A DNA stretch of 64,000 nucleotides, taken from positions 806,001 through 870,000 of the forward strand of contig JARGXX010000099.1 in assembly GCA_030374765.1 (NCBI GenBank). The letters are read 5' to 3'. A program made the position numbers and the translations under genes. Positions 1 to 64,000 of the stretch are shown in pieces (position 1 is the first letter of the stretch; the number at the start of each line of letters is the position of its first letter). The stretch comes from Agarophyton chilense (lineage: Eukaryota; Rhodophyta; Florideophyceae; Gracilariales; Gracilariaceae). The notes beneath the pieces were generated by a model that saw only the letters and a list, made by a program, of their open reading frames with translations, was not told where the DNA came from and made no database searches.

Positions 1-2279
1 CCGGAGTGGGCAGCGTTCTGCATCATCGGAACCCACCTCTTCGACGAAAGTGAGTCGATCAGAATCCAGAACCAGCCCTTCGAGTCGTAGCAACAAAGCT
101 CAAGGGTATCATTCGTAAAACCGATCCACTCTAGGGAGGACTTTGGATGCATTACCAAATTTCCTCGATAGAGCATGTCTCCGATTTCAGCGGAGTTGTC
201 AATCTCAATTACCTCACACTTTAAGATTGCCGATGCTGCGTCGCCATAGACGATCACAAGCTTCTTGTCGAGCGCCGCAAGCGTCACAATGGTGCCGGGA
301 ACACCAAACGTGCTGGTCTGGAGTCCAGGTAGCGAAAATATTCGAACTAAGTTGCTAGGTGCTGTGGCAACGGCACAAAATCGTTTTCCAAGCGCAACAC
401 AGCTGATGTCATCGTCCGGACTCAGAATGTTTGTCCATTCCGAATTGTGCGCCCATGAATGGAACGGTCTAAACGTAAAGAGAGCACCATGTTCCTTCTT
501 CTTGTTAGAAGCCAGTAGCACACCACACTCCGATACACTGGCCATAGTATATCCGAAGTGATCCTTGATGGTAATTGTCCTCTTTGAGGCATCTGCAAAC
601 TCTATGGCAACAATATCATGCGTCTTTTCATCGAAAGACGTGACTGCACCCACCAAGTTCCAAGCCAGAATGTGTCTACCTTTGTTTTGTTTCTCTGCTA
701 ACGGAGTGCTGGTGGGCATGAATGGCATCTGTACAAGCTGTGGAAACGCAAATCGTTCTTTTGGCGAACGTTGGCTTGAGCTCTTCTTTTTCCTTCTTTG
801 GGGTAGTCGAACACCTCCATTTTCAAGGCCCTCAAACTCGCCAGGCACCTCTTCATCAGATGCGGACCCCTCACCGCTTTCATCGCTTCCATCGACAGAA
901 GCGGATCCATTTGCATTATCGGGCCCGTGGTCCTCTTCATCATCGGCCTCCACGTCGTTTGGATCAAATGTGAATCCATTCTCAAGTTCTTGATCATTCT
1001 CGCCTTGGTCGCGTTCAACTTCTGAGTGGGGTTCCTTGAGCTTTGAGGTCTTGGAGGCAGCGGGGTTCTTAGTCTTGTTTTGGGTTGCTTTTTTCCGACG
1101 ATTCTTCGCTTTTGAGCGTTTGATCTGACCATCGACGTCATCATCATCATTATCGTTTGAGACGTGGTTCGGTTTTTTCTTGGGCGCGTCTTGTTCATCT
1201 GGAAACGCGGGAAGCTGAATCTTAGAAACGTTTTCGTGCGGGGAGGGCAAATGCGAGGGAACAACATCAGGTACAATGCCCCACTGTCCAATCCTGTCGA
1301 TGAACACAAAAGCATTGGCGGTAGGATGCCAAATGAGGGTCTGAGGCACATCGACAGTCTTCCAACTGGCGAGGACTTTTTTTTCCTCGACATGCCACAG
1401 AACGGTGGTGAAGTTTTCTCTCGAAGCGAGAAGATAGCGTGCATTTGGGCTCCAAGCGACTGCCGACACCATGTTGTTGCCCTTTTGAGAAATGATGTCA
1501 TGCTCATCGGCGTCTTCATTGGCGTCCTCCAATAAAAAGTCATAGGTCCACTTGTTACGCGCAACAAACACAACACCCTTATCGGTAGCAAATACAATGG
1601 AGCCGCCATCGGGCGACCAGGCAGCATGGTTAGCTTTGCGGCCGTTGAGCTCAACCTTTCCGATGTTGATGCATTTGTCAACATCCCACACAGAAGCGAC
1701 GCGCGACTCGCCAATGCTGACAATAAAGTCGCACTTGGGATCATAGAACAAGGCGCGGAATGCCTCAAAGGCAACACCGTGCGTGACGCGCAAAATAGTG
1801 GCATTGGACGGAGTGGCGGTCATGATAAGCTTCAAAACACCGGGCTCATCTCCTGCAGCGGCCAGAAAGGCGCCGGACGGGGAAAAGGCAACGCATCGAA
1901 CGGGGGCCGCAAAGCGCGCACACGACTGCACAAACTGGGCGTCGACAGCGAAAGTGGGGGCGTTTTCGGGAGCCGAAACAGTGAAGAGTCGGACAAAACC
2001 ATCATCGCAACCCGTGGCCATCATGTTTGCACTTTGGGATATGTCCAATGCGTCCACGGCCTTTTCATGAAGCTCTGCGACAGAGAGCTCCGGCAGCTCT
2101 GGCTCGACGGGGACGGGCTTGTGCCACCACGAGGCGTGTTGCGGAAGATGACGGACATCGTGTGCGCGGATTGTGGAGTCGGAACCGGATGAAAGAAGAA
2201 AGGAGCCTGATGGGTTGAGCGCGAATCCGCAGGCGCCCGGCATGTGCGCCATGAACACCTGAAGCGTGCGCGCGCCCAT
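1..2279 (-). CDS. CTF4: Ctf4/WDHD1 (AND-1) replisome adaptor, 3' end off-window
   Basis: Ctf4/AND-1 proteins form the nuclear hub that tethers the CMG helicase to DNA polymerase alpha and supports sister-chromatid cohesion (family knowledge). Seen here: one open frame from the ATG at 2279 (context CACCATGG) to the window edge, 759 codons, no intron needed. Residues ~1-330 carry WD40 repeats (SVWDVDK, AWSPDGG, TVLWHVEEK). Residues ~370-505 are a charged linker with acidic runs and a basic NLS-like patch (RSKAKNRRKK near 388). From ~533 comes the second propeller typical of Ctf4 (SepB-type domain), with KGRHILAWNLVG and SLEWIGF at family-like positions. An in-frame stop at 2346-2348 lies upstream, so this is the first possible ATG in the frame. 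The C-terminal helical part, and any HMG box, would lie beyond the left edge. Divergent neighbour: the AhpD-like gene. Identification rests on the WD40-linker-second-propeller order and motif recall, not on a search. Confidence 0.85.
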   Translation of the reverse strand, partial: MGARTLQVFMAHMPGACGFALNPSGSFLLSSGSDSTIRAHDVRHLPQHASWWHKPVPVEPELPELSVAELHEKAVDALDISQSANMMATGCDDGFVRLFTVSAPENAPTFAVDAQFVQSCARFAAPVRCVAFSPSGAFLAAAGDEPGVLKLIMTATPSNATILRVTHGVAFEAFRALFYDPKCDFIVSIGESRVASVWDVDKCINIGKVELNGRKANHAAWSPDGGSIVFATDKGVVFVARNKWTYDFLLEDANEDADEHDIISQKGNNMVSAVAWSPNARYLLASRENFTTVLWHVEEKKVLASWKTVDVPQTLIWHPTANAFVFIDRIGQWGIVPDVVPSHLPSPHENVSKIQLPAFPDEQDAPKKKPNHVSNDNDDDDVDGQIKRSKAKNRRKKATQNKTKNPAASKTSKLKEPHSEVERDQGENDQELENGFTFDPNDVEADDEEDHGPDNANGSASVDGSDESGEGSASDEEVPGEFEGLENGGVRLPQRRKKKSSSQRSPKERFAFPQLVQMPFMPTSTPLAEKQNKGRHILAWNLVGAVTSFDEKTHDIVAIEFADASKRTITIKDHFGYTMASVSECGVLLASNKKKEHGALFTFRPFHSWAHNSEWTNILSPDDDISCVALGKRFCAVATAPSNLVRIFSLPGLQTSTFGVPGTIVTLAALDKKLVIVYGDAASAILKCEVIEIDNSAEIGDMLYRGNLVMHPKSSLEWIGFTNDTLELCCYDSKGWFWILIDSLSSKRWVPMMQNAAHS

Positions 2280-2314
2280 GGTGAGAGTGAGGACGGGGGG
2301 GAGGGAGGACGGAA

Positions 2315-2335
2315 GGGGGGGGGGGGGGGGGGGGG
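2315..2335. repeat. Poly-G tract, 21 bases
   Basis: Uninterrupted run of 21 G on the plus strand, 36 bases upstream of the Ctf4-like start codon, so C-rich in that gene's presumed 5' UTR or promoter. Length may vary between individuals or be misassembled. Confidence 0.95.
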
Positions 2336-2480
2336 CTGGGAGACGCTACTGCGGAAGAGAGAGTGAGTGATACGCAGGAGCGCGGCTTGAAGCGGGGGGG
2401 CGTGGCTTGGTTGCAGTGGGTGTTTCGCTTTTTGGCGGGGGGCGTGTGATTTGGGGATTGGCGCCAAATGCGCGGGGAAG

Positions 2481-2540
2481 GGGCTGATGCGGGCTGACGC
2501 GGGCTGACATGGGCTGACATGGGCTGACATGGGCTGACAT
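2481..2540. repeat. 10-bp tandem repeat, six units
   Basis: Six head-to-tail units of consensus GGGCTGACAT; the first two end in TGC and CGC, the last four are identical. Lies between the poly-G tract and the CT microsatellite. Confidence 0.95.
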
Positions 2541-2562
2541 GGGAGTGACGGACGCCATGTGC

Positions 2563-2632
2563 CCGCTCTCTCTCTCTCGCTCTCTCACTCGTTCTCTCTC
2601 ACCCTTTCTCTCTCTCGCTCTCTCTCACGCTC

Positions 2633-2679
<47 letters not shown>

Positions 2680-2783
2680 CTTTCTCTCTCTCGCTCTCTC
2701 TCTTTTTCTCTCTCTTTCGCTCTCGCTCTCGATCTCGCTCTCACTCTCGCTCTCGCTCTCTCTCTCGCTCTCTTTCTCTCTCC
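2563..2783. repeat. CT/GA microsatellite, ~220 bp, interrupted
   Basis: Long pyrimidine tract of CT dinucleotides with periodic CTCG, TTTC and CTCA interruptions. Open frames across it encode only Ser/Leu or Arg/Glu periodicity and are artefacts of the repeat. Confidence 0.95.
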
Positions 2784-3330
2784 ACTGGTAAAACAGAAGC
2801 TGCACGCGCAACGTCATGCACCGCATGGTGTGTCGTCGAGCGCCGGCAGCACAGCACACAGACAGCCGCGCGAGCGCGCCGTACGACGGAATAAAGCAAT
2901 CGGCAGGTACAGTAGCATAGTGAGCTTGCGGTAGATACACAATCTCCTCGCGCTACGTGTTGAGCTCAGCCCGCGTTGTGGCTGTGCGGCGCACGTGTGG
3001 CGCGCGTCGAGAGCGCTTGCACGCACATACACACCACGCGCGCGCGCCCACACCATAACGTCTGCGCCGCCGCGCTGCGCGTCGCGCTCTTCTCCGTGTC
3101 ACCTCGCCCCTTCCCCGGCCCTCGCGCGCACGCCAACGCCCGCGCGCACCTTCCCTTCTTTACCCCCCCCCCTCACCCCCCGTCCGATACGTGCGCAGCT
3201 CCTTCTCCACCGTTGCCGCGTCGCCGCTTTCCGCCCCCTGCACCTCGCGACCTTCTCCTCGCGCGCCCCTTTATTTCGCCGTTTTCTTTCTTCCAGAAAC
3301 CGCTTGCGCCTTGTGTGCCCTTGTGTGCCT

Positions 3331-3380
3331 TTCTGTGTCTTTCTGTGCGTTTCTGTGCGTTTCTGTGCGTTTCTGTGCGT
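3331..3380. repeat. 10-bp tandem repeat, five units (TTCTGTGCGT)
   Basis: Five units; the first is TTCTGTGTCT, the others are identical TTCTGTGCGT. It sits about 270 bases upstream of the AhpD-like start codon. The unit is unrelated to the 10-bp repeat at 2481-2540. Confidence 0.95.
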
Positions 3381-3650
3381 TCCGTATCGTCTCCCATTGC
3401 CCTGCCCCCACTCAACCTTCCACATCCCTCCCCCAACCCCCTCCAGACCACCCCCGTGCACGACCTCAACATCAAACATCCCAACCTGCCCCCTTCCTCC
3501 CGCTCCCTCCCTTCACCACCCTCGTCTTTCTCCTCCTCACCCTTTCACGCATAGCTTTACGGCACATCTGCAGCGTTGCGTTTTCGTCACGCGCCGCTCT
3601 TGCGTCGTGTGTACATCCCCCACCTCTGCCGTGCCCTCGTCGTTCCAACC

Positions 3651-5300
3651 ATGTCACGGTCGCCTCGTCCGTCAGATGCTTCCGGCGCTTCCTCTTCTAG
3701 TGCGCCTCAAAGAAACTCTCGTCTCCTTCCGCGCTACACGCCTTTATCAGAAATGCTGCCTCCACGCTTTCCATCCGGACCCTACCCTTCCTCTTCTTCA
3801 ACACCGCCTACCCCGTCCGCAAAGTCTCTTCCGTCCGAATCCACACAAGCTCCATCTGCCATCATTTCTTCCGTCGAATCTATCGATCCAACACGCGTTT
3901 CGCCCACCGCCGTGCGTACCGTAATGGACGTTTTGGCACCGCATGCTGTGTCCCTGGAACACATGGATGATAGTTATCATGTGCTTCTCGTGCTTGTCAA
4001 GGCGCTCATTGGCGTCGTATCCAACTGTTACGGTGTAATGGAGATCTTTCCACCGGCTTTTACCACCTACAACCTCATTATTCCCAATTGTATCAATGTG
4101 CCTTTCCTCATGTGGGGCGTCGCTGCTCCGCCTGATCTCATCGGTCTTGCCACCTACTACTCGGCCCGAAGCGCCCAGTGTGCGTACTGTTCCCTCCACA
4201 CCTGCAACTTTGCCCTGCGTCGCGGATTGGATCGCGATGCGCTCATGGGCTCACGCTCCTTTTCAGCACGCGAGTCCGCCGTCGTCGAGGTCGCCCTTAA
4301 CATGTCTTCATTCCCCAATCATCTCACCGAAGATGATAGACGAAACCTCTTCCGTCACCTCAGCCCTGCAAACGTCGAATGGATTGTGCTTGCCGTCAGC
4401 ATGTCCGGCTATCTCACCACCTTCATGAGCAGTCTCGGAACCGATATGGAACAAGCCGCCGTTGAGGAGACTGCCGATCTGCTCAAAGCCGCTGGCTGGT
4501 CTCAAGGAAAACACCAGGTTACTTCGCCAGAAACCTACTTGCAGCACGGCGAGCTCAATCCCACTCGCGGCGACACCTTTATGTCCAACATAATGATGTT
4601 GAGACACTTGCCCACCGCTATCAAGTACGACATAGCCGCCACCAAGAAGATCCCCTCATCGTGGCCAAAGATTGGCGAATTTCTAAACGTTAATGTAGGA
4701 CACTCTTTCCCCATTCTCGGCCTATTAACGCATGACCGTGCAGTTCGCGCGCTTGCGGAATGCATTCGCCTCAATTTGGATGCCATAGTTTGTGGAATTG
4801 AGCCGGATACCAAGTATCTCATTGGCATTGTATTCGCAGGAGTGAACAGGAATCGACTCATGGCAAAGGAGTTCCGTCGCATGACGATGATGATGGTGGA
4901 CGACTTTGACGACGATATGATCGGTGCCGTTTACGATTTCTCAAAAGAGGAAACCGACTTTTCGGTCGACTTCCTCAGTGCGTTGACGGACTCGGCTTTG
5001 ATGGAAACCACTCTGACGGAGACGCAGGTGCGGCTGTTGTACATCGCAAAAGCTTGCTCTTTCATGCCTACAAAGACTACGCAGGCGGTTGTGGAAGCCA
5101 CCAAACCACTCAGAAGCGAGCATACTGTGGAGCTTCTTTCATGGGTTTCACTGCTATCTTTGCTGCAGAAGTTGTATATTTTCTATTATCCTAGTTGTTC
5201 GGAATCGGTCACGCTCAAGAATGCGCAGTTAGGAGAACGTGCGCCCAAGTTTACCAAGATAGTTCCTACGTTTGATAAGGTTGCCAGACATTTGCAATAA
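3651..5300 (+). CDS. AhpD/CMD-fold (carboxymuconolactone decarboxylase-like) protein, two tandem domains
   Basis: Intronless 549-residue frame. ATG at 3651 (context AACCATGT) is the first in frame; the frame upstream of it lacks another ATG. Residues ~1-100 are low-complexity Ser/Pro, perhaps a flexible or targeting region. Residues ~115-310 form a first AhpD-like helical domain with the signature QCAYCSLHTC (C177, C180, H183), the redox CxxC plus His used by AhpD-type alkylhydroperoxidases, followed by FSARESAVVEVALNM and FRHLSPANVEWIVLAVS, typical of the family. Residues ~340-530 look like a second copy of the fold (LTETQVRLLYIAKACSF, HTVELLSWVSLLSLL) without a CxxC. Family members act in peroxide reduction or gamma-carboxymuconolactone decarboxylation; substrate here is unknown. 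The doubled, roughly 550-residue layout is much longer than the ~150-200-residue bacterial proteins. Confidence 0.75.
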   Translation: MSRSPRPSDASGASSSSAPQRNSRLLPRYTPLSEMLPPRFPSGPYPSSSSTPPTPSAKSLPSESTQAPSAIISSVESIDPTRVSPTAVRTVMDVLAPHAVSLEHMDDSYHVLLVLVKALIGVVSNCYGVMEIFPPAFTTYNLIIPNCINVPFLMWGVAAPPDLIGLATYYSARSAQCAYCSLHTCNFALRRGLDRDALMGSRSFSARESAVVEVALNMSSFPNHLTEDDRRNLFRHLSPANVEWIVLAVSMSGYLTTFMSSLGTDMEQAAVEETADLLKAAGWSQGKHQVTSPETYLQHGELNPTRGDTFMSNIMMLRHLPTAIKYDIAATKKIPSSWPKIGEFLNVNVGHSFPILGLLTHDRAVRALAECIRLNLDAIVCGIEPDTKYLIGIVFAGVNRNRLMAKEFRRMTMMMVDDFDDDMIGAVYDFSKEETDFSVDFLSALTDSALMETTLTETQVRLLYIAKACSFMPTKTTQAVVEATKPLRSEHTVELLSWVSLLSLLQKLYIFYYPSCSESVTLKNAQLGERAPKFTKIVPTFDKVARHLQ

Positions 5301-5301
5301 A
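5296..5301 (+). terminator. AATAAA overlapping the stop codon of the AhpD-like gene
   Basis: The stop TAA at 5298-5300 is embedded in a canonical polyadenylation hexamer AATAAA (5296-5301). If used, the 3' UTR would be only about 10-30 bases. Whether this lineage uses AATAAA is not shown here. Confidence 0.4.
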
Positions 5302-6302
5302 GAGAGCATACATGTTAACCCCTGCTTTTTCTTCTTTGTAATTTTTGTAAACCTGTGAAGCTGTGAATGGCGTATGCTACGTTTCGGCGACGTTTTAGTG
5401 TGCACTTCAAGTACCGCCCGACAGTGGTTAAGATGAAAACATTACTGCGGATATCGTTGTGATTATCGTTCATGTATCGCAGAAATAATTGGCACTGTGT
5501 GCCAGCGTGACACGCGTTTGGTCGCCAAAAAGTGTTACTGCAGTGAAAAGGTAGAGCGCACGTGAGGGGTGAGCGATCTTTTTTGGCTGTTGGCGAGCTT
5601 GTTGACTTATTGACAAATTCAGAAGCCCCCATTGTAATTGCTTGTGATGCTAACCGTTCGTCCTGGTGCCCCGTTGATGCGCCGCTGTTGCCGTGTGCAC
5701 TATTTGTACTTGCTTTTTGCCTATACATGGCAAGGGAAGTTTGTAGCTCTCTGCCGCTCCTGCGCAAGCTATCTGTCTGTGACAATCGCTTTGTTACTGT
5801 GGAATATCATAATCTGTCTTTTTTGGCGTCTTGTACACTTTCATTGGATCCAAATTCGGGCTGTGGTGCAGTGTGCACAATAGACCTCTCGTAAACAAAC
5901 GAAGTTTGTGTGCACTACTTTAAGAACTTTACACTTCCCCAAGCTATTGTAGCAGTAAAGGGTTTACGCACGCTCGCTACATTTCGAATGTCAATAGTTT
6001 TTCTAAAAACGTACAACACATGTAACGGGCAAGACATATTTTGGTCCAGGAGCCATCTCACATTCACTCTTGAATGCTGCAAGTGAAATTAAGGCACCCC
6101 CTTTCATTTGATCGCAAAGAGAAATACCGCTCGCGCCAAAACATACCACCCCGACCAACATCCCCCCGTCCACAAATGCTTTCCGAAAGCGCTCCGACAA
6201 TCCCTCCCGCACGAGCAACGGTCAGCTCGGCGTCTCTCAAAAAAAGATCTCTTTTCATCGCTTTCTCTCCGGTCTTTGCCGGCCTAAATCAAATAGGCAT
6301 TA
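5302..6302. other. Intergenic, no gene recognised
   Basis: About 1 kb between the AhpD-like gene and the 5' LTR of element D. Open frames are short, conflict between strands and show no domain pattern. It ends in the 5-base flank catta that matches tatta beyond D's 3' LTR. Confidence 0.6.
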
Positions 6303-6520
6303 TGCAACAGTATTGAATTGTATGCGCGGCAGTATTGAAATTGGAATCGTGTGCAAGTGATCGCGAAGGCGGAGCAGTGGTAGAAAAGGTCAATAAACGA
6401 GTTTACGAGAGACAAGTAGAGCTGTTTATAAGCCAGATAGCAACTTCTATATTCAAAACGAAGGGTGCTCAATGACCCGTCAGAGTAAAACTTCTCATAC
6501 CGTCCTTCCAATTTGTTGCA
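6303..6520 (+). repeat. Element D 5' LTR
   Basis: 218 bp, TG..CA ends. Matches 47954-48170 along its whole length, including GCAGTATTGAAATTGGAATCGT-like and GGTAGAGCTGTTCATAAGCC-like segments, with roughly 20% divergence by eye. Confidence 0.85.
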
Positions 6521-6521
6521 C

Positions 6522-6533
6522 TGGTAGCATCGC
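6522..6533 (+). other. Element D primer-binding site
   Basis: TGGTAGCATCGC begins two bases after the 5' LTR, the expected place for a tRNA primer-binding site. The same 12 bases occur at the equivalent place in element F. Confidence 0.6.
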
Positions 6534-6732
6534 TGCAATGGAAGCTCAGAACCTTTCTGTGTCGATCATTCTTATACCAAATAAGCCGGAAGTGTTAACC
6601 GGAAACCGTGGGTTTCTTGTTGTAAACACTTGGTTCTACAAGGCGAAGCAGTATTTTGTACCGATTTAAGTTGTTTATGTTAATATTTTACTCTGCGATG
6701 CTAGTCGAATTTTTTATGCAACCACTCTGTTC

Positions 6733-7300
6733 ACTGGCAGGGCCGCTATTTTTTCGTACACGGTTGTGAAGAACCATGAAGTTCCCCGGACATGGGATGG
6801 TTTTCTGACAGTTATTTGGCGAGAGTTTGTTCCCGAAGATCATGAATTCCGAGCGCAAGACTCTCCCAGGACATTCGAGCATACTACAACAGTCGCTGAA
6901 TATCTTTCAAGCTTTCGAAACCTTGTTCTCACTTTCCTGGATATGACTGGTAGAACAAAATGGGACAAGTTTGTCAGTAGACTGAAGCCAAAGATTTAGT
7001 TCGAAGTTCGCAAGGCGAACTGTATTGAGTTTCAAAATGCAACAAGAATGGGTATGAGTATTGAAGCTGCATTTGAGGGGAATGCTCTGGACATCCCTCA
7101 GTCACCACTTCCAATTAGGGACCTACGCCGATGGAAATTGATAACACTGAACTCCGTCTTAATGGTTCGAGGCAACTTCTTCTTTACATTGGCAACAACG
7201 CTTGCTTCACGTTTCATAAGACAGGCTGTCGCTCCTGGATTCGTCTCCAGAATAATACGAACACAGCCTCTGGGGCCAATATTGAAGCAGCGTTAGACAA
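6733..7300 (+). pseudogene. Element D gag (capsid plus zinc-knuckle remnant), decayed
   Basis: Gag would coat the element RNA in cytoplasmic virus-like particles. Around 6766-6996 the frame reads as a Retrotrans_gag capsid: a WDGFLTVIWREFVPEDHE segment, then TTVAEYLSSFRNLVLTFLDM and KWDKFVSRLKPKI, matching the usual W..F...F.P / V.eY...F..L / F..GL pattern. A stop follows at 6997, then an IEAAFEGNALD stretch. In another frame, 7190-7260 resembles a CCHC knuckle that has lost cysteines (HKTGCRSW). At least one stop and one frameshift; non-functional. Confidence 0.7.
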
Positions 7301-7439
7301 AAAAAGGTGCCACTGATGAGTTAAATTCTGATAAGGCGGAAAACTAAAGTATTATTTCCAAATTTATAAGAGTACCTCGAAACGATTTTTTTGTAATAAC
7401 CTGTCGCCAAGCTCGGGTGGTCGGAGCTCGCAAAGTGCT

Positions 7440-7790
7440 CGTTGTGTTCCTTTGACGGTTATGTCAGGAAGTTTTAGTGACATTTCGGTACGAATACTCA
7501 ACGATTATGGTTTTACCTCTATTATTTGCTCGCCCGAGTTTTCTGAAGCGCATAGAGATGAATTCGAATTCCGATTAACCTTGATGGACGTGTGCCACTC
7601 CAAGCAAGACTCTCGTGAAATAGCTACTGAACTGGTTGTCGACAGTACTGTTGGAATAGGGTTTTAATGGTATCGCGGTAAGTAGGTCGTCGCAGATGCT
7701 CCTTATGATGTCCTCTTTGGTATGCCATGGCATATGGATTCAAATCGTTAAACGGACGGACTAGCGAGCCAGACTGGTTTACATTGGCAG
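7440..7790 (+). pseudogene. Element D aspartic protease remnant
   Basis: Frame 7452-7666 has ILNDYGFTSIICSPEFSEAHR, close to the retropepsin I-L-D-S-G-A-T-S pattern but with Asn-Asp-Tyr-Gly, so the catalytic D-S/T-G is not intact. After a stop and frameshift, YDVLFGMPWHMDSN (about 7701-7744) is the conserved strand at the end of gypsy proteases that precedes RT. Decayed and not functional. Confidence 0.65.
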
Positions 7791-7959
7791 CTATATGCTT
7801 TGAAGTTTTCGTGTTTCCTGTTTGAGAGTGCCCTTCATCATCCTCACGGGGGTGAAACGTTTCCGCCGTCACTTACGTCGCCCGGGGACACGAACACACA
7901 TTTTCCACGTGGCCCACATCAGCTCATCTGACTAAGATTCAATGTCGCGGGAGTCTGAA

Positions 7960-8426
7960 GATCTTAAAAGTAGGCTCCTAGCTGTACCTGATACAGACTT
8001 GGAGGATTTGCTGAGTGATTATGAAAAGTTTTTCCAGGGCCAGATCTCAGCCGGTCTTTCCCCTTCACCCGATTTTGATCATGCAATTGACATCCCAACC
8101 AATTAAAAACCGCTTCATCGCACGCCCTACAAGCTTTCTTCCGCCGAACTTGTCGCAGCCCTTAAATATGTGGATAAGCTTTTCAATTTAGATAGAATAC
8201 GCGCCAACAAGTCGCTATACGGAGCTCCGTCTATTTTTCCAAAGATCCCGGACGAGTAATGCGCGTTGTTATATACTACAGGTCTCTGAACCGAATCACA
8301 AAACAAAACAATGCCCCACTCCCTCGCTGCGATGAAATGTTTGATCACCTTGGCCACGCCGTTTTTTTTCGAAGTTGGACCTAAAGACAGATTTATATCA
8401 TATACGTTTGCGGCAATATGAAATTG
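7960..8426 (+). pseudogene. Element D reverse transcriptase, part 1 (fingers)
   Basis: The frame runs through DHAIDIPTN, KPLHRTPYKLSSAELVAALK, YGAPSIFPKIPDE, then (shifted) VMRVVIYYRSLNRITK, APLPRCDEMFDHLGHA and DLKTDLYHIRLRQYEI. This is the N-terminal order of gypsy RT up to the palm strand. Stops at 8104 and 8258 and frameshifts disable it. Reading stops abruptly at 8426, where the solo LTR E begins, and resumes at the next codons at 33277 (part 2). Confidence 0.8.
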
Positions 8427-8538
8427 TGGTAAAAACGAAAACGGTAGCGATGGTGTGTAAGACCTTACGGTTCTAGGGAGCGCGCGATGAGTTCGACCTA
8501 GAAGGTGGGGATTGAGGATATTTGTAAGGTGTGGCAGC
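8427..8538 (-). repeat. Solo LTR E, 3' portion
   Basis: Starts TGGTAAAAACG, the reverse complement of the ...TTTTTACCA end of the element A-type LTR, and matches the last ~110 bases of A's LTRs (22195-22311) in reverse orientation. The other portion is at 32895-33269. Flank GAAATTG (8420-8426) is repeated immediately after the other end (33270-33276). Confidence 0.75.
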
Positions 8539-8564
8539 TGTAGTATGTATGTATAGTGTGCTAT
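8539..8564 (+). repeat. Element A 5' LTR, first 26 bases
   Basis: TGTAGTATGTATGTATAGTG and the next six bases correspond to TGTAGTATAGTGAGCT at the start of A's 3' LTR (32368). Element F follows at 8565; the LTR resumes at 21808. Confidence 0.7.
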
Positions 8565-8984
8565 TGTAGCAATTGGGTTTTCAGGTTCGTATGTATTTAA
8601 CTTACTAATTACTGTGATGGTGCAATCATGCAAGTAATTAAATTAAAAGGATTCAATTCTTTTATCAACAGGTGCTTCTGTCGGGGAGGCACTTCTGGGC
8701 ACTCTTTCCAATCTGCACTTCGCAAGGGCACTTCGCAAGGGAGGAAGAGAGTGTTAGTGCGACTCCAGAAGCGCTTATATAGACTTTTGAGATATAAAGT
8801 AGGCGTACTGCATTAGGTAGTTATAGTACTTAGCAGTTACACCCAATAGTCCAACAATAAAAGCCTACGTTATTCTACATCACTATATTCCAGCAAGTCC
8901 AAATTCTAAACAACAATCAATAAAAGGATCAATATACAATTCCAACAAATAGTTCCTTCCATGCAAATATATCAACTCATAACA
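8565..8984 (-). repeat. Element F 3' LTR
   Basis: 420 bp, near-identical to 21383-21802. In element orientation it starts TGTTATGAG and ends TTGCTACA. The inner side carries the polypurine tract AAAGGGGGAGTAGC (read on the minus strand, 8985-8998). Confidence 0.9.
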
Positions 8985-9197
8985 GCTACTCCCCCTTTAA
9001 AATTCTTAATCGTCCTCTATTAAGCGTAACAAGCTTTTCTTAAGCTCTAAGCGGACGCAATTTATATCAACTCATAAAATCCAAAGCACATGTGAAACAA
9101 ATTCCATACTATACTTCCTGATCAACTTCCTTCTCTGTTAAGGGTAGAAACCAGATTTGCACTAATCTTCCAGTAACTGTATGACGGCGAAAGGATA

Positions 9198-9973
9198 TTA
9201 CATGACTCGAACGGGCGTAATCCGGGATGATTGATGAGTTTGCTTCCATGATGTATATTCTTCGATTAACTTCGGTTCGGCTGATGTGATCAACGTCTGG
9301 CTATCCACCCATTGATTCTCGGTCTCGTCTGTGTTCTTATAGTGCACGAGGTACTGAAGATGACTGCTTCGAATGCGATGATCGAGGATTTTTTCGATGC
9401 GGTTGTCTGGTACGTTGATGATTTTCTCCAGGTTGGAGGAATTCGCCTCATTCACTTCTTGTCTTTCTGTATCGTTTGGTTGTACAAACGGTTTCAAAAG
9501 TGATACATGAAATATATGATGAATCTTCTCTAACGTTTGCGGTAATTCCAGTTCATAAGATCGCCCTGCTGCTAAAACTTTACACACGGTATACGGTCCA
9601 ATGTACTTTGGAGACAACTTCTTCGTTCGTCCCTTTTTCAGATTGAGGTTCTTTGTTGAAAGTAAAACCTTATCTCCTACTTCAAATTTCTGTTCCTTGC
9701 GCTTAGCATTGATGTCATCCATCATTCTCAAATTTGTAGCTTCTATTGATGCTTTAGCTGTTTAAGTAGCATACTTGATGTTTTCAAGGAATATTTTCGT
9801 TTCTTCATTCATAATTTCGGTGTCATCGTGATGAAGGAAGTCCATAATACTAACAGGATGATGACCATATTCAAGGAAAAATGGAGTTTCCTTAGTAGCA
9901 TCACTTACATGATTGTTTTACGCAAATTCGAGACCAGGGAGGTATATATCCCAGTCAGTTTGTGTATAGGTAA
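9198..9973 (-). pseudogene. Element F integrase C-terminal part and chromodomain
   Basis: Continues the integrase interrupted by solo LTR H. The frame 9731-9198 has VGDKVLLSTKNLNLKKG and LSPKYIGPYTVCKVL, the SH3-like GPF/Y module that binds DNA non-specifically, then IHHIFHVSLLKPF and a C-terminal chromodomain (NRIEKILDHRIRSSHLQYLV, then NQWVDSQTL), which in chromoviruses steers integration to modified chromatin. Upstream (9973-9732) the frame has two stops, in LEFA*NNHV and KYAT*TAKA. The final stop is at 9198. Confidence 0.8.
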
Positions 9974-10415
9974 TGTAACGCAATGAAGGGTTATGTCAGC
10001 GTACGGGTCTCGACCGATGGTAGCGTGGTAGGGCGGGTTCTAAGGTTCGAATCTTTGACGGCGGCAGTCCCAGAGTACTTGGTGCAATGGGCTGGCGTTT
10101 ACTGCGTAGTCCTACAGGTTGGAGCTACGGAAACGATGGCTTGAAGACCAAAGGGTGGAACTAATATACCAAAGGGGGTTATTTAGTATCCTAACGGTGC
10201 CTATTGTACTCTAAGGGAGAAGCGTCACTCGAGCCCAGTAAATAGGACTGGCGAGGCGCTGATATCTCCCTGGCACTGTAGTGTTAGTCTATTACAATAA
10301 TTAAACTAATAATCTACATGAGTCTACCTGAGGTCGACCCGTACACATGTCACCTGCAAGATCCTTCAGGGCCCGGCGGCTTACCGGGCTCAACCGGTAT
10401 TATCGCTCCTTCACA
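9974..10415 (-). mobile_element. Solo LTR H, element B family
   Basis: 442 bp, a reverse-complement match to the LTRs of element B (36803-37249 and 44567-45012), starting TGTAACG and ending CTTCACA on the plus strand. A perfect 5-bp target duplication GGTAA flanks it (9969-9973 and 10416-10420). It splits the integrase of element F. No internal sequence remains, so it arose by LTR-LTR recombination. Confidence 0.92.
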
Positions 10416-11045
10416 GGTAATGAAACATCGTAACATCTCTTCCAAGGTTGTAAATGCTCGTTCAGATTGTCCATCGGTTGTGAGTGAAATGCGGTAGACA
10501 GATTGAGTTTCACTTGCAATATCTGCATCAATTCCTTCCAGAAAATCCCATTGAATCTCTAATCTCTGTTGGATATGATCTTACGCGGTAGGCCATGATC
10601 TTCGTGTAGAAAATCTCTGCAGTTTCTCTTCCATTAATATTGTTTATTATTGCTTTGAAATGAGTTCTCTTCGATAGTTTTTCAACGACAACAAGGATTG
10701 AACGCATTCCATTTTTTGTTTTTGGTAGATCAAATATGAAATCCATCGATATGGCTTCCCATTTCTTAGTTGGTGGAGGAAACGGTCGTAGAAGTCCCAT
10801 AATTTTTTATTTGTACTTTTGGCTGCTTGGCATTCTGAACAACATCTAACGAATTCCTTTATATCCTTATTTATACTTGGCCAAAAGAAATCTCTTTTCA
10901 TTAACGATATTGTTCTTTTGATTCCTCTGTGAGCTCCAAGTAATGACTTATGGTTTTCATTTAATAGTTGTTGTTTCATATCTCCTTCAGAGATACAAAA
11001 TCTATTCTCGAAATAAAATATTTTTTTTGCCAATGAAATGGATCT
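10416..11045 (-). pseudogene. Element F integrase, zinc-binding and catalytic core
   Basis: Integrase inserts the cDNA into the genome. Seen here: HKSLLGAHRG and CCSECQAAK (the HHCC zinc-binding module, 11033-10810); then, after a frameshift in T6 at 10803-10808, KWEAISMDFIFDLPKTKNGM with the first catalytic Asp (10760-10700); then, after another shift, a segment corresponding to the second Asp (SDRDSRFNG, ~10570-10545) and a Glu in NLNEHLQ just before solo LTR H. Another shift lies in T8 at 11021-11028. The architecture is complete but the frames are broken. Confidence 0.8.
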
Positions 11046-12618
11046 TTGATATATTCTATAATGTCTTTGAAGAATTTATCTTTTTTATATCTCTCTTTTA
11101 ATTCATTCAGAATATCTTCTTTAATTTTTATAGTTGTAACGCTCAAGAGTTTTATGATTATCTCAGAGGAAACTTTTTCTAGACCTTTATGTTTTCGTGA
11201 TAAAGCATCTGCAACTTTATTATATTTCCCCTTTATATATTTTTTTCATAATCGATTTCTGGCATGAATTCCACCCATCTTGCTTGTTTTTCTTGAAAGC
11301 ACTTTTTGCGATTCAAGGTATATTGGTGGATGATGATCAGTATAGATAGTAAACTCCGATCCATGCAAATAAGACCTCCAAATTTCTAGAGCGTATACAA
11401 TAGCTAAAAATTCTCGTTCATGTGTGGAATAGCCTTGTTCCGCACTTGATAACTTTATTGAGGCATAAGCTACTGGTCTGGTTCCTTTCTCATCAGTTTG
11501 AGTAAGAACTGCACCTATTCCGATTTCGGATGCATCAGTAGTTAATTCGTATGGCTTTGTCGGGTCTGCGCATCTTAGAACGGGTGTATTACTTAATGCT
11601 TCTTTAAGATTGTTGAAAGCTTCTTGTTGAGGCATTGACCATTGAAAGGGAATAGCTTTCTTTATCAGGCCAGAAAGTGGTGCTGCTATTCGCGAGAAGT
11701 CTTTCACAAATCTTCTGTAATAGTTACACAAGCCAAGGAAGCTTTGTACTTCCGTAACGTTCGAAGGTATTTCCCAATTCCTAATAGCTTCAGTTTTCTT
11801 TGGATTAACTTTAATTCCGTCTGATGTTATAATGTGTCCAAGGTATTCAATGGAGTCTTTCATGAAGTCACATTTGGACAACTTTCCATAAATTTCATTC
11901 TTTTTGAGTATTTGGAATACTCTTTTTAGTTGTTTTAGATGTTCATCTCTCGTCTTACTATATATCAGTATATCATCAAGATAAACGAGTATCTGAATAA
12001 CATATTCATATAGGTTTGGAAACATCCCGGGGCTCCTGTGAGTCCAAAAGGCGTAACCAAATATTCTAACTGCCCATATCTTGTTCGAAAGGCGGTTTTT
12101 TCTATATCGCCTTCTCTTACTTTTATTTGATTATAGCCGGATCTTAAATCAATAACAGAGAATTATTTCGCACCTCCTACTTGATCCCATACTTCATCAA
12201 TTCTTGGGAGAGGTACTTGATTCTTAATGGTTTGTTTATTTAGTGCTCGATAATCGACACACATTCTTAAACCTCCATATTTTTTCTTTGTAAATAGAAC
12301 TGGGCTTCCCCAAGGACTTATACTTGGTCTAATAAAGGCATGCGTTAAGAGTTCATTTAGCTGCTTCTTCATTTCATTCAGTTCTATCTTAGATAACTTA
12401 TAGATTGATCCCATCTTAGGATTTTCTCCTTCTTTGAGTTTAATTCTCATCTCTACCTCTCTATCCGGGGGTAGTTTCTTAGGCAACTCTTTCGGGAAAA
12501 CAATTTGATATTCACTTAATAATTTTCGTAATTGGATATCCTCTTCTTTTTTGATACCCGAATTTAACTTGGGATCGACTTCATCCCTATTTGACTTAAC
12601 AATAATATGGTATACCAT
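11046..12618 (-). pseudogene. Element F reverse transcriptase and RNase H
   Basis: Copies element RNA into cDNA and degrades the RNA strand. The frame 12618-12163 has the RT fingers ([47 protein letters not shown]) and ends in a TAA within GGAK*FSVIDL. A frameshift with a small deletion near 12000 precedes the intact catalytic box [11 protein letters not shown]. The frame then continues through SFLGLCNYYRRFVKDFS, RNase H (LTTDASEIGIGAVLTQ, EREFLAIVYALEIWRSYLHG, YTDHHPP). Two further frameshifts follow, one in T7 at 11240-11246. YLDD is intact although the gene is broken. Confidence 0.85.
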
Positions 12619-13145
12619 TCTCTTATTTTTTTCTTACAAGTCTCACAAACTGCTTACTGGTAAGTAAAAAACTCGGCCGGGATGTTAAACCGTACCTACC
12701 AGGTTCTGCGTCCAGAGTAACAAACTTATCTCTTACTTTGACTTGCATTCGATTCGACTGCCATTCAATAAGTGGATTTATTTCTGATGGCCGTGACTTG
12801 CCTAGGATGACGTGAAAAGAAATCAGATCCACTGCATATGGTCTTATGTCGAAACTTAGCTCACCAATTTTCAGAGACAGTTCGTTTGAACTTATTTCCA
12901 TGGGGACAAGAGTTCCATCCCACAATTCTGCTTGTAACTTTGATTTACTTATTTGCAGATTCAACTTTTCTGCAAACTCTTTTGAGATAATTATCTCCTC
13001 ACAACCACTATCCACTAGGACATTGCAAGCGTGTGGTACTTGAATATCAATTTTCCCTTTAAACACCAACATAGGTGATCTCTTCAACTCATTACTCATT
13101 TTTAAAGATGTAAAGGTACATATTTTAACTTTAGTTTTCTGTGTA
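12619..13145 (-). pseudogene. Element F aspartic protease
   Basis: Reads DDTQKTKVKICTFTSLKMS, then IDIQVPHACNVLVDSGCEEI with the retropepsin active-site triad Asp-Ser-Gly intact, and ends ...FVRLVRKK with a stop at 12623. Towards its start the frame is cut by copia element G (junction at the TSD 13146-13150); an open frame continues into G's LTR to 13222, but those residues are foreign. Protease would cleave Gag-Pol in the particle. Confidence 0.75.
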
Positions 13146-13150
13146 TCATC

Positions 13151-13785
13151 TGTTGAAACCCAGCTACTGTAGCGCACTGAGCTGTAAAGGTTCGGTGCGG
13201 AAGGTCGAGGTTCTGTCTTCAAAGCACGGCCCGCTGTTGAGCTGTCGCCTCAAAGGTAAACCGCAACAAATACGTCAGGATCTACGGCCTGCTGTGCGGC
13301 TGTGTCCCGATGATCTGTTGATTCTACGCGGTAGTAGAGGTTGATTCAGACGTATATGCTCGCTAGAACATTGCGTGGTTCATTAACGTACTCTCTGTAG
13401 TTACGAACTGATGTTGCGCCGGGTCCAGGACTGTGTTGTTGATGTTGAATGCAGATAGATGAGAGTTAACTCCCTTCAAAAGGTTGTCGTGCTCTCTCGT
13501 TTATTCTTTAAGTATCCAAACTATCACCATCAGCGGTAGACGCGAGGTGATGTCGTTGTAAGCAGTCCTACGTGGCATAATCACACGCATTTGCACAGAT
13601 CTATTTCTAAAATCATCAAATAAAATACCTAATACTCATATGCATATTCTGAACAGTAGGATTCCACATTGTCCGTGTTAACTACACAGAGGATTCATCC
13701 TCGGATGTGTATCGCTGTTCAGTGCGCTTGTTGGCTTCTGCGGAAATCGTTTTCGATTCCCGCAGGTTTGGCTCACCACTCGACA
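13151..13785 (-). repeat. Element G 3' LTR
   Basis: 635 bp, seven differences from the copy at 18858-19492. The C-terminus of the RNase H frame (stop at 13815) lies 29 bases inside it. Confidence 0.95.
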
Positions 13786-13814
13786 CTCCAAGATTTCTGC
13801 TTTTGGAGATGTCT

Positions 13815-14345
13815 TCAAACGCTACTGACATTCATCCTCGTTCCTTCGACCCACCCAGTCGGGCGCAGCTGAAGTTGATTCGTCTTCATCAGTTGCCAAA
13901 GAGGATGACTGTCCCTAACAAGACCCTTCGTGAGCCCGTCAGCAATATTCTGATCGCCTGGGATCCACGCAAGATATCGCAGCTCGCCTCGTCCGTGGCT
14001 TTCCTTCAAAGCGGAAACGTCAATTTGTAGCCTCTTCTCCAGTGTAGCTCCACTTTTCGCCACAACGTTGAACACAGTGCGCGAGTCCACATATCCGTCG
14101 ACCAATATATCCCTTCCAAGTATATCCTCCAGCATATGCTTTGCCACAAACGCCTGATCGAAGCCGTACACTAGGGCGTGTATCTCTGCGGCCATTACTG
14201 ATCGCGCGACCCGTTTGCATCTGGAGCTGCCATAGTGGATAATATTAGCCCGATTATTGTCATCAGCTAGTAATAAAACGAAACCTAATTGAGATTTCAT
14301 CTTATCAGCATTTGCAAACGACGCATCCGTAAAAGCACCAATCGA
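13815..14345 (-). pseudogene. Element G RNase H, out of frame with the upstream polyprotein
   Basis: Copia-type RNase H: GAFTDASFANADKMKSQLGF, SVMAAEIHALVYGFDQAFV, DSRTVFNVVAKSG and LRYLAWIPGDQNIADGLTKG are the conserved blocks with the acidic residues in TDAS, AAE, DSR and N-ADGLTKG. It is reached only by changing frame near 14340, just after DMDSI in the upstream frame. No slippery homopolymer is at that point, so a one-base mutation is likelier than programmed shifting. Ends at a stop at 13815. Confidence 0.85.
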
Positions 14346-17300
14346 ATTGAATCCATGTCCAGTGGAACAAATTTCAGACCGACGTCTGCTGTCTGATGGC
14401 ATCGTTCGACAATCGCCTTCATTCTTCGGAAATGAAGCGGTTGCGGTGCGTTTACACAGCTTGCTAGGAGCTGAACCGATGCTGAAAGATCTGGGCGAGT
14501 GCAACAGCCAATGTACTGTACCTGTGCGCGGACACTCGCAAACTCTGCTTCAGATTTTGGGTACTGTACTGAGCGAAGTTTCTTTCCTTGATCGATTGCC
14601 ATGGTTCCTCCGTTCTTCCTCCAGATATTAATTCCGTTGAATGTTACTGTATTTCCTTCCTTAAGAAAATTTCGAGGCTTTGATACGAATCGTTTGGATT
14701 GTTTTTCTTCATCATCGAGAAAATTTGGTGTTCCATGTCCAAAAGAGTCATCTACTTGAAGAATCGTCACACCATCCAGGTTCGAACCAGATCTTCTGTA
14801 CAGAACACATGTGTCGGCCAGAGTCGGCTGCATTCCAAGTTTCTCTTTGTGATGAGAATGGTATGTTAGAAACCAGTGTAGCCCGCTCTCAGGGATCCCA
14901 TACAGTGGTTTCAATACACAAAGCGCCTTTCCACAACCAAGATTCATCTCTTCTGGTGGGCGTAGGAAAACATTGCGTTCGATAAGAGACTCAGACTGTA
15001 TGTACGCCTCTGAGATATCCCGAACGTATGGTGTGTGTTCTGGGATGATTGCCGATAGAGCAATTGCTACTCGTTGGCCGAGTCTGCTCACAGTTAGCGA
15101 TTTGGTAGCTATATCGAGCGCACCACGATCCTTGTAGTTCTGAGCAACAAGTCTCGACTTTTCCACAGCCTTTCCATCCACTGACTTCACAAGATCTACC
15201 CACTTCGATCCGTAAATCCGTGTCGCCTTTGGAATCTGATCAACATCAATCACTTCGAACGTACCACGTTCCTGTAGACCCAATAGTTCCTTTCTTCTAG
15301 ACTCCTCGAAATTGTGACCCTGTCTTGGAATTGAATCTTCATGAACGCTCAGTGGTTTTCCAGGTATCGCTGTCAGAGCCCCATCACAAACCAAAATGGT
15401 ATCATTCTCCCCACGCAAGATTCCAGGTTTAGAAGTATCAATTTGCCGTTTATCCTGTGTGAAAGGTTCATGTGTGCCAGGTAGAGCGAGCTGGGAGTCA
15501 ATCTCCGGTTTGACAACACTTGACCGAAATATTCGTCGACCGTGAGGCAGTTGAACAACCACTGTCTCGCCTTCAACTTGAATAAATGGAAAAGGTCCTT
15601 CCCACTTCTTCCAAGTGTCTCGATAAACATAAAAAGGAGCTCCAGCCGGCAGTTTGTACAGTTCCTTACTGTGTTCCTTCCCTTTTGGACCATTGTACTG
15701 CTTCAGCCCAAACGAGATTCTTCGCTTTGCTTGTTCCTTTCGTACAGTGTCCATAGCCTGATCAATTGCCCTTGCACGTAGCAACTGTGTCTCAGCAGGT
15801 GTTTGTCTCGCCGGACGTGGTATGGCGCCAAAGACAAGTAAGGTCGGACATAGACCCTCTGGACCAAGCGTGTCGTTGACAGACTTAACCGCCATCTGCA
15901 GGCAGTCTGCATCAGTCTCACTGCGTGGAAGCGAAGATCGAAGTTTCGTGTACGCAGCACAAAGGGGTCCGTGGTAGCGCTCTACATGTGTCATCGTAGA
16001 AGGAGATTCTATGGGAGCCGGCAGAACGGTGATACCATCTGCGTTGGACAGCTCGAGAAATTCTCTCGAAACAAAGTTGCTGCCTTGGTCAATGCGCAAA
16101 AAGTCCGGAGGCCCAAGATAGAGACGTGACCAGCACCGCAAAAATGTCTTCCAGACTTCAGAGGACGTCATGCGTTTGAGAAATGAGACAGCGTTAAAAT
16201 GAGTAGCCTCATCAACAACATGAAGCACAGGCTTCTGATTGATGTACATGACGTTTACTGCTACGATGTGGTTGAACCTTACGTCATCCATTCCAACTGT
16301 CAATTTGAACCTTCGCAGCCGTGAGGCATTCACAGCGCAGGTAACACATGACTTTGTGAGTTCACTGATTGCATCACGAACGTTCGAATTCATTTCATGC
16401 GGTCGAGCCCTCTTCAGTACGTTTGTGAATGACTGTACGGATGGGTGACCAAATACTCGATGTAGTTTCCTCAATTCCGTCTCGGTGTACAACGAGTAGA
16501 AAAGATCGCCATGATTCCATTTGTGGGTCAAGAAGTAGTTCTTGAACGTCAGGGGTTGCGAGAGATGTTTGTACATGACCTCACGCTTCTGAAGGCTGAT
16601 TTCAAGGCCATTATCTACCATATCCTTCATGCTGAGGAGACTAGGGATGTTATCCTGCACAATTTGGAACGTAACATCTAGAACCAGGTTCAGATCTCTG
16701 AATGGTACCGGGATTGTGGCCGTGCCAATAGGTTGGCTGCTTCCTCCGATTCCTTTCAGTCGCTTAATGCTATGCCGATCAATGCTGCAAGGTACTTCGA
16801 ATTGCTCACAATAGGCCTTGTACTGAGAATATGACATTACAGAGGACCTGTTGGCACAGGTGTCAATGTAGAGTCCTCGAAAATCATCGCGTTCCCCTTT
16901 TCTAAGTTCCTGATCCATAGCAGCAATCGCGGAGTCCATATCTCTCTTGAATCCCATACTGTGTAGAAACGATGCGTTAGCCAAGTGTACTTCGTCCATC
17001 TCGTGTAACGACATGTCATTCTCGATAATGTAGGCAGCTTCTTCCTCAGAATCTAGGCCACTGTCACTCTCGACGCCGTCGTCACTGTCACTGGAGTACA
17101 CAACGTTGACATCATCTGACTCTACAGTTTCGTGTTCGGTGGTCAATTCATCGACAATATACGCTAGGTCTTCAACAGTCACGTATGCAGACGGTCTTCT
17201 ACTTTTCATCTTCTCAATTGCCTCCCTGACCTCTTGCTGCGAATGCCTTGTGCGAGCAAGATGATTCTCTCCGCATACATAACATCCCTTCTTTCCAGCA

Positions 17301-18808
17301 ATCCATCTCGAAGAAATTTTCTGTCTGTGACCTTCTGCGCTCCTTCGTCGTCCGTATCCTTTCAACTTCTTTCTGGCGTCTCCGCCATACTTGTTGCCAA
17401 GACTGTAGTGAACCTTGTGTTCCTTGCCAGACTTACTGTCATGTGAGACTGCAAAGGCTTCCGCCGATCTGGGTTCGCTAGACAGAAATGTAGCTATTCT
17501 GCTTCTCGCCTCCTGAGAGGTCGCAGGTACACGTTCTCTGAGTGACTGAGCGATCTGAGCGGTGTCAGCAGAAATAATCAATTGGTCTCTCAAGAAATTG
17601 TCTGTCCTATAAGCTGGATCGAGCTGGTTCTGCAGCTGTGTCAGCTTGTGACAAAAGGATCTGAACACGTCGAGTTCACTTTTGTCAGGACTCTCTCGCA
17701 TGGACTGAGAAAGACGCATCGATTGCCATAAAATGAGTGTTCTGTTCCTCTGCTCGGCGTTGACGTAATTGTCGACAAGCTTCTGTAAAATCTGCTGGTA
17801 AGGGTCACCAACACGATACACCTTCATATAGAACGAGAGTGCATCGTCTCGAAGGATTGCTGGTAGCGCTTCTGCCTTTTCCAGATCTGATAGACGACAA
17901 ATTCTCGCCATCGAGTCATAGAAATCAAGAGCACCTTGTAGGTCCTCATCGAAACCTCCCCCGTACGAGCAACGACCCTGACAAGCCTTCAGCATCCCAT
18001 TAAATCCCATTGTTGGCCTTGATGTAGACCGGTCCAGTTGCTTTGCACTGTTCGAGTCAGTTCCATGTTTCGTCATCTGCAAGGAATTTTCACATACATT
18101 TGGTAGAACATCTTGCAATGTCGCTCCAGTTGACTGCAATAGTAGTTGGCCATCTAGTCCGTCTTTCTTCGGGTGCCCATAGTGTTCCTGGTTAGTCCTT
18201 TGGCTCTCCACTTGGCCTGGTGCATCCCTGTTCCGTCCAGGTGTGCTTGGTTGCCGAAGGTGCCGTTCTGTAGTGGACATTACAGGAGTGCCATGCGCTT
18301 CTCCTCCACGAACTGGGCCCTGTGGAGTTGCAGCTGGTGGGACAATATCTTCGTTCTCTACAGCAGGATTTCCTTCCATCGGGATGAAGGACGGCTGCTC
18401 GAGACACTCAATGAGCGCTCTAGCTCGCCTGAATCCTTGCTGACGTCGCACCCATACTCCTCGCTCGATTAAGAATGTTATCCAGCGTACAGTAGTAGCC
18501 TTTGAGATATGTCCAATTGACTCCGGTCGAAAAGTTGAAGTAAATTCAAACCATAGCACTTCTCCTTTTGCTCCTGTTTCCTTCAATGCTTCCATCATTT
18601 CCTTCGAATAGTGCTCCAGTTCTTCCTTGTATTTCAGAATTACTTCTCTTCCAGAATTCGGCGGGGGTGGGTCCGGATCACCGATCGCGTCATAAAGAGC
18701 TTCGTTAAAATTTTTTAGTGCCTCTGCACTCAAACCTTGGACTTCGTGGCTTCCTTCTCCTACTTCCGTGTCTTCTCCAGTGTCCTGAATTTCTTCGGTT
18801 TCCGTCAT
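14297..18808 (-). CDS. Element G Gag-Pol polyprotein (gag, protease, integrase, RT)
   Basis: A 1503-codon frame from the ATG at 18808. Approximate residues: 280-480 gag domain (ALDFYDSMARICRLSDLEKA); ~508 zinc knuckle CYVCGENH; ~646 protease site LYIDTCANRSS, with Cys where most retropepsins have Gly; ~785 integrase HHCC (LHRVFGHPSV, CVTC) and DDE core (VVDEATH, IDQGSNF, ESPSTMTHVERYHG); ~1150-1450 copia RT (GSKWVDLVKSVDGK, RDISEAYIQSE, VTILQVDDSFGHG). The catalytic box reads QVDD rather than YVDD. The frame stops at 14297 after running about 15 codons out of phase with RNase H. Function: copying and inserting the element through cytoplasmic particles. Only one frame lesion is visible, so a sister copy elsewhere may be active. 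Confidence 0.9.
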   Translation of the reverse strand: MTETEEIQDTGEDTEVGEGSHEVQGLSAEALKNFNEALYDAIGDPDPPPPNSGREVILKYKEELEHYSKEMMEALKETGAKGEVLWFEFTSTFRPESIGHISKATTVRWITFLIERGVWVRRQQGFRRARALIECLEQPSFIPMEGNPAVENEDIVPPAATPQGPVRGGEAHGTPVMSTTERHLRQPSTPGRNRDAPGQVESQRTNQEHYGHPKKDGLDGQLLLQSTGATLQDVLPNVCENSLQMTKHGTDSNSAKQLDRSTSRPTMGFNGMLKACQGRCSYGGGFDEDLQGALDFYDSMARICRLSDLEKAEALPAILRDDALSFYMKVYRVGDPYQQILQKLVDNYVNAEQRNRTLILWQSMRLSQSMRESPDKSELDVFRSFCHKLTQLQNQLDPAYRTDNFLRDQLIISADTAQIAQSLRERVPATSQEARSRIATFLSSEPRSAEAFAVSHDSKSGKEHKVHYSLGNKYGGDARKKLKGYGRRRSAEGHRQKISSRWIAGKKGCYVCGENHLARTRHSQQEVREAIEKMKSRRPSAYVTVEDLAYIVDELTTEHETVESDDVNVVYSSDSDDGVESDSGLDSEEEAAYIIENDMSLHEMDEVHLANASFLHSMGFKRDMDSAIAAMDQELRKGERDDFRGLYIDTCANRSSVMSYSQYKAYCEQFEVPCSIDRHSIKRLKGIGGSSQPIGTATIPVPFRDLNLVLDVTFQIVQDNIPSLLSMKDMVDNGLEISLQKREVMYKHLSQPLTFKNYFLTHKWNHGDLFYSLYTETELRKLHRVFGHPSVQSFTNVLKRARPHEMNSNVRDAISELTKSCVTCAVNASRLRRFKLTVGMDDVRFNHIVAVNVMYINQKPVLHVVDEATHFNAVSFLKRMTSSEVWKTFLRCWSRLYLGPPDFLRIDQGSNFVSREFLELSNADGITVLPAPIESPSTMTHVERYHGPLCAAYTKLRSSLPRSETDADCLQMAVKSVNDTLGPEGLCPTLLVFGAIPRPARQTPAETQLLRARAIDQAMDTVRKEQAKRRISFGLKQYNGPKGKEHSKELYKLPAGAPFYVYRDTWKKWEGPFPFIQVEGETVVVQLPHGRRIFRSSVVKPEIDSQLALPGTHEPFTQDKRQIDTSKPGILRGENDTILVCDGALTAIPGKPLSVHEDSIPRQGHNFEESRRKELLGLQERGTFEVIDVDQIPKATRIYGSKWVDLVKSVDGKAVEKSRLVAQNYKDRGALDIATKSLTVSRLGQRVAIALSAIIPEHTPYVRDISEAYIQSESLIERNVFLRPPEEMNLGCGKALCVLKPLYGIPESGLHWFLTYHSHHKEKLGMQPTLADTCVLYRRSGSNLDGVTILQVDDSFGHGTPNFLDDEEKQSKRFVSKPRNFLKEGNTVTFNGINIWRKNGGTMAIDQGKKLRSVQYPKSEAEFASVRAQVQYIGCCTRPDLSASVQLLASCVNAPQPLHFRRMKAIVERCHQTADVGLKFVPLDMDSIRLVLLRMRRLQMLIR

Positions 18809-18857
18809 GACAGAGCTGAGTCACTGTTACAATGTGGTCGACCGTAACAGTTATAAC

Positions 18858-19492
18858 TGTTGAAACCCAGCTATTGTAGCGCACTGAGCTGTAAAGGTTC
18901 GGTGCGGAAGGTCGAGGTTCTGTCTTCAAAGCACGGCCCGCTGTTGAGCTGTCACCTCAAAGGTAAACCGCAACAAATACGTCAGGATCTACGGCCTGCT
19001 GTGCGGCTGTGTCCCGATGATCTGTTGATTCTACGCGGTAGTAGAGGTTGATTCAGACGTATATGCTCGCTAGAACATTGCGTGGTTCATTAACGTACTC
19101 TCTGTAGTTGCGAACTGATGTTGCGCCGGGTCCAGGACTGTGTTGTTGATGTTGAATGCAGATAGATGAGAGTTAACTCCCTTCAAAAGGTTGTCGTGCT
19201 CTCTCGTTTACTCTTTAAGTATCCAAACTATCACCATCAGCGGTAGACGCGAGGTGATGTCGTTGTAAGCAGTCCTACGTGGCATAATCACACGCATTTG
19301 CACAGATCTATTTCTAAAATCATCAAATAAAATACCTAATACTCATATGCATATTCTGAACAGTAGGATTCCACAATGTCCTTGTTAACTACACAGAGGA
19401 GTCATCCTCGGATGTGTATCGCTGTTCAGTGCGCTTGTTGGCTTCTGCGGAAATCGTTTTCGATTCCCGCAGGTTTGGCTCACCACTCGACA
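18858..19492 (-). repeat. Element G 5' LTR
   Basis: 635 bp and 98.9% identical to the 3' LTR. It should carry the promoter; the polyprotein ATG is 50 bases downstream of its inner edge. Confidence 0.95.
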
Positions 19493-19586
19493 TCATCTTT
19501 TATAGTTTTTGTGTCTTTTTCTGAATTATTGTATTCATTACATAACTTTCATGGGCGCGCTAACATAGGGTTGGCTAGCGCGGTAT

Positions 19587-20453
19587 TTAGTTTTTTGGGT
19601 TATGTGCCCTTTCAAACTTAGTTCTATAGTGATTCTTGGCGACACAACCTTTCTTCTTGCAAACGAAGCATAAGTTGTTTTCAAAGCAACGTTTTCTCTC
19701 TGTAAGTGACACAAATGGAGTTCTTCTCGTAATAATGTTTCCTATTTGCATTTGTGCTGGTCCTTGATTATTACCCGAATTGCTATTTCTTGAGCGATTA
19801 TAATTCCAACTATCGCTACGGAATAAATTGTCGAGTTTGTCCGCAATTTTCATTGCTTCCTGAATAATGGATGGTTCTGCTCTTTATACTTCAATTCTAG
19901 TTCTGGTTTTTAAGCCTTAACTGTAGTGAAACAATTGTTCCGCTCCAGACATCGTAGGAATTTGTAGTAACCATCTTGTAAATTCATGATTATAGGATCT
20001 TACAGTACTAAACGTTCCAATTTGCTTTAATTCGCATAATCTTCTTCTTGCTGTTAACTCTCTATTTACTGGTTCAAAGTATTGTAGTAACTGATCTTTG
20101 AATATTTTAAATGTTTCTCGTTTACTCTCATCTATGGTGACTAGTTCCCACCATTGAGAGGCATCTCCGCTCATATAACTGACAGCATATTTTATTTTCT
20201 GTTCCTCAGTTGGGGCAGTGTTGATACTTTTAATTGTATTTTCAAGACCTTTAATCCAACTTCGTGCATTCTTCCTGTGAAACTTTTCGGGTTTACCTAC
20301 TTTTAGTGTAGTATTAGGTTGGTTATTATTTGCAAAGCTAATAAATGCTTGGTTGGCATTGTTCAACTGAGTTTTCAATTGAACTACTTGTTGCTGCAAT
20401 TCTTGTATGGCTTGCACACTTTGCTGAAATGATGGTTGAGGTGAAGTAGACAT
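19587..20453 (-). pseudogene. Element F gag (capsid and zinc knuckle) with two stops
   Basis: ATG at 20453 (MSTSPQPSFQQSVQA). A coiled-coil-like start (IQELQQQVVQLKTQLNNA), then the capsid: ARSWIKGLENTIKS, YMSGDASQWWELV, FKDQLLQYFEPVNRE, LCELKQIGTFSTVRSYNHEF, matching the Retrotrans_gag W...L / F...F.P / V..Y...F pattern. A stop at 19917, then a second about 16 codons later, and the frame continues to NLCFVCKKKGCVAKNHY, a CCHC-like knuckle (C-x2-C-x4-C-x4-H variant), ending at 19587. The stops are substitutions, not homopolymer shifts. Non-functional as it stands. Confidence 0.8.
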
Positions 20454-20484
20454 TTTAAACAATAATAATCAATTAGATTTTTAT

Positions 20485-21382
20485 TCAATGCTTAGCTTTA
20501 AAGTAATTACTTACTTGACTAATTGTGTCAACCGATTCTTTTGGGGTCCTTGTAATGCGAGTAATTGGCTCACCGTTCGGTAACGTGGCCACGGAAGAGT
20601 ATTCAAAGAACGCCCTTACATGAAGCTGATGTTCTTCTGTCAGCGAGTGATGACAGTAAGCTAGGACGTCCTTACACCACAAATTGCACAAGTGGCAAGG
20701 AATCTTCAACTTGTCCACGTTTTCCACGAGAACTTGGTGTCGAGCTGCGCCAAATCCAGATTGGCTCACGATTGAGCGAATGTGATCTGCTGAGCAATTG
20801 TGATCCGTCCACGACACAGTGGGTGACTTGTGACGGTGACAGTCACGACAGAGGTCACGATCACGTGACGCTACGGAGTCACGCGGTAAGCAGATACGCC
20901 CAACTGGCTGACAGTCAGCACGCGACTTGTTCACAGCCCTCAGTATCCTGTGAAGTCGGTTACTAGCAGGGATACTGGAATCCAAATGACGGGTTGTCAG
21001 CGGAGCGTACTTATCGTCGTAAATAGGTAAATATCTCGACTGATTCTTAAATAGCCTTGGTTGCCGTACCGGCCTCGGGAGCCGATGAATCAATGGCTTT
21101 CTAATCCGATCTCCCGTCAACGTGACAACTTTCTGTAATTGGTTGCTGCCACTTACACAATCTGCTTTCTGATTGGTCGATGTAGATCTTTCAGAAAGGC
21201 TCTGTGTTGACTGAATTTTTTTTTTGGGGTCCACTTGGCAACTTCTGATTGTTGTCCGGTTGAACACTTGGCGGTTTCTTGTTGGTCAGAGACTCTACCT
21301 TGCTGGCACCTTTGCCAGGCGAACACTTGTCCGCTGAAGTCACTGTTTTTTTTTGTAAGTACTGTAAAGCGATGCTACCAAT
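20485..21382 (-). other. Element F leader open frame(s) ahead of gag, no ATG, Cys/His cluster
   Basis: Between the 5' LTR and gag, the minus strand is open for about 260 codons (21267-20485), extending upstream in a second frame to the LTR; the two frames meet in a T10 run at 21216-21225. The predicted chain has no methionine, is basic, and near its end has CHLCNLWCKDVLAYCHHS followed by HQLH, a possible zinc-binding site. It ends 31 bases before the gag ATG. It could be a leader-encoded protein begun at a non-AUG codon or by splicing, a captured host fragment, or a chance open frame. I do not recognise a family. Confidence 0.35.
21369..21380 (-). other. Element F primer-binding site
   Basis: On the minus strand TGGTAGCATCGC follows the 5' LTR by two bases. 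Identical to the element D primer site, so both probably used the same tRNA primer. Confidence 0.65.
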
Positions 21383-21802
21383 TGTAGCAACTGGGTTTTC
21401 AGGTTCGTATGTATTTAACTTACTAATTACTGTGATGGTGCAATCATGCAAGTAATTAAATTAAAAGGATTCAATTCTTTTATCAACAGGTGCTTCTGTC
21501 GGGGAGGCACTTCTGGGCACTCTTTCCAATCTGCACTTCGCAAGGGCACTTCGCAAGGGAGGAAGAGAGTGTTAGTGCGACTCCAGAAGCGCTTATATAG
21601 ACTTTTGAGATATAAAGTAGGCGTACTGCATTAGGTAGTTATAGTACTTAGCAGTTACACCCAATAGTCCAACAATAAAAGCCTACGTTATTCTACATCA
21701 CTATATTCCAGCAAGTCCAAATTCTAAACAACAATCAATAAAAGGATCAATACACAATTCCAACAAATAGTTCCTTCCATGCAATTATATCAACTCATAA
21801 CA
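21383..21802 (-). repeat. Element F 5' LTR
   Basis: 420 bp. Contains a TATA box (see 21591) and a direct duplication GCACTTCGCAAGG near the middle. Three differences from the 3' LTR. Confidence 0.9.
21591..21599 (-). promoter_or_regulatory. TATA box in element F LTR
   Basis: TATATAAGC on the minus strand, in the sense direction of F, followed by GC-rich sequence; a good candidate for the LTR promoter. An identical copy lies in the other LTR. Confidence 0.5.
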
Positions 21803-21807
21803 GCTAC

Positions 21808-22311
21808 ATCAAAGAGGTGATGATGCCACGTGTTGGACCTGGATGGTTTCCGGTATGCGCCGTGTACTAAGATGGTTTAGTTAGCATTTAGTTTAGCTTT
21901 TCGCTAATTTAGTATTAGATAAATAGGATTATGGAAAAAGGGACCCACTCCTCAAGTGCACCTCTCCGTGGCCACATTACAAGGAGCGCCACTATAGGTC
22001 GGGTGGCCGGTGAGATATATATCTATTGTAAAGTTAAGCACCTATTAGACTACTTTTACCGCTTTTGGTTTCTACAGTCGACCATAAAGGCAAGTTACGT
22101 GTCCTCACGGGTTTCCGTACCCATTTGCGCTGTGCATCACCTCCTACCAACTTGGTGTCAGTAGGCCCACTGTTTCTGTTGCACCCTTCAGTGTCTGGTG
22201 CTGCCACACCTAATAGATATCTTCAATCTCCCCTTTTGAGGTCGAGCCCATCGTACGCTCCTTAGAACGGACAGGTCTTACACCTCTTGGCTACCGTTTT
22301 GTCTTTTACCA
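21808..22311 (+). repeat. Element A 5' LTR, remainder
   Basis: Matches 32380-32894: GATGCCACGTGTTGGACCTG, TTTAGCTTTTCGCTAAT and TTTTGGTTTCTACAGTCGA are shared. Ends ...TTTTACCA. Together with 8539-8564 it makes about 530 bp, as expected from the 527-bp 3' LTR. Many point changes and indels. Confidence 0.8.
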
Positions 22312-22315
22312 AATT

Positions 22316-22332
22316 TGGACTCCTGACTTAGA
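22316..22332 (+). other. Element A primer-binding site
   Basis: TGGACTCCTGACTTAGA lies just inside the 5' LTR. Element B has TGGTCTCCCGACTTAGA at the same place (37253), which ties A and B to one primer tRNA and one clade. Confidence 0.55.
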
Positions 22333-23134
22333 ATTTGGTGTTCACCACGTTTGGAATTGGAAAGAAATATTTGGAGTTAAATCCATGTCATTCGGTGTAG
22401 GAGTCACTAAAATGGAAACTGCTGACTTATTCGTGTACCTTAATGGAGAAATTATCGAAAATGCGCCTAGAAGTGTCTCTAGGGCGCCTAGTATGTACCA
22501 TTGGGTGGTCTCCTTTCACGAGGAGGACTAGCACAACCAATCCTGGACAACCCGGAGGAACGTCTTCTGAAGCCGAGAACCAGTAAGGTTGATATGGCAG
22601 GACGAGAGACAGAAGGTCCTTCCACGAAAGCCCGAAATATTAATGTGGTTGGACAACAGGATGAACCCTTGCGTCCCCGTCTAGATATCGATTCAACTAC
22701 CTGTAGGTGGTGAACCGGGCCTATCAAGAAGTGGAGGACCATGTGCCGTTATTTATCATGAACTACATCGAGAACGAGGTAAGAAGACAAATCGACCAAT
22801 TGGTAGCGCTATCTCTACAGACCCATAAGGTTTGCGAACCCGGCGTAAGGGCGAAAGCAAACACCGTCAATGTAGAGGCCCAAGTTCCTTTTCAGAAACC
22901 TCATGGTGTGTTCGGTGGTCTCCAGCCCATCCTTCCAACTTCGCAAACTAATGGGAAGCCGCACGACTGATTTCGGAGAGGGTTAGAGCCTTCTGTGATT
23001 GAGGGCCCAGGGTATTACTACCTACCGAAACCTGTTGGTAGAGCTGCGCAGGAAACCATTGGCGGAGACCCTGGTGGTTAATAGGGGTCGTCGAAATCGG
23101 AAGAGGAGCGACAGCGACGATCATCTTGTAAAAA

Positions 23135-23793
23135 TGTCGTATAGTGGCAGAAGATCTGACCCTTGAGGTTGTCAATATACTACACTGACCTTATAGGTGA
23201 TGGAGGCGAGGAATCATCGGCCATACAGCTCTGGGCGAGCTACCATCTAGGTGTTGTCAGCCGCGTGTATTGTTGACATGTACCTTCTGGTTGAGTAATT
23301 GTTAGTCCTTGTTATTGTAATTATATCTATTTTAGTACATTAGTGGAGTGGCCACCTGGCACTGTAGCCAGTGCTGGCCAGGTCTCTGAAACTAGGTCAG
23401 AGACCATGTCTTGCTGGCATCTCCCGGGTGATCTGGAGAGTGCAGTCCACTGCATACAGGGAACTGCACCTCCCCCATCCTAATCTGATAAAGACAGGCA
23501 TCACTTGGGTCACGACTATACCTTTTGGTTCATTGTTTCTCAACTACTACAAAGGCTTTCCTGCGCGTCGACGCCTACCATCGTTCACCTACACGGTATA
23601 GGCTAGTTGCCCCGTCGTTTGTCCCTGCGGGTTTTCACGGTGCCCTGTTACCATCGAGGTTTACTACGTCTACCTTCTATGGTTGAGCGTCAACACGCTC
23701 CCTATGGTTGAGCGTCAACACGCTCCCTACGGTTGAGCGTCACTACGCTTTCGAGACAAGACAGTAGCATACCCCAGAAGTGATTGTACGACA
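23135..23793 (+). mobile_element. Solo LTR J, element I family
   Basis: 659 bp, matching in reverse orientation the 3' LTR of element I (57334-57967). Starts TGTCGTATAGTGG and ends TTGTACGACA, an inverted TGTCGTA/TACGACA pair. Flanked by AAAAA on both sides (23130-23134, 23794-23798), a 5-bp TSD though in low-complexity sequence. It interrupts the gag of element A. Confidence 0.85.
23678..23752 (+). repeat. 25-bp minisatellite in solo LTR J, three units
   Basis: Units start TATGGTTGAGCGT or TACGGTTGAGCGT; each contains a small hairpin GAGCGT..ACGCTC. The element I LTR has about two units at the equivalent place (57374-57423). Confidence 0.9.
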
Positions 23794-25379
23794 AAAAAAG
23801 AAGAAACCCAAAAGGGCAAAGAGAAAGGGGGTACCAGTCTGGCCCTGACTCTTCGAGATCGAAAACCGAATATGGTGGGTCAACGGATGACAACCAAAGA
23901 GGTTCACGGAAACGCAGGGAGGATTCCATTCGTTAGGAGGAAAAAAAATAACCGCAAGGGTAATACTAAACGGTATGACTCGTCGGAGTCAGATGCCGAC
24001 AACGATCTCGACCTACAGGTGATTGTTCCGTTGAACGACCTTTTCACAAAGGCGGTCGACTGTCACACCTATAGAACGGAGAAAAAGAGCTCTGAGTATA
24101 CCAAAGAGGTTGCTCTGAAGATAACTAAGCATCACCGGAAGCTTAGTTTCCAGATGGGGGATACAAGTTTTTCGAGAGATGGCCCAATCGATGTCATAGA
24201 CTTACTTCAAAAATTCAAGATACTTTGTGACCAAAGTGGGTTTTGAGAAGGTGTCTTGATGTGGTCATTTCAGTTTTAACTCAAAAACAGGCCGGCGACA
24301 TGTGGCACAGCCGCTTACAAGACAATACCGTGGCAGTGGATGATGAACAGACGGAAATGCTGACTATATACCCATAGGTGGTGAACTTCCTATAGGAAAC
24401 CTATTCAACCGATGAGATGATTCAAGAGGCTCACTCTGAGGTACTCACACACCTTCAACGAGCAGGACAAACCGAATCGGACTACTCACGATCGCTATGA
24501 GTGACGGCGACCCGATGCAGTAGCGTTCTTACTACCACGAAATTGAAGTCAATGTATGCTGATAACAGTGACAAACCAAGAAGGTCGCAGGTAAGGAACT
24601 GCCTTGGTACAAACCGTAAAGTGGATTGCAACGCATTGGCGCGTTATGCGCAGGGCCTATGAGATACGCTACAAATGTGTAAAAGGACAGTAGCCCCCAC
24701 ACAGAGGATAAACCGAAACGGTTAGTCTTCGGCATCGAAGAAGCATCCACAACCGATGACGGATCAGCTGGGCAGACACTTCATGAGGAAGCAATTCATC
24801 TGACCGACACCTCTCAGGTTGGGCACATTCGTTTCCCAGTTCAAACTGGTCGAGTTCAGTATCTGGTGGGAAACAGTCAGAACCAACGTCGACTCCTTCA
24901 ATCATGGTATCCCGCTCCACCCCACCCGGTTTTTGTAGTACCATCTGCTAACCAAGTTGGTGGGCGGCCCGTATAAATAATGGCAATGCCATTCTCTAAT
25001 ATGGTCCAACCAAAACCAATCACAATGGAATTAAGAGACCCCGCAACAGGCACCCTCCTGTTCTAGTTTCGTTCATCTCCCCACCATTTGGCGACGCAGT
25101 GTACCAGCGTGGGACCCCAGATACGAGCCATACTTCGACAGGTGCAGCAGAACCATTTCGAAGCCTTCCGTCCCCAACCCGTAGCGGCTCGCCCTGTAAG
25201 GAACGAGAATTTGCGCCCCACGGCATATCAACAGGTCAATTTGGTCACCAAAGAAACTCATAAACTGAGCCCATCCACAAGGCGGAAAACTTTAACCGTT
25301 TGGAGTTAAGGTCACCCCAACCAGGCCCACTCGCAAGGCCTTCGAATACCATCCGGTTCATTTTTGGATAAATAACCAT

Positions 25380-26160
25380 TGGTCACTGGAGAGAAAGAGG
25401 TTATGGATGACCCAGTCATATTATTCTCACTCAAACACAGTAACTATAAGGTAAACATCACTCTTAGGTTTACTACTAACCATCTGGTTCCATGTGTCAC
25501 CGTCCTGGATACGGGAGCGGGACCTAATCTTGTTAATGCCAGAGTATAACCACCAAGGTTTTTGGACAGAATATAGCCCTGCACCTTGCAGAACTCACTC
25601 CTAAATGCTAACAATAAACCTCTTTCTGTCCGTGGTTACCTTACTGTCATGGTTATATTTAAAAACCTGAAGGTTAAAGTTCGCTTTATTGTGATCAAGC
25701 AATCGGCAACAGACTGCACTCTGAGGACATCGTTCATCGACTGGCACATCTGGGGTATTTTTCCCCGAATCCATGTGGTATTTTTCAACGATGGGCCACA
25801 CATTTCCATCATTGGTAAGCGCAAAGGACCCTAGAAATAGAACACTAGTCGGGAGAGTGAAAAGCAACCAGTACGTACAATATTCAATATGGTCCAGTTA
25901 GCCCAGAGGGTATCCATTCCACCTTCCTACCAAATGGTAGAACAAGTCACATCCCTGCGACCAGCTATGGTACCCATTCAGAATTATGAAAAGTTGGTGG
26001 ATAAATACTCGACCTTTATGGAAAATGTAGTTGTCGAGAATATACCGAACAAACCGTTCAGAGTATACCTCAGCAACTTCAGCAACCACATGGTAAAGCT
26101 CTCCAACAATACCGGTTTCGGACTAGCGTTCCAGCGCCAGGTTACATCTTCACACTGAAA
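25380..26160 (+). pseudogene. Element A aspartic protease region, decayed
   Basis: PCVTVLDTGAGPNLVNARV near 25495-25550 keeps the Asp-Thr-Gly active site and matches VLDTGAGPNVLN in element I and VLETGVSPNLF in element B. Two consecutive stops follow. Downstream blocks NKPLSVRGYLTVMVIFKNLK, CTLRTSFIDWHIWGIFP (25620-25780) and KPFRVYLSNFSNHMVKLSNN (26050-26110) are collinear with the protease-to-RT linker of element I. Confidence 0.7.
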
Positions 26161-26289
26161 CTAGCATGGTCTTACGTCGACGTGAACGATAAGGAGGGGG
26201 AGGCAAGGGCGAGTGAAAACCAGAAGGTAAAGAAAAGCGCAAAAAACAAAGAGAAGACCGACATCAACATAAAATTGGATGAGGTGAAG

Positions 26290-27780
26290 GATTGGAGAGA
26301 AGAAGAAAAAATAGGCCTAAAAGGGGAAAGAAACCGAAAAAGGATACCCTCCCTTCTGAAACCGTTCTAAACCGTGTGGCCGGACGCCTGGGTGCGATAG
26401 ACGCAACCCAGCACAACATAGACTTGGCGCCAGGCGTCAAGCCTCTTCATGAGCAACCGTACCGGGCCGGTCCAAAAGCCCGTGAGGGAGAAGTACACGA
26501 GGTGCAGAGAATGCTCCGTGAAGGTTGGATTGAACCCGCCAATACGGGATGGGCAAGCCCGTGGTGCTTGTGCAAGAACTAGGAGAAGCCCAAATGTGGT
26601 TTTGTATCGACTATCGGAAGTTGAATTCCGTTACGGTGCGAGACTCGTATTCGATACCAAGAATGGATGAAATCATCGATTTCCTAGGAGACTCAAATAT
26701 ATTCACCACAATAGATACCAACTGTTGAGCATTGGGAAATAGAGATACCCAAAGAGGACGGTGATAAAACCACGTTCACCTGTCACGCTGTTACTTACCG
26801 ATTCCGGCGGATGCCTTTTGGCTTACGCGATGTGCCTGCAACCTTCCGAACGGCTCTTTAGATTATACTGTCAAAAGTAAGGTGTACAACCGCATTGGTG
26901 TAAATAGACGTCGTGGTAATCTACTCCAAACCTATGGAGGAGCACAACGAGCACGTTTGTACCGTACTGGATCTCTTGAGAAAGTCTGAAGAAACTCTGA
27001 AGTTAAGCCAGTGCATGTTTTTCGACCAGAAGGTGGAGTATATAGGGCACACAATGAGCCGAGGAAAATATTAAGTAGCCAAACGATACCTCAGAGCGGT
27101 TCAAGAAGCGAAAATCCCGAGAACCCAAAAGGGATATAAGCTCTTTCCTAAGTTTTTGCAACGTCTACCCCAGGTTTATCAAATTATTTGCGAAGATTGA
27201 AGCCCCTCTAAACTGACGTCTCCAATAAGGTTAATCAGAAATGTTTGCGTATCTAAAATACGACGAACTGGACGCCTTCCATCACTTGAAAGCGGCGCTG
27301 CTTTCACCTCCTATATTGGATTTATTGAAGACGGGAAAGCCATACATATTGGTTTTGCTGCCTCAGACGCCCATATTGTTTTCTGTCTAACGCAGGAGCA
27401 GGGCGATGAATCAAAAGCACCAATTGGTTACTGGAGCCGAGCGCTCACACATACGGAACAAAACTACTCCGTCACGGAAAAGAAATGCTTCTCCGTGGTA
27501 TGGAGCATGACAATGCTGAGGCCTTCCCTATAAGGTGCGTTTTTTACTGTATGAACGGATCATGAAGCCTTACGGTGGATATTGGGTCTTGCAGACGCCT
27601 CCCGACGATTAGTTCGATGGAGACTCCGACTCTCGCAGTTTGACTATGAAGTCCAATACCGCCATCGTATAAACCACAACATCGCAAATGCGATGTCCCG
27701 ATTAAATACCGATGGCCTGGACACCGAACCGGTAGAAAATGGTATACCATGCTTCACGATTCAGCTGGTATAACCGTATG
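26290..27780 (+). pseudogene. Element A reverse transcriptase and RNase H, decayed
   Basis: RT: IDATQHNIDLAPGVKPLHEQ, EVQRMLREGWIEPANTGWAS, DGDKTTFTCHAVTYRFRRMP. The catalytic box has decayed to a stop followed by IDVVVIYS instead of YIDD. The frame continues through EHVCTVLDLLRKSEETLKLS. RNase H: PIGYWSRALTHTEQNY, WSMTMLRPSL, TDHEALRWILGLADASRRLV and NIANAMSRLNTDGLDTEPVE. More than ten stops and frameshifts; clearly dead. Confidence 0.8.
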
Positions 27781-27889
27781 ATAACGAAGAACAAAAGGGA
27801 CTATGGGATGATGAAGAAGGATGGAGGGAGGAATCTCCCGAAATGGTAGGAGCTATCGAAGAAGGGGAGAACACTCCCGGAACCCGAGA

Positions 27890-28760
27890 GGAACTATTGC
27901 GAGCGCAAGCTATGGACATCTACTGCAGAACATTGGGTAACATAGTTGGAATAAAATAAACTTAAATCGATGTAGACCATTTAAGTTACCTAGTGCGGGG
28001 TTGTACCCTCAATGGAGCACTCCAAAAGGTGGTACCAGAGTCTCTACGCCCAAGGGTAGTGTATTTAGGGCATTACCAAAGACTGGCAGGTCATCCAGGA
28101 ACCACCTGGTTATATTACCCCCTGAGGAAACACGTCTACTGACCCGACATAGCCCAGGATGTTTACACCTATGTGACTCGCTGCGCTTCTTGTGTAAAGA
28201 CCCGAGGTGGTTTTCGAAAGCACAGGAAGTACCTGAGGATTCTTCCCGCGGCTGAGCCCCTGGAATTTGTAGCTATCCACATCCTGGGCCCACTGCCAAA
28301 AACTTCAGAGGGTTACCGATTCGTGGTGGTCATCACTGATCGGGTTTCCAAACTCACAAGGGCCACAACCCTGAAGAGCCCAACCTTGACCGTCTTGGAA
28401 AGAGTCTTCCCGAATAATTGGGTATCTGTCTACGGTGCCCCAATGTACCTACCCACCGACATTGGTTCGAACTTAGCATCCAATTTCTTTGAAGCAGTAA
28501 GTACCATGCTTGGTTTGAAGCATTACTTCAACTCGCCGTACCATCCGCAGACGAATGGCCAAGTGGAAAGCTTCAACAAAACCCTTGTGGAAAGACTATA
28601 TACTATGTAGAAGAACACCAAACTGGATGGGCTGATTATGTAGAGCCCCTAACATATGCCTATAAGCTTCAGGTACACCGATCTACGCAAACCACTGCCT
28701 TAGACCTGTTCCTTTCACGGACACCTCATGGAATTGTCCTTCTACCAGGACCCTAGAACT
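27890..28760 (+). pseudogene. Element A integrase, decayed
   Basis: QRLAGHPGTTWLYYPLRKHV and CASCVKTRG give the zinc module. In the core, FVAIHILGPLPKTSEGYRFV has His where the first catalytic Asp (AIDLLG in element I) should be. The second Asp is in LPTDIGSNLA, and the Glu in NGQVESFN. Stop at 28608, then further stops through the C-terminal region. Frame 28173-28608 is the longest intact piece. Confidence 0.8.
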
Positions 28761-28849
28761 ACCGAGCAGCTTGTACGCTTATCACCGCTCAGGTCAAGAA
28801 CGATATACTCAACAAGCTCAGGATAACATTAAAGGAGGCAAATTCCAAA

Positions 28850-29490
28850 TTGGCAGTAGACCAGAAGCGTTATAAGGCCTACTACCAGCAAGGGGTGAAG
28901 AAGACTACCGAAGTGAAAACCGGGGACTCTGTCTTCATCGAAATCCCTCACCGGGGATCGAGACCGACAACATCCGAGGAAACAGAAGATATTCGTATCG
29001 ATGCTGATATCAAATCGAAGCTAATCTCAAAGTCTACAGGACCGTATGAGGTAGTCTCAGCGAATGAGCACGCCGTTACGGTTTGAAGGGATAGACTCGA
29101 AAACACCGTATCGGTACACCTGGTCTCAGTAGACTCTAGGAAAGGTGGCACCACGGTGGACTTAGGCGATAACCCGGCACCTGCAGAAACGTATTCACCA
29201 AGTGGTACGGATAGCTTTCAATCGCAGGATCTAAACAAAACCACAGACCCTGCGACAACCGAAGAAGCCCAATAGCAGGGCTCCGTACCTCAACTAGGAG
29301 AGAACCCTGAGTTCCCAGCCTCCAAATACACTATCGACACCCTTGTAGGTCACGAACGAACACCTGCAGGTCTTCTCTACCACCTCAGGTGGTATGTTTA
29401 TGGCCCTGGAGATGATACATTGGAACCTCTTCATCATGTGCAACGCAACTTCCAATTACGGTACTGTCGCAGGCGCAACGAACCCCCGCC
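28850..29490 (+). pseudogene. Element A integrase C-terminus and chromodomain
   Basis: The frame 28850-29085 (VDQKRYKAYYQQGVKKTTEV ... KSTGPYEVVSANEHAVTV) is the GPF/Y module, equivalent to GPYKVLNASDHTVTV in element I. After stops, HLRWYVYGPGDDTLEPL (about 29380-29430) and LRYCRRRNEPP match the chromodomain of elements B and I (RWYGWGPEGDTLEPP; RYWRRRKEP). Confidence 0.7.
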
Positions 29491-29689
29491 AAGCGATGGA
29501 TAACGACCTACACTGGTGCAGTCCGCTAAGGAGGGGAAGGAGAGACATTCGCTGGGGGATTACTCTGCGCGGAGATAAAGGAAAGGTATAGTTAAGAAGC
29601 AGGACAAGTTTATTGAAAACTGCACTAGGTAAGAAACCTACAAAGGCCCCTTCAGGAAGGGATCCACACCAGGAGTTGTAGAAGGTCCT

Positions 29690-31637
29690 TCAAAAAGGCC
29701 CGGAACCAGTACCAAGATGGTTCGGAATGTGGGACCTCCAGCCCCCTCTAGACCAAAAGGGAGCAGAATCCTGAGGCGCCGGAGGTAACGGCGGCAGAGC
29801 GGAGGAGATACCGGAGGAGAAAGCAGCAGTAGGAAACCACTGAGAGCCAGGTATAGGCATCGGCTCTTTACCCAAAGGGTAATTGCTGGCGGAAGACAAG
29901 AAAGAACCATCAGTGGTGCCAATGAGGGGATCGCTCGAGGTATAAGCTCGTTCCACGATGGTGCTGAAATCGGCGACGTAATGTGTGGCCGCCTGGTACA
30001 TCCTGGTCTGGAACCGATTATGGAAGGCAACAGCCTGGTTGATAGCGGCGATATAGTCCGCGTATCGGGGGATGAGCTGCTCCAAGAGCGCGAGAGATTC
30101 TTGAAGGGAGCGCGGACCAAGACGGTTCAGACGAGAGACGTAAACGCGCTGAATCCGCATGAGCGCACCACTAAAAGCAGTAGCTGTAAGAGGCTCACCA
30201 CTGACAGCAGTCGTAGGATTCACCATGAGGGACGGCGAAGGTCCAGCAGAAGGAGCAGGAACCGAACGGGGAACGCGGATACAAGAAAGGCCAGCGGAAC
30301 CAACAGGGGCGGCGGTAGCGGAGACGAGGTAAATACCTTCCAAAGTCTCCACATAATGGGTAAAAGGGCGGAGGGGACCCACCAATGGGCTCCTCGCCTG
30401 GTAATACCCGGTTCGCCTCACTAGGGATGGCTAGCTGCTGGAAGTCCCAAACTTCCAAACATTGGTCATCCTTCCACGGATGCGACAGAGACCCCTCCAG
30501 GTCAGTCTCCAGCTGGGCAAAGCTGTATTCTGTACGAAGGAGAAATTCATTTACACCAATTTGGAGGACAAGATCCATGGTGGAGCGAGGAATCCGGAAG
30601 ATTCGACCAACACGTGAGAAACCGTAGTTGGTAATCTGAGGGTTGCAGCAACGGCTGTCCCAGGTGATACCGTCGCCGGAAGCCTTAACAGCGAGAAGGG
30701 CCACTAGAACGCCCCACTCCGCGAGAGCCACAGACCAAATGGTATAATAGTACCCCTCGCTTCGGTCGCAATGGCTGCCAAAGTGTGCCAGCACGGGGAA
30801 CAGTCGGGACGTATAACTATTACGGTACCTCGTAGTCCTCCCACCAGTCGGGACAGGTAATATACCGTTTGCAGCGATTCTAATTCGTTTATGAATGAAC
30901 TCCGTGTTATGGAAACCATGCATTGTACGGACGAGAATATTCCGACAGCGGATCCGGGCCTCGGTGGCAGCTTACTCGCACCAACGGTCAAAAGCCAAGC
31001 TGTGAATGGTATCGAAGGGTGTGATAAACATCGCCATTTTCGAGTCAAGCTTTAGCCCCTTCGTCGACGGATGGATACGGTTAAACAGTCCCACCAGGTT
31101 GGGGAAGTAGAAGAACTCGTCCTTACACCGCAGATACGGTAGGTCGCTCGTGATGGTGTTAAATATGAAAACCCGAAACGGGAAATGTTGCTGACGCTTC
31201 TGAAAGCAAGCCAGTCTTCCGGGACGGGACCTACCCTCCCTGGACCGCATCGGTGGAGCTAGTTGCACGGCGCAATGACGGTGACTGTCACAACGATTCC
31301 ATGAAGTATAACCAGGAAGGGTGGGATGGTTGTACAGCAAACCCAACCAGGCGGTGTTGATCGGGACCGGGCAAAAGGTGGCTTATAGTTGTAGTGCGTT
31401 GAGCTCCTTCATGAGCAAACAAAAAGGGTTTAGGGTTGAAAGCGGTGTGCTGAACAAATACGGATCGTAATGCCCAGACCCCAGTGGAACCCCGAATGAC
31501 GCACCAAGGATGGGGGATGACCAGGAAACCGGAGCGGTAACGGCCTGACAACGACCACGACCCTGAGAGGGGGAACTGGTCCAAGGCTTCGAGATACCAC
31601 GGCTGCGGCTCGAACCTCGGGAACCCTTATCAGACAT
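29690..31637 (-). pseudogene. Antisense gene in the 3' region of element A, product unknown
   Basis: Opposite strand to A's gag-pol, between the chromodomain and the 3' LTR. ATG at 31637 in the context GCCACCATGT. The frame runs to 30195 with only two stops (31383, 30972) in about 480 codons. Near 30400 coding character passes to another frame, open from 30421 to 29690. Together this suggests one ancestral protein of roughly 650 residues. Seen: a Ser/Arg-rich start (MSDKGSRGSSRSRGISK); a hydrophobic-aromatic middle (KDEFFYFPNLVGLFNRIHP, KMAMFITPFDTIHSLAF, YYYTIWSVALAEWGVLVALL); a Pro/Ala/Ser-rich stretch; a helical segment (SLQESLALLEQLIPRYADYI); a Pro-rich tail. No family recognised. It has far fewer lesions than A's pol. 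Plus-strand open frames here are its shadows. Confidence 0.5.
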
Positions 31638-32367
31638 GGTGGCCAACAGGGATGTAGAGGCATACCGGCGCGGTATTTCATCAGCGCCAAGGTCTTTGTA
31701 CCCATCGACGGTAGGCTCTCGCGCCCGATGCCACCCGTATTGATCGTGCAATGTGTCCTCAGAGGTGCTCGAATTCTCCGCGGACTACGCGGAAAAGAAC
31801 CGAAGGGGCCCCAATGACAAGGAAAACGCACCCGTGATCGGGTTTGACACATGGCGAAAGCCATCACCGTGTTTGGTTGATCCTTCGGCGGACCTGTGAC
31901 TTCGACAACGAGGTTTCAGGGGGTCCACTTGCATCGGGACGAAGTGCAATCCAGCCAATATGGGACGAGAAGGGAAAAGAAAGAAGGAGGGAAGGAAGGA
32001 AAATAGAAGCGATGAAACCGGAAAGATCTGGCGCGAAGAAGGAAAAGAAGCGGAGAAGACACCGATGAGGTATCTTCGCGCACTCGAAACTCGCAACGAA
32101 GAATGCCACAAAACTGACTGGTACACGAATTCCCGACCAGTCTGGGCAGCTCTAAAGGGAAGCTTATTTGCTAAGCCGTTACGAACGACCACGGGGGATA
32201 AAGCTCAAATGCGACGACGGTGGTTAAAACCGTTCGGCTCACCGCGCGGTGTTACCAAGCGGTATAGTGCATCCTGCACTGGCGACTACTGCACCAAAAC
32301 ACACCGCACCGGCGAACGCTTCACCAAGGAACAGCCACGGGGCGAGGCTGTCGCGAGGAGGGGGATC

Positions 32368-32894
32368 TGTAGTATAGTGAGCTTCACCAAGGAAGTAATG
32401 ATGCCACGTGTTGGACCTGGATGGTTGCCGACATGAGCCGTGTACTACAGTGGTTGACTTTGCATTTAGTTTAGCTTTTCGCTAATCTAGCATTTAGGGA
32501 GGCGCACGTCAAGTGCACGTCCCGGTGGCCACGTGGCGAAGAGCACCACCGTAGGTCAAGTGGCCCGTGAGATATATATTGTCACCAAGCATGACCACCC
32601 TCATCACTATCGAAAAGCTAGGCACCTGTTAGACTCCTTTTACCCGTTTTGGTTTCTACAGTCGAACATAGAGGCAAGTCTAGTGTCCTTATTGTCTTCC
32701 GGACCGCGTGCACTGTGCATCACCGTGTACCAACGTGGTCTCAGTACGCCCGCCGTTTCTGTTACACCCTTCAGTGCCTGGTGCTGCCAAACCATATAGG
32801 TATCCTCAATCTCCTCCTCCTATGTGGAGCCCATCGCTTGCTCCCTAGAACCATCAGTTCCGACACCCGCTCCTTACCGTTTGGATTTATGCCA
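32368..32894 (+). repeat. Element A 3' LTR
   Basis: 527 bp from TGTAGTATAGTGAGC to ...TTATGCCA, preceded by the polypurine tract GAGGAGGGGGATC. Its divergence from the 5' LTR is high, roughly a quarter by eye, including indels. Confidence 0.8.
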
Positions 32895-33269
32895 CATCAC
32901 TCAACCTCTGGACGTCACGACCCTTAACTCCCAGAAGTCCTTATTACAACAGGAACTGCCCAGCGCAACACGGCAGAAGTCAAAACAAAGTGCAGTCGAT
33001 TTTGGTCAGTGTATCCACAACACCTACTCACGCTCGCAAACAGCGACCAACATTCGTTCTGGGTTCTTAAATACTGGCACTCCTCGCCACGTTGCCACCA
33101 GGACGTGCACTTGAGGTGCGCCTTTTTATCTACTTACTCTTATCCACCAAACTAGCGAAAAGCTAAACTAATTGCTGTATAAACTACTGTACTATACAGC
33201 GCATACCCGCAACCATCCAGGCCCATCACGTGGCATAGATAATTAATAGGTGTAGCTCACTATACTACA
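32895..33269 (-). repeat. Solo LTR E, 5' portion
   Basis: Read on the minus strand it starts TGTAGTATAGTGAGCTACACC and shares GATGG, GTTTAGCTTTTCGCTA and GCGCAC.TCAAGTGCACGTC blocks with A's LTRs, then diverges. It continues into 8538-8427 once element A is removed (total about 487 bp). It is followed by GAAATTG (33270-33276), the duplicate of 8420-8426. Confidence 0.7.
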
Positions 33270-33750
33270 GAAATTGAGAAAACGGCATTCATCACGAAGT
33301 GAGGCCCATTTGAGTACTTGGTAAGACCAATGAGACTTTTCAATGCTGATGTGACGTTTAAGTTTCTAATAAACGGTATTCTACATGATTACATTGATCA
33401 TTTTCTCGTTGTTTACATCGATGATAATTCATCTATAATCAAACGTGCGAGGAGCATCTTGCGCATCCGGGCTTTCCAGGAACGCCTTCTTCGCCATAAG
33501 AAATATGTGTTCTCTAAGAAATGCTCCTTTACGACCACCAAGACAAAATTTCTTGGATTGGAGCTAAGACGCGAAAGCTCATCAGTGCATCCCCGTAAGA
33601 ATGATGTAATTAAGAACTGGCCGCCCCCTATCAAATTTACAGAGGTTTGTAGTTTCTTAGGCCTTGTACAGTTCTTTCGGCGTCTAATTCTCCGGTTCTC
33701 GTTGAGAGCAGAGCATCTCACGAGCCTCACTAGTTAGGGCTCCGGCAAAA
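33270..33750 (+). pseudogene. Element D reverse transcriptase, part 2 (palm/thumb)
   Basis: EIEKTAFITK, a stop (33299), then GPFEYLVRPMRLFN, DVTFKFLINGILHDYIDHFL, VVYIDDNSSIIKRA (catalytic YIDD intact), KKCSFTTTKTKFLGLELRRE and TEVCSFLGLVQFFRRLI. This is the continuation of the RT at 7960-8426, starting at the exact next residues. It stops at 33735 within the connection domain, 36 bases before element C. RNase H is missing. Confidence 0.85.
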
Positions 33751-33771
33751 GAGATTAGAGTGAGGAGTCCG

Positions 33772-34111
33772 TAGCGCACAGCTTCCCTGGTTGGTTCTAG
33801 GATGCTTGACCTGACCGTATGTGAAATTGCATCAGGTATTTACTATACGGAATGTATTGTTTACCTTCCACGCGAGACGTGTGGTGGATAAGATCCGATT
33901 GTTCGTGGCGAACTAAGATCGACCTGATTGACTAGTCAGATATATACATGTGGACAGATGTGAAACGCGTCTTGCGTAGAGCGACTCTGCGCAAGAGATG
34001 CGGAACTCCGGCTGATCTGCCAGTGGTGAGCTGATCCTTAGATTTTGGGGCGACCTCAAAAAATAAAAGCAGTGTCCTCTGGGAGAGAGACTATCCCCCA
34101 GCAAGACGACA
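33772..34111 (+). repeat. Element C 5' LTR
   Basis: 340 bp. Contains CCACGCGAGACGTGTGGTGG, also present in the 3' copy, which can form a short hairpin around CCAC..GTGG. Confidence 0.85.
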
Positions 34112-34317
34112 TCGCCACCGAACTACCCCCTCTGTCTCTATCCATAACCTCTTTGAAACCCTCTCACTCTATTCTGACTGTGAGGTTTTCGACCTGCTCG
34201 GCCTGAATTCTTGCGTTTTGTACCGCTCCCCTGCTCGCACACCCCACGAGGTGTCCTAGTAATTACTTGCCCGGGTGTCTTTGCGGTCTTGAGTGGTTTA
34301 GTATTATAATTCTCAAG

Positions 34318-35310
34318 ATGGCACCGAAGAGTACACGAGCTAATATTGTCCGGCAGACGATTTTCGAGACATTTGGAGGCCCCACGCCTGAATGGGACTT
34401 CAACGGAAGACTTTGTTGAGTTCAAGCGGAAGAGAGAAATTTATGAACGTCGTGGTCATGAAAAAGGAACTGAACAAGGGATGACCATACTGAAGACGAG
34501 CTACATCAGCTCGATCCACAGGTTGGGACTGGAGTTGTTCGTCTTAGCCGAGTGGGTTCCTGTTGGCAACGTCGACCTGACCACCGACGATCATTTGAAG
34601 ACTTGTGTCAAGGGAAAGGCACGTATCAACCCTAAAGATTCCGACCTAGATCAGGTCGAAAAGGGTATCCAGAGCGTCAGGATGGATAAGTATTTAAAGA
34701 GTTTGGAGTTACAAATATGGAATCTTGGACTTCAGTACAGCCAGAAGCTGGAGGGTTTGGGTTATTCTAGATTTAATGAAGCCCACCCTAAGCTTTTTAT
34801 TTGTCATGTACTTTAGCGTATGAGTCATCTGCAACTTCGGAAGAGAATGAGTTTAAGTATCAGGTTGAAAAAGGACAAGCTGAACGAAGACTATCAAGCA
34901 TTCATGCGACAAGCTGCCGCCGAGGCGAATACTCTTGACCGACTGGACGCCGCAAGTGCATTCGAGGATAACAAATCGGTCTCAGATAAGGAACTGTAGC
35001 CGTTGTCGAAGGAATAAGGTCGCCGTCGAAAGGACAAAGGTCGAAGGTCTTGAGGGACCAAGAAGAAGGCAGAGTCCGATCGCACCGACAAGTCGAAGGC
35101 CAGAGAATTGCCCACTGCCTCTGCTGCCAGCGAATCGAAAAAACGCTGCAGACCTGATTGTCTGAACCCAAAGTGTAGTAAGAAGCTCTTTGTTGCTGAC
35201 TGTAAGATAAATAGTGATGAGGAAGCTCGGAAGTCACTTGCAGACTATCGGGCTGCCAAGAGAGCGAGAAAGGAAGGAGATCTCAAGAAGTTGACCAATC
35301 GGAATGAACG
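34318..35310 (+). pseudogene. Element C gag, decayed
   Basis: ATG at 34318 (MAPKSTRANIVRQTIFETFG); a frameshift near 34385 moves coding to the frame with RLNGTSTEDFVEFKRKREIY, ISSIHRLGLELFVLAEWVP, IQSVRMDKYLKSLELQIWN, LQYSQKLEGLGYS. Stop at 34814, then RMSHLQLRKRMSLSIRLKKD and a segment with more stops (34998 on), then CRPDCLNPKCSKKLFVADC, a Cys-rich knuckle-like element. The layout (a long helical gag with KRE-YER, RM, KRM blocks) differs from the gags of D, F and A. Coat protein of the particle; dead. Confidence 0.6.
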
Positions 35311-35319
35311 GCCTGATCG

Positions 35320-35600
35320 TGAAGACAACTCTTCCTTATTTTATGGCACATTTTTTGAGGGACGAGTCAAAGCTTCACTACTAGCAGATCAAGGCTCTGA
35401 TGCAAACATTCTTCCTCCTCACATACTGGAAGAAATGTTGAAGATGGATTAAAGTTTCAAGCCTGTAAGGATAAACTGCGTTCGCGAGTATGGAATGGTG
35501 GGCAAGAGCGCAGCGCCCTTAAAATTCAGTCATCGAGTCACTGCTACTGTCAAGCTGCACATGCGACATTGCCCCACCCTTTGTCTACGAAGGGTCTACT
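35320..35600 (+). pseudogene. Element C aspartic protease remnant
   Basis: FEGRVKASLLADQGSDANIL (frame to a stop at 35450) has the position and pattern of a retropepsin active site but reads Asp-Gln-Gly instead of Asp-Ser/Thr-Gly. The following 150 bases, collinear but with stops, look like the rest of the domain. Confidence 0.5.
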
Positions 35601-35879
35601 AAATAATCAGTGACCAGCCCGCTGGCCTAATGATACTTAAGTAGACATATCCTCCATGCACTAGGACTGGATAACCGCGTACTGCTTACTGCGGCAAGCG
35701 ACAGGTTCAATTGTCAGGTCGATGTACCCTACCTGCTGACTAAAAAAAGAGAAAGTCATGATGCCCCAGATAAAACTCCACAGAGCCTACTCCGAGCACG
35801 AGACGTGTCATTCGGAAGCCTCTTTCATAGCCAAGGTGAGAACAAAGATGACCTGGATGATTCGTAGACCTATATAGAC

Positions 35880-36802
35880 CTCGGTGTGGATGATCCCGTT
35901 GAATTGGACCGTGCGTTGAACGATCGAGTAGACCAAGCTCGACCGAACGGAATTTCCGAATCAGGTTTTCATAAGCTGACCAATTTGTTCCACTCGTACA
36001 AGTCGATTTTAGAATAAGGCTGGGCAAAACCTTACAATCCAAGGTTGAACATATGAGGGTGCGATTAGAACCTGATCGCAAACCAATCTGCGTCAAGGCG
36101 CGAAGATATTCTCCCAAACACCGAGCGTTCATGGAGAAGTATGCAAACAAGCTGCTGGAGATGGAATTTGCTTGGGTAATGCCGACTGCAGCCTGGCAAG
36201 CTGCTCCTTTGATCATCCCTAAAGCAGGATCGAAGGCGAAATTCAGGATGGCTATTGACCTGAGCCCGGTCAAGGCAGCCACTATCAAAGAGTCGTGGCC
36301 GATGCCAAATTTCGACGCCGAGCTGATGGACTTTCAAGGAAGCCAATGCTTCGCAAGTTGAGATATTTTATATACCTATTGGCACATTCCTTTTCATCCT
36401 AATTCCTACAGCGCTTGTTGGATTGTCACACCTAAGGTCGTTATAGCGTCGGAGCGAGTCTTACCTGGACTGGCCAATGCTGCAACCTTCTTTAGAGCTC
36501 CGTCGAGCAGCTGTTCAGTGAGTTGCCAGCTAACCTGAAATCATGGATCGATTATTTCAGCGCTCACGCCATAACTGAAGACGACCTGATCCTTCTCTTT
36601 GCGAGATTTTTCCAGATATGCCAGGACAAACGCTTTTATTTGTCTGCAATCAAGTCAGTGTTCTTTATAAAGAGCATCAAGTGGTGTGGAAGAATTATTT
36701 CGAGTGACGGATACCCGTTCGACCCAACGCGCATTAGCACATTGCGCGCTATGGGTGAACCAAGAACCGCTGCTGAACTCGGCAAGTTCATCAATTGCTG
36801 TC
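35880..36802 (+). pseudogene. Element C reverse transcriptase, N-terminal portion up to element B
   Basis: MRVRLEPDRKPICVKARRYS, FMEKYANKLLEMEFAWVMPT, WQAAPLIIPKAGSKAKFRMA (IDLSPV), ESWPMPNFDAELMDFQGSQC, then frameshifts; SWIDYFSAHAITEDDLILLF at about 36541-36600 is the catalytic region, with Tyr where the second Asp of W-[IL]-D-D-F is expected. The frame ends at ELGKFINCC (36802), exactly where element B begins. The codons after B (45018 on) continue the same connection domain. Confidence 0.8.
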
Positions 36803-37249
36803 TGTGAAGGAGCGAGGATAACTATTGAGCCCTGTAAGCCGCTGGGCCCGGAAGGATCTGACAGGCGACATGTGGACGGGTCGACCTCAGGTGGCCTCAT
36901 GTAGATTATTAATTTTTTTTAATTAGTGTAATAGATTAGCATAACAGTGCCAGGGAGATCCCAGCGCCTCGCCAGTACTATTTAGTTGGCTCGAGTGACG
37001 CCTCTCCCTTACAGTAAGATAGGAACCGTTAGGACACTAAATAACCCTCTTTGGTATATTAGTTCCACTCTTTGGTGTTCAAGACATCGTTTCCGTAGCT
37101 CCGACCTGTAGCACTACGCAGTAAACGCCAGCCCATTGCACCAAGTACTCTGAGAGTGCCGCCGTCAAGGATTCGAACCTTAGGACCCGCTCTACCACTC
37201 TATCACCGGTCGAGACCCGTACGCTGACCCAACCCGTCATTGCGTTACA
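36803..37249 (+). repeat. Element B 5' LTR
   Basis: 447 bp, TGTGAAGG to GCGTTACA. Contains on the minus strand a tRNA T-arm-like AAGGTTCGAATCCTT (37173-37187 region). Confidence 0.95.
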
Positions 37250-37252
37250 TTT

Positions 37253-37269
37253 TGGTCTCCCGACTTAGA
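37253..37269 (+). other. Element B primer-binding site
   Basis: TGGTCTCCCGACTTAGA three bases inside the 5' LTR, differing at two positions from element A's site. Confidence 0.55.
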
Positions 37270-37374
37270 AACCTCAAGGAATAATTGAACAGACCACTGG
37301 AACGAAGAATTTTCCGGATTCTAACCTTTGGTTGAATTTCCCAATAGACCAGAAGTACAGAAGCAACCGCCATT

Positions 37375-39588
37375 ATGATTGCAGGAACCACACCCAACCG
37401 ACGAGACCATAGGACTCCTACGGCAGGACGAAGTGCGACTACGACGCCGGCGATATCGCCTGACCCTCTGGTTGATACCGCTAGCGACCGCAAAAGCACG
37501 AGGAGCCAGCCGCAAGAAGTACTGACCACACTGGATAACCCTGAAAGGATTCGCCGAGAACCCACGGTGGCAGCGCATTTACGAGAACGCCTCACCAGGG
37601 CCACCTCTAGGCCAGGAACACCTCAAGGAGAAACCCACCAGACCGAAGAAATTCGAGAAAACATGCCCCCAGGGCTTGCCGACCTTCTCTGGCTCCGTCT
37701 CCGTGAGCTCTGCTCACCCCACGTGGATTCCATTATAGACGTGCGACTGGCTACGGCGATCGCTGACCATACGCATTACCTTATCGGGCGAATCGTCCGT
37801 AAGGTATTGGAGTCTGACTAATTCATAGACTCTCTCCTACAGGCCTTTCAAGGAGCCGTCACCCGCCAGGCGGGCAACTTGGTCCCTAGGACCACTCCAC
37901 CACCAATTAACCATCCGGTCTCCATATGCCAACCCCCTACCAAACCCCCAGGACTGGCGGCATTATCCGCCCCTCGACGGGATTACAATCAGGAAAACCC
38001 CATGGTGGGACAATCTAGGAGCAGAAGAGAAGCTCCGCGTCTAGATGAGAGACAGGTTGCCCATCAAAAGAATCCAAAGGAGGAAGAAGCAAGGAGCAGA
38101 AGAGAAGCTCCCTATCTAGAAGAGAGACCGCTTGCCCCACCCGACGAATTATATGAGATACAGTGACTTCAGGGCTCCATGGGATCTGATAGAGAGATCG
38201 ATCCTTTAGGTCCCTATTCCGCTGGAAAGAAAAGAAGCAACCGCAGTAGAAAGAAGAACAGAAGGGATAAAAGAAGAGACCGTTCGGACACGAGTGATTC
38301 CGAGTCGGCCTCGACCGAAACGACCGAATCGGAAGTGAATGAGGCTGCCGTTCGAGGCCTCAGACCACTGACAACCACAAACGAAAATTTCCTTAAGGTT
38401 TTAGACTACCGGAATTACCGGCTGGCCGACAGGTCCGCGAAATATTCTGGTTCGGTGGCTCGCAGAATGGCCAAATGAGCCCAACAGATGCAACTAACCA
38501 TTACAGACAAGTTTTCGGGTTCCGATCCGATTGCTGTCCTTATGTTTCTCAGTTTGTTCCGTACGGCCTGCGATCAGAACGGTGTCCATGAGGGCGCCGC
38601 TCTGTACCTTTTCCAATTCTTCCTTACAGGACAAGCGCGTGACTGAGTGGTTTCGAATACATCTGGCACAACTGACCTCGTGGATGCTCAAGACCGTGAG
38701 CTCCTCAGGTCATACACCTAGGTTTTTTATTACCTCTTGGAAACCTACGCCACGGATGACGTCATAATGGATGCCCTCCAGGAAGTCATCTCTTTTAGGC
38801 AGAGCTCCAACTTGACCGAATCGGCTTTCACAGACGACCTATGGAAGAAGTCTTATTGATGTGGAAACTTGTTATCCGAAGGACGGCTTAAACCTCACTT
38901 CATCACGGGATTACTCCCTGCCATTCGGACACATGTGCGCGATTACCACACAAGAAACCCGCAATACTCCTGCCGAAGGCTCGTTACCTACGCTTAGGGT
39001 TATAGCAAAACCTACAGGACCTCCAGGCGCCACGCTGATATGACCAGAGGACATGCAACTCCATTGCGTAAACCCAACCAAGCTCATTCGGTTAGCTCCA
39101 TGGAGTCGGACATGGATGCTTCACTCCACAACGCCGATTCGGGAGACGTCCACGCGGTCAATTTCAGTGCTCCTCCGTCCGGGCCCCCATCAAATACCTC
39201 CCAGGGAACTACAGCGACCACTGGACCACCTACACCTAATTATTCTCCCTTTCCGCCCCACAAGGACGTTTTTGGTCGCTCTCCAAGGGCTTGCTTTCTC
39301 TGCCTATCACTGACCCAACCTTGTCAAGGTACGATGTATCTGCCTGAGGACTCACGTAAAAACCTCCTAGCCCTAAGGGAAGAGAGTTACCGGGTGCGGA
39401 GATCCGAAGGAATGTATAACATGCCACAGCAGCGAACCACAGGGACCCCTGGAAGCTCACGCTATGCCACGCCTCCGGACTCTCCGATCAAAGCCCCACA
39501 GGCCCACGCCATTGTAGAACCTACGGACGACGCCGTGGAAGATTTCTATCCTCAGGAAGAAACGGAAACCCCATCGGAAAACTCGTAG
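37375..39588 (+). pseudogene. Element B gag with several stops and frameshifts
   Basis: ATG at 37375 (MIAGTTPNRRDHRTPTAGRS). The same frame continues to 38478 with stops at 37819 and 38164: a Pro/Thr/Arg-rich N-terminus, a near-repeat of RSRREAPRLDER / RSRREAPYLEER, a basic run (KKRSNRSRKKNRRDKRRDR), then a Ser/Asp/Glu stretch. From 38478 the capsid follows with frame changes: ITDKFSGSDPIAVLMFLSLF, LLETYATDDVIMDALQEVIS, NLTESAFTDDLW, collinear with the gag of element I. The last frame 39040-39588 ends with ACFLCLSLTQPC, a knuckle that has lost its His/Cys spacing, and an acidic tail. Confidence 0.75.
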
Positions 39589-39639
39589 AGGGACGATTCG
39601 AGGCAAATCCTCGCTCTTTAAGCCCCTGCCTCAACCAAT

Positions 39640-40480
39640 TGGACGGTCATGAGCCAAAGAGCTCCTCACCTCCCAATACAAGCCACCCACAATGGACCAC
39701 TCAGGATGAACCACAATTGGAACACAATAACGACCCTGTCTGTATCCTCAGGAAAGAGAACTATAAAGTTTGAGCAACCGTAGGACTTCGTTCCAACAAC
39801 TCTCGAGTGACCACAGGTGTATTGGAAACAGGCGTTAGTCCCAACTTGTTCCATCGTAAGCTACTCCCACTCGGTTGGCAAGGTTTCGTTCAGGAAAGGA
39901 AGACCCCCAGGATTACCGATACATCATGTAGACCAATGGACATTTAAGGAATAATACCACTTTCCCTCCAAGTAGGACAATTCAAAGTCCGCACGTGGTT
40001 CCTTGTATGTCCTAACTTAGGCGCTGAGGTAATCCTAGGAACATCGTTTATCGATCGGTATATTAAGGCCATTTATCCAGGCCTTAAGAAAGTCACGTTT
40101 TACCGCGCACCTTCCATCTCGAAAACTGGTTCAACCCCAGGGCCCGAAGCTAACTGCAAACGGGCGGTTGTCTCCGAAAACACGAAGTCCAATAAGGTTC
40201 GCCTGTCAAAGGCCATAACGATACCGCCGATGACCCAAATCGCTGTATCGGTCCATTCCCAGTCCTCGGGTCTCGTAACGATTCAGAACCACCCGAAAAC
40301 GGTTCTGAAGCACCTTACCTTGATGGCCAATGGAGTAATGAACATCCACCCCAACAGGTCCCTCTTGGTCACAATCAGCAACTTCCGAAATAAATCCGTG
40401 CGGTTACCTAAAGGTACGGTGATTGGCATCACTCTACCTGCGCCCGTGGCCATCATGGAGGCCCAGATGGATAACCGTTA
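39640..40480 (+). pseudogene. Element B aspartic protease region
   Basis: VTTGVLETGVSPNLFHRKLL (about 39810-39870) is the active-site strand with Glu-Thr-Gly in place of Asp-Thr-Gly. Then VILGTSFIDRYIKAIYPGLK, and SSGLVTIQNHPKTVLKHLTL, MANGVMNIHPNRS, FRNKSVRLPKGTVIGITLPA (to 40479), the linker conserved in elements A and I. Confidence 0.75.
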
Positions 40481-40499
40481 AACGCGACCTCCCGACGAG

Positions 40500-42235
40500 A
40501 ACGTCGACTCTTTGGAAGGGACAGTCGCGATCGGTGCAGAATTCGAATCATATAGGCCCCAGGTATTTGATCTCCTCAGGGAATACCAGGCTATGTGGTC
40601 AGGTAGATTGGGAACAATCTGAGCCGCTACACACCGCATTGACCTTCAGGATGATGCTAGACCACAGTTCCAGCACCCATACCGTTCAGGCGTTAAGGGT
40701 AGGGAAGTTGTCGCCAACCAGATGGACAAGATGCGCAAAGCTCAATCCATAGAGACGGTGCCTCCAAACCAATCCGAATGGGCAAGTCCCCTTGTACTCG
40801 TGGCGAAGAAAGATGGCTCCGTCAGGTTCTATGTCGACTACAGGAAGCTGAACGCAGTAACCAAGAGGGACTCATATCCGATACCCCGCATGGACGACTG
40901 TCTGGATTCTTTAGGCGAAGCTGTCTTATTTACTGTACTGAACGCTAACTCGGGATATTTGCAAATCCCTTTTGCTGTAAATGCGAGAGCGCTGAAAATC
41001 CTTACCACCCTTGAAGGTCTCTTCAGATTTACTCGCATGCCCTTTGGTTTAAAGAATGCACCAGCCATTTTCCAACGGGTAAAGTACATTATACTGTCCA
41101 GAGTCAAATGGAAGTTCGCCCTGGTTTATTTGGATGTCGTTATAATCTTCTCACGGACCAAAAAGAAACACCTTCGCCACGTGAAGAAGGTGCTAAGAAT
41201 CGTACAGGACGCTGGAGTTACACTGAAACTCCGCAAGTGCGCTTTCTTCCAGGCCTCAGTGGACTATCTCGGTCACGTCGTCCTCCAAGGAAAGCTAAAG
41301 GTGGCACACGGACCACAAATGCGATTTGCCAGGCTAAGCCTCCTAGGACACACATAGAACTACGATCCTTCGTGGGCTTGTGCAACGTGTACCGACGGTT
41401 CGTCCAAGGGTGTACCAAGATCTTGGCCCCTCTCAACGCGATGCTGAAGAAGGGACCACCTTCGGAGTTAGAAGCCCTTACGGACGAACAGTACGAGGCA
41501 TTTCAGACCTTAAAGGAAAAATTGCTGAATTCACCCATATTGGCTTTACCAACGCCCAATAGGCCTTTCGTCCTGGACACAGATGCCTCTGATGTCCAAG
41601 TGGGTTGTGCACTGCTACAGGAACAGGAGTCACCGAAGGACTATTGACCTATTGGATACTGGAGCAGAACGCTCACCAGCGGGGAGCGAAACTACCATAC
41701 GACCAAAAAGGAATGTCTAGCCATTGTATGGTCCGTATTGACACTCAGTCCGTACCTCGAGGGAACTAGGTTTACCATTAGCACAGACCACGATTCACTC
41801 CGCTGGTTACTCAATATGACCGATGCATCGAGTCGCCTTGCTAGGTGGCGCCTAAGGCTGTCTAAATATGACTAAAAGATAGCCTACAGGGCAGGCATCA
41901 AGCGCCAGGCATCCAGCGCCAGGCATCAAGCGCCAGGCATCAAGCGCCAGGCATCAAATGCCCTCTCGCGAATCATTACCGACGAAACTGAGAACACTCC
42001 ATTGGACGACCTAATTCCCACCCCCTTTACAGATGATGGACCTCAAGACTACACGGAAACAGATCACCTTCTGGGTAAGGTGCAATCGGAGGATCCTGAT
42101 GTAAAGAAGAACGAAGTAAACCTATTGGACTGGAAGACAGTATCGCCCAATTCGGCACCACCTCAGGTTAATGCGATAGCCCCGGAGGAGAAAGATCTCC
42201 TCCCTATAACTATTGAGGAACTCCTACAGGCGTAG
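40500..42235 (+). pseudogene. Element B reverse transcriptase and RNase H
   Basis: RT in frame 40722-41357: SEWASPLVLVAKKDGSVRFY (VDYRKLNAV), KRDSYPIPRMDDCLDSLGEA, FRFTRMPFGLKNAPAIFQRV. The catalytic box reads LVYLDVVIIFS (Asp-Val, second Asp lost). Frameshift near 41290 into ELRSFVGLCNVYRRFVQGC. RNase H: FVLDTDASDVQVGCALLQEQ, stop at 41645, IGYWSRTLTSGERNYHTTKK (ECLAIVW), DHDSLRWLLNMTDASSRLAR, then a 14-bp tandem expansion inside the GIK..NALSR motif. The protein part ends at 42233. Confidence 0.85.
41893..41962 (+). repeat. 14-bp tandem repeat inside element B RNase H, five units
   Basis: Five units of consensus AGGCATCAAGCGCC with single changes. Three extra units are 42 bp (14 codons), so the flanking RNase H frame is kept. 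Relatives have a single unit's worth of sequence here. Confidence 0.85.
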
Positions 42236-43207
42236 GTCGACGACGAGTACTGCTAGGAAACATCCCAATTGGTAGGATCCCCAGGATGCCTGTTCGACTA
42301 TGGCCGATTTGGACTACTATGTCGCCGCTCGCCGCTGGATGACGCACTCCAACGGGTAATACCAACCTCGCTAAGGGCGTGATTCCTATACCTCGCCCAT
42401 TTCCCCCGCTTGGCTGGTCACCCTGGTGACCTACGAATGTACCAGACCCTAAGGAAGTTCTTCTACTGGCCACTAATGGCGCAGGACCTATGGCAAACCG
42501 CACGGAACTGTGCATCTTTCGAACAAATCAGAGGGACTCGCGCAAGCCATTGGGCCAAATTGAAGCCCTTCCCCGCCGCAGGTCCGATGGCATGTGTCGC
42601 AATGGATATACTTGGGCCTTTGCCAAAGTCGTTTCACGGGAAACGGTTTGTTTTGGTTATAACCGATATGCTTACCAAACATACCCGAGCCCTGCCCCTA
42701 GGGAAGACAACGGGCACGGATGTCGCCACGGCCTTCTTGTCCGATTGGGTATGTCCATATGGCATGCCACTCTACCTCCTTACGGATGACGGCAGCCATT
42801 TCGTATCCAAATTCTTCGCACACGTTTGTGCTACCTTAGGTATCAAACATGTGACCACAACGGCGTACCACCCACAAACCAATGGCCAAGACGAACGCTT
42901 CAATCGCACCCTTCTGTACCGATTGGCGCACAGCGTTTCGGAGCACCAATTCGACTGGGACGACTTCGTTGAGCCATTGATTTATGCCTACAACACGCAG
43001 GTGCACGCTTCCACAGGGACAACATCGTTCAACTTAACGCTAACGAGAGCGCCGCCGCCGATAGCTGTTGACCTTCAGGAGTCTATCATACCCCACGACA
43101 TAACTGAAGGGATGACTCCTTCCCAGGCGAAGAGCTACTCGCGCCGACGCATTGATCGCATTCTCCAATCGGCCAGAACTGTACTAACCAAAACCCAACG
43201 GCGCTAA
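42236..43207 (+). pseudogene. Element B integrase core
   Basis: LAGHPGDLRMYQTLRKFFYW and NCASFEQIRG (zinc module with a lost Cys), then MACVAMDILGPLPKSFHGKR (first Asp), LYLLTDDGSHFVSKFFAHVC (second Asp), HPQTNGQDERFNRTLLYRLA (Glu): DDE complete. Long intact frame 42410-43206, ending at a stop in TKTQRR*. The start of the domain (42236-42410) has stops. Confidence 0.85.
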
Positions 43208-43975
43208 AAGATCAATTTCGACAAAGCCGTATGGAACACACCGACCTGTGTGAAAGAAAACCTGGTGTACCTGGACCGCCCACCAAAGGACAGTGAGGAA
43301 CTCGAGGACACTACGCGGAAGCTCTTACCCCACTCTACGGGACCACACAAAGCTTTTAAGGCCAATGAACACACCATCACGTTGCTGATTGACGGCATAC
43401 AGGAAACCGTGTCTATTGACCGCGTGGCACGAGCTCCCAGTTCCTCCGGACCATCAAAGTCCCAGCTCCCTGGCCCAACGGGAGCACCACGACCTCAGAT
43501 CGACGCTCAAGTCTCCACACCCCCTAAGGCATTTCCCGCAGAATCGACTAGCCCCACGGACACAGTGGTCAACGCCAACTACTATGACCAATCGCTACCA
43601 ACCGACTCCGATGGATTCGCCCCTCTGGACCACACTCTCCTTCCGGAGGATTAGCATCAACCGGAATATGTGATTGAGCTCATCATCTCCGCCAGTCGGG
43701 GAGAAGATGGAACTATGCGCTATCGCATCCGTTGGTTCGGCTACACACCTGAGTAATATACTTGGCAAGAGCCTCAAACAATTCCGGCTAATTTTATCGC
43801 CCGCTATTGGCGCAGAATCAGCCACTCGGAGCGCGGCCTTCAGGAGGGGGCAACCATTGGTCCGAATAATCCCAAAAAGCCTCCCAACCAGCCTACTGAC
43901 ACGATGGTTCGCCGGAGCACGACGGTTAGTCGTAGCTCCCGCATAAGGGAACACGTTTTCTCCTTCGGAGACACC
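43208..43975 (+). pseudogene. Element B integrase C-terminus and chromodomain
   Basis: Same frame as the core after the stop at 43205: CVKENLVYLDRPPKDSEELE, LLPHSTGPHKAFKANEHTIT (GPF/Y), a Pro/Ser-rich linker, stop at 43652, then YVIELIISASRGEDGTMRYR, IRWFGYTPE, a stop, YTWQEPQTIPANFIARYWRR: a chromodomain with the family's RYWRR end. Confidence 0.75.
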
Positions 43976-44566
43976 TGAGTAAGACACGAGACGCTCTCAA
44001 GATTGGACGCTCTTGGGCCACTTAATAACCCGAAGAACTCCCCGCTTGGTTGTTCGAAGCCATGGTGCCGCTGCCCCCAGGCTGGTCCGCCAGGAAGTGA
44101 ATAGGACCACCAGCGGGAGGAACAAAGTCCGGAGGAAGAACGGCATATCCAACGGGCTTATAAGGCGAGTTCGGCATCGCGCGCGACCAATGGAAAAGAA
44201 CCACGATGATAAGGCGAAGTGACAGAATCGACCAGGACGGACTGACAGGCGTGAACCACGGTGGACGAAGCGCGGAGGGTCGCCAAAGAAAGAACGGAGG
44301 CTAAGGACGAAACCAATGGACCGTTTCGGCAACGCGACGCGAAGAATGCGCCGGCGATGCACCTATGGCCAGCGCTGACGGCCCATGAAATTTTCAGTCC
44401 TTAGGAAAAGTAAATGCCCTTCGTCACCCATGGTCAGCTCACGCTTCCCAAGCGACGTCCCGTCGCGCCCAATGGTACCGGGAGCAACCAAGTGCTCGCT
44501 TCCCCTGGGTCAATCAGGAGGCCATATGGACTTCGCCGTGACTGCCGAATCCTAAGGAGGGAGATA
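43976..44566. other. Element B 3' region between chromodomain and 3' LTR
   Basis: About 590 bp with no clear sense coding. On the minus strand a 60-codon frame (44204-44022) begins MVLFHWSRAM and is Pro/Gly/Ser-rich. It is too short to claim a gene; it occupies the place of the long antisense gene in element A. Ends in the polypurine tract. Confidence 0.4.
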
Positions 44567-45012
44567 TGTGATTGAGCGGTGATAACGGTTGAGCCCTGTA
44601 AGCTGCCGGGCCCCGAAGGATCTTGAATGTGACACGTGTACGGGTCGACCTCAGGTGGACTCATGTAGATTATTGATTTATTTTAATTACGGTAATAGAT
44701 TAGCAGTACAGTGCCAGGGAGATCTCAGCGCCTCGTTAGTACTATTTAGATGGCTCGATTGACGATACTCCCTTACAGTAAAGTAGGAACCGTTAGGACA
44801 CTAAATAAACGCCTTTGGTATATTAGTTCCACCCTTTGGTTTTCAAGCCATCTTTTCCGTAGCTCCAACCTGTAGGACTACGCAGTAAACGCCTGCCCAT
44901 TGCACCAAGTACTCTGGGAGTGCCGCCGTCAAGGATTCGAACCTTAGGACCCGCTCTACCACGCTACCACCGGTCGAGACCCGTACGCTGACCCACCTGT
45001 CATTTCGTTACA
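44567..45012 (+). repeat. Element B 3' LTR
   Basis: 446 bp, TGTGATTG to TCGTTACA, about 40 differences from the 5' copy. Followed by TSD CTGTC. Confidence 0.95.
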
Positions 45013-45017
45013 CTGTC

Positions 45018-45640
45018 GATGGGTGTCTCATTCTATTCGCGGCTTGCTGCGAGTGTAAGCCCTCTAACCACATTACTAAAGGACTCTTATCGCCGATCTG
45101 GAGATCGGACGAAGGGTTCTATTAATAACATCGCGTTGAGCAACCACTCTTAGAGCACTACACATGGTCAGGCCTTCCCTGATTTGCAAGACACGCTAGG
45201 CAACGCCGTCAACTTGTCATACCTGAAGCCTGGAATGGAAATGTGTGGGTATTCTGATGCTTCCGATCGCTTTTGGGATGCTGTGGTCACTCAGACACGA
45301 CCTGATTAGCTCGACCACCGATCGATGAACATGAGCATGAATCCTTTGGGTTTCTTGGAGCTGATTTCAAAGATGTGCTGCTTGGATGGAGCATGTTTGC
45401 GAAAGAAGCCCACGCGATATCCCAAACGTCTGAGAAATTGGACTACATCCTGATCGGAACAAGTCCAACGCACATATACACGGATTATCGAAATCTGTTG
45501 TTTGTGTTTTCGCCACTGGCACTTGAGCCTGCATTAAAAAGGCACATAGTGCCGAAGGTGCAGCGCTGGTTTTCAAGGTTTTCCTACGTGATTAAGCACG
45601 TTGATGGAAAGGCTAATGTCTTTGCATACATCCTGACCCA
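45018..45640 (+). pseudogene. Element C connection and RNase H, after element B
   Basis: Continues the RT cut at 36802. SINNIALSNHS, then the RNase H start KPGMEMCGYSDASDRFWDAV (VTQTRPD) with a frameshift near 45310, and frame 45375-45640: WSMFAKEAHAISQTSEKLDY, IYTDYRNLLFVFSPLALEPA, VQRWFSRFSYVIKHVDGKAN (VFAYILTQ). The order SDASD..W / KEA / TDYRNLL / VDGKANV is that of gypsy RNase H in this clade. Confidence 0.8.
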
Positions 45641-45699
45641 ATGAACGAAGGGATATCGTGAGGAGAAACGTACCCTAAGAACAGTCTACACTTTATTGG

Positions 45700-46812
45700 A
45701 TACTGCTGCTCAGGTCATACCCTCTCCAGATGAGTTAAGATGGCCCGGCCTGAAAGTCATACAAGAATTGCAGAAAGCCGCTCGGAACCGATCCTGTTGT
45801 ACCTTGAACTAGTAAAACAGCCTGTTGGAAGAGAATGGTATTATTTGGATACCAGAGAACTACTTGCGGTACCTTGAGACATCAAGATATTGATGGGACG
45901 CTTAGTATTGTGAAGGAGAATTTCGAGTGGACCAATATCGATCGTGACGTCGAGGAATTTGTCAAGGGTTCTTTGCATTGCATCATTACCCGAGCTGGCG
46001 ACCTGATTCCTCGTCCCTTTACACATGAAATGCATGAAGAACAACCTAAAAAAGTCCTGCACTTCGATTTTCTGTACATGGGACCCAGCAAAGACGGAAA
46101 GTTTTACGTCCTGATCATTCGAGATGATCACTCAGGTTACCTATGGCTGTTATCCACCGTGTCTACAACAGCAGAAGAAGCTTTAGATGCACTTGTACCA
46201 TGGATAGGTTCGTTTGTTACAATGGAATGGTTCGTAAGTGATCGAGGGTCTCATTTCAAGAATCAGCTCGTAAAAAACCTAGCAACGGAACTTTGCGTGC
46301 AGCATCACTTCACCGCCGCTTAATCTCCATAGGCTAATCGTACCGTGGAACGATTTTACAGGGAGGTACTACGAGCTACAAGAGCACTGTGTAGGGAGTA
46401 GAAGCTTGCACCGCGTGACTGGCCAGCCGTGACTGAATGTGTTCAAGCTGTCTTGAACAACCCACCCATGAAAATATTACTGTTAGGAGCTACTGATAAG
46501 CCAGTAGTCTACCGAAAACCAATGGAATTCTTCAAGGAGCACTTGTTGACCGGCCTGCTGATGCGAGCGATACCTTTGTCGAAGTACAAAGAAGCCCGAT
46601 CCGAAGACGAGATCATGTTGCGTCAGGCCGTAAATATTGTCGCGATGCAAAAAGCTGTGGAGGAGATGCACAAGCTAATTCAAGTCCGATCAGGTCGTTC
46701 AAGGAAGCGACGGGTCGATGCAGACCACCGAAAGACTAGAGTACAACCTGCTAATTTCCATGTTGATGATTTCCTGTTTGTGCGAAGGTCTCCGAAAAAA
46801 GAACATATATAG
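45700..46812 (+). pseudogene. Element C integrase
   Basis: LRHQDIDGTLSIVKENFEWT, DVEEFVKGSLHCI (zinc module partly lost), VLHFDFLYMGPSKDGKFYVL (first Asp), DHSGYLWLLSTVSTTAEEAL, MEWFVSDRGSHFKNQLVKNL (second Asp), a stop at 46321, NRTVERFYREVLRATRAL (Glu), a stop, WPAVTECVQAVLNNPPMK and a C-terminal part to 46810 (HVDDFLFVRRSPKKEHI). Catalytic triad intact, but at least three stops in frame. Confidence 0.8.
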
Positions 46813-47250
46813 AAATTTCTTTGGACCGGACCGCGCCGAGTCTCTGCAGTCAGGTCACCACTTGTCTCCGAGACGGAGAATTCGGTTGATGGCAGTTGCG
46901 AGACGGTGCATGCTCGCCGACTACTACTCTACCGCACAGACTTCGATGGACAACAGATAGCACCAGAATTGGTTCGGGTTGCTGACCATACGGAGGCGGT
47001 ATATCAGGATGCACGCCAGCTGTATGACATTCGAGAGAACAGTGGCCAGCTTGAGATTCAGGTTGGGTGGGATGGACTTCCGGATCAAGTCGACAGAACC
47101 TGGTAACCCCTTGAGCAGGGCCATAAAGGCCTCCCAAAAATGTTGCGTGAATAACTTCATTCTGCTCAGAAGAGTGATCCGAAAGGGAAAGCGCAAACTT
47201 TGTGCTCTGGAACCTCATCTGATTCCTGAACGGATAAGATCAGGGGGTAA
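46813..47250 (+). pseudogene. Element C chromodomain region
   Basis: Frame 46979-47105 and its neighbours: VHARRLLLYRTDFDGQQIAP, then YDIRENSGQLEIQVGWDGLP (DQVDRTW), a stop at 47104, then PLEQ-type residues. This has the W-x-G-[LY] and D-x-TW-x-P pattern of a C-terminal chromodomain. Followed by the AGATCAGGGGGTAAG polypurine-like stretch at the 3' LTR. Confidence 0.7.
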
Positions 47251-47252
47251 GT

Positions 47253-47592
47253 TAGCGCACAGCTTCCATGGCTGCTTCTAGGATGCTCGACCTGACCGCA
47301 TGTGTAATTGCGTCAGGAACTTACTTAAAGAAATGTATGGTTTAAGTTCCACGCGAGACGTGTGGTGGATAAGATCCGATTGTTCGTGGCAAACTAAGAT
47401 CGACGTGAGTGACTAGTAAGAAGTATATATGTGAACACATGTGTAACGTGGATTGCGCAGAGCGACTCTATGCGGTAGATGCGTACCTCTGGCTGATCTA
47501 CTAGTGATGAGCTGCTCTTAAGATTTTGGGGCGACCTCCAAAAATATAGGCAGCGTCCTCTGGGAGAGAGACCGTCGCCAAGCAGGACGACA
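47253..47592 (+). repeat. Element C 3' LTR
   Basis: 340 bp, TAGCGCACAGC to GACGACA, same length as the 5' copy, about 13% divergent by eye. Confidence 0.85.
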
Positions 47593-47953
47593 TGGACTTT
47601 CCCGGAAATATTCGAACATACCCGGTCGTGCAGGTTTCGCACACAAAGCAGCATCGTGAACAGCTCTACGAAACTACGCAACGCACGCGCTGCACTCCTG
47701 CCCCAACATAAGAAGAATCAATGTGAGCTCATTATAAAGTTGATATTATTCTTTCTCATCGAAAAAGAGAACGCGGATATCAATAGTTAACACTTCTTGA
47801 GAAATCTAACACCACGATGCACATTGGCAGCCAACGATAGACTTTGTTGATGCCAATGGGAAAATGACAAAAGCCATTCTGGATAACATTCTTCAACATA
47901 ACTTGATTCTTCATTTCATTAACGTGAATGTCAATCAGGAAGGCGGACATTGG
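47593..47953 (+). pseudogene. Element D integrase C-terminus and chromodomain remnant
   Basis: Reads RTYPVVQVSHTKQHREQLYE, APT, a stop, then HYKVDIILSHRKRERGYQ, a stop, LTLLEKSN. The YPV-VSH segment is the end of the gypsy integrase, and V-x-x-IL-SHRKR-RGYQ is the start of a chromodomain. The remaining residues (IDFVDANGKMTKAILDN in a shifted frame) lead to the 3' LTR. This marks the sequence right of element C as belonging to element D. Confidence 0.7.
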
Positions 47954-48170
47954 TGCAACAGTACTGAATTAGATGCGAGACAGTATTGAAATTGGAATCG
48001 TCTGCAAGTGGGCGTAAAGGCGGAGCAGTGATAGAAAAGGTCAGTATACGTGTTAACGAGAGACAGGTAGAGCTGTTCATAAGCCAGACTGCTACGGCTA
48101 TTATCAGAAAGAAGGTTTCACATCCACCCGTCAGAGTACAGTTCTCATAAAGTTCCTCCCAGTTCTTGCA
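47954..48170 (+). repeat. Element D 3' LTR
   Basis: 217 bp, TGCAACAGTAC to CAGTTCTTGCA, the partner of 6303-6520. Followed by tatta, against catta before the 5' LTR. Confidence 0.85.
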
Positions 48171-50100
48171 TATTATTTCAAAGAAAACCCGGTAGTTCTT
48201 CTCAGCCGCCCCTCAAAACAAACTGATAAAAAAAGTCGTCATTTTTGCAGCCTATAGAGTGAGTGATACATAGATCAATTGAACAGAGGGCAGAAGAAGA
48301 ACTGTCTTTTTTTATTTTATAAGGCCGGCCAATCTTAGTAAACATCGTTTTCGCCCCGTCGTAATTTAAATCTCATTAACGGTTTTAAAAATACTATATG
48401 CGACCACTTTTTTGTTCTAAAACAGAAGAATAGTTATTGGCATATTCAATATGCGCGGCGAGCTTCCAGCGATTCTTAACGAAACCATCCTGGGTGTCGG
48501 AGAACACAAGAAGCAGCGAAAATGACTGGAATCAACGCACGGGTTTTGAGAAGCTTCTTTTAGTATCAGGCAATGTGATACGCAAAACGACGATAGTGAC
48601 GTGTGATGTCGTAAAAAGAAACAATAATGCAACTGATGCATGCACAGAGCTCATAACGAAGTATGACAACACTTGTACAACCCAGCTTGACGTGCGACAG
48701 CATGCAATTGCTGGACACTGTTCCACTGTAATCAGATTATGATTACAAATGCTATACCCAGACTCACGTAGTGTGTCCTTGTCTTCAAACCCATGTATAC
48801 AGCACCTGAAACAAATTCAACGCATCAGCCGGCGCCCGTAAAATACACATCAGAAGTGTGTACATGTTAATGTTTTGGGAATTTGTAAATTTATCAGCAG
48901 CTGTGTTGGTAAGTAACTACCATTATCACGCGGGTGGAAATGCCCCGTTTCCTACCAGTTTGACATCGAAGACAACACCCTAACCTAGGGAGCTGTTTCA
49001 CTCTTGTCATTCTCTCTTGTACACGGAATGGCATCCCTCATACGCTGCGTCTCCCTTCCACGCTGTCACCACAGCAAGATGAATTAATTCAATATTAAGA
49101 GTAGCCTGCTCCTCATTAAAGTCAGCGCATTCGACCGACATGGACCTAAACAAACTGCACCAAGCTCTTTAAAAAATTTACGAACACCTATCTGACCGGT
49201 GACTCTTGCCAGCTACTCACCGCTTTACATGGAACTTCTGCTACCGTTGAGTTTCCTTTCTCCATTTTAATATCTATCGTTTGATGTTACATTCCTCTCT
49301 TGGGGTTTCGTTCTGTTCCATCTCGCAGGCATCGCGATATTTGTCACACGGCGCTCTCATAATGGATATTAAGCTCCGTGTGCTTGAGGCTGTACACTCG
49401 AAAAAAAATCCAAGAAATCTCTATCGGCTAATGTATAAAAGCAAAGAAGGAGGTGAAGTTCAAGCGCTTGAAGCTAGAAGAAAATCTCTTTGCTTTCGAG
49501 TATCACCATAAAAATGGCCCCCAGAGTGGCAAGAAGGACTACGGGATTAAAAACTGAGCCGTATTGCACTAGATAAGCGTCGGGTCGATTTGGAAATAGA
49601 GTGCGCGGCGATGGATCTCGAAAAACGTCGTTAGTCGCCTATGTGGAATAGAAAGATGATATAGATGCTTAGTGCCATTATGTAAAAGTAGCAGTAAAGT
49701 CATGCTGAATTTTTCGTCCGTTGTCGGCCATTAATAATCGTTCGATGGTACGATACACATCGTATCATCGCGGAAAAGATGCGGTGATCCTCCTTCAAGG
49801 GTGGAAATGCCCGCAGGCACTTTTCAGTAAAGATAAGGTACCCGCGTAGGTAGTGACGGGGCAGCTGAAATAGGAAACGGTTTCTCCACCGTGCATCAAG
49901 CACATCTTGATCTTCAACAAGAACGCGTGACAATAGTATAACACTGTTATTGAAGTTTGCAGCACCCTTTCATGCGATTTTAATTCTTAAAAGCACCAAA
50001 ACTTTTTCACATTCTTTTATGTCCTCTCTACTGCCTCTTATACAGCGCTGGTAGCCGTACTGTACGCTTTTTATGTAAGATCGTTCTCACACTGTCGAAT
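48171..50100. other. Intergenic, no gene recognised
   Basis: AT-richer host sequence. Short frames such as 49281-49508 (with a charged SKKNPRNLYRLMYKSKEG segment that continues coding-like past a stop) show no recognised domain. No LTR of the families above is visible here. Confidence 0.5.
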
Positions 50101-50129
50101 TCAATCTGCAGCAAAGCCTTAACATCAAA

Positions 50130-50600
50130 CATCACTTGCGTATGAATAAAAATATCTCCCTTTTTGTAGAAAAACATTCTAGAACGATGCCTCTGTTGCA
50201 ATTTCTCAACAAAGCGTCATGTCGTCGCGACGACCTCACCTCCGTGCCATAGAGATGGAACATCAGACCATCCGGGGTAGAAACAGTCTGATATAGAAGG
50301 TATTGGAAGCGCTTATGACTAGAAAAACAATCGCATTGGTTCGCTTCAACATCTCCAGGATGGCTCATTTGAATCTTGGTGCAGTCAATAAAGCCCATGC
50401 AGCTTTGAAGGGACCCCCTCTTCGTATGAAAAGCTTTCAAATACATGGCTGCCTCTGCTTCTATCACGACGGCGCAGAGGTCCTCCAACTAATGCCTTTC
50501 TGCGCTAAAAAACTCTGCACCACCTCCCAAAACACTTTAGAAAAAGCTGAAGCGCACATCCCGAAAGATGTTTTCATGTCCTTCCAACGCATGAGATAGG
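50130..50600 (-). pseudogene. PIF/Harbinger-like (DDE_Tnp_4) transposase fragment
   Basis: Frame 50488-50132 contains CMGFIDCTKIQMSHPGDVEA, then CFSSHKRFQYLLYQTVSTPD, GLMFHLYGTEVRSSRRHDAL (LRN). The order G-F-I-D-[GC]-T, H-K-R-F, Q-x-V-x-x-P-D-G-L, RRHD is the DDE_Tnp_4 core of PIF/Harbinger transposases: the Asp in FID and in RHD would be the first two acidic catalytic residues. The third is not recognisable, and the N-terminal part (50600-50490, SHALEGHENIF-like, frame-broken) is decayed. A DNA-transposon relic. I could not find terminal inverted repeats by eye. Confidence 0.6.
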
Positions 50601-53600
50601 CGAATCGACTTAGTATTTTGTGAGAAGCTGTGATGGGTTCCCAACGCTACCTATTAAGATGTGCTTTCTCTGCCACCTAGCCTGGTAACGAGCATACGTG
50701 TTCAATTTCATGCGATTGAAAGCGAAATTTACGAAAGTGTTCCTCCCCGGTTAAAAGTCCAATGTACCTTGGCTCTTCTATTTTACACCATAGGTTCGTG
50801 TCCAGATAAGAAACGTTTAGTTGACCCATTTTGGGCTTCGTTCTCGTGGGCCTCTAAAACAATGTACTTCGAAGATTCTATGATGACAAAGGTAGCTACC
50901 AACGGGATTTCCACCACTGGTCGTAGGGCCAGAGTATCAACGACATTGTAAGTTCCAGACCTGGTCGAGCCTGCATTTCGGTTTTTTGGATCTCCCTTCC
51001 TGATTTTCGCCTCTGACGCTGGCGTACGAGAACGAGACGGAGCCAACAGACTGGCACTATCCGATATAATGGAGCGAGTCATATGAGCCGGAGTGTGGAT
51101 AGAAATACTGTAGTTCGCCAACTGATACTCAGGAATTCAAGTAGCAATTACAGAAACTCTGAACTGTGTCCTCAAGAAATACTACAATCCTTCCAAAATG
51201 GCGATTCCATGTGATCGAGAGCCAATATTTCTTCCGAAGAACTACATCTTAATCCCTTTACAAGTCGGAGACACAGAAAGTCGAGAAACACCCAAGAGGG
51301 TGATGATGTACGGGATGTCCGACTCCCGCTCCCTAAGGATGTCAACTCAGCGATAGAGCCCTCTGTCCGTGCGCAAAAGCAAACCAAAGCCGGGTGTAAG
51401 ACAGGAGCCGGTGCATGGCTACACCTCCAGGAATGGGGTTAGGAAAGGAATGGAGATTGAAGGGTGATAAATAAAACCCAAAACAAATGAAAGGAACATA
51501 GGTAAATTGAAGGGATTAGAGAGAATCAATGAACGGAGAGATACCGAGGACACTAACCCCCAGAGCGAGCGAAGATATGTTGAGAAAAGCGGAAACAGTT
51601 ACGTACGTGGAGCGCCGACCAACAACAGCGTGGTTAAATATCCCCATAAAGAGGCAGAAATCAAGAGTAGTCCTTGTGGCTATCTGGACCCGCCCATAAA
51701 GAATGGAGAAACATGTAGAATTTCGTGGACAACCGTTAAGGGTAAACCTTGGGGAATCAGTTGTGATCACCATACTATTAAAGTTGTAAAACATCATAGG
51801 CGGTAGTAAACATGGTCTGGAACTTTACAAAGAGGACGCCACTCATTAGGAATTACTTAGTGGTGTGCAGATCGAGGTGTAATTCCCCCAAGTAGGTTCT
51901 ACTGAGTAAAGTAGAATCAATACCTAATATGTTGCAAATTCTATGGAGTCCATACATACGGCCAACCAACTATCAGGTGCCATGGAAAACTTTCCGCAAA
52001 AGCAAAAATCAACACTCCACCAATAATTTCCAACAATTCATAATATACCACCAGGCTGAAGGGCTACTTACAAATGCCACTTTTTCAGATTTCGACGAAA
52101 GTATTCCTTCAAAAAGAAACCCAAAACTAGTTGTCGATTCATATCTTTCACAACTTTACCTTTTTAGGGGTACACTCAGAACCATTCTAGCTCGCGCCTC
52201 CGTTTCTGGATCACGTTGCTCTATACCAATCGGAAACTGGACTCCATCTGGAAATTTGACCTCAATGAAAGAAGGCCCCTGCCGTTTAAAAATTGACAAA
52301 ACAGAACACATGGAAACGCACGCAGCTTTTCCGTGCCATTCCCTTTTCTGTGATCGATCTCGCCTTGGATCCCGCCGCACTCTGTCTCAAAAGGACCCGT
52401 ATTTTTGTACACGTGGAACTGAGTAGAGGTTGTGGGCTTCAATACCTCTAGGACCCTAAAACACATGGCCATACACAATGGATATTCAAATGATTTTTGT
52501 CACGGATGACATCTGATATATCTCTTTCATAAGTTGCGAAGATTCGAGGGGCACTACTTATATATCGGGTTACTGTAGTTTCATGAAACGAATATTTGCA
52601 TGTACTACATGGACGTCAGATGCAGATCCACATATCATTTATTTCTTACCTTACGTGTTCCGTCGATCCTCAATATAAGTGGTAAATGAAGTCCGTTTCA
52701 AGAACTCATCCCAACACCTTCTGTAAACTTGCTGTGCATCTGAGGCATATCAATCTGTCTCTCTGGGCTCCTGAATGCGTTTCTTGGTATTCTCATGTAC
52801 ATCTATTTCCAGCATGCTGAACTCAACAGCGTCGCACCACCGGCACGACCATTTAAATCTCGGCTGCCCGCCCAAAGCCTGTTTCAAATGCTGCGCGATC
52901 TTTTATTCCTTCGGTTGCAAAACGTTGCCGATTTTTCCAATGCCAATGCATTCCATACAATCCATAAAGCTTCGCACAGCAATTGCAAATTGGCGCCACA
53001 GCAATAGCTGTTCCTTCCAAACTTCAGGCATGAGCCGGCGTCCCATACCATGGACCTCGAAAACAGCGTTTGCTGTATGTTTCTCCTATTAATGGGTCTA
53101 CTGAATCAATTTCGCTTTTCTCAAATCCGGTCTAATTTCTCTCATTTGCATTGGAAGAAATAGAAGCGCAGCATTTTTCAAGCCAACCGCTACGCTTAAA
53201 TGTGTGGTGCAAATGATGCTTCAACTTCAAACAGGCCTAGCCGTTGTGCTATTGGAGGAAATATGAAGTCTGGGTCGTTTGTAGAGCTTTGCTACCAGTG
53301 TAAGTCGTTCTTCTAATTGGATCCTGTTACTGCTTGACTCCTAGCTCTTCTTCTTACAGTCATTTCCTCATATGAGGCATTGTGAAATACACATCAGTAT
53401 TTTAAGAAAACATAGATTGAGTTGAAAGTCTTCGCGTGGCAGACAAATGAAACTGTATCATATAAACAGCTACCTACGAACAGTTTTATGTATCGGTGCA
53501 TGAAACGCAAACATGTTTTCTTATTCCTTGCCACACTGCCGATATTGACCAATTCCGGAACCAAAGTTGATCAATGAAGTAACATCTTCCATCGAGATCT

Positions 53601-56600
53601 AAGAAGCTTAGTAAAATTTCCAATCATTATACATGTCCGATCGCGGTTTCTCCGCTTTGATTTTGGTTTTTGTAGATCAAATCAAAGGGGTCGTCTTCAA
53701 CCACACTGCAATTCCCTTTGACATCCAAAAACAATAACCCTACAAAAGTCGATCTGAAATCAAGCGTTAACTCAACAATAATTTTGACGCTATCATAACA
53801 CAGGTATTACAACACACGAGCCCCTGAACTTATGGGAGAAAAAACCGACTTTTGTGACTTTGCGGTCAAAAAATAAGCAGCGATGGCGAACTTTTGCTTT
53901 TCAGTGCTCTAATATTTCTGAGATCGAGTTCGTAACGAATCCATGATTTCATCTTAAAAGCACCAGAGCGGCTGAAGAACTTTGGGCTCGTGAACTCGTT
54001 CTTAGCGTCTACTCTGAATGAATTTGAATGTATCGGGAGGTTCTAATTCCTTAACCCTTGAACTGCTTGGACAGAACCGGCCTGGTTTTCGGTTTTATTT
54101 ATCCTGCTTTATAGCCACATGCTGTCGTCCGAAAATGTGCTAATCTTTTCGTCATATCAGTTCCACTTTGACGGTGTTTCACCAACACAGAACCAGAAAA
54201 CCTTTCTTCAAATGGGTTGATAGCGGCACATTAGTTGGCTTACTTCAGGTTTAGAAGCTTGAAATTCTTGTTAAAGAGGAATGTTGAAAAGTACGACGTT
54301 TGCAGAACCCTTTTCTTTTTATGCCAAGCCACTTCTCAAACATGACTTTTGAGATTATCGATAAAGGATTGAAATATGTTAAATAGCTCTGCATCGTTTG
54401 TAACTACATGTGTCGTAGGTTTCACACAGTATCCTGAAAGGGGATGTACCGCAAAAACCGGACGAACCTCGTGTACAACTGCTCCACAACCAATTTAAGT
54501 TTCTGAAAGTTTCTTGGACTGCAATCATAACAAAAAACCAACGTTATCATATGTAACGTCAGATTCACGAGATTAAGAAACCCTTTTCTTGGATGGTACT
54601 TGCGAAAGGATGGTAGCATGTACAATTGCGAGTGACGTTTCAAATCCTCGTCCGTGAGGTAGGATGCCTTCACTAATGCTAAAAGCGACCTTCTCTAAGG
54701 ACTTGGCATACTAGATGAGGATATATTTATTGCGTAACTGATCTTTTTTAGAAGAGGTGAAGAAATGTAATTCTTTGAAATATTTTAGGCAAGTTTTTAT
54801 GACGTGAGTGACTTCTGGTGACTAGTCGCAGAATATGGATTGTCCATCCACGAAGTACCATGTGCTTTAAGTAATAGGAAAAGGCATATTTGAAATCAGG
54901 GGTTAAATGAGGTATAGAAAAGCCCTTCTTAATGCGCAAAAAATCTGAGAGTTTCTTTTCGGTTTTCTGATCGCTCTTGTTTGATTTGAACTCATTCTAA
55001 ATGGCCACTTTATTCTGCGGGACTGGCCCGCCAGCGCATTATGACTTTATTAAACCACCGTAGTAGGAATCTCTTCGTACTACAATGTTCAGAAAGTTAA
55101 TATTAGCAGGTATTACTCACAGTGTCTAGTATTTGTTTACAAATTCTTATTACTTCGGAAAGAAGAAGAAAAATATCTCGTAACATAATCATTACTTTAT
55201 CAAGTTCTTTTTCGGTCAGGAAGAAGAACCAGAAGTCGAAAGTTCTGGTCAGCGCTTCAAATTTCGAGCAAGCTCCCCTGTTTTTCTCTGGTGCTCCTTC
55301 TCCAAAATTGGGAGTCAGTTTTCCACGTTTCTCTATACGAAATAACGACCTAGGTCTAAGACCCTTCCTCCGCAGCTTCATAAATCTTGTAGATTCTTGC
55401 CATGGTTTAGAAAACGCTCCACCGTGTTATAGTTTATAGTACTTTGAGGCCTTACGTTTGCGGTAAGACATACTTACGTACTCCCATTCGAAGGGGAGAC
55501 GCCCTAGCAGTGACAAACATTCCGAGAACAACTCAGAACACAGCGCTGTAATCGAATAATTCCGATGTACAGTTCTGGTTGCCCTCGAAGTCAGTGTTGA
55601 ATCCAACATCAGTTTTAATGACAAAGATGGTAGTCTCGGACAGAACCGGCGTGCCAATTAGTACAAAGTTTTCTGCAAGATTTCTGTTCAATCGACTCTG
55701 TCAGCAGGGAACGGTTCCAAGCATCGAAGCAGTTTAGGATAGCTTTCATATCAACGCCGAAATGGCTGCTGGCATCAAGCATGATCTTCCATAAATTTTC
55801 CTACCAACTGCTCATACTTATGCTCGGAACTCAAACATACACATCAGTGAATAATAAATTCTCAGCTCGTTTAGAAATCTTAAGAAACGTCTTCTTGAAA
55901 AATTTCTTGAGCTTTCGACGCCCTAGAAAGCATTTATTACGGATTTTCCTTATTAAGAAGGCCATCCAAAGGTGCAAAACGTAAGCGTCTTAGGCTCTGA
56001 AACGTTAGAAGAAGTGATATACTATTGCAGCTTTGGTTACAAAAAAACGCCACCCCTGGCACGCGAGCACCCATTGCGGTGCCTTATAGTTGCAGTCGCC
56101 ATAGTTCAGTACTATTCGCAGAAACCAGGGCATAATATCATGTAAGCATACTCACAAGTCATTCAAATGTAGGTCTCTCACGCCTGTCCGGCGTAGTTGG
56201 TTAGAATGAATGTACGACTTGAGGAGCACGAGCAGGGCACCGCTTGGCTCTGCCTGATGAAGTAGAGAGAAATATTCGCGATTCGAGCGAAGGCGAAGGG
56301 ATTGAAGTAAGGGCTATGGGGAGTAAAGTAATTTGTGATTCGCAGCCGGTGGATGGTGGAGTGTACACTGAGGCACCTGGAAGGAAGCAGACGCAACCAA
56401 ACCCTTGCCTTAATTTGGAATCTCCGCAGCAGTGAGCAGGATGAGAGCCAGGAAGTTGTTAATCAATGATTCATCCACATAAAGTGTGAAATACTTTACA
56501 AAACGTCGTGCCGTACCGAAAGTGTTGAGTCTCAGGCACATGTCCTTATGGTCATAGTTAAAAAGGAGGAAGATTGGTAAGGCGATTACGGGATTCTTTG

Positions 56601-57333
56601 TCCAGAAACTTCCTTAAAAAGATGTTACGACGCGAGTTACTTCCAACAATTCAACAGATTTATAAAGAAGTTTCTCCGCTGTTGTCCCATTACGAAGAAG
56701 ACACTTCAGAAGGAAGAATTCACAGTAATGTTGTTCGAAATGTATTCGAGGTTCTCGAAAAAAGGTAGTGCACGGCTGGAAGGATTCGGAGGTTGTATTG
56801 AGGATGAGCGTTGATCGGTGAACAAAAGTGCTGCTCCTTGCCGACGTTCAGGGTGATACGCATATATCCTTTTAAGAGCATTTTAGAGCTCAAAACTTTT
56901 TCTGGCGAGTCTGATACGATGGCATGGTCGAAGCTTGATATAATAGAAAGCTCTATTGTTCCAATAGTTCATTATTCAGTAATATGGAGGTCCTTATTTG
57001 CGTCAGTTCCGCATTCTGCCCGTTCTCCACTGTATTACAGGTGTTCTTGTTGAGCACTGAAAAACTATTAGGTTCCGAAAGGATGGAATCGGAAGCGTCT
57101 GTGCTTTGGTCTGTTGTCATAAAACAATTGAGAAGTCTCCACTTCGTCAAGTTCGATTGAAGTGCTACCGGGACAGGCAGCAACGAAAACATTTGAGGTT
57201 ATTTATTATCCCGACGTATCCAAAAAGGCCTTGTCTACCTCCGCGCAACGCAAAGAGAAAACTTTAGGCTAGGGAAGGGGCGGTTTTAATCGTTGGATGC
57301 GTTTTCCAACGTTCTGGTTATACCCGACCTGCC
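50601..57333. other. Long AT-richer stretch without an intact recognisable gene
   Basis: 6.7 kb. Open frames reach at most about 165 codons (51929-52426 +). Coding-like but unrecognised patches: 52380-52156 minus (SIFKRQGPSFIEVKFPDGVQ, IGIEQRDPETEARARMV), 53990-53840 minus (DEIMDSLRTRSQKY and FAIAAYFLTAKSQKS with stops between) and 56574-56765 plus (LLPTIQQIYKEVSPLLSHYE, IHSNVVRNVFEVLEKR). These may be relics of old transposons or host genes. No tRNA, rRNA or LTR seen. Confidence 0.45.
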
Positions 57334-57967
57334 TGTCGTACAATCACCTCTGGGGTATGCTACTCTCTTGTCTCGGGAGCGTGGTGACGCTCAACCGTAA
57401 AGAGCGTGATGACGCTTAACCTTAGAAGGTAGACGTAATAAACCTCGATGGTAACAAGGCACCGTGAAAACCCGCAGGGGCAAACGGCGGGGCAACTAGT
57501 CTATAACGTGTAGGTGAACGATGGTAGGCGTCGACGCGCGGGAAAGCCGGTGTTGTAGTTGAGAAACAATGAACCAAAAGGTATAGTCGTGACCCACGTG
57601 ATGCCTGTCTTTATCAGATTAGGATGACGGAGGTGCAGTTCCCTATATGTAATGGACTGAACTCTCCAGATCACCCGGGAGGTGCCAGTAAAACACGGTC
57701 TCTGACCTAGTGTCAGAGACCTGGCCAGCACTGGCTACAGTGCCAGGTGGCCCCTCCACTACTGTACTAAAATAAATATAATTACAATTACAAGTACTAA
57801 CAATTACTCAACCAGAAGGTACATGTCAACACTACACAGGGCTGACAACACCTAGATGGTAGCTTGCCCGGAGCTGCGTGGCCGATGATCCCTTGCATCC
57901 ATCACCTACAAGGCCAGTGTAGTATATCGACAACCTCAAATGTCAAACCTTCTGCCACTATACGACA
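57334..57967 (-). repeat. Element I 3' LTR
   Basis: 634 bp, TGTCGTACAATCACC to ...CTATACGACA on the plus strand, the same family as solo LTR J. Has about two copies of the 25-bp minisatellite present three times in J. Confidence 0.88.
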
Positions 57968-57983
57968 GACCCCCTTTCTACCC

Positions 57984-58707
57984 ATGAGACACGCCTCGTG
58001 TCTCCTTCCATCAAACCATAAAAGTACAGCGAGCGACAGCGGCGCGGGCATCGGAGTGGTGTCTGCCGGCGGTTGCTAACGGTGCGCGACGCGCGATCCC
58101 TTGAGGTTCAGAACTTGGTGCCAGTGTCGGTTGGGGAGTGCGAGCGACGACGGCGGCGCACGAATTGAGCGACAACCATTCAGGTAGGGACTGCCATGAG
58201 GACAATGCAGTGTCAATAGTGCGCCCGCGGACACGTTTTCGGTAGTGGGCTCCTGCGCGCTTGCGATTATGCTTCCGCATAGCCTACCGTTCAACCAAGT
58301 TGTTATCGCTCCTCTTCCCAGTGGCGGGGCTACCGCTCCTTCGCTACCTCCTATGTCGATGGATCCTAGCATTACTGCCAGTTTTCCTTCGTGAGTACTC
58401 AATAACATGGGTCCTCCCGATCCCACTGCTCCTCAACCGACAGGTCCTTCTACTCCCGGATTCGGAGGCCAGACTTTCTGTCGCTTCACCTTTGAGGTTC
58501 TTGTGGCGGCCACCTGCCAATTGACTTCCTTAGTATCTCCTTCTTCAAGTAAATTGTTGTCTCTTCTTGTCTCTTCTACTGTTACATTCGGTTGTTCTTT
58601 CGTGTCCTCCCTTGTAGGTAATCTGACACGCATATGCGTCCACCTTCTGCGAAAAACGACGTCTTTTCTACCCCCTCTTTAGGCCTGAGTACCACGAAGG
58701 TCTAAGG
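57984..58707. other. Element I 3' region between chromodomain and LTR
   Basis: About 725 bp. The antisense (plus) strand has two short ATG frames, 58268-58393 (a Pro/Ser-rich chain) and 58407-58682 (MGPPDPTAPQPTGPSTPGFG), in different phases. The same strand and position carry the long antisense gene in element A, but similarity is not evident, so I do not call genes here. Confidence 0.35.
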
Positions 58708-59367
58708 TTAGCCGTCTGCAGGCATGGGCTCCTTGCGACGGCGCCAATACCTGATACGGAAGTGTGGGGGTATTGCGGCTGGGGGTTCGAGGGTGTCCCC
58801 TTCTGGGCCCCATCCGTACCACCTTACGGTGTACTTCAGACCATTGTAGGTTGGCGTGTGGCCCACCAGACGGTCAACGGGAAAATCCTCTGAGGTTTGG
58901 TCCTGCTCTTTTGGGGGAATGCTACCTCGAGGGTTCATATGTTCCGAGTTGGGAGCTTCGTGTGTGGGAGCCAGGTCGGGAGCTCCCGTTGTTACCGTGT
59001 GAGGTTCCATTTCCGTCCCTGTTAGAGGGTTGTAATCCTGATCATCCCGTTGTAGGTCATCGTTCACCTCAATTGGGGTGGGGTCCTCCGAGGGTCGAGT
59101 ACGCAGGGCTACAGCTCTGGGCACTCGGGCTGAGGTGCCTGCCTCAATGCGATGTTGAACCGTTTCAGGTGCTACTGTAATACGGTCAATTGATATCGTA
59201 TTCGGTATTCTATCTTGTTCAACCGTAACGGTGTGGTCTGATGCGTTCAATACCTTATAAGGTCCCACTAATTTGGGTAGAAGCTTCGAATGGTTATATC
59301 TCTCAGTAGCTTCATCGTCCGCTTTATCACCCGGTCGCGGTCTTCTACCGGAAGGTAGGTTATCTAT
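58708..59367 (-). pseudogene. Element I integrase C-terminus and chromodomain
   Basis: In frame with the integrase core after a stop at 59368. GPYKVLNASDHTVTVEQDRI is the GPF/Y module; then a long acidic Pro/Thr linker; then FPVDRLVGHTPTYNGLKYTV (RWYGWGPEGDTLEPP), HFRIRYWRRRKEP, a complete chromodomain ending at a stop at 58708. It would guide integration through chromatin binding. Confidence 0.8.
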
Positions 59368-60586
59368 TTAGACATATCGTCCCGAAGATACAGAGACCAC
59401 TTTGGTTACCCTACGGTCGTAGTCGGCCTTATACCGCTTCTGGGCTGCAGTGAGGCGGCTCTCTGCATGTTTGAGAGCCCTCCTCGATCTCAAAAGGGTA
59501 TTTCGCTTGACTTGGGCAGGGGTCAATGCGCCAACTGCAGTGCTGGTGGTATGATCTCCCTGCACTACAATACCTGGGGGGTGTCGCAAAAGAACCAAAT
59601 CAAAGGGAGTGGTCTGCTTTGACCGGTGTACCTGAAGGTTATAGAAGTAGGTGAGCGGTTGCACCAGCTAACCCCACCCAGTTTGGTGCTCTTCCGTATA
59701 GTGTCGTAGCCTTGATACCAATATGTGGTTAAAGCGCTCGACCTGTCCGTTTGTCTGCGGGTGGTAGGCAGTCGTGAAGTATTGCTTGATACCCAAGAGG
59801 TTACAGACTGCTTCGAAGAACTTCGATGCCAAGTTTGAACCATTATCGGTAAGTAGGTACAGTGGTGCTCCATACGGGTAGACCCAATTGTTGAGGAACG
59901 CAATCGCCAGCGTTGTTGACTTCGTATCCTTTAAAGGTATCGCTTTCGTGAGCTTCGAGAACCTTTCGGTGATCACTAGAATGTGCTGGTACCCATTTTT
60001 GGTCTTGGGAAGTGGTCCTAGAAGGTCTATGGCAACAAACTCCAGCGGACCCGTTGCTGGAAACAGCTTGAGGTACTTTCGATGATTTCAAATAACGCCG
60101 CGGATACGAACACAGGATTTGTATTGACCGACAAAGGCATAGAAATCATGGGCCATATGAGGCCAATAGAACTGTTGCCTCAAGGTGTAATACATCCTGG
60201 TGGCACAGGGGTGTCCCGATAGTCGCGGGTAGTTTGCGAGATACAAGACTCTCGGGCGCAGCGCCTTCGGAACCACCTTTTGAAGGCTACCATCCAAGGT
60301 TGACCTTCTCACGATGTACCCATTGTGGTCCACATCGAATGGTGACCCTTTGAAACCAATTTGGTCAGCCAGGGTTCTGCAGTACGCATCCTGGGCCTGT
60401 TCTCGTAGAAATGCCTCTCGGGTTACGGTCATGACGTTCGTTTCCTCTAGGGTCAGTATCTGCGTTGCCATGTCGGTGTTCTGCAAGGCACCTTCTTCAG
60501 GTAAGTCCCAACATCCTTCTAGGTGTTTGCCTGTACCATTTTGGTTGGATGATACCAAAAAGCAAGGTATATCATCGTTCACAGGT
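59368..60586 (-). pseudogene. Element I integrase core
   Basis: From 60582: LANYPRLSGHPCATRMYYTL and CVRIRG (zinc module, one Cys lost), a stop at 60088, then PLEFVAIDLLGPLPKTKNGY (first Asp), PLYLLTDNGSNLASKFFEAV (second Asp), HPQTNGQVERFNHILVSRLR (Glu). A stop at 59665 replaces Trp in QTGWG. The frame goes on through THLQVHRSKQ-type residues to 59368. Catalytic triad intact; two in-frame stops. Confidence 0.85.
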
Positions 60587-62044
60587 TCAGTCTCTAACCT
60601 CTGAGGTGTTTAAGCGTGACATAGCATCAGCTATGTTGTGCTTGATGCCTGGACGGTACTGTACGTCGTATTCAAACTCCGACAGTCTCAACCTCCAACG
60701 GGCAAGTCTACCAGACGCATCTGCCAGTCCGAGGATCCACCTTAAGGCGTCGTTGTCCGTGCGCAACGTAAAGCGCTCACCATAAAGGTATGGACGGAGC
60801 ATCCATATGCTCCACACTACTGCTAGACATTCCTTCTCGGTGACCATGTAGTTCTGCTTCGAGTCGTTCATAGCGCGACTCCAGTACCCTATAGGTAATT
60901 TTTCTCCGTTGTGCTGCTCCTGCATGAGACAACAACCAATTTGGGCATGGGATGCATCTGTATCCAGCCTGTACGGTAGACCTGTTTTCAGTAACGCTAG
61001 GATTGGCGGCGACAACAGCGCTCGTTTCAATTCCTCAAAGGTATCCAATTCGTCGATCGATAGATTCTCAAACCGTTCAGGTTCACCTTTCTGGAGCTTC
61101 TTGTTGAGGGGAGCCGCTATTTTCACGAATCCCTTCACGAAGCGACGATAGACGTTACATAACCCTATAAAGGATCGTACGTCTGTCTGGGATCGTGGCT
61201 ACTTGACCTTCTATACGGCTCTAATGTTGCTCGGCGCAACCTCTAGGGTACCAGGGCCTATGATGTGGCCGAGTCATTCAACCGTTCTGGTAAAGAAGAG
61301 GCATTTGCGTAGCTTCAGCGTCACCCCCGCCTCAGCTAGGAGGGTTAGTACGGTGCGTACGTGTGCAAAATGCTCTTCTACCGATCTGGAGTAGATGATT
61401 ACATCATCGATGTATACCAAGGCGGTTGTCCATTTAACCTTCGAAAGGATGATGTCCAGCGCCCTTTGAAAGGTGGCTGGAGCATTGTGCAACCCGAAAG
61501 GCATCCGCGTGAAGCGAAGCAAACCTGCATGGCACGTGAAGGTCGTTTTGTCTCGATCTTTCTCACCTACGGGTACCTGCCAATAACCACAATTGGCATC
61601 CAACGTGGTAAATATCTGCGCATCTCCAAAGGAGTCGATGCAATCATCTATTCTAGGTATCGGGTACGAATCCCTGATGGTCACGCTATAGAGCTTCCTG
61701 TAGTCCTCACAAAACCTCATGCGGTTATCCCCTTTCTTCTGAACCAGAACCACGGCACTAGCCCAATCTGAGTTGGCTGGTTCAATTACACCTTCTTGGA
61801 GCATTCGCTCCACTTCTTTGAGTTCTAGTTCTCTCGCCTTCGGAATTGCACGGAATGGTTGCTGATAAATCGGCTTCGAGTCAGGGAGGAGCTCGATGCG
61901 ATGCTGTGTGGCCTTAATTTGGCCCAGATGGCCTGACCACATAGTTTCAAACTCCTTCAGAAGGTCGAGAATACGGCCTCGCAATCCGCCGTTATCTTCA
62001 CCGATCTGGACTGTATCTTTCCATTGTTTCTCGGGGTCAGGATC
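60587..62044 (-). pseudogene. Element I reverse transcriptase and RNase H
   Basis: Same frame as the protease after a stop at 62045. RT: IKATQHRIELLPDSKPIYQQ, EVERMLQEGVIEPANSDWAS, SYPIPRIDDCIDSFGDAQIF, LLRFTRMPFGLHNAPATFQR, ALVYIDDVIIYSRSVEEHFA (YIDD intact). A stop at 61274 and two more before RSFIGLCNVYRRFVKGFVKI. RNase H: LPYRLDTDASHAQIGCCLMQ, NYMVTEKECLAVVWSIWMLR, RTDNDALRWILGLADASGRL, IKHNIADAMSRLN. A frameshift near 60610 leads into the integrase frame. Confidence 0.88.
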
Positions 62045-62998
62045 CTATTCTTTGTCTACCGATGCCTTATCGGTTAGCTTTGCTTCCAAGTTGGTATTTA
62101 TCGATACCTTTGTGGTTGTGGAAGCATTTGCGCACCCCCGTTCCTTATCGAAGGCTACCTTGCCGAGATCAGTGTGAGCTACGGTGAAGACCCCTTGTGG
62201 TGTCGGTAGTGCGATGCCAACATTGGTATTTTTCGGCAACTTCAGGTCGTGACTGCTGAAGTTACTGAGACACACCTTAAAGGGTTCATTTGGGATGTTG
62301 TCGACAATCCCGTTGGCCATCAAGATGAGGTGTCGATGTGCCAATCTCGGATGGTTTTGTAGTATGACCAGCCCGGGGGTCGCACAAGACACCGGTACCA
62401 ATATTTGGTGCATTGGCGGGATAACAACCTGTTTGGTAATGCGCACTTTGTTGGAGACCGTTTCAGTGGATATCGCCTTCTTCGGTTTGACGAACCATCC
62501 CCGTTTGGTTTCCATATTACCAAAAATGGCAATTCGGCCCCCCCGACGTAGGGCGACGCTATGGGAACCAGGAAAAATTGCTTTGACATGTATCTTGATG
62601 AAGTTCGTACCTAGTAGGCAGTCTGTTGGTAAACGGTCGACAAAAAAGAATTGCAGTCTTACCTTGAGGTGTCCGAGCTGCACCACAGTGGTGAGAGTAC
62701 CTCGAAGGTTTAATGGACGCTCATTTGAATCCACCATCGGGTTGTTGTCGGGAGGTCGGCCCAAGTTCCGAAGTACCGCCTCAGGTATGACGAGGGAGTT
62801 CAGGACGTTTGGGCCGGCCCCCGTATCCAACACGCAGATGATCGGAACCGCAATGCGATCGGAGAAACACATTGAAGCACGTACTTTATAGTGGTTGTAC
62901 TTCATATGACAAACCGGACCTGGTTGTGACGTGTTCTCTTCCACCTTCAAGGTTCTGGGTATCGATTGGCCTTCCACCTGAAGGTTGGGTTCGGCCAT
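62045..62998 (-). pseudogene. Element I aspartic protease and linker
   Basis: Frame from the ATG at 62998 (MAEPNLQVEGQSIPRTLKVE). VPIICVLDTGAGPNVLNSLV has the Asp-Thr-Gly active site; VVQLGHLKVRLQFFFVDRLP and TDCLLGTNFIKIHVKAIFPG complete the retropepsin fold; a linker (CATPGLVILQNHPRLAHRHL, MANGIVDNIPNEPFKVCLSN, LKLPKNTNVGIALPTPQGVF) is shared with A and B. Intact to a TAG at 62045 that separates it from RT. A one-base phase change separates it from gag. Confidence 0.85.
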
Positions 62999-63146
62999 TA
63001 CGCCAACCGTTCGGTTTTTTCCTCCTCTACGGGAGGGGTTGAGTTCAAGTTTGGTGTTTCCTCGATGGTATTGACCTGTACCGGTGTACGGGGTTGGAAC
63101 CTATTTGGTGCTTGCGTTGAAGACTTATATAGAGGCGTTTGTGATT

Positions 63147-64000
63147 CTACATGCGAACCTGAATCAACTGGTCTCTCATCCCTGGAGATAAGTTAGCGCA
63201 ATTGTTTGCCAAATGATCTGTCGCGAGACAAAACCAGCAAACGAGGCCTCCAGTTTTGGGGTCTCGCGTTACCATTGAGGGGGGCTTCGAAACCTGGTTG
63301 GTGGGAGCCGTGGCGTAGGATGTGGGTGGCGAGTTATGGGAGCTCGCTCCCGGCATCCTATGCGACCTCACCGAACTTGGCGGCGATAGTACCGAGTTTG
63401 GTGTATGCTTTGACGACCTATTTCCTACCGTCGAAGGTTTCGAGAACCGCCCCTGGGTCGCTACCAAGTGGATAGCGGTCCCTGTAGGTACTTCGAGGTG
63501 CGAGCTACCCTCTGAGGTTGTGGTATCTTCAATTTCCAAGACCGACCTTTTCGGTTTATCCTTCGAGGTTGGAGGCACGGCTGGTCTCTTTCCCATCCGA
63601 AGGGTATCTCCAAGGCCCTGGGAGTATCTAGCCAGTCCATTGTAGTCTACCTTTCGGTTAGTGGCCAGGTAGTTGCGTACCTGGGACCGGATCGCTTTGT
63701 CGACATTGTCGGCAAATAGCGACTTTAACCTAGAGGTAGTGAACATATTACCACAACGGGTTGCCAGATTCCACAGCGCGAGCGAAAACTCTGATTCGGT
63801 TTGCCCAGACCTTTGATGGTAGGCGAGGACTTCCGAATAAGCCTCTTGGATAACCTCATCTGTGGCGTATGTTTCCAGAAGAAAATTGACCACTTCTGGG
63901 TATGACTCCAACATCTCTGTGCCATCCTCATCCATCGCTAAGGTATTGCCGCGGAGCCTACCCTGCAGCAAGTAGTATGCATGTTCTTTCAGGTAAAACT
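63147..64000 (-). CDS. Element I gag, capsid and zinc knuckle, N-terminus off-window
   Basis: An open stretch in from the right edge, ending at a TAG at 63147. The first in-frame stop on the edge side is about 64 codons before YPEVVNFLLETYATDEVIQE. Blocks: GQTESEFSLALWNLATRCGN, KAIRSQVRNYLATNRKVDYN, YSQGLGDTLRM, a Ser/Pro linker, then the CCHC knuckle CWFCLATDHLANNC at about 63250-63209. The capsid blocks let the broken gags of A and B be recognised. Coat protein binding element RNA in particles. The N-terminal basic part, as in A and B, should lie beyond 64000. Confidence 0.75.
   Translation of the reverse strand, partial: FYLKEHAYYLLQGRLRGNTLAMDEDGTEMLESYPEVVNFLLETYATDEVIQEAYSEVLAYHQRSGQTESEFSLALWNLATRCGNMFTTSRLKSLFADNVDKAIRSQVRNYLATNRKVDYNGLARYSQGLGDTLRMGKRPAVPPTSKDKPKRSVLEIEDTTTSEGSSHLEVPTGTAIHLVATQGRFSKPSTVGNRSSKHTPNSVLSPPSSVRSHRMPGASSHNSPPTSYATAPTNQVSKPPSMVTRDPKTGGLVCWFCLATDHLANNCANLSPGMRDQLIQVRM

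Follow-up and report, generated by a model that had tools for sequence, protein, structure and literature searches.

A long reading frame lies in the 3' part of a decayed retrotransposon of the red alga Agarophyton chilense, on the strand opposite to gag-pol, and it raises the question of whether such a frame is a gene, whether it belongs to the element, and what it might do for its carrier. The window analysed here is a stretch of 64,000 nucleotides containing this retrotransposon, element A, together with two relatives, B and I. Open segments on the minus strand of the window follow one another from 31637 down to about 29640, and GCCACCATG stands at 31637, in agreement with the first-pass annotation of a long minus-strand gene with that start. 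The gene is located between the plus-strand pol of element A and its 3' LTR. Coordinates are collected in Table 1.

Table 1. Features of elements A and B that bear on the antisense gene (window coordinates)
Feature	Position	Strand	Remarks
Part of the 5' LTR, element A	21802..22284	+	repeat match to 32380-32867 at 72% (element A LTR pair)
Element A pol, from RT through integrase to a chromodomain-like end	26550..29500	+	decayed; RT and integrase located by match
Antisense accessory gene of element A's family	29638..31637	-	family register 665 codons; window copy decayed, with several stops of its own and small indels
Stretch upstream of the antisense start, candidate promoter or leader	31638..32165	-	without a multi-copy stop for ~177 codons
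3' LTR of element A	32368..33269	+	ends TGTAGTATAGTG and CACTATACTACA by eye; purine tract just before
3' region of element B across a ~2.67-kb internal deletion (most of the antisense gene lost)	57980..58760	-	relative to a young copy
Antisense-gene remnant in element B	58314..58451	+	last 46 codons, 67% identical to young-lineage copy; opposite B's pol

The A-family LTR (32366-33271) has long inverted ends, about 180-190 bp per end matching each other in reverse at 74%. The 5' part of element A contains a segment (23135-23793) that is 88% identical to the 3' LTR of element B (57334-57967, opposite strand); this is probably a B-family solo LTR, present in A as an insertion. A direct repeat of 427 bp at 99.3% (8563-8989 and 21381-21807), the second copy of which ends about where the 5' LTR match of A begins, perhaps represents LTRs spanning 12.8 kb. 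Another repeat pair of 636 bp, 98.9% identical (13150-13785 and 18857-19492), resembles the LTR pair of a young element. The uL3 ribosomal protein gene of the window is a single open frame; the best-scoring solved structures for its product are Chaetomium and Neurospora entries, with others not far behind. Searches for hydrophobin, M36 peptidase and radial spoke families returned no match, which is not evidence that these are absent.

The DNA of the gene region gave 45 matches in the searched assembly (79.8 Mb, 135 contigs), fragments and the window copy counted, most of them at 74-82% identity, and the window copy was aligned with the 20 best others. In the register counted from 31637, ATG is present in 14 of these 21 A-family copies, and the stop at 29640-29638 in 16 of the 19 copies with letters there, which gives a length of 665 codons. 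The window copy has its own stop, slightly short of that of the family. It also has several small indels that are absent from all 20 other aligned copies, and an intron or a programmed shift is thereby ruled out as the cause of its frame switch. The two stops and one frameshift first counted in it were an underestimate, since comparison with the family register gives 6 stops in its 2.0 kb, together with 4 indels that shift the frame; the corresponding counts for the pol of element A are 15 and 5 in 2.95 kb. Nor are the lesions far fewer than in gag-pol, as had been suggested. Across 14 of the 21 copies (seven were left out because of short pol coverage), stops number 2.86 per kb in the antisense gene and 4.08 in pol, and frame-shifting indels 1.27 and 1.64, so that the rates in the gene are a little below those of pol and the difference is mild.

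Comparison between the copies identifies the frame as coding. Stops account for 146 of 13,707 codons (1.07%) in the antisense frame of the 21 copies, against 2.21-5.64% in the other five frames. The dN/dS is 0.556 in the antisense frame and 0.84-1.00 in the others, except for the mirror frame on the sense strand, which has a value of 0.585 because it reflects the same third positions, but contains 3.97% stops. Alleles common to at least three of the 21 copies are distributed over codon positions 1:2:3 as 173:141:285 (p=3.7e-13), whereas alleles private to one copy are nearly even (604:562:531, p=0.09). The 134 columns past the gene stop show no codon pattern (11:13:13, p=0.9). The excess of third positions among shared alleles, together with the flat distribution of private ones, indicates a gene that was selected while the family spread and that has been decaying in each dead copy. 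Thus, the antisense frame codes for a protein that purifying selection maintained during the multiplication of the elements, and after insertion the gene copies, including that of the window, decay without visible constraint. The same holds for the pol of the A family, with shared alleles at 112:78:143 and private ones at 703:672:715 in 14 copies. A chance open frame is ruled out by the frame-specific scarcity of stops and the third-position excess of shared alleles. The first-pass annotation had proposed an antisense accessory gene of the element, to be given up if no other copy kept the frame or if substitutions lacked codon periodicity; the frame is conserved across copies and the substitutions are codon-periodic, and the gene is real.

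A protein search with one A-family segment as query (best 149 of 947 first-look candidates scored) returned many matches that have long open frames and are about 40-45% identical to it. Three of these loci, belonging to a younger lineage, were read first, each having an open frame of 842-876 codons opposite a Ty3/Gypsy pol, and with 16 further copies fetched they make up a set of 19. The gene of this lineage has 666 codons, with a stop at codon 666 in 15 of the 19 copies and ATG in 14. Stops make up 0.41% of its frame versus 1.81-5.14% of the other five, dN/dS is 0.664 versus 0.79-0.93, and alleles are distributed as 26:27:54 when shared and 469:451:453 when private. The dN/dS values of the two lineages (0.556 and 0.664) are only moderately below 1 because most differences arose after insertion. 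Four of the 19 copies have a frame without stop or gap, at least one of them lacking the ATG, so intact frames exist. The proteins of the A family and the young lineage are 43% identical across a central part of 255 residues; the identity is 30-41% in three further segments and 28% in an N-terminal one, and their N-termini align around a Gly/Arg/Ser-rich stretch. The gene therefore occurs in two diverged lineages in the same place and orientation and with the same length (666 vs 665 codons). Element A as the only carrier is ruled out by this second lineage and the further genome matches, and the view that the insert is confined to A has to be abandoned, element B being a deletion derivative.

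These observations also bear on a reading in which the antisense RNA is the regulator and the open frame is incidental. Antisense transcripts of transposable elements can regulate without coding (PMC7264820), and transposon-derived antisense lncRNAs have been reported from a fungus (PMC10648671). The codon pattern of the shared alleles, the frame-specific scarcity of stops, the equal length and the 43% identity between lineages speak against it; as sole explanation it is contradicted by the codon pattern, and we consider it scarcely credible. The RNA may still have a regulatory role besides coding for the protein.

The position of the start is less sharply defined. Single A-family copies carry stops upstream of the ATG, amounting to 1.13% in the gene frame and to 1.58% and 2.04% in the two other frames of the same strand, and the upstream stretch is open for 176-210 codons in three young-lineage copies. 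The 180 bp adjoining the ATG differ by codon position in the A family (14:10:29, p=0.003), and nothing significant was seen farther upstream; in the three young copies the upstream region has no clear third-position excess (93:102:117), compared with 99:134:198 in the gene itself. A start at 31637 has the best support, as this is where the N-termini of the two lineages come into alignment. In view of the third-position excess just before the ATG, it is possible that the protein starts somewhat upstream and is longer. Pyrimidine tracts of at least 9 bases occur on the antisense strand 337-424 bp upstream of the ATG in 19 of 21 A-family copies. The pyrimidine-rich tracts in the window lie at 31968-32050 (antisense strand) and are a possible promoter feature. 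The long tract of the A lineage was not seen in the three young copies with upstream sequence, where the longest has 9-10 bases, and a promoter common to both lineages therefore lacks support.

To which type of element the gene belongs can be seen from its neighbours. The best 131 gene matches (130 of 1598 candidates scored) were compared with the best 150 matches to the young-lineage integrase (150 of 3385 candidates scored). Among the matches listed, 67 of the 131 gene matches have an integrase match within 8 kb. In 65 of these 67 pairs the integrase runs opposite to the gene and lies on its 3' side, which places the gene beyond pol, the two exceptions being same-strand; the distance is 1.7-2.7 kb in 63 of the 67. 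The 64 gene and 84 integrase matches without a partner among those listed are uninformative by themselves. Furthermore, pol pieces lie opposite the gene in 20 of 20 loci read (L009-L028), two of which (L019 and L028) hold an extra piece in another orientation. The carrier pol consists of RT, integrase and then a weakly matching chromodomain (PF00078, PF17921 and PF00665 were found), which fits the order of Ty3/Gypsy chromoviruses; the pol end of the young relative L030 has a match to PF00385 that falls short of the Pfam cut-off (E=0.0013), and the window's own pol pieces gave no Pfam match. Beside one A-family copy with a shortened pol is a long open frame (L012:995-2623) matching Transposase_21 (tnp2) at E 1.1e-8, probably a nested DNA transposon.

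The gene is kept in many copies of the family (45 DNA matches, 149 and 131 protein matches among those listed, and the remnant in B) and is not a single capture. The first-pass annotation had left it between a captured gene and a new accessory function; the accessory gene stands, while for capture no source was found among the best-scored genome candidates. A captured host gene carried as cargo, with its homologue elsewhere in the genome, would agree with the failure of the protein to match retroelement domains in Pfam. The lack of a host homologue among the best 130-149 of 947-1598 candidates, and the fact that the matches that can be placed adjoin integrase, count weakly against it, with the limit that 64 of the 131 gene matches are without an integrase partner among the matches listed. 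We regard this origin as quite improbable.

The first 60 residues are basic and Gly/Arg/Ser-rich in all four proteins inspected (pI 11.6-12.0, net charge +6), and are followed by a conserved central part and Pro-rich stretches (17-21% and 19-24%). There is one hydrophobic stretch, near residue 312, with a maximum 19-residue hydropathy of 1.75-2.47 in the four proteins. This stretch is what could suggest an env-like gene in an unusual orientation, but it is central and not C-terminal, the protein begins with the Gly/Arg/Ser-rich segment, and the gene runs opposite to pol, whereas env-like genes are in sense orientation; such an identity is very unlikely.

That no family could be recognised at first inspection was borne out by the searches, which returned only isolated weak scores. 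In Pfam, three intact-frame proteins matched no family with the limit set to an E of 10, although the filters remove most of what scores above 0.1, and a search with 15 members gave six families, each in one of the 15 and with a best E of 0.019, which we take as chance. PHROGs and NCBIfam gave nothing beyond an E of 0.25, in PHROGs. Solved structures, searched by sequence and profile, gave best E values of 0.73, 0.09 and 0.11, likewise taken as chance, and no relatives were found in viral contigs, prokaryote genomes or plasmids. A structure model of one window segment alone had a mean pLDDT of 42.7, with C-terminal helices at low confidence, and was too poor for a fold search. An antisense-encoded suppressor of host silencing, acting in trans on RNAi or chromatin, would be in keeping with an accessory gene dispensable in cis and with the basic Gly/Arg-rich N-terminus. 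It would leave the absence of any specific signature, and of a family match in Pfam, NCBIfam, PHROGs and solved structures, to be explained, and we consider it unlikely.

Most of the gene has been lost from the shorter relative B. Its integrase and pol end are 82% identical to the young lineage, and about 2.67 kb present in a young copy is missing from it. The 46-codon remnant and the internal deletion rule out that B was ancestrally without the gene. Element A had been thought to have gained extra sequence relative to B; the polarity is the reverse, B being shorter through deletion of the gene, of which it keeps 46 codons. Among 46 matches to the 3' region of B (best 40 of 469 candidates scored), 13, including the window copy, extend over 774 or more of the 781 bases and the remaining ones are partial. 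The B junction form has thus multiplied to at least 13 copies. For relative I, tblastn within the window detected no remnant of the gene.

Further losses were looked for in 12 integrase copies near the top of the match ranking, 11 of them from the 84 without a gene match within 8 kb and one with the nearest at 7.3 kb; two copies of the same rank were skipped, one as the already known B form. As this sample was picked for the absence of a listed gene, its counts give no estimate of the frequency of loss. Eight of the 12 carry deletions, all eight different and each taking about two thirds to all of the gene; one keeps the gene across the 1.2 kb seen, and three gave no clear structure. Judged by eye, five of eight deletion junctions (seven loci and B) share 3-9 bp at their ends and one shares 1 bp, while two were not judged. 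Short shared ends at deletion junctions are expected of template switching in reverse transcription. Various internal deletions have thus removed the gene from sister copies, and one or more of the deleted forms went on to multiply. The repeated deletions imply that the gene is not needed in cis, and as several gene-less kinds of copy have spread, either other copies can probably supply the protein or the gene is dispensable. The spread of gene-less copies fits a dispensable gene, or one that limits the element, as well as it fits supply by other copies.

Copy-number control restrains transposition in Ty1, and the antisense protein may be a self-limiting factor restraining the transposition of its own element, with deletion derivatives multiplying by escape. 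The repeated losses (eight different deletions in 8 of 12 sampled copies) and the deleted form present in at least 13 copies would be expected from this, and gene loss as an aid to intragenomic spread has been discussed for env, although it is said not to hold in bdelloids (PMC5408684). However, a brake acting in trans would restrain the deleted copies too, purifying selection in two lineages requires a benefit to the carrier, and complementation alone also predicts losses. Self-limitation is therefore improbable in our judgement.

The explanation that we prefer, and to which we give about an even chance, is an element-borne accessory protein that acts in trans and is encoded antisense to gag-pol in a group of chromodomain Ty3/Gypsy elements. 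The antisense gene is the third gene of this group, between pol and the 3' LTR, and would have a transcript of its own that begins somewhere between the gene's start and that LTR. The predicted product of ~666 residues would consist of a basic Gly/Arg/Ser-rich N-terminus, a conserved centre, Pro-rich linkers and a helical C-terminal segment. Such a protein would act in trans, probably in the nucleus, on the RNA or DNA of the element by regulating, protecting or importing it. Gene-less derivatives, if the action is in trans, would be carried along by complete copies.

As an ORF that lies beyond pol, before the 3' LTR, and runs antisense to gag-pol, the gene matches the aORF-3R arrangement of plants, known from maize Grande (gene23), rice RIRE2 and Silene Retand (ORF4); the role of these plant ORFs is described as undetermined, with a nuclear or DNA-binding function suspected (PMC7264820, PMC11963269). 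The likeness consists of position, orientation and maintenance in many copies (PMC7264820, PMC11963269). Retand is a non-chromovirus whose antisense ORFs are mostly TRP28 (PF04195), whereas the carrier described here has a chromodomain-like pol end; antisense TRP28 ORFs occur in 97% of Retand clusters, and the domain is reported only from flowering plants (PMC11963269). The carrier is also not matched by a non-chromovirus Tat/Retand pol, given the resemblance of the L030 pol end to PF00385 (E=0.0013, a weak match in a single carrier). Retand has non-autonomous forms without gag-pol domains (PMC11963269), whereas the deletions seen here lie in the antisense gene. TRP28 is absent by sequence profile from the three intact-frame proteins, so that the arrangement appears to be that of the plant antisense ORFs (Grande, Retand) without a TRP28 domain, as compared by sequence profile.

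The antisense product HBZ of HTLV-1 is a bZIP protein, whereas neither bZIP nor any other Pfam family was found in the three proteins here, compared by profile. In deltaretroviruses the antisense gene, HBZ, is likewise located towards the 3' end of the LTR-bounded element, and its product is nuclear (PMC11963269). LTR elements of bdelloid rotifers carry ORF3 genes (GDSL, DEDDy) as extra genes beyond gag-pol, and their possible systematic loss is discussed (PMC5408684). These have enzymatic homologues, in contrast to the antisense gene, for which none was found, and the one use of the word "antisense" in the available text of that paper concerns small RNAs (PMC5408684). Tcn1-like chromoviruses of fungi share the chromodomain-bearing Ty3/Gypsy pol with the carrier, a likeness by type of pol and not by clade placement (PMC2864245). 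The word "antisense" does not occur in the available text of a survey of fungal LTR elements (PMC3248453), and among the open-licence papers listed none describes, in its title or the start of its abstract, an antisense accessory gene carried by an LTR element of a fungus, which is no proof of novelty.

More tentatively, we suggest that this chromovirus group has long kept a trans-acting antisense gene whose fold may be unrelated to that of the plant antisense ORFs, the layout being convergent, and that its copies may form a two-tier society, in which complete copies pay and many independently born gene-less derivatives use or escape the protein. The plant-type antisense layout is here found in chromodomain elements, where two diverged lineages carry it, some copies are intact and others form a natural deletion series. 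This makes a comparative test possible, in which copies that share the same pol are compared for how far they have spread with and without the gene, and it extends the question of antisense accessory genes outside plants and retroviruses.
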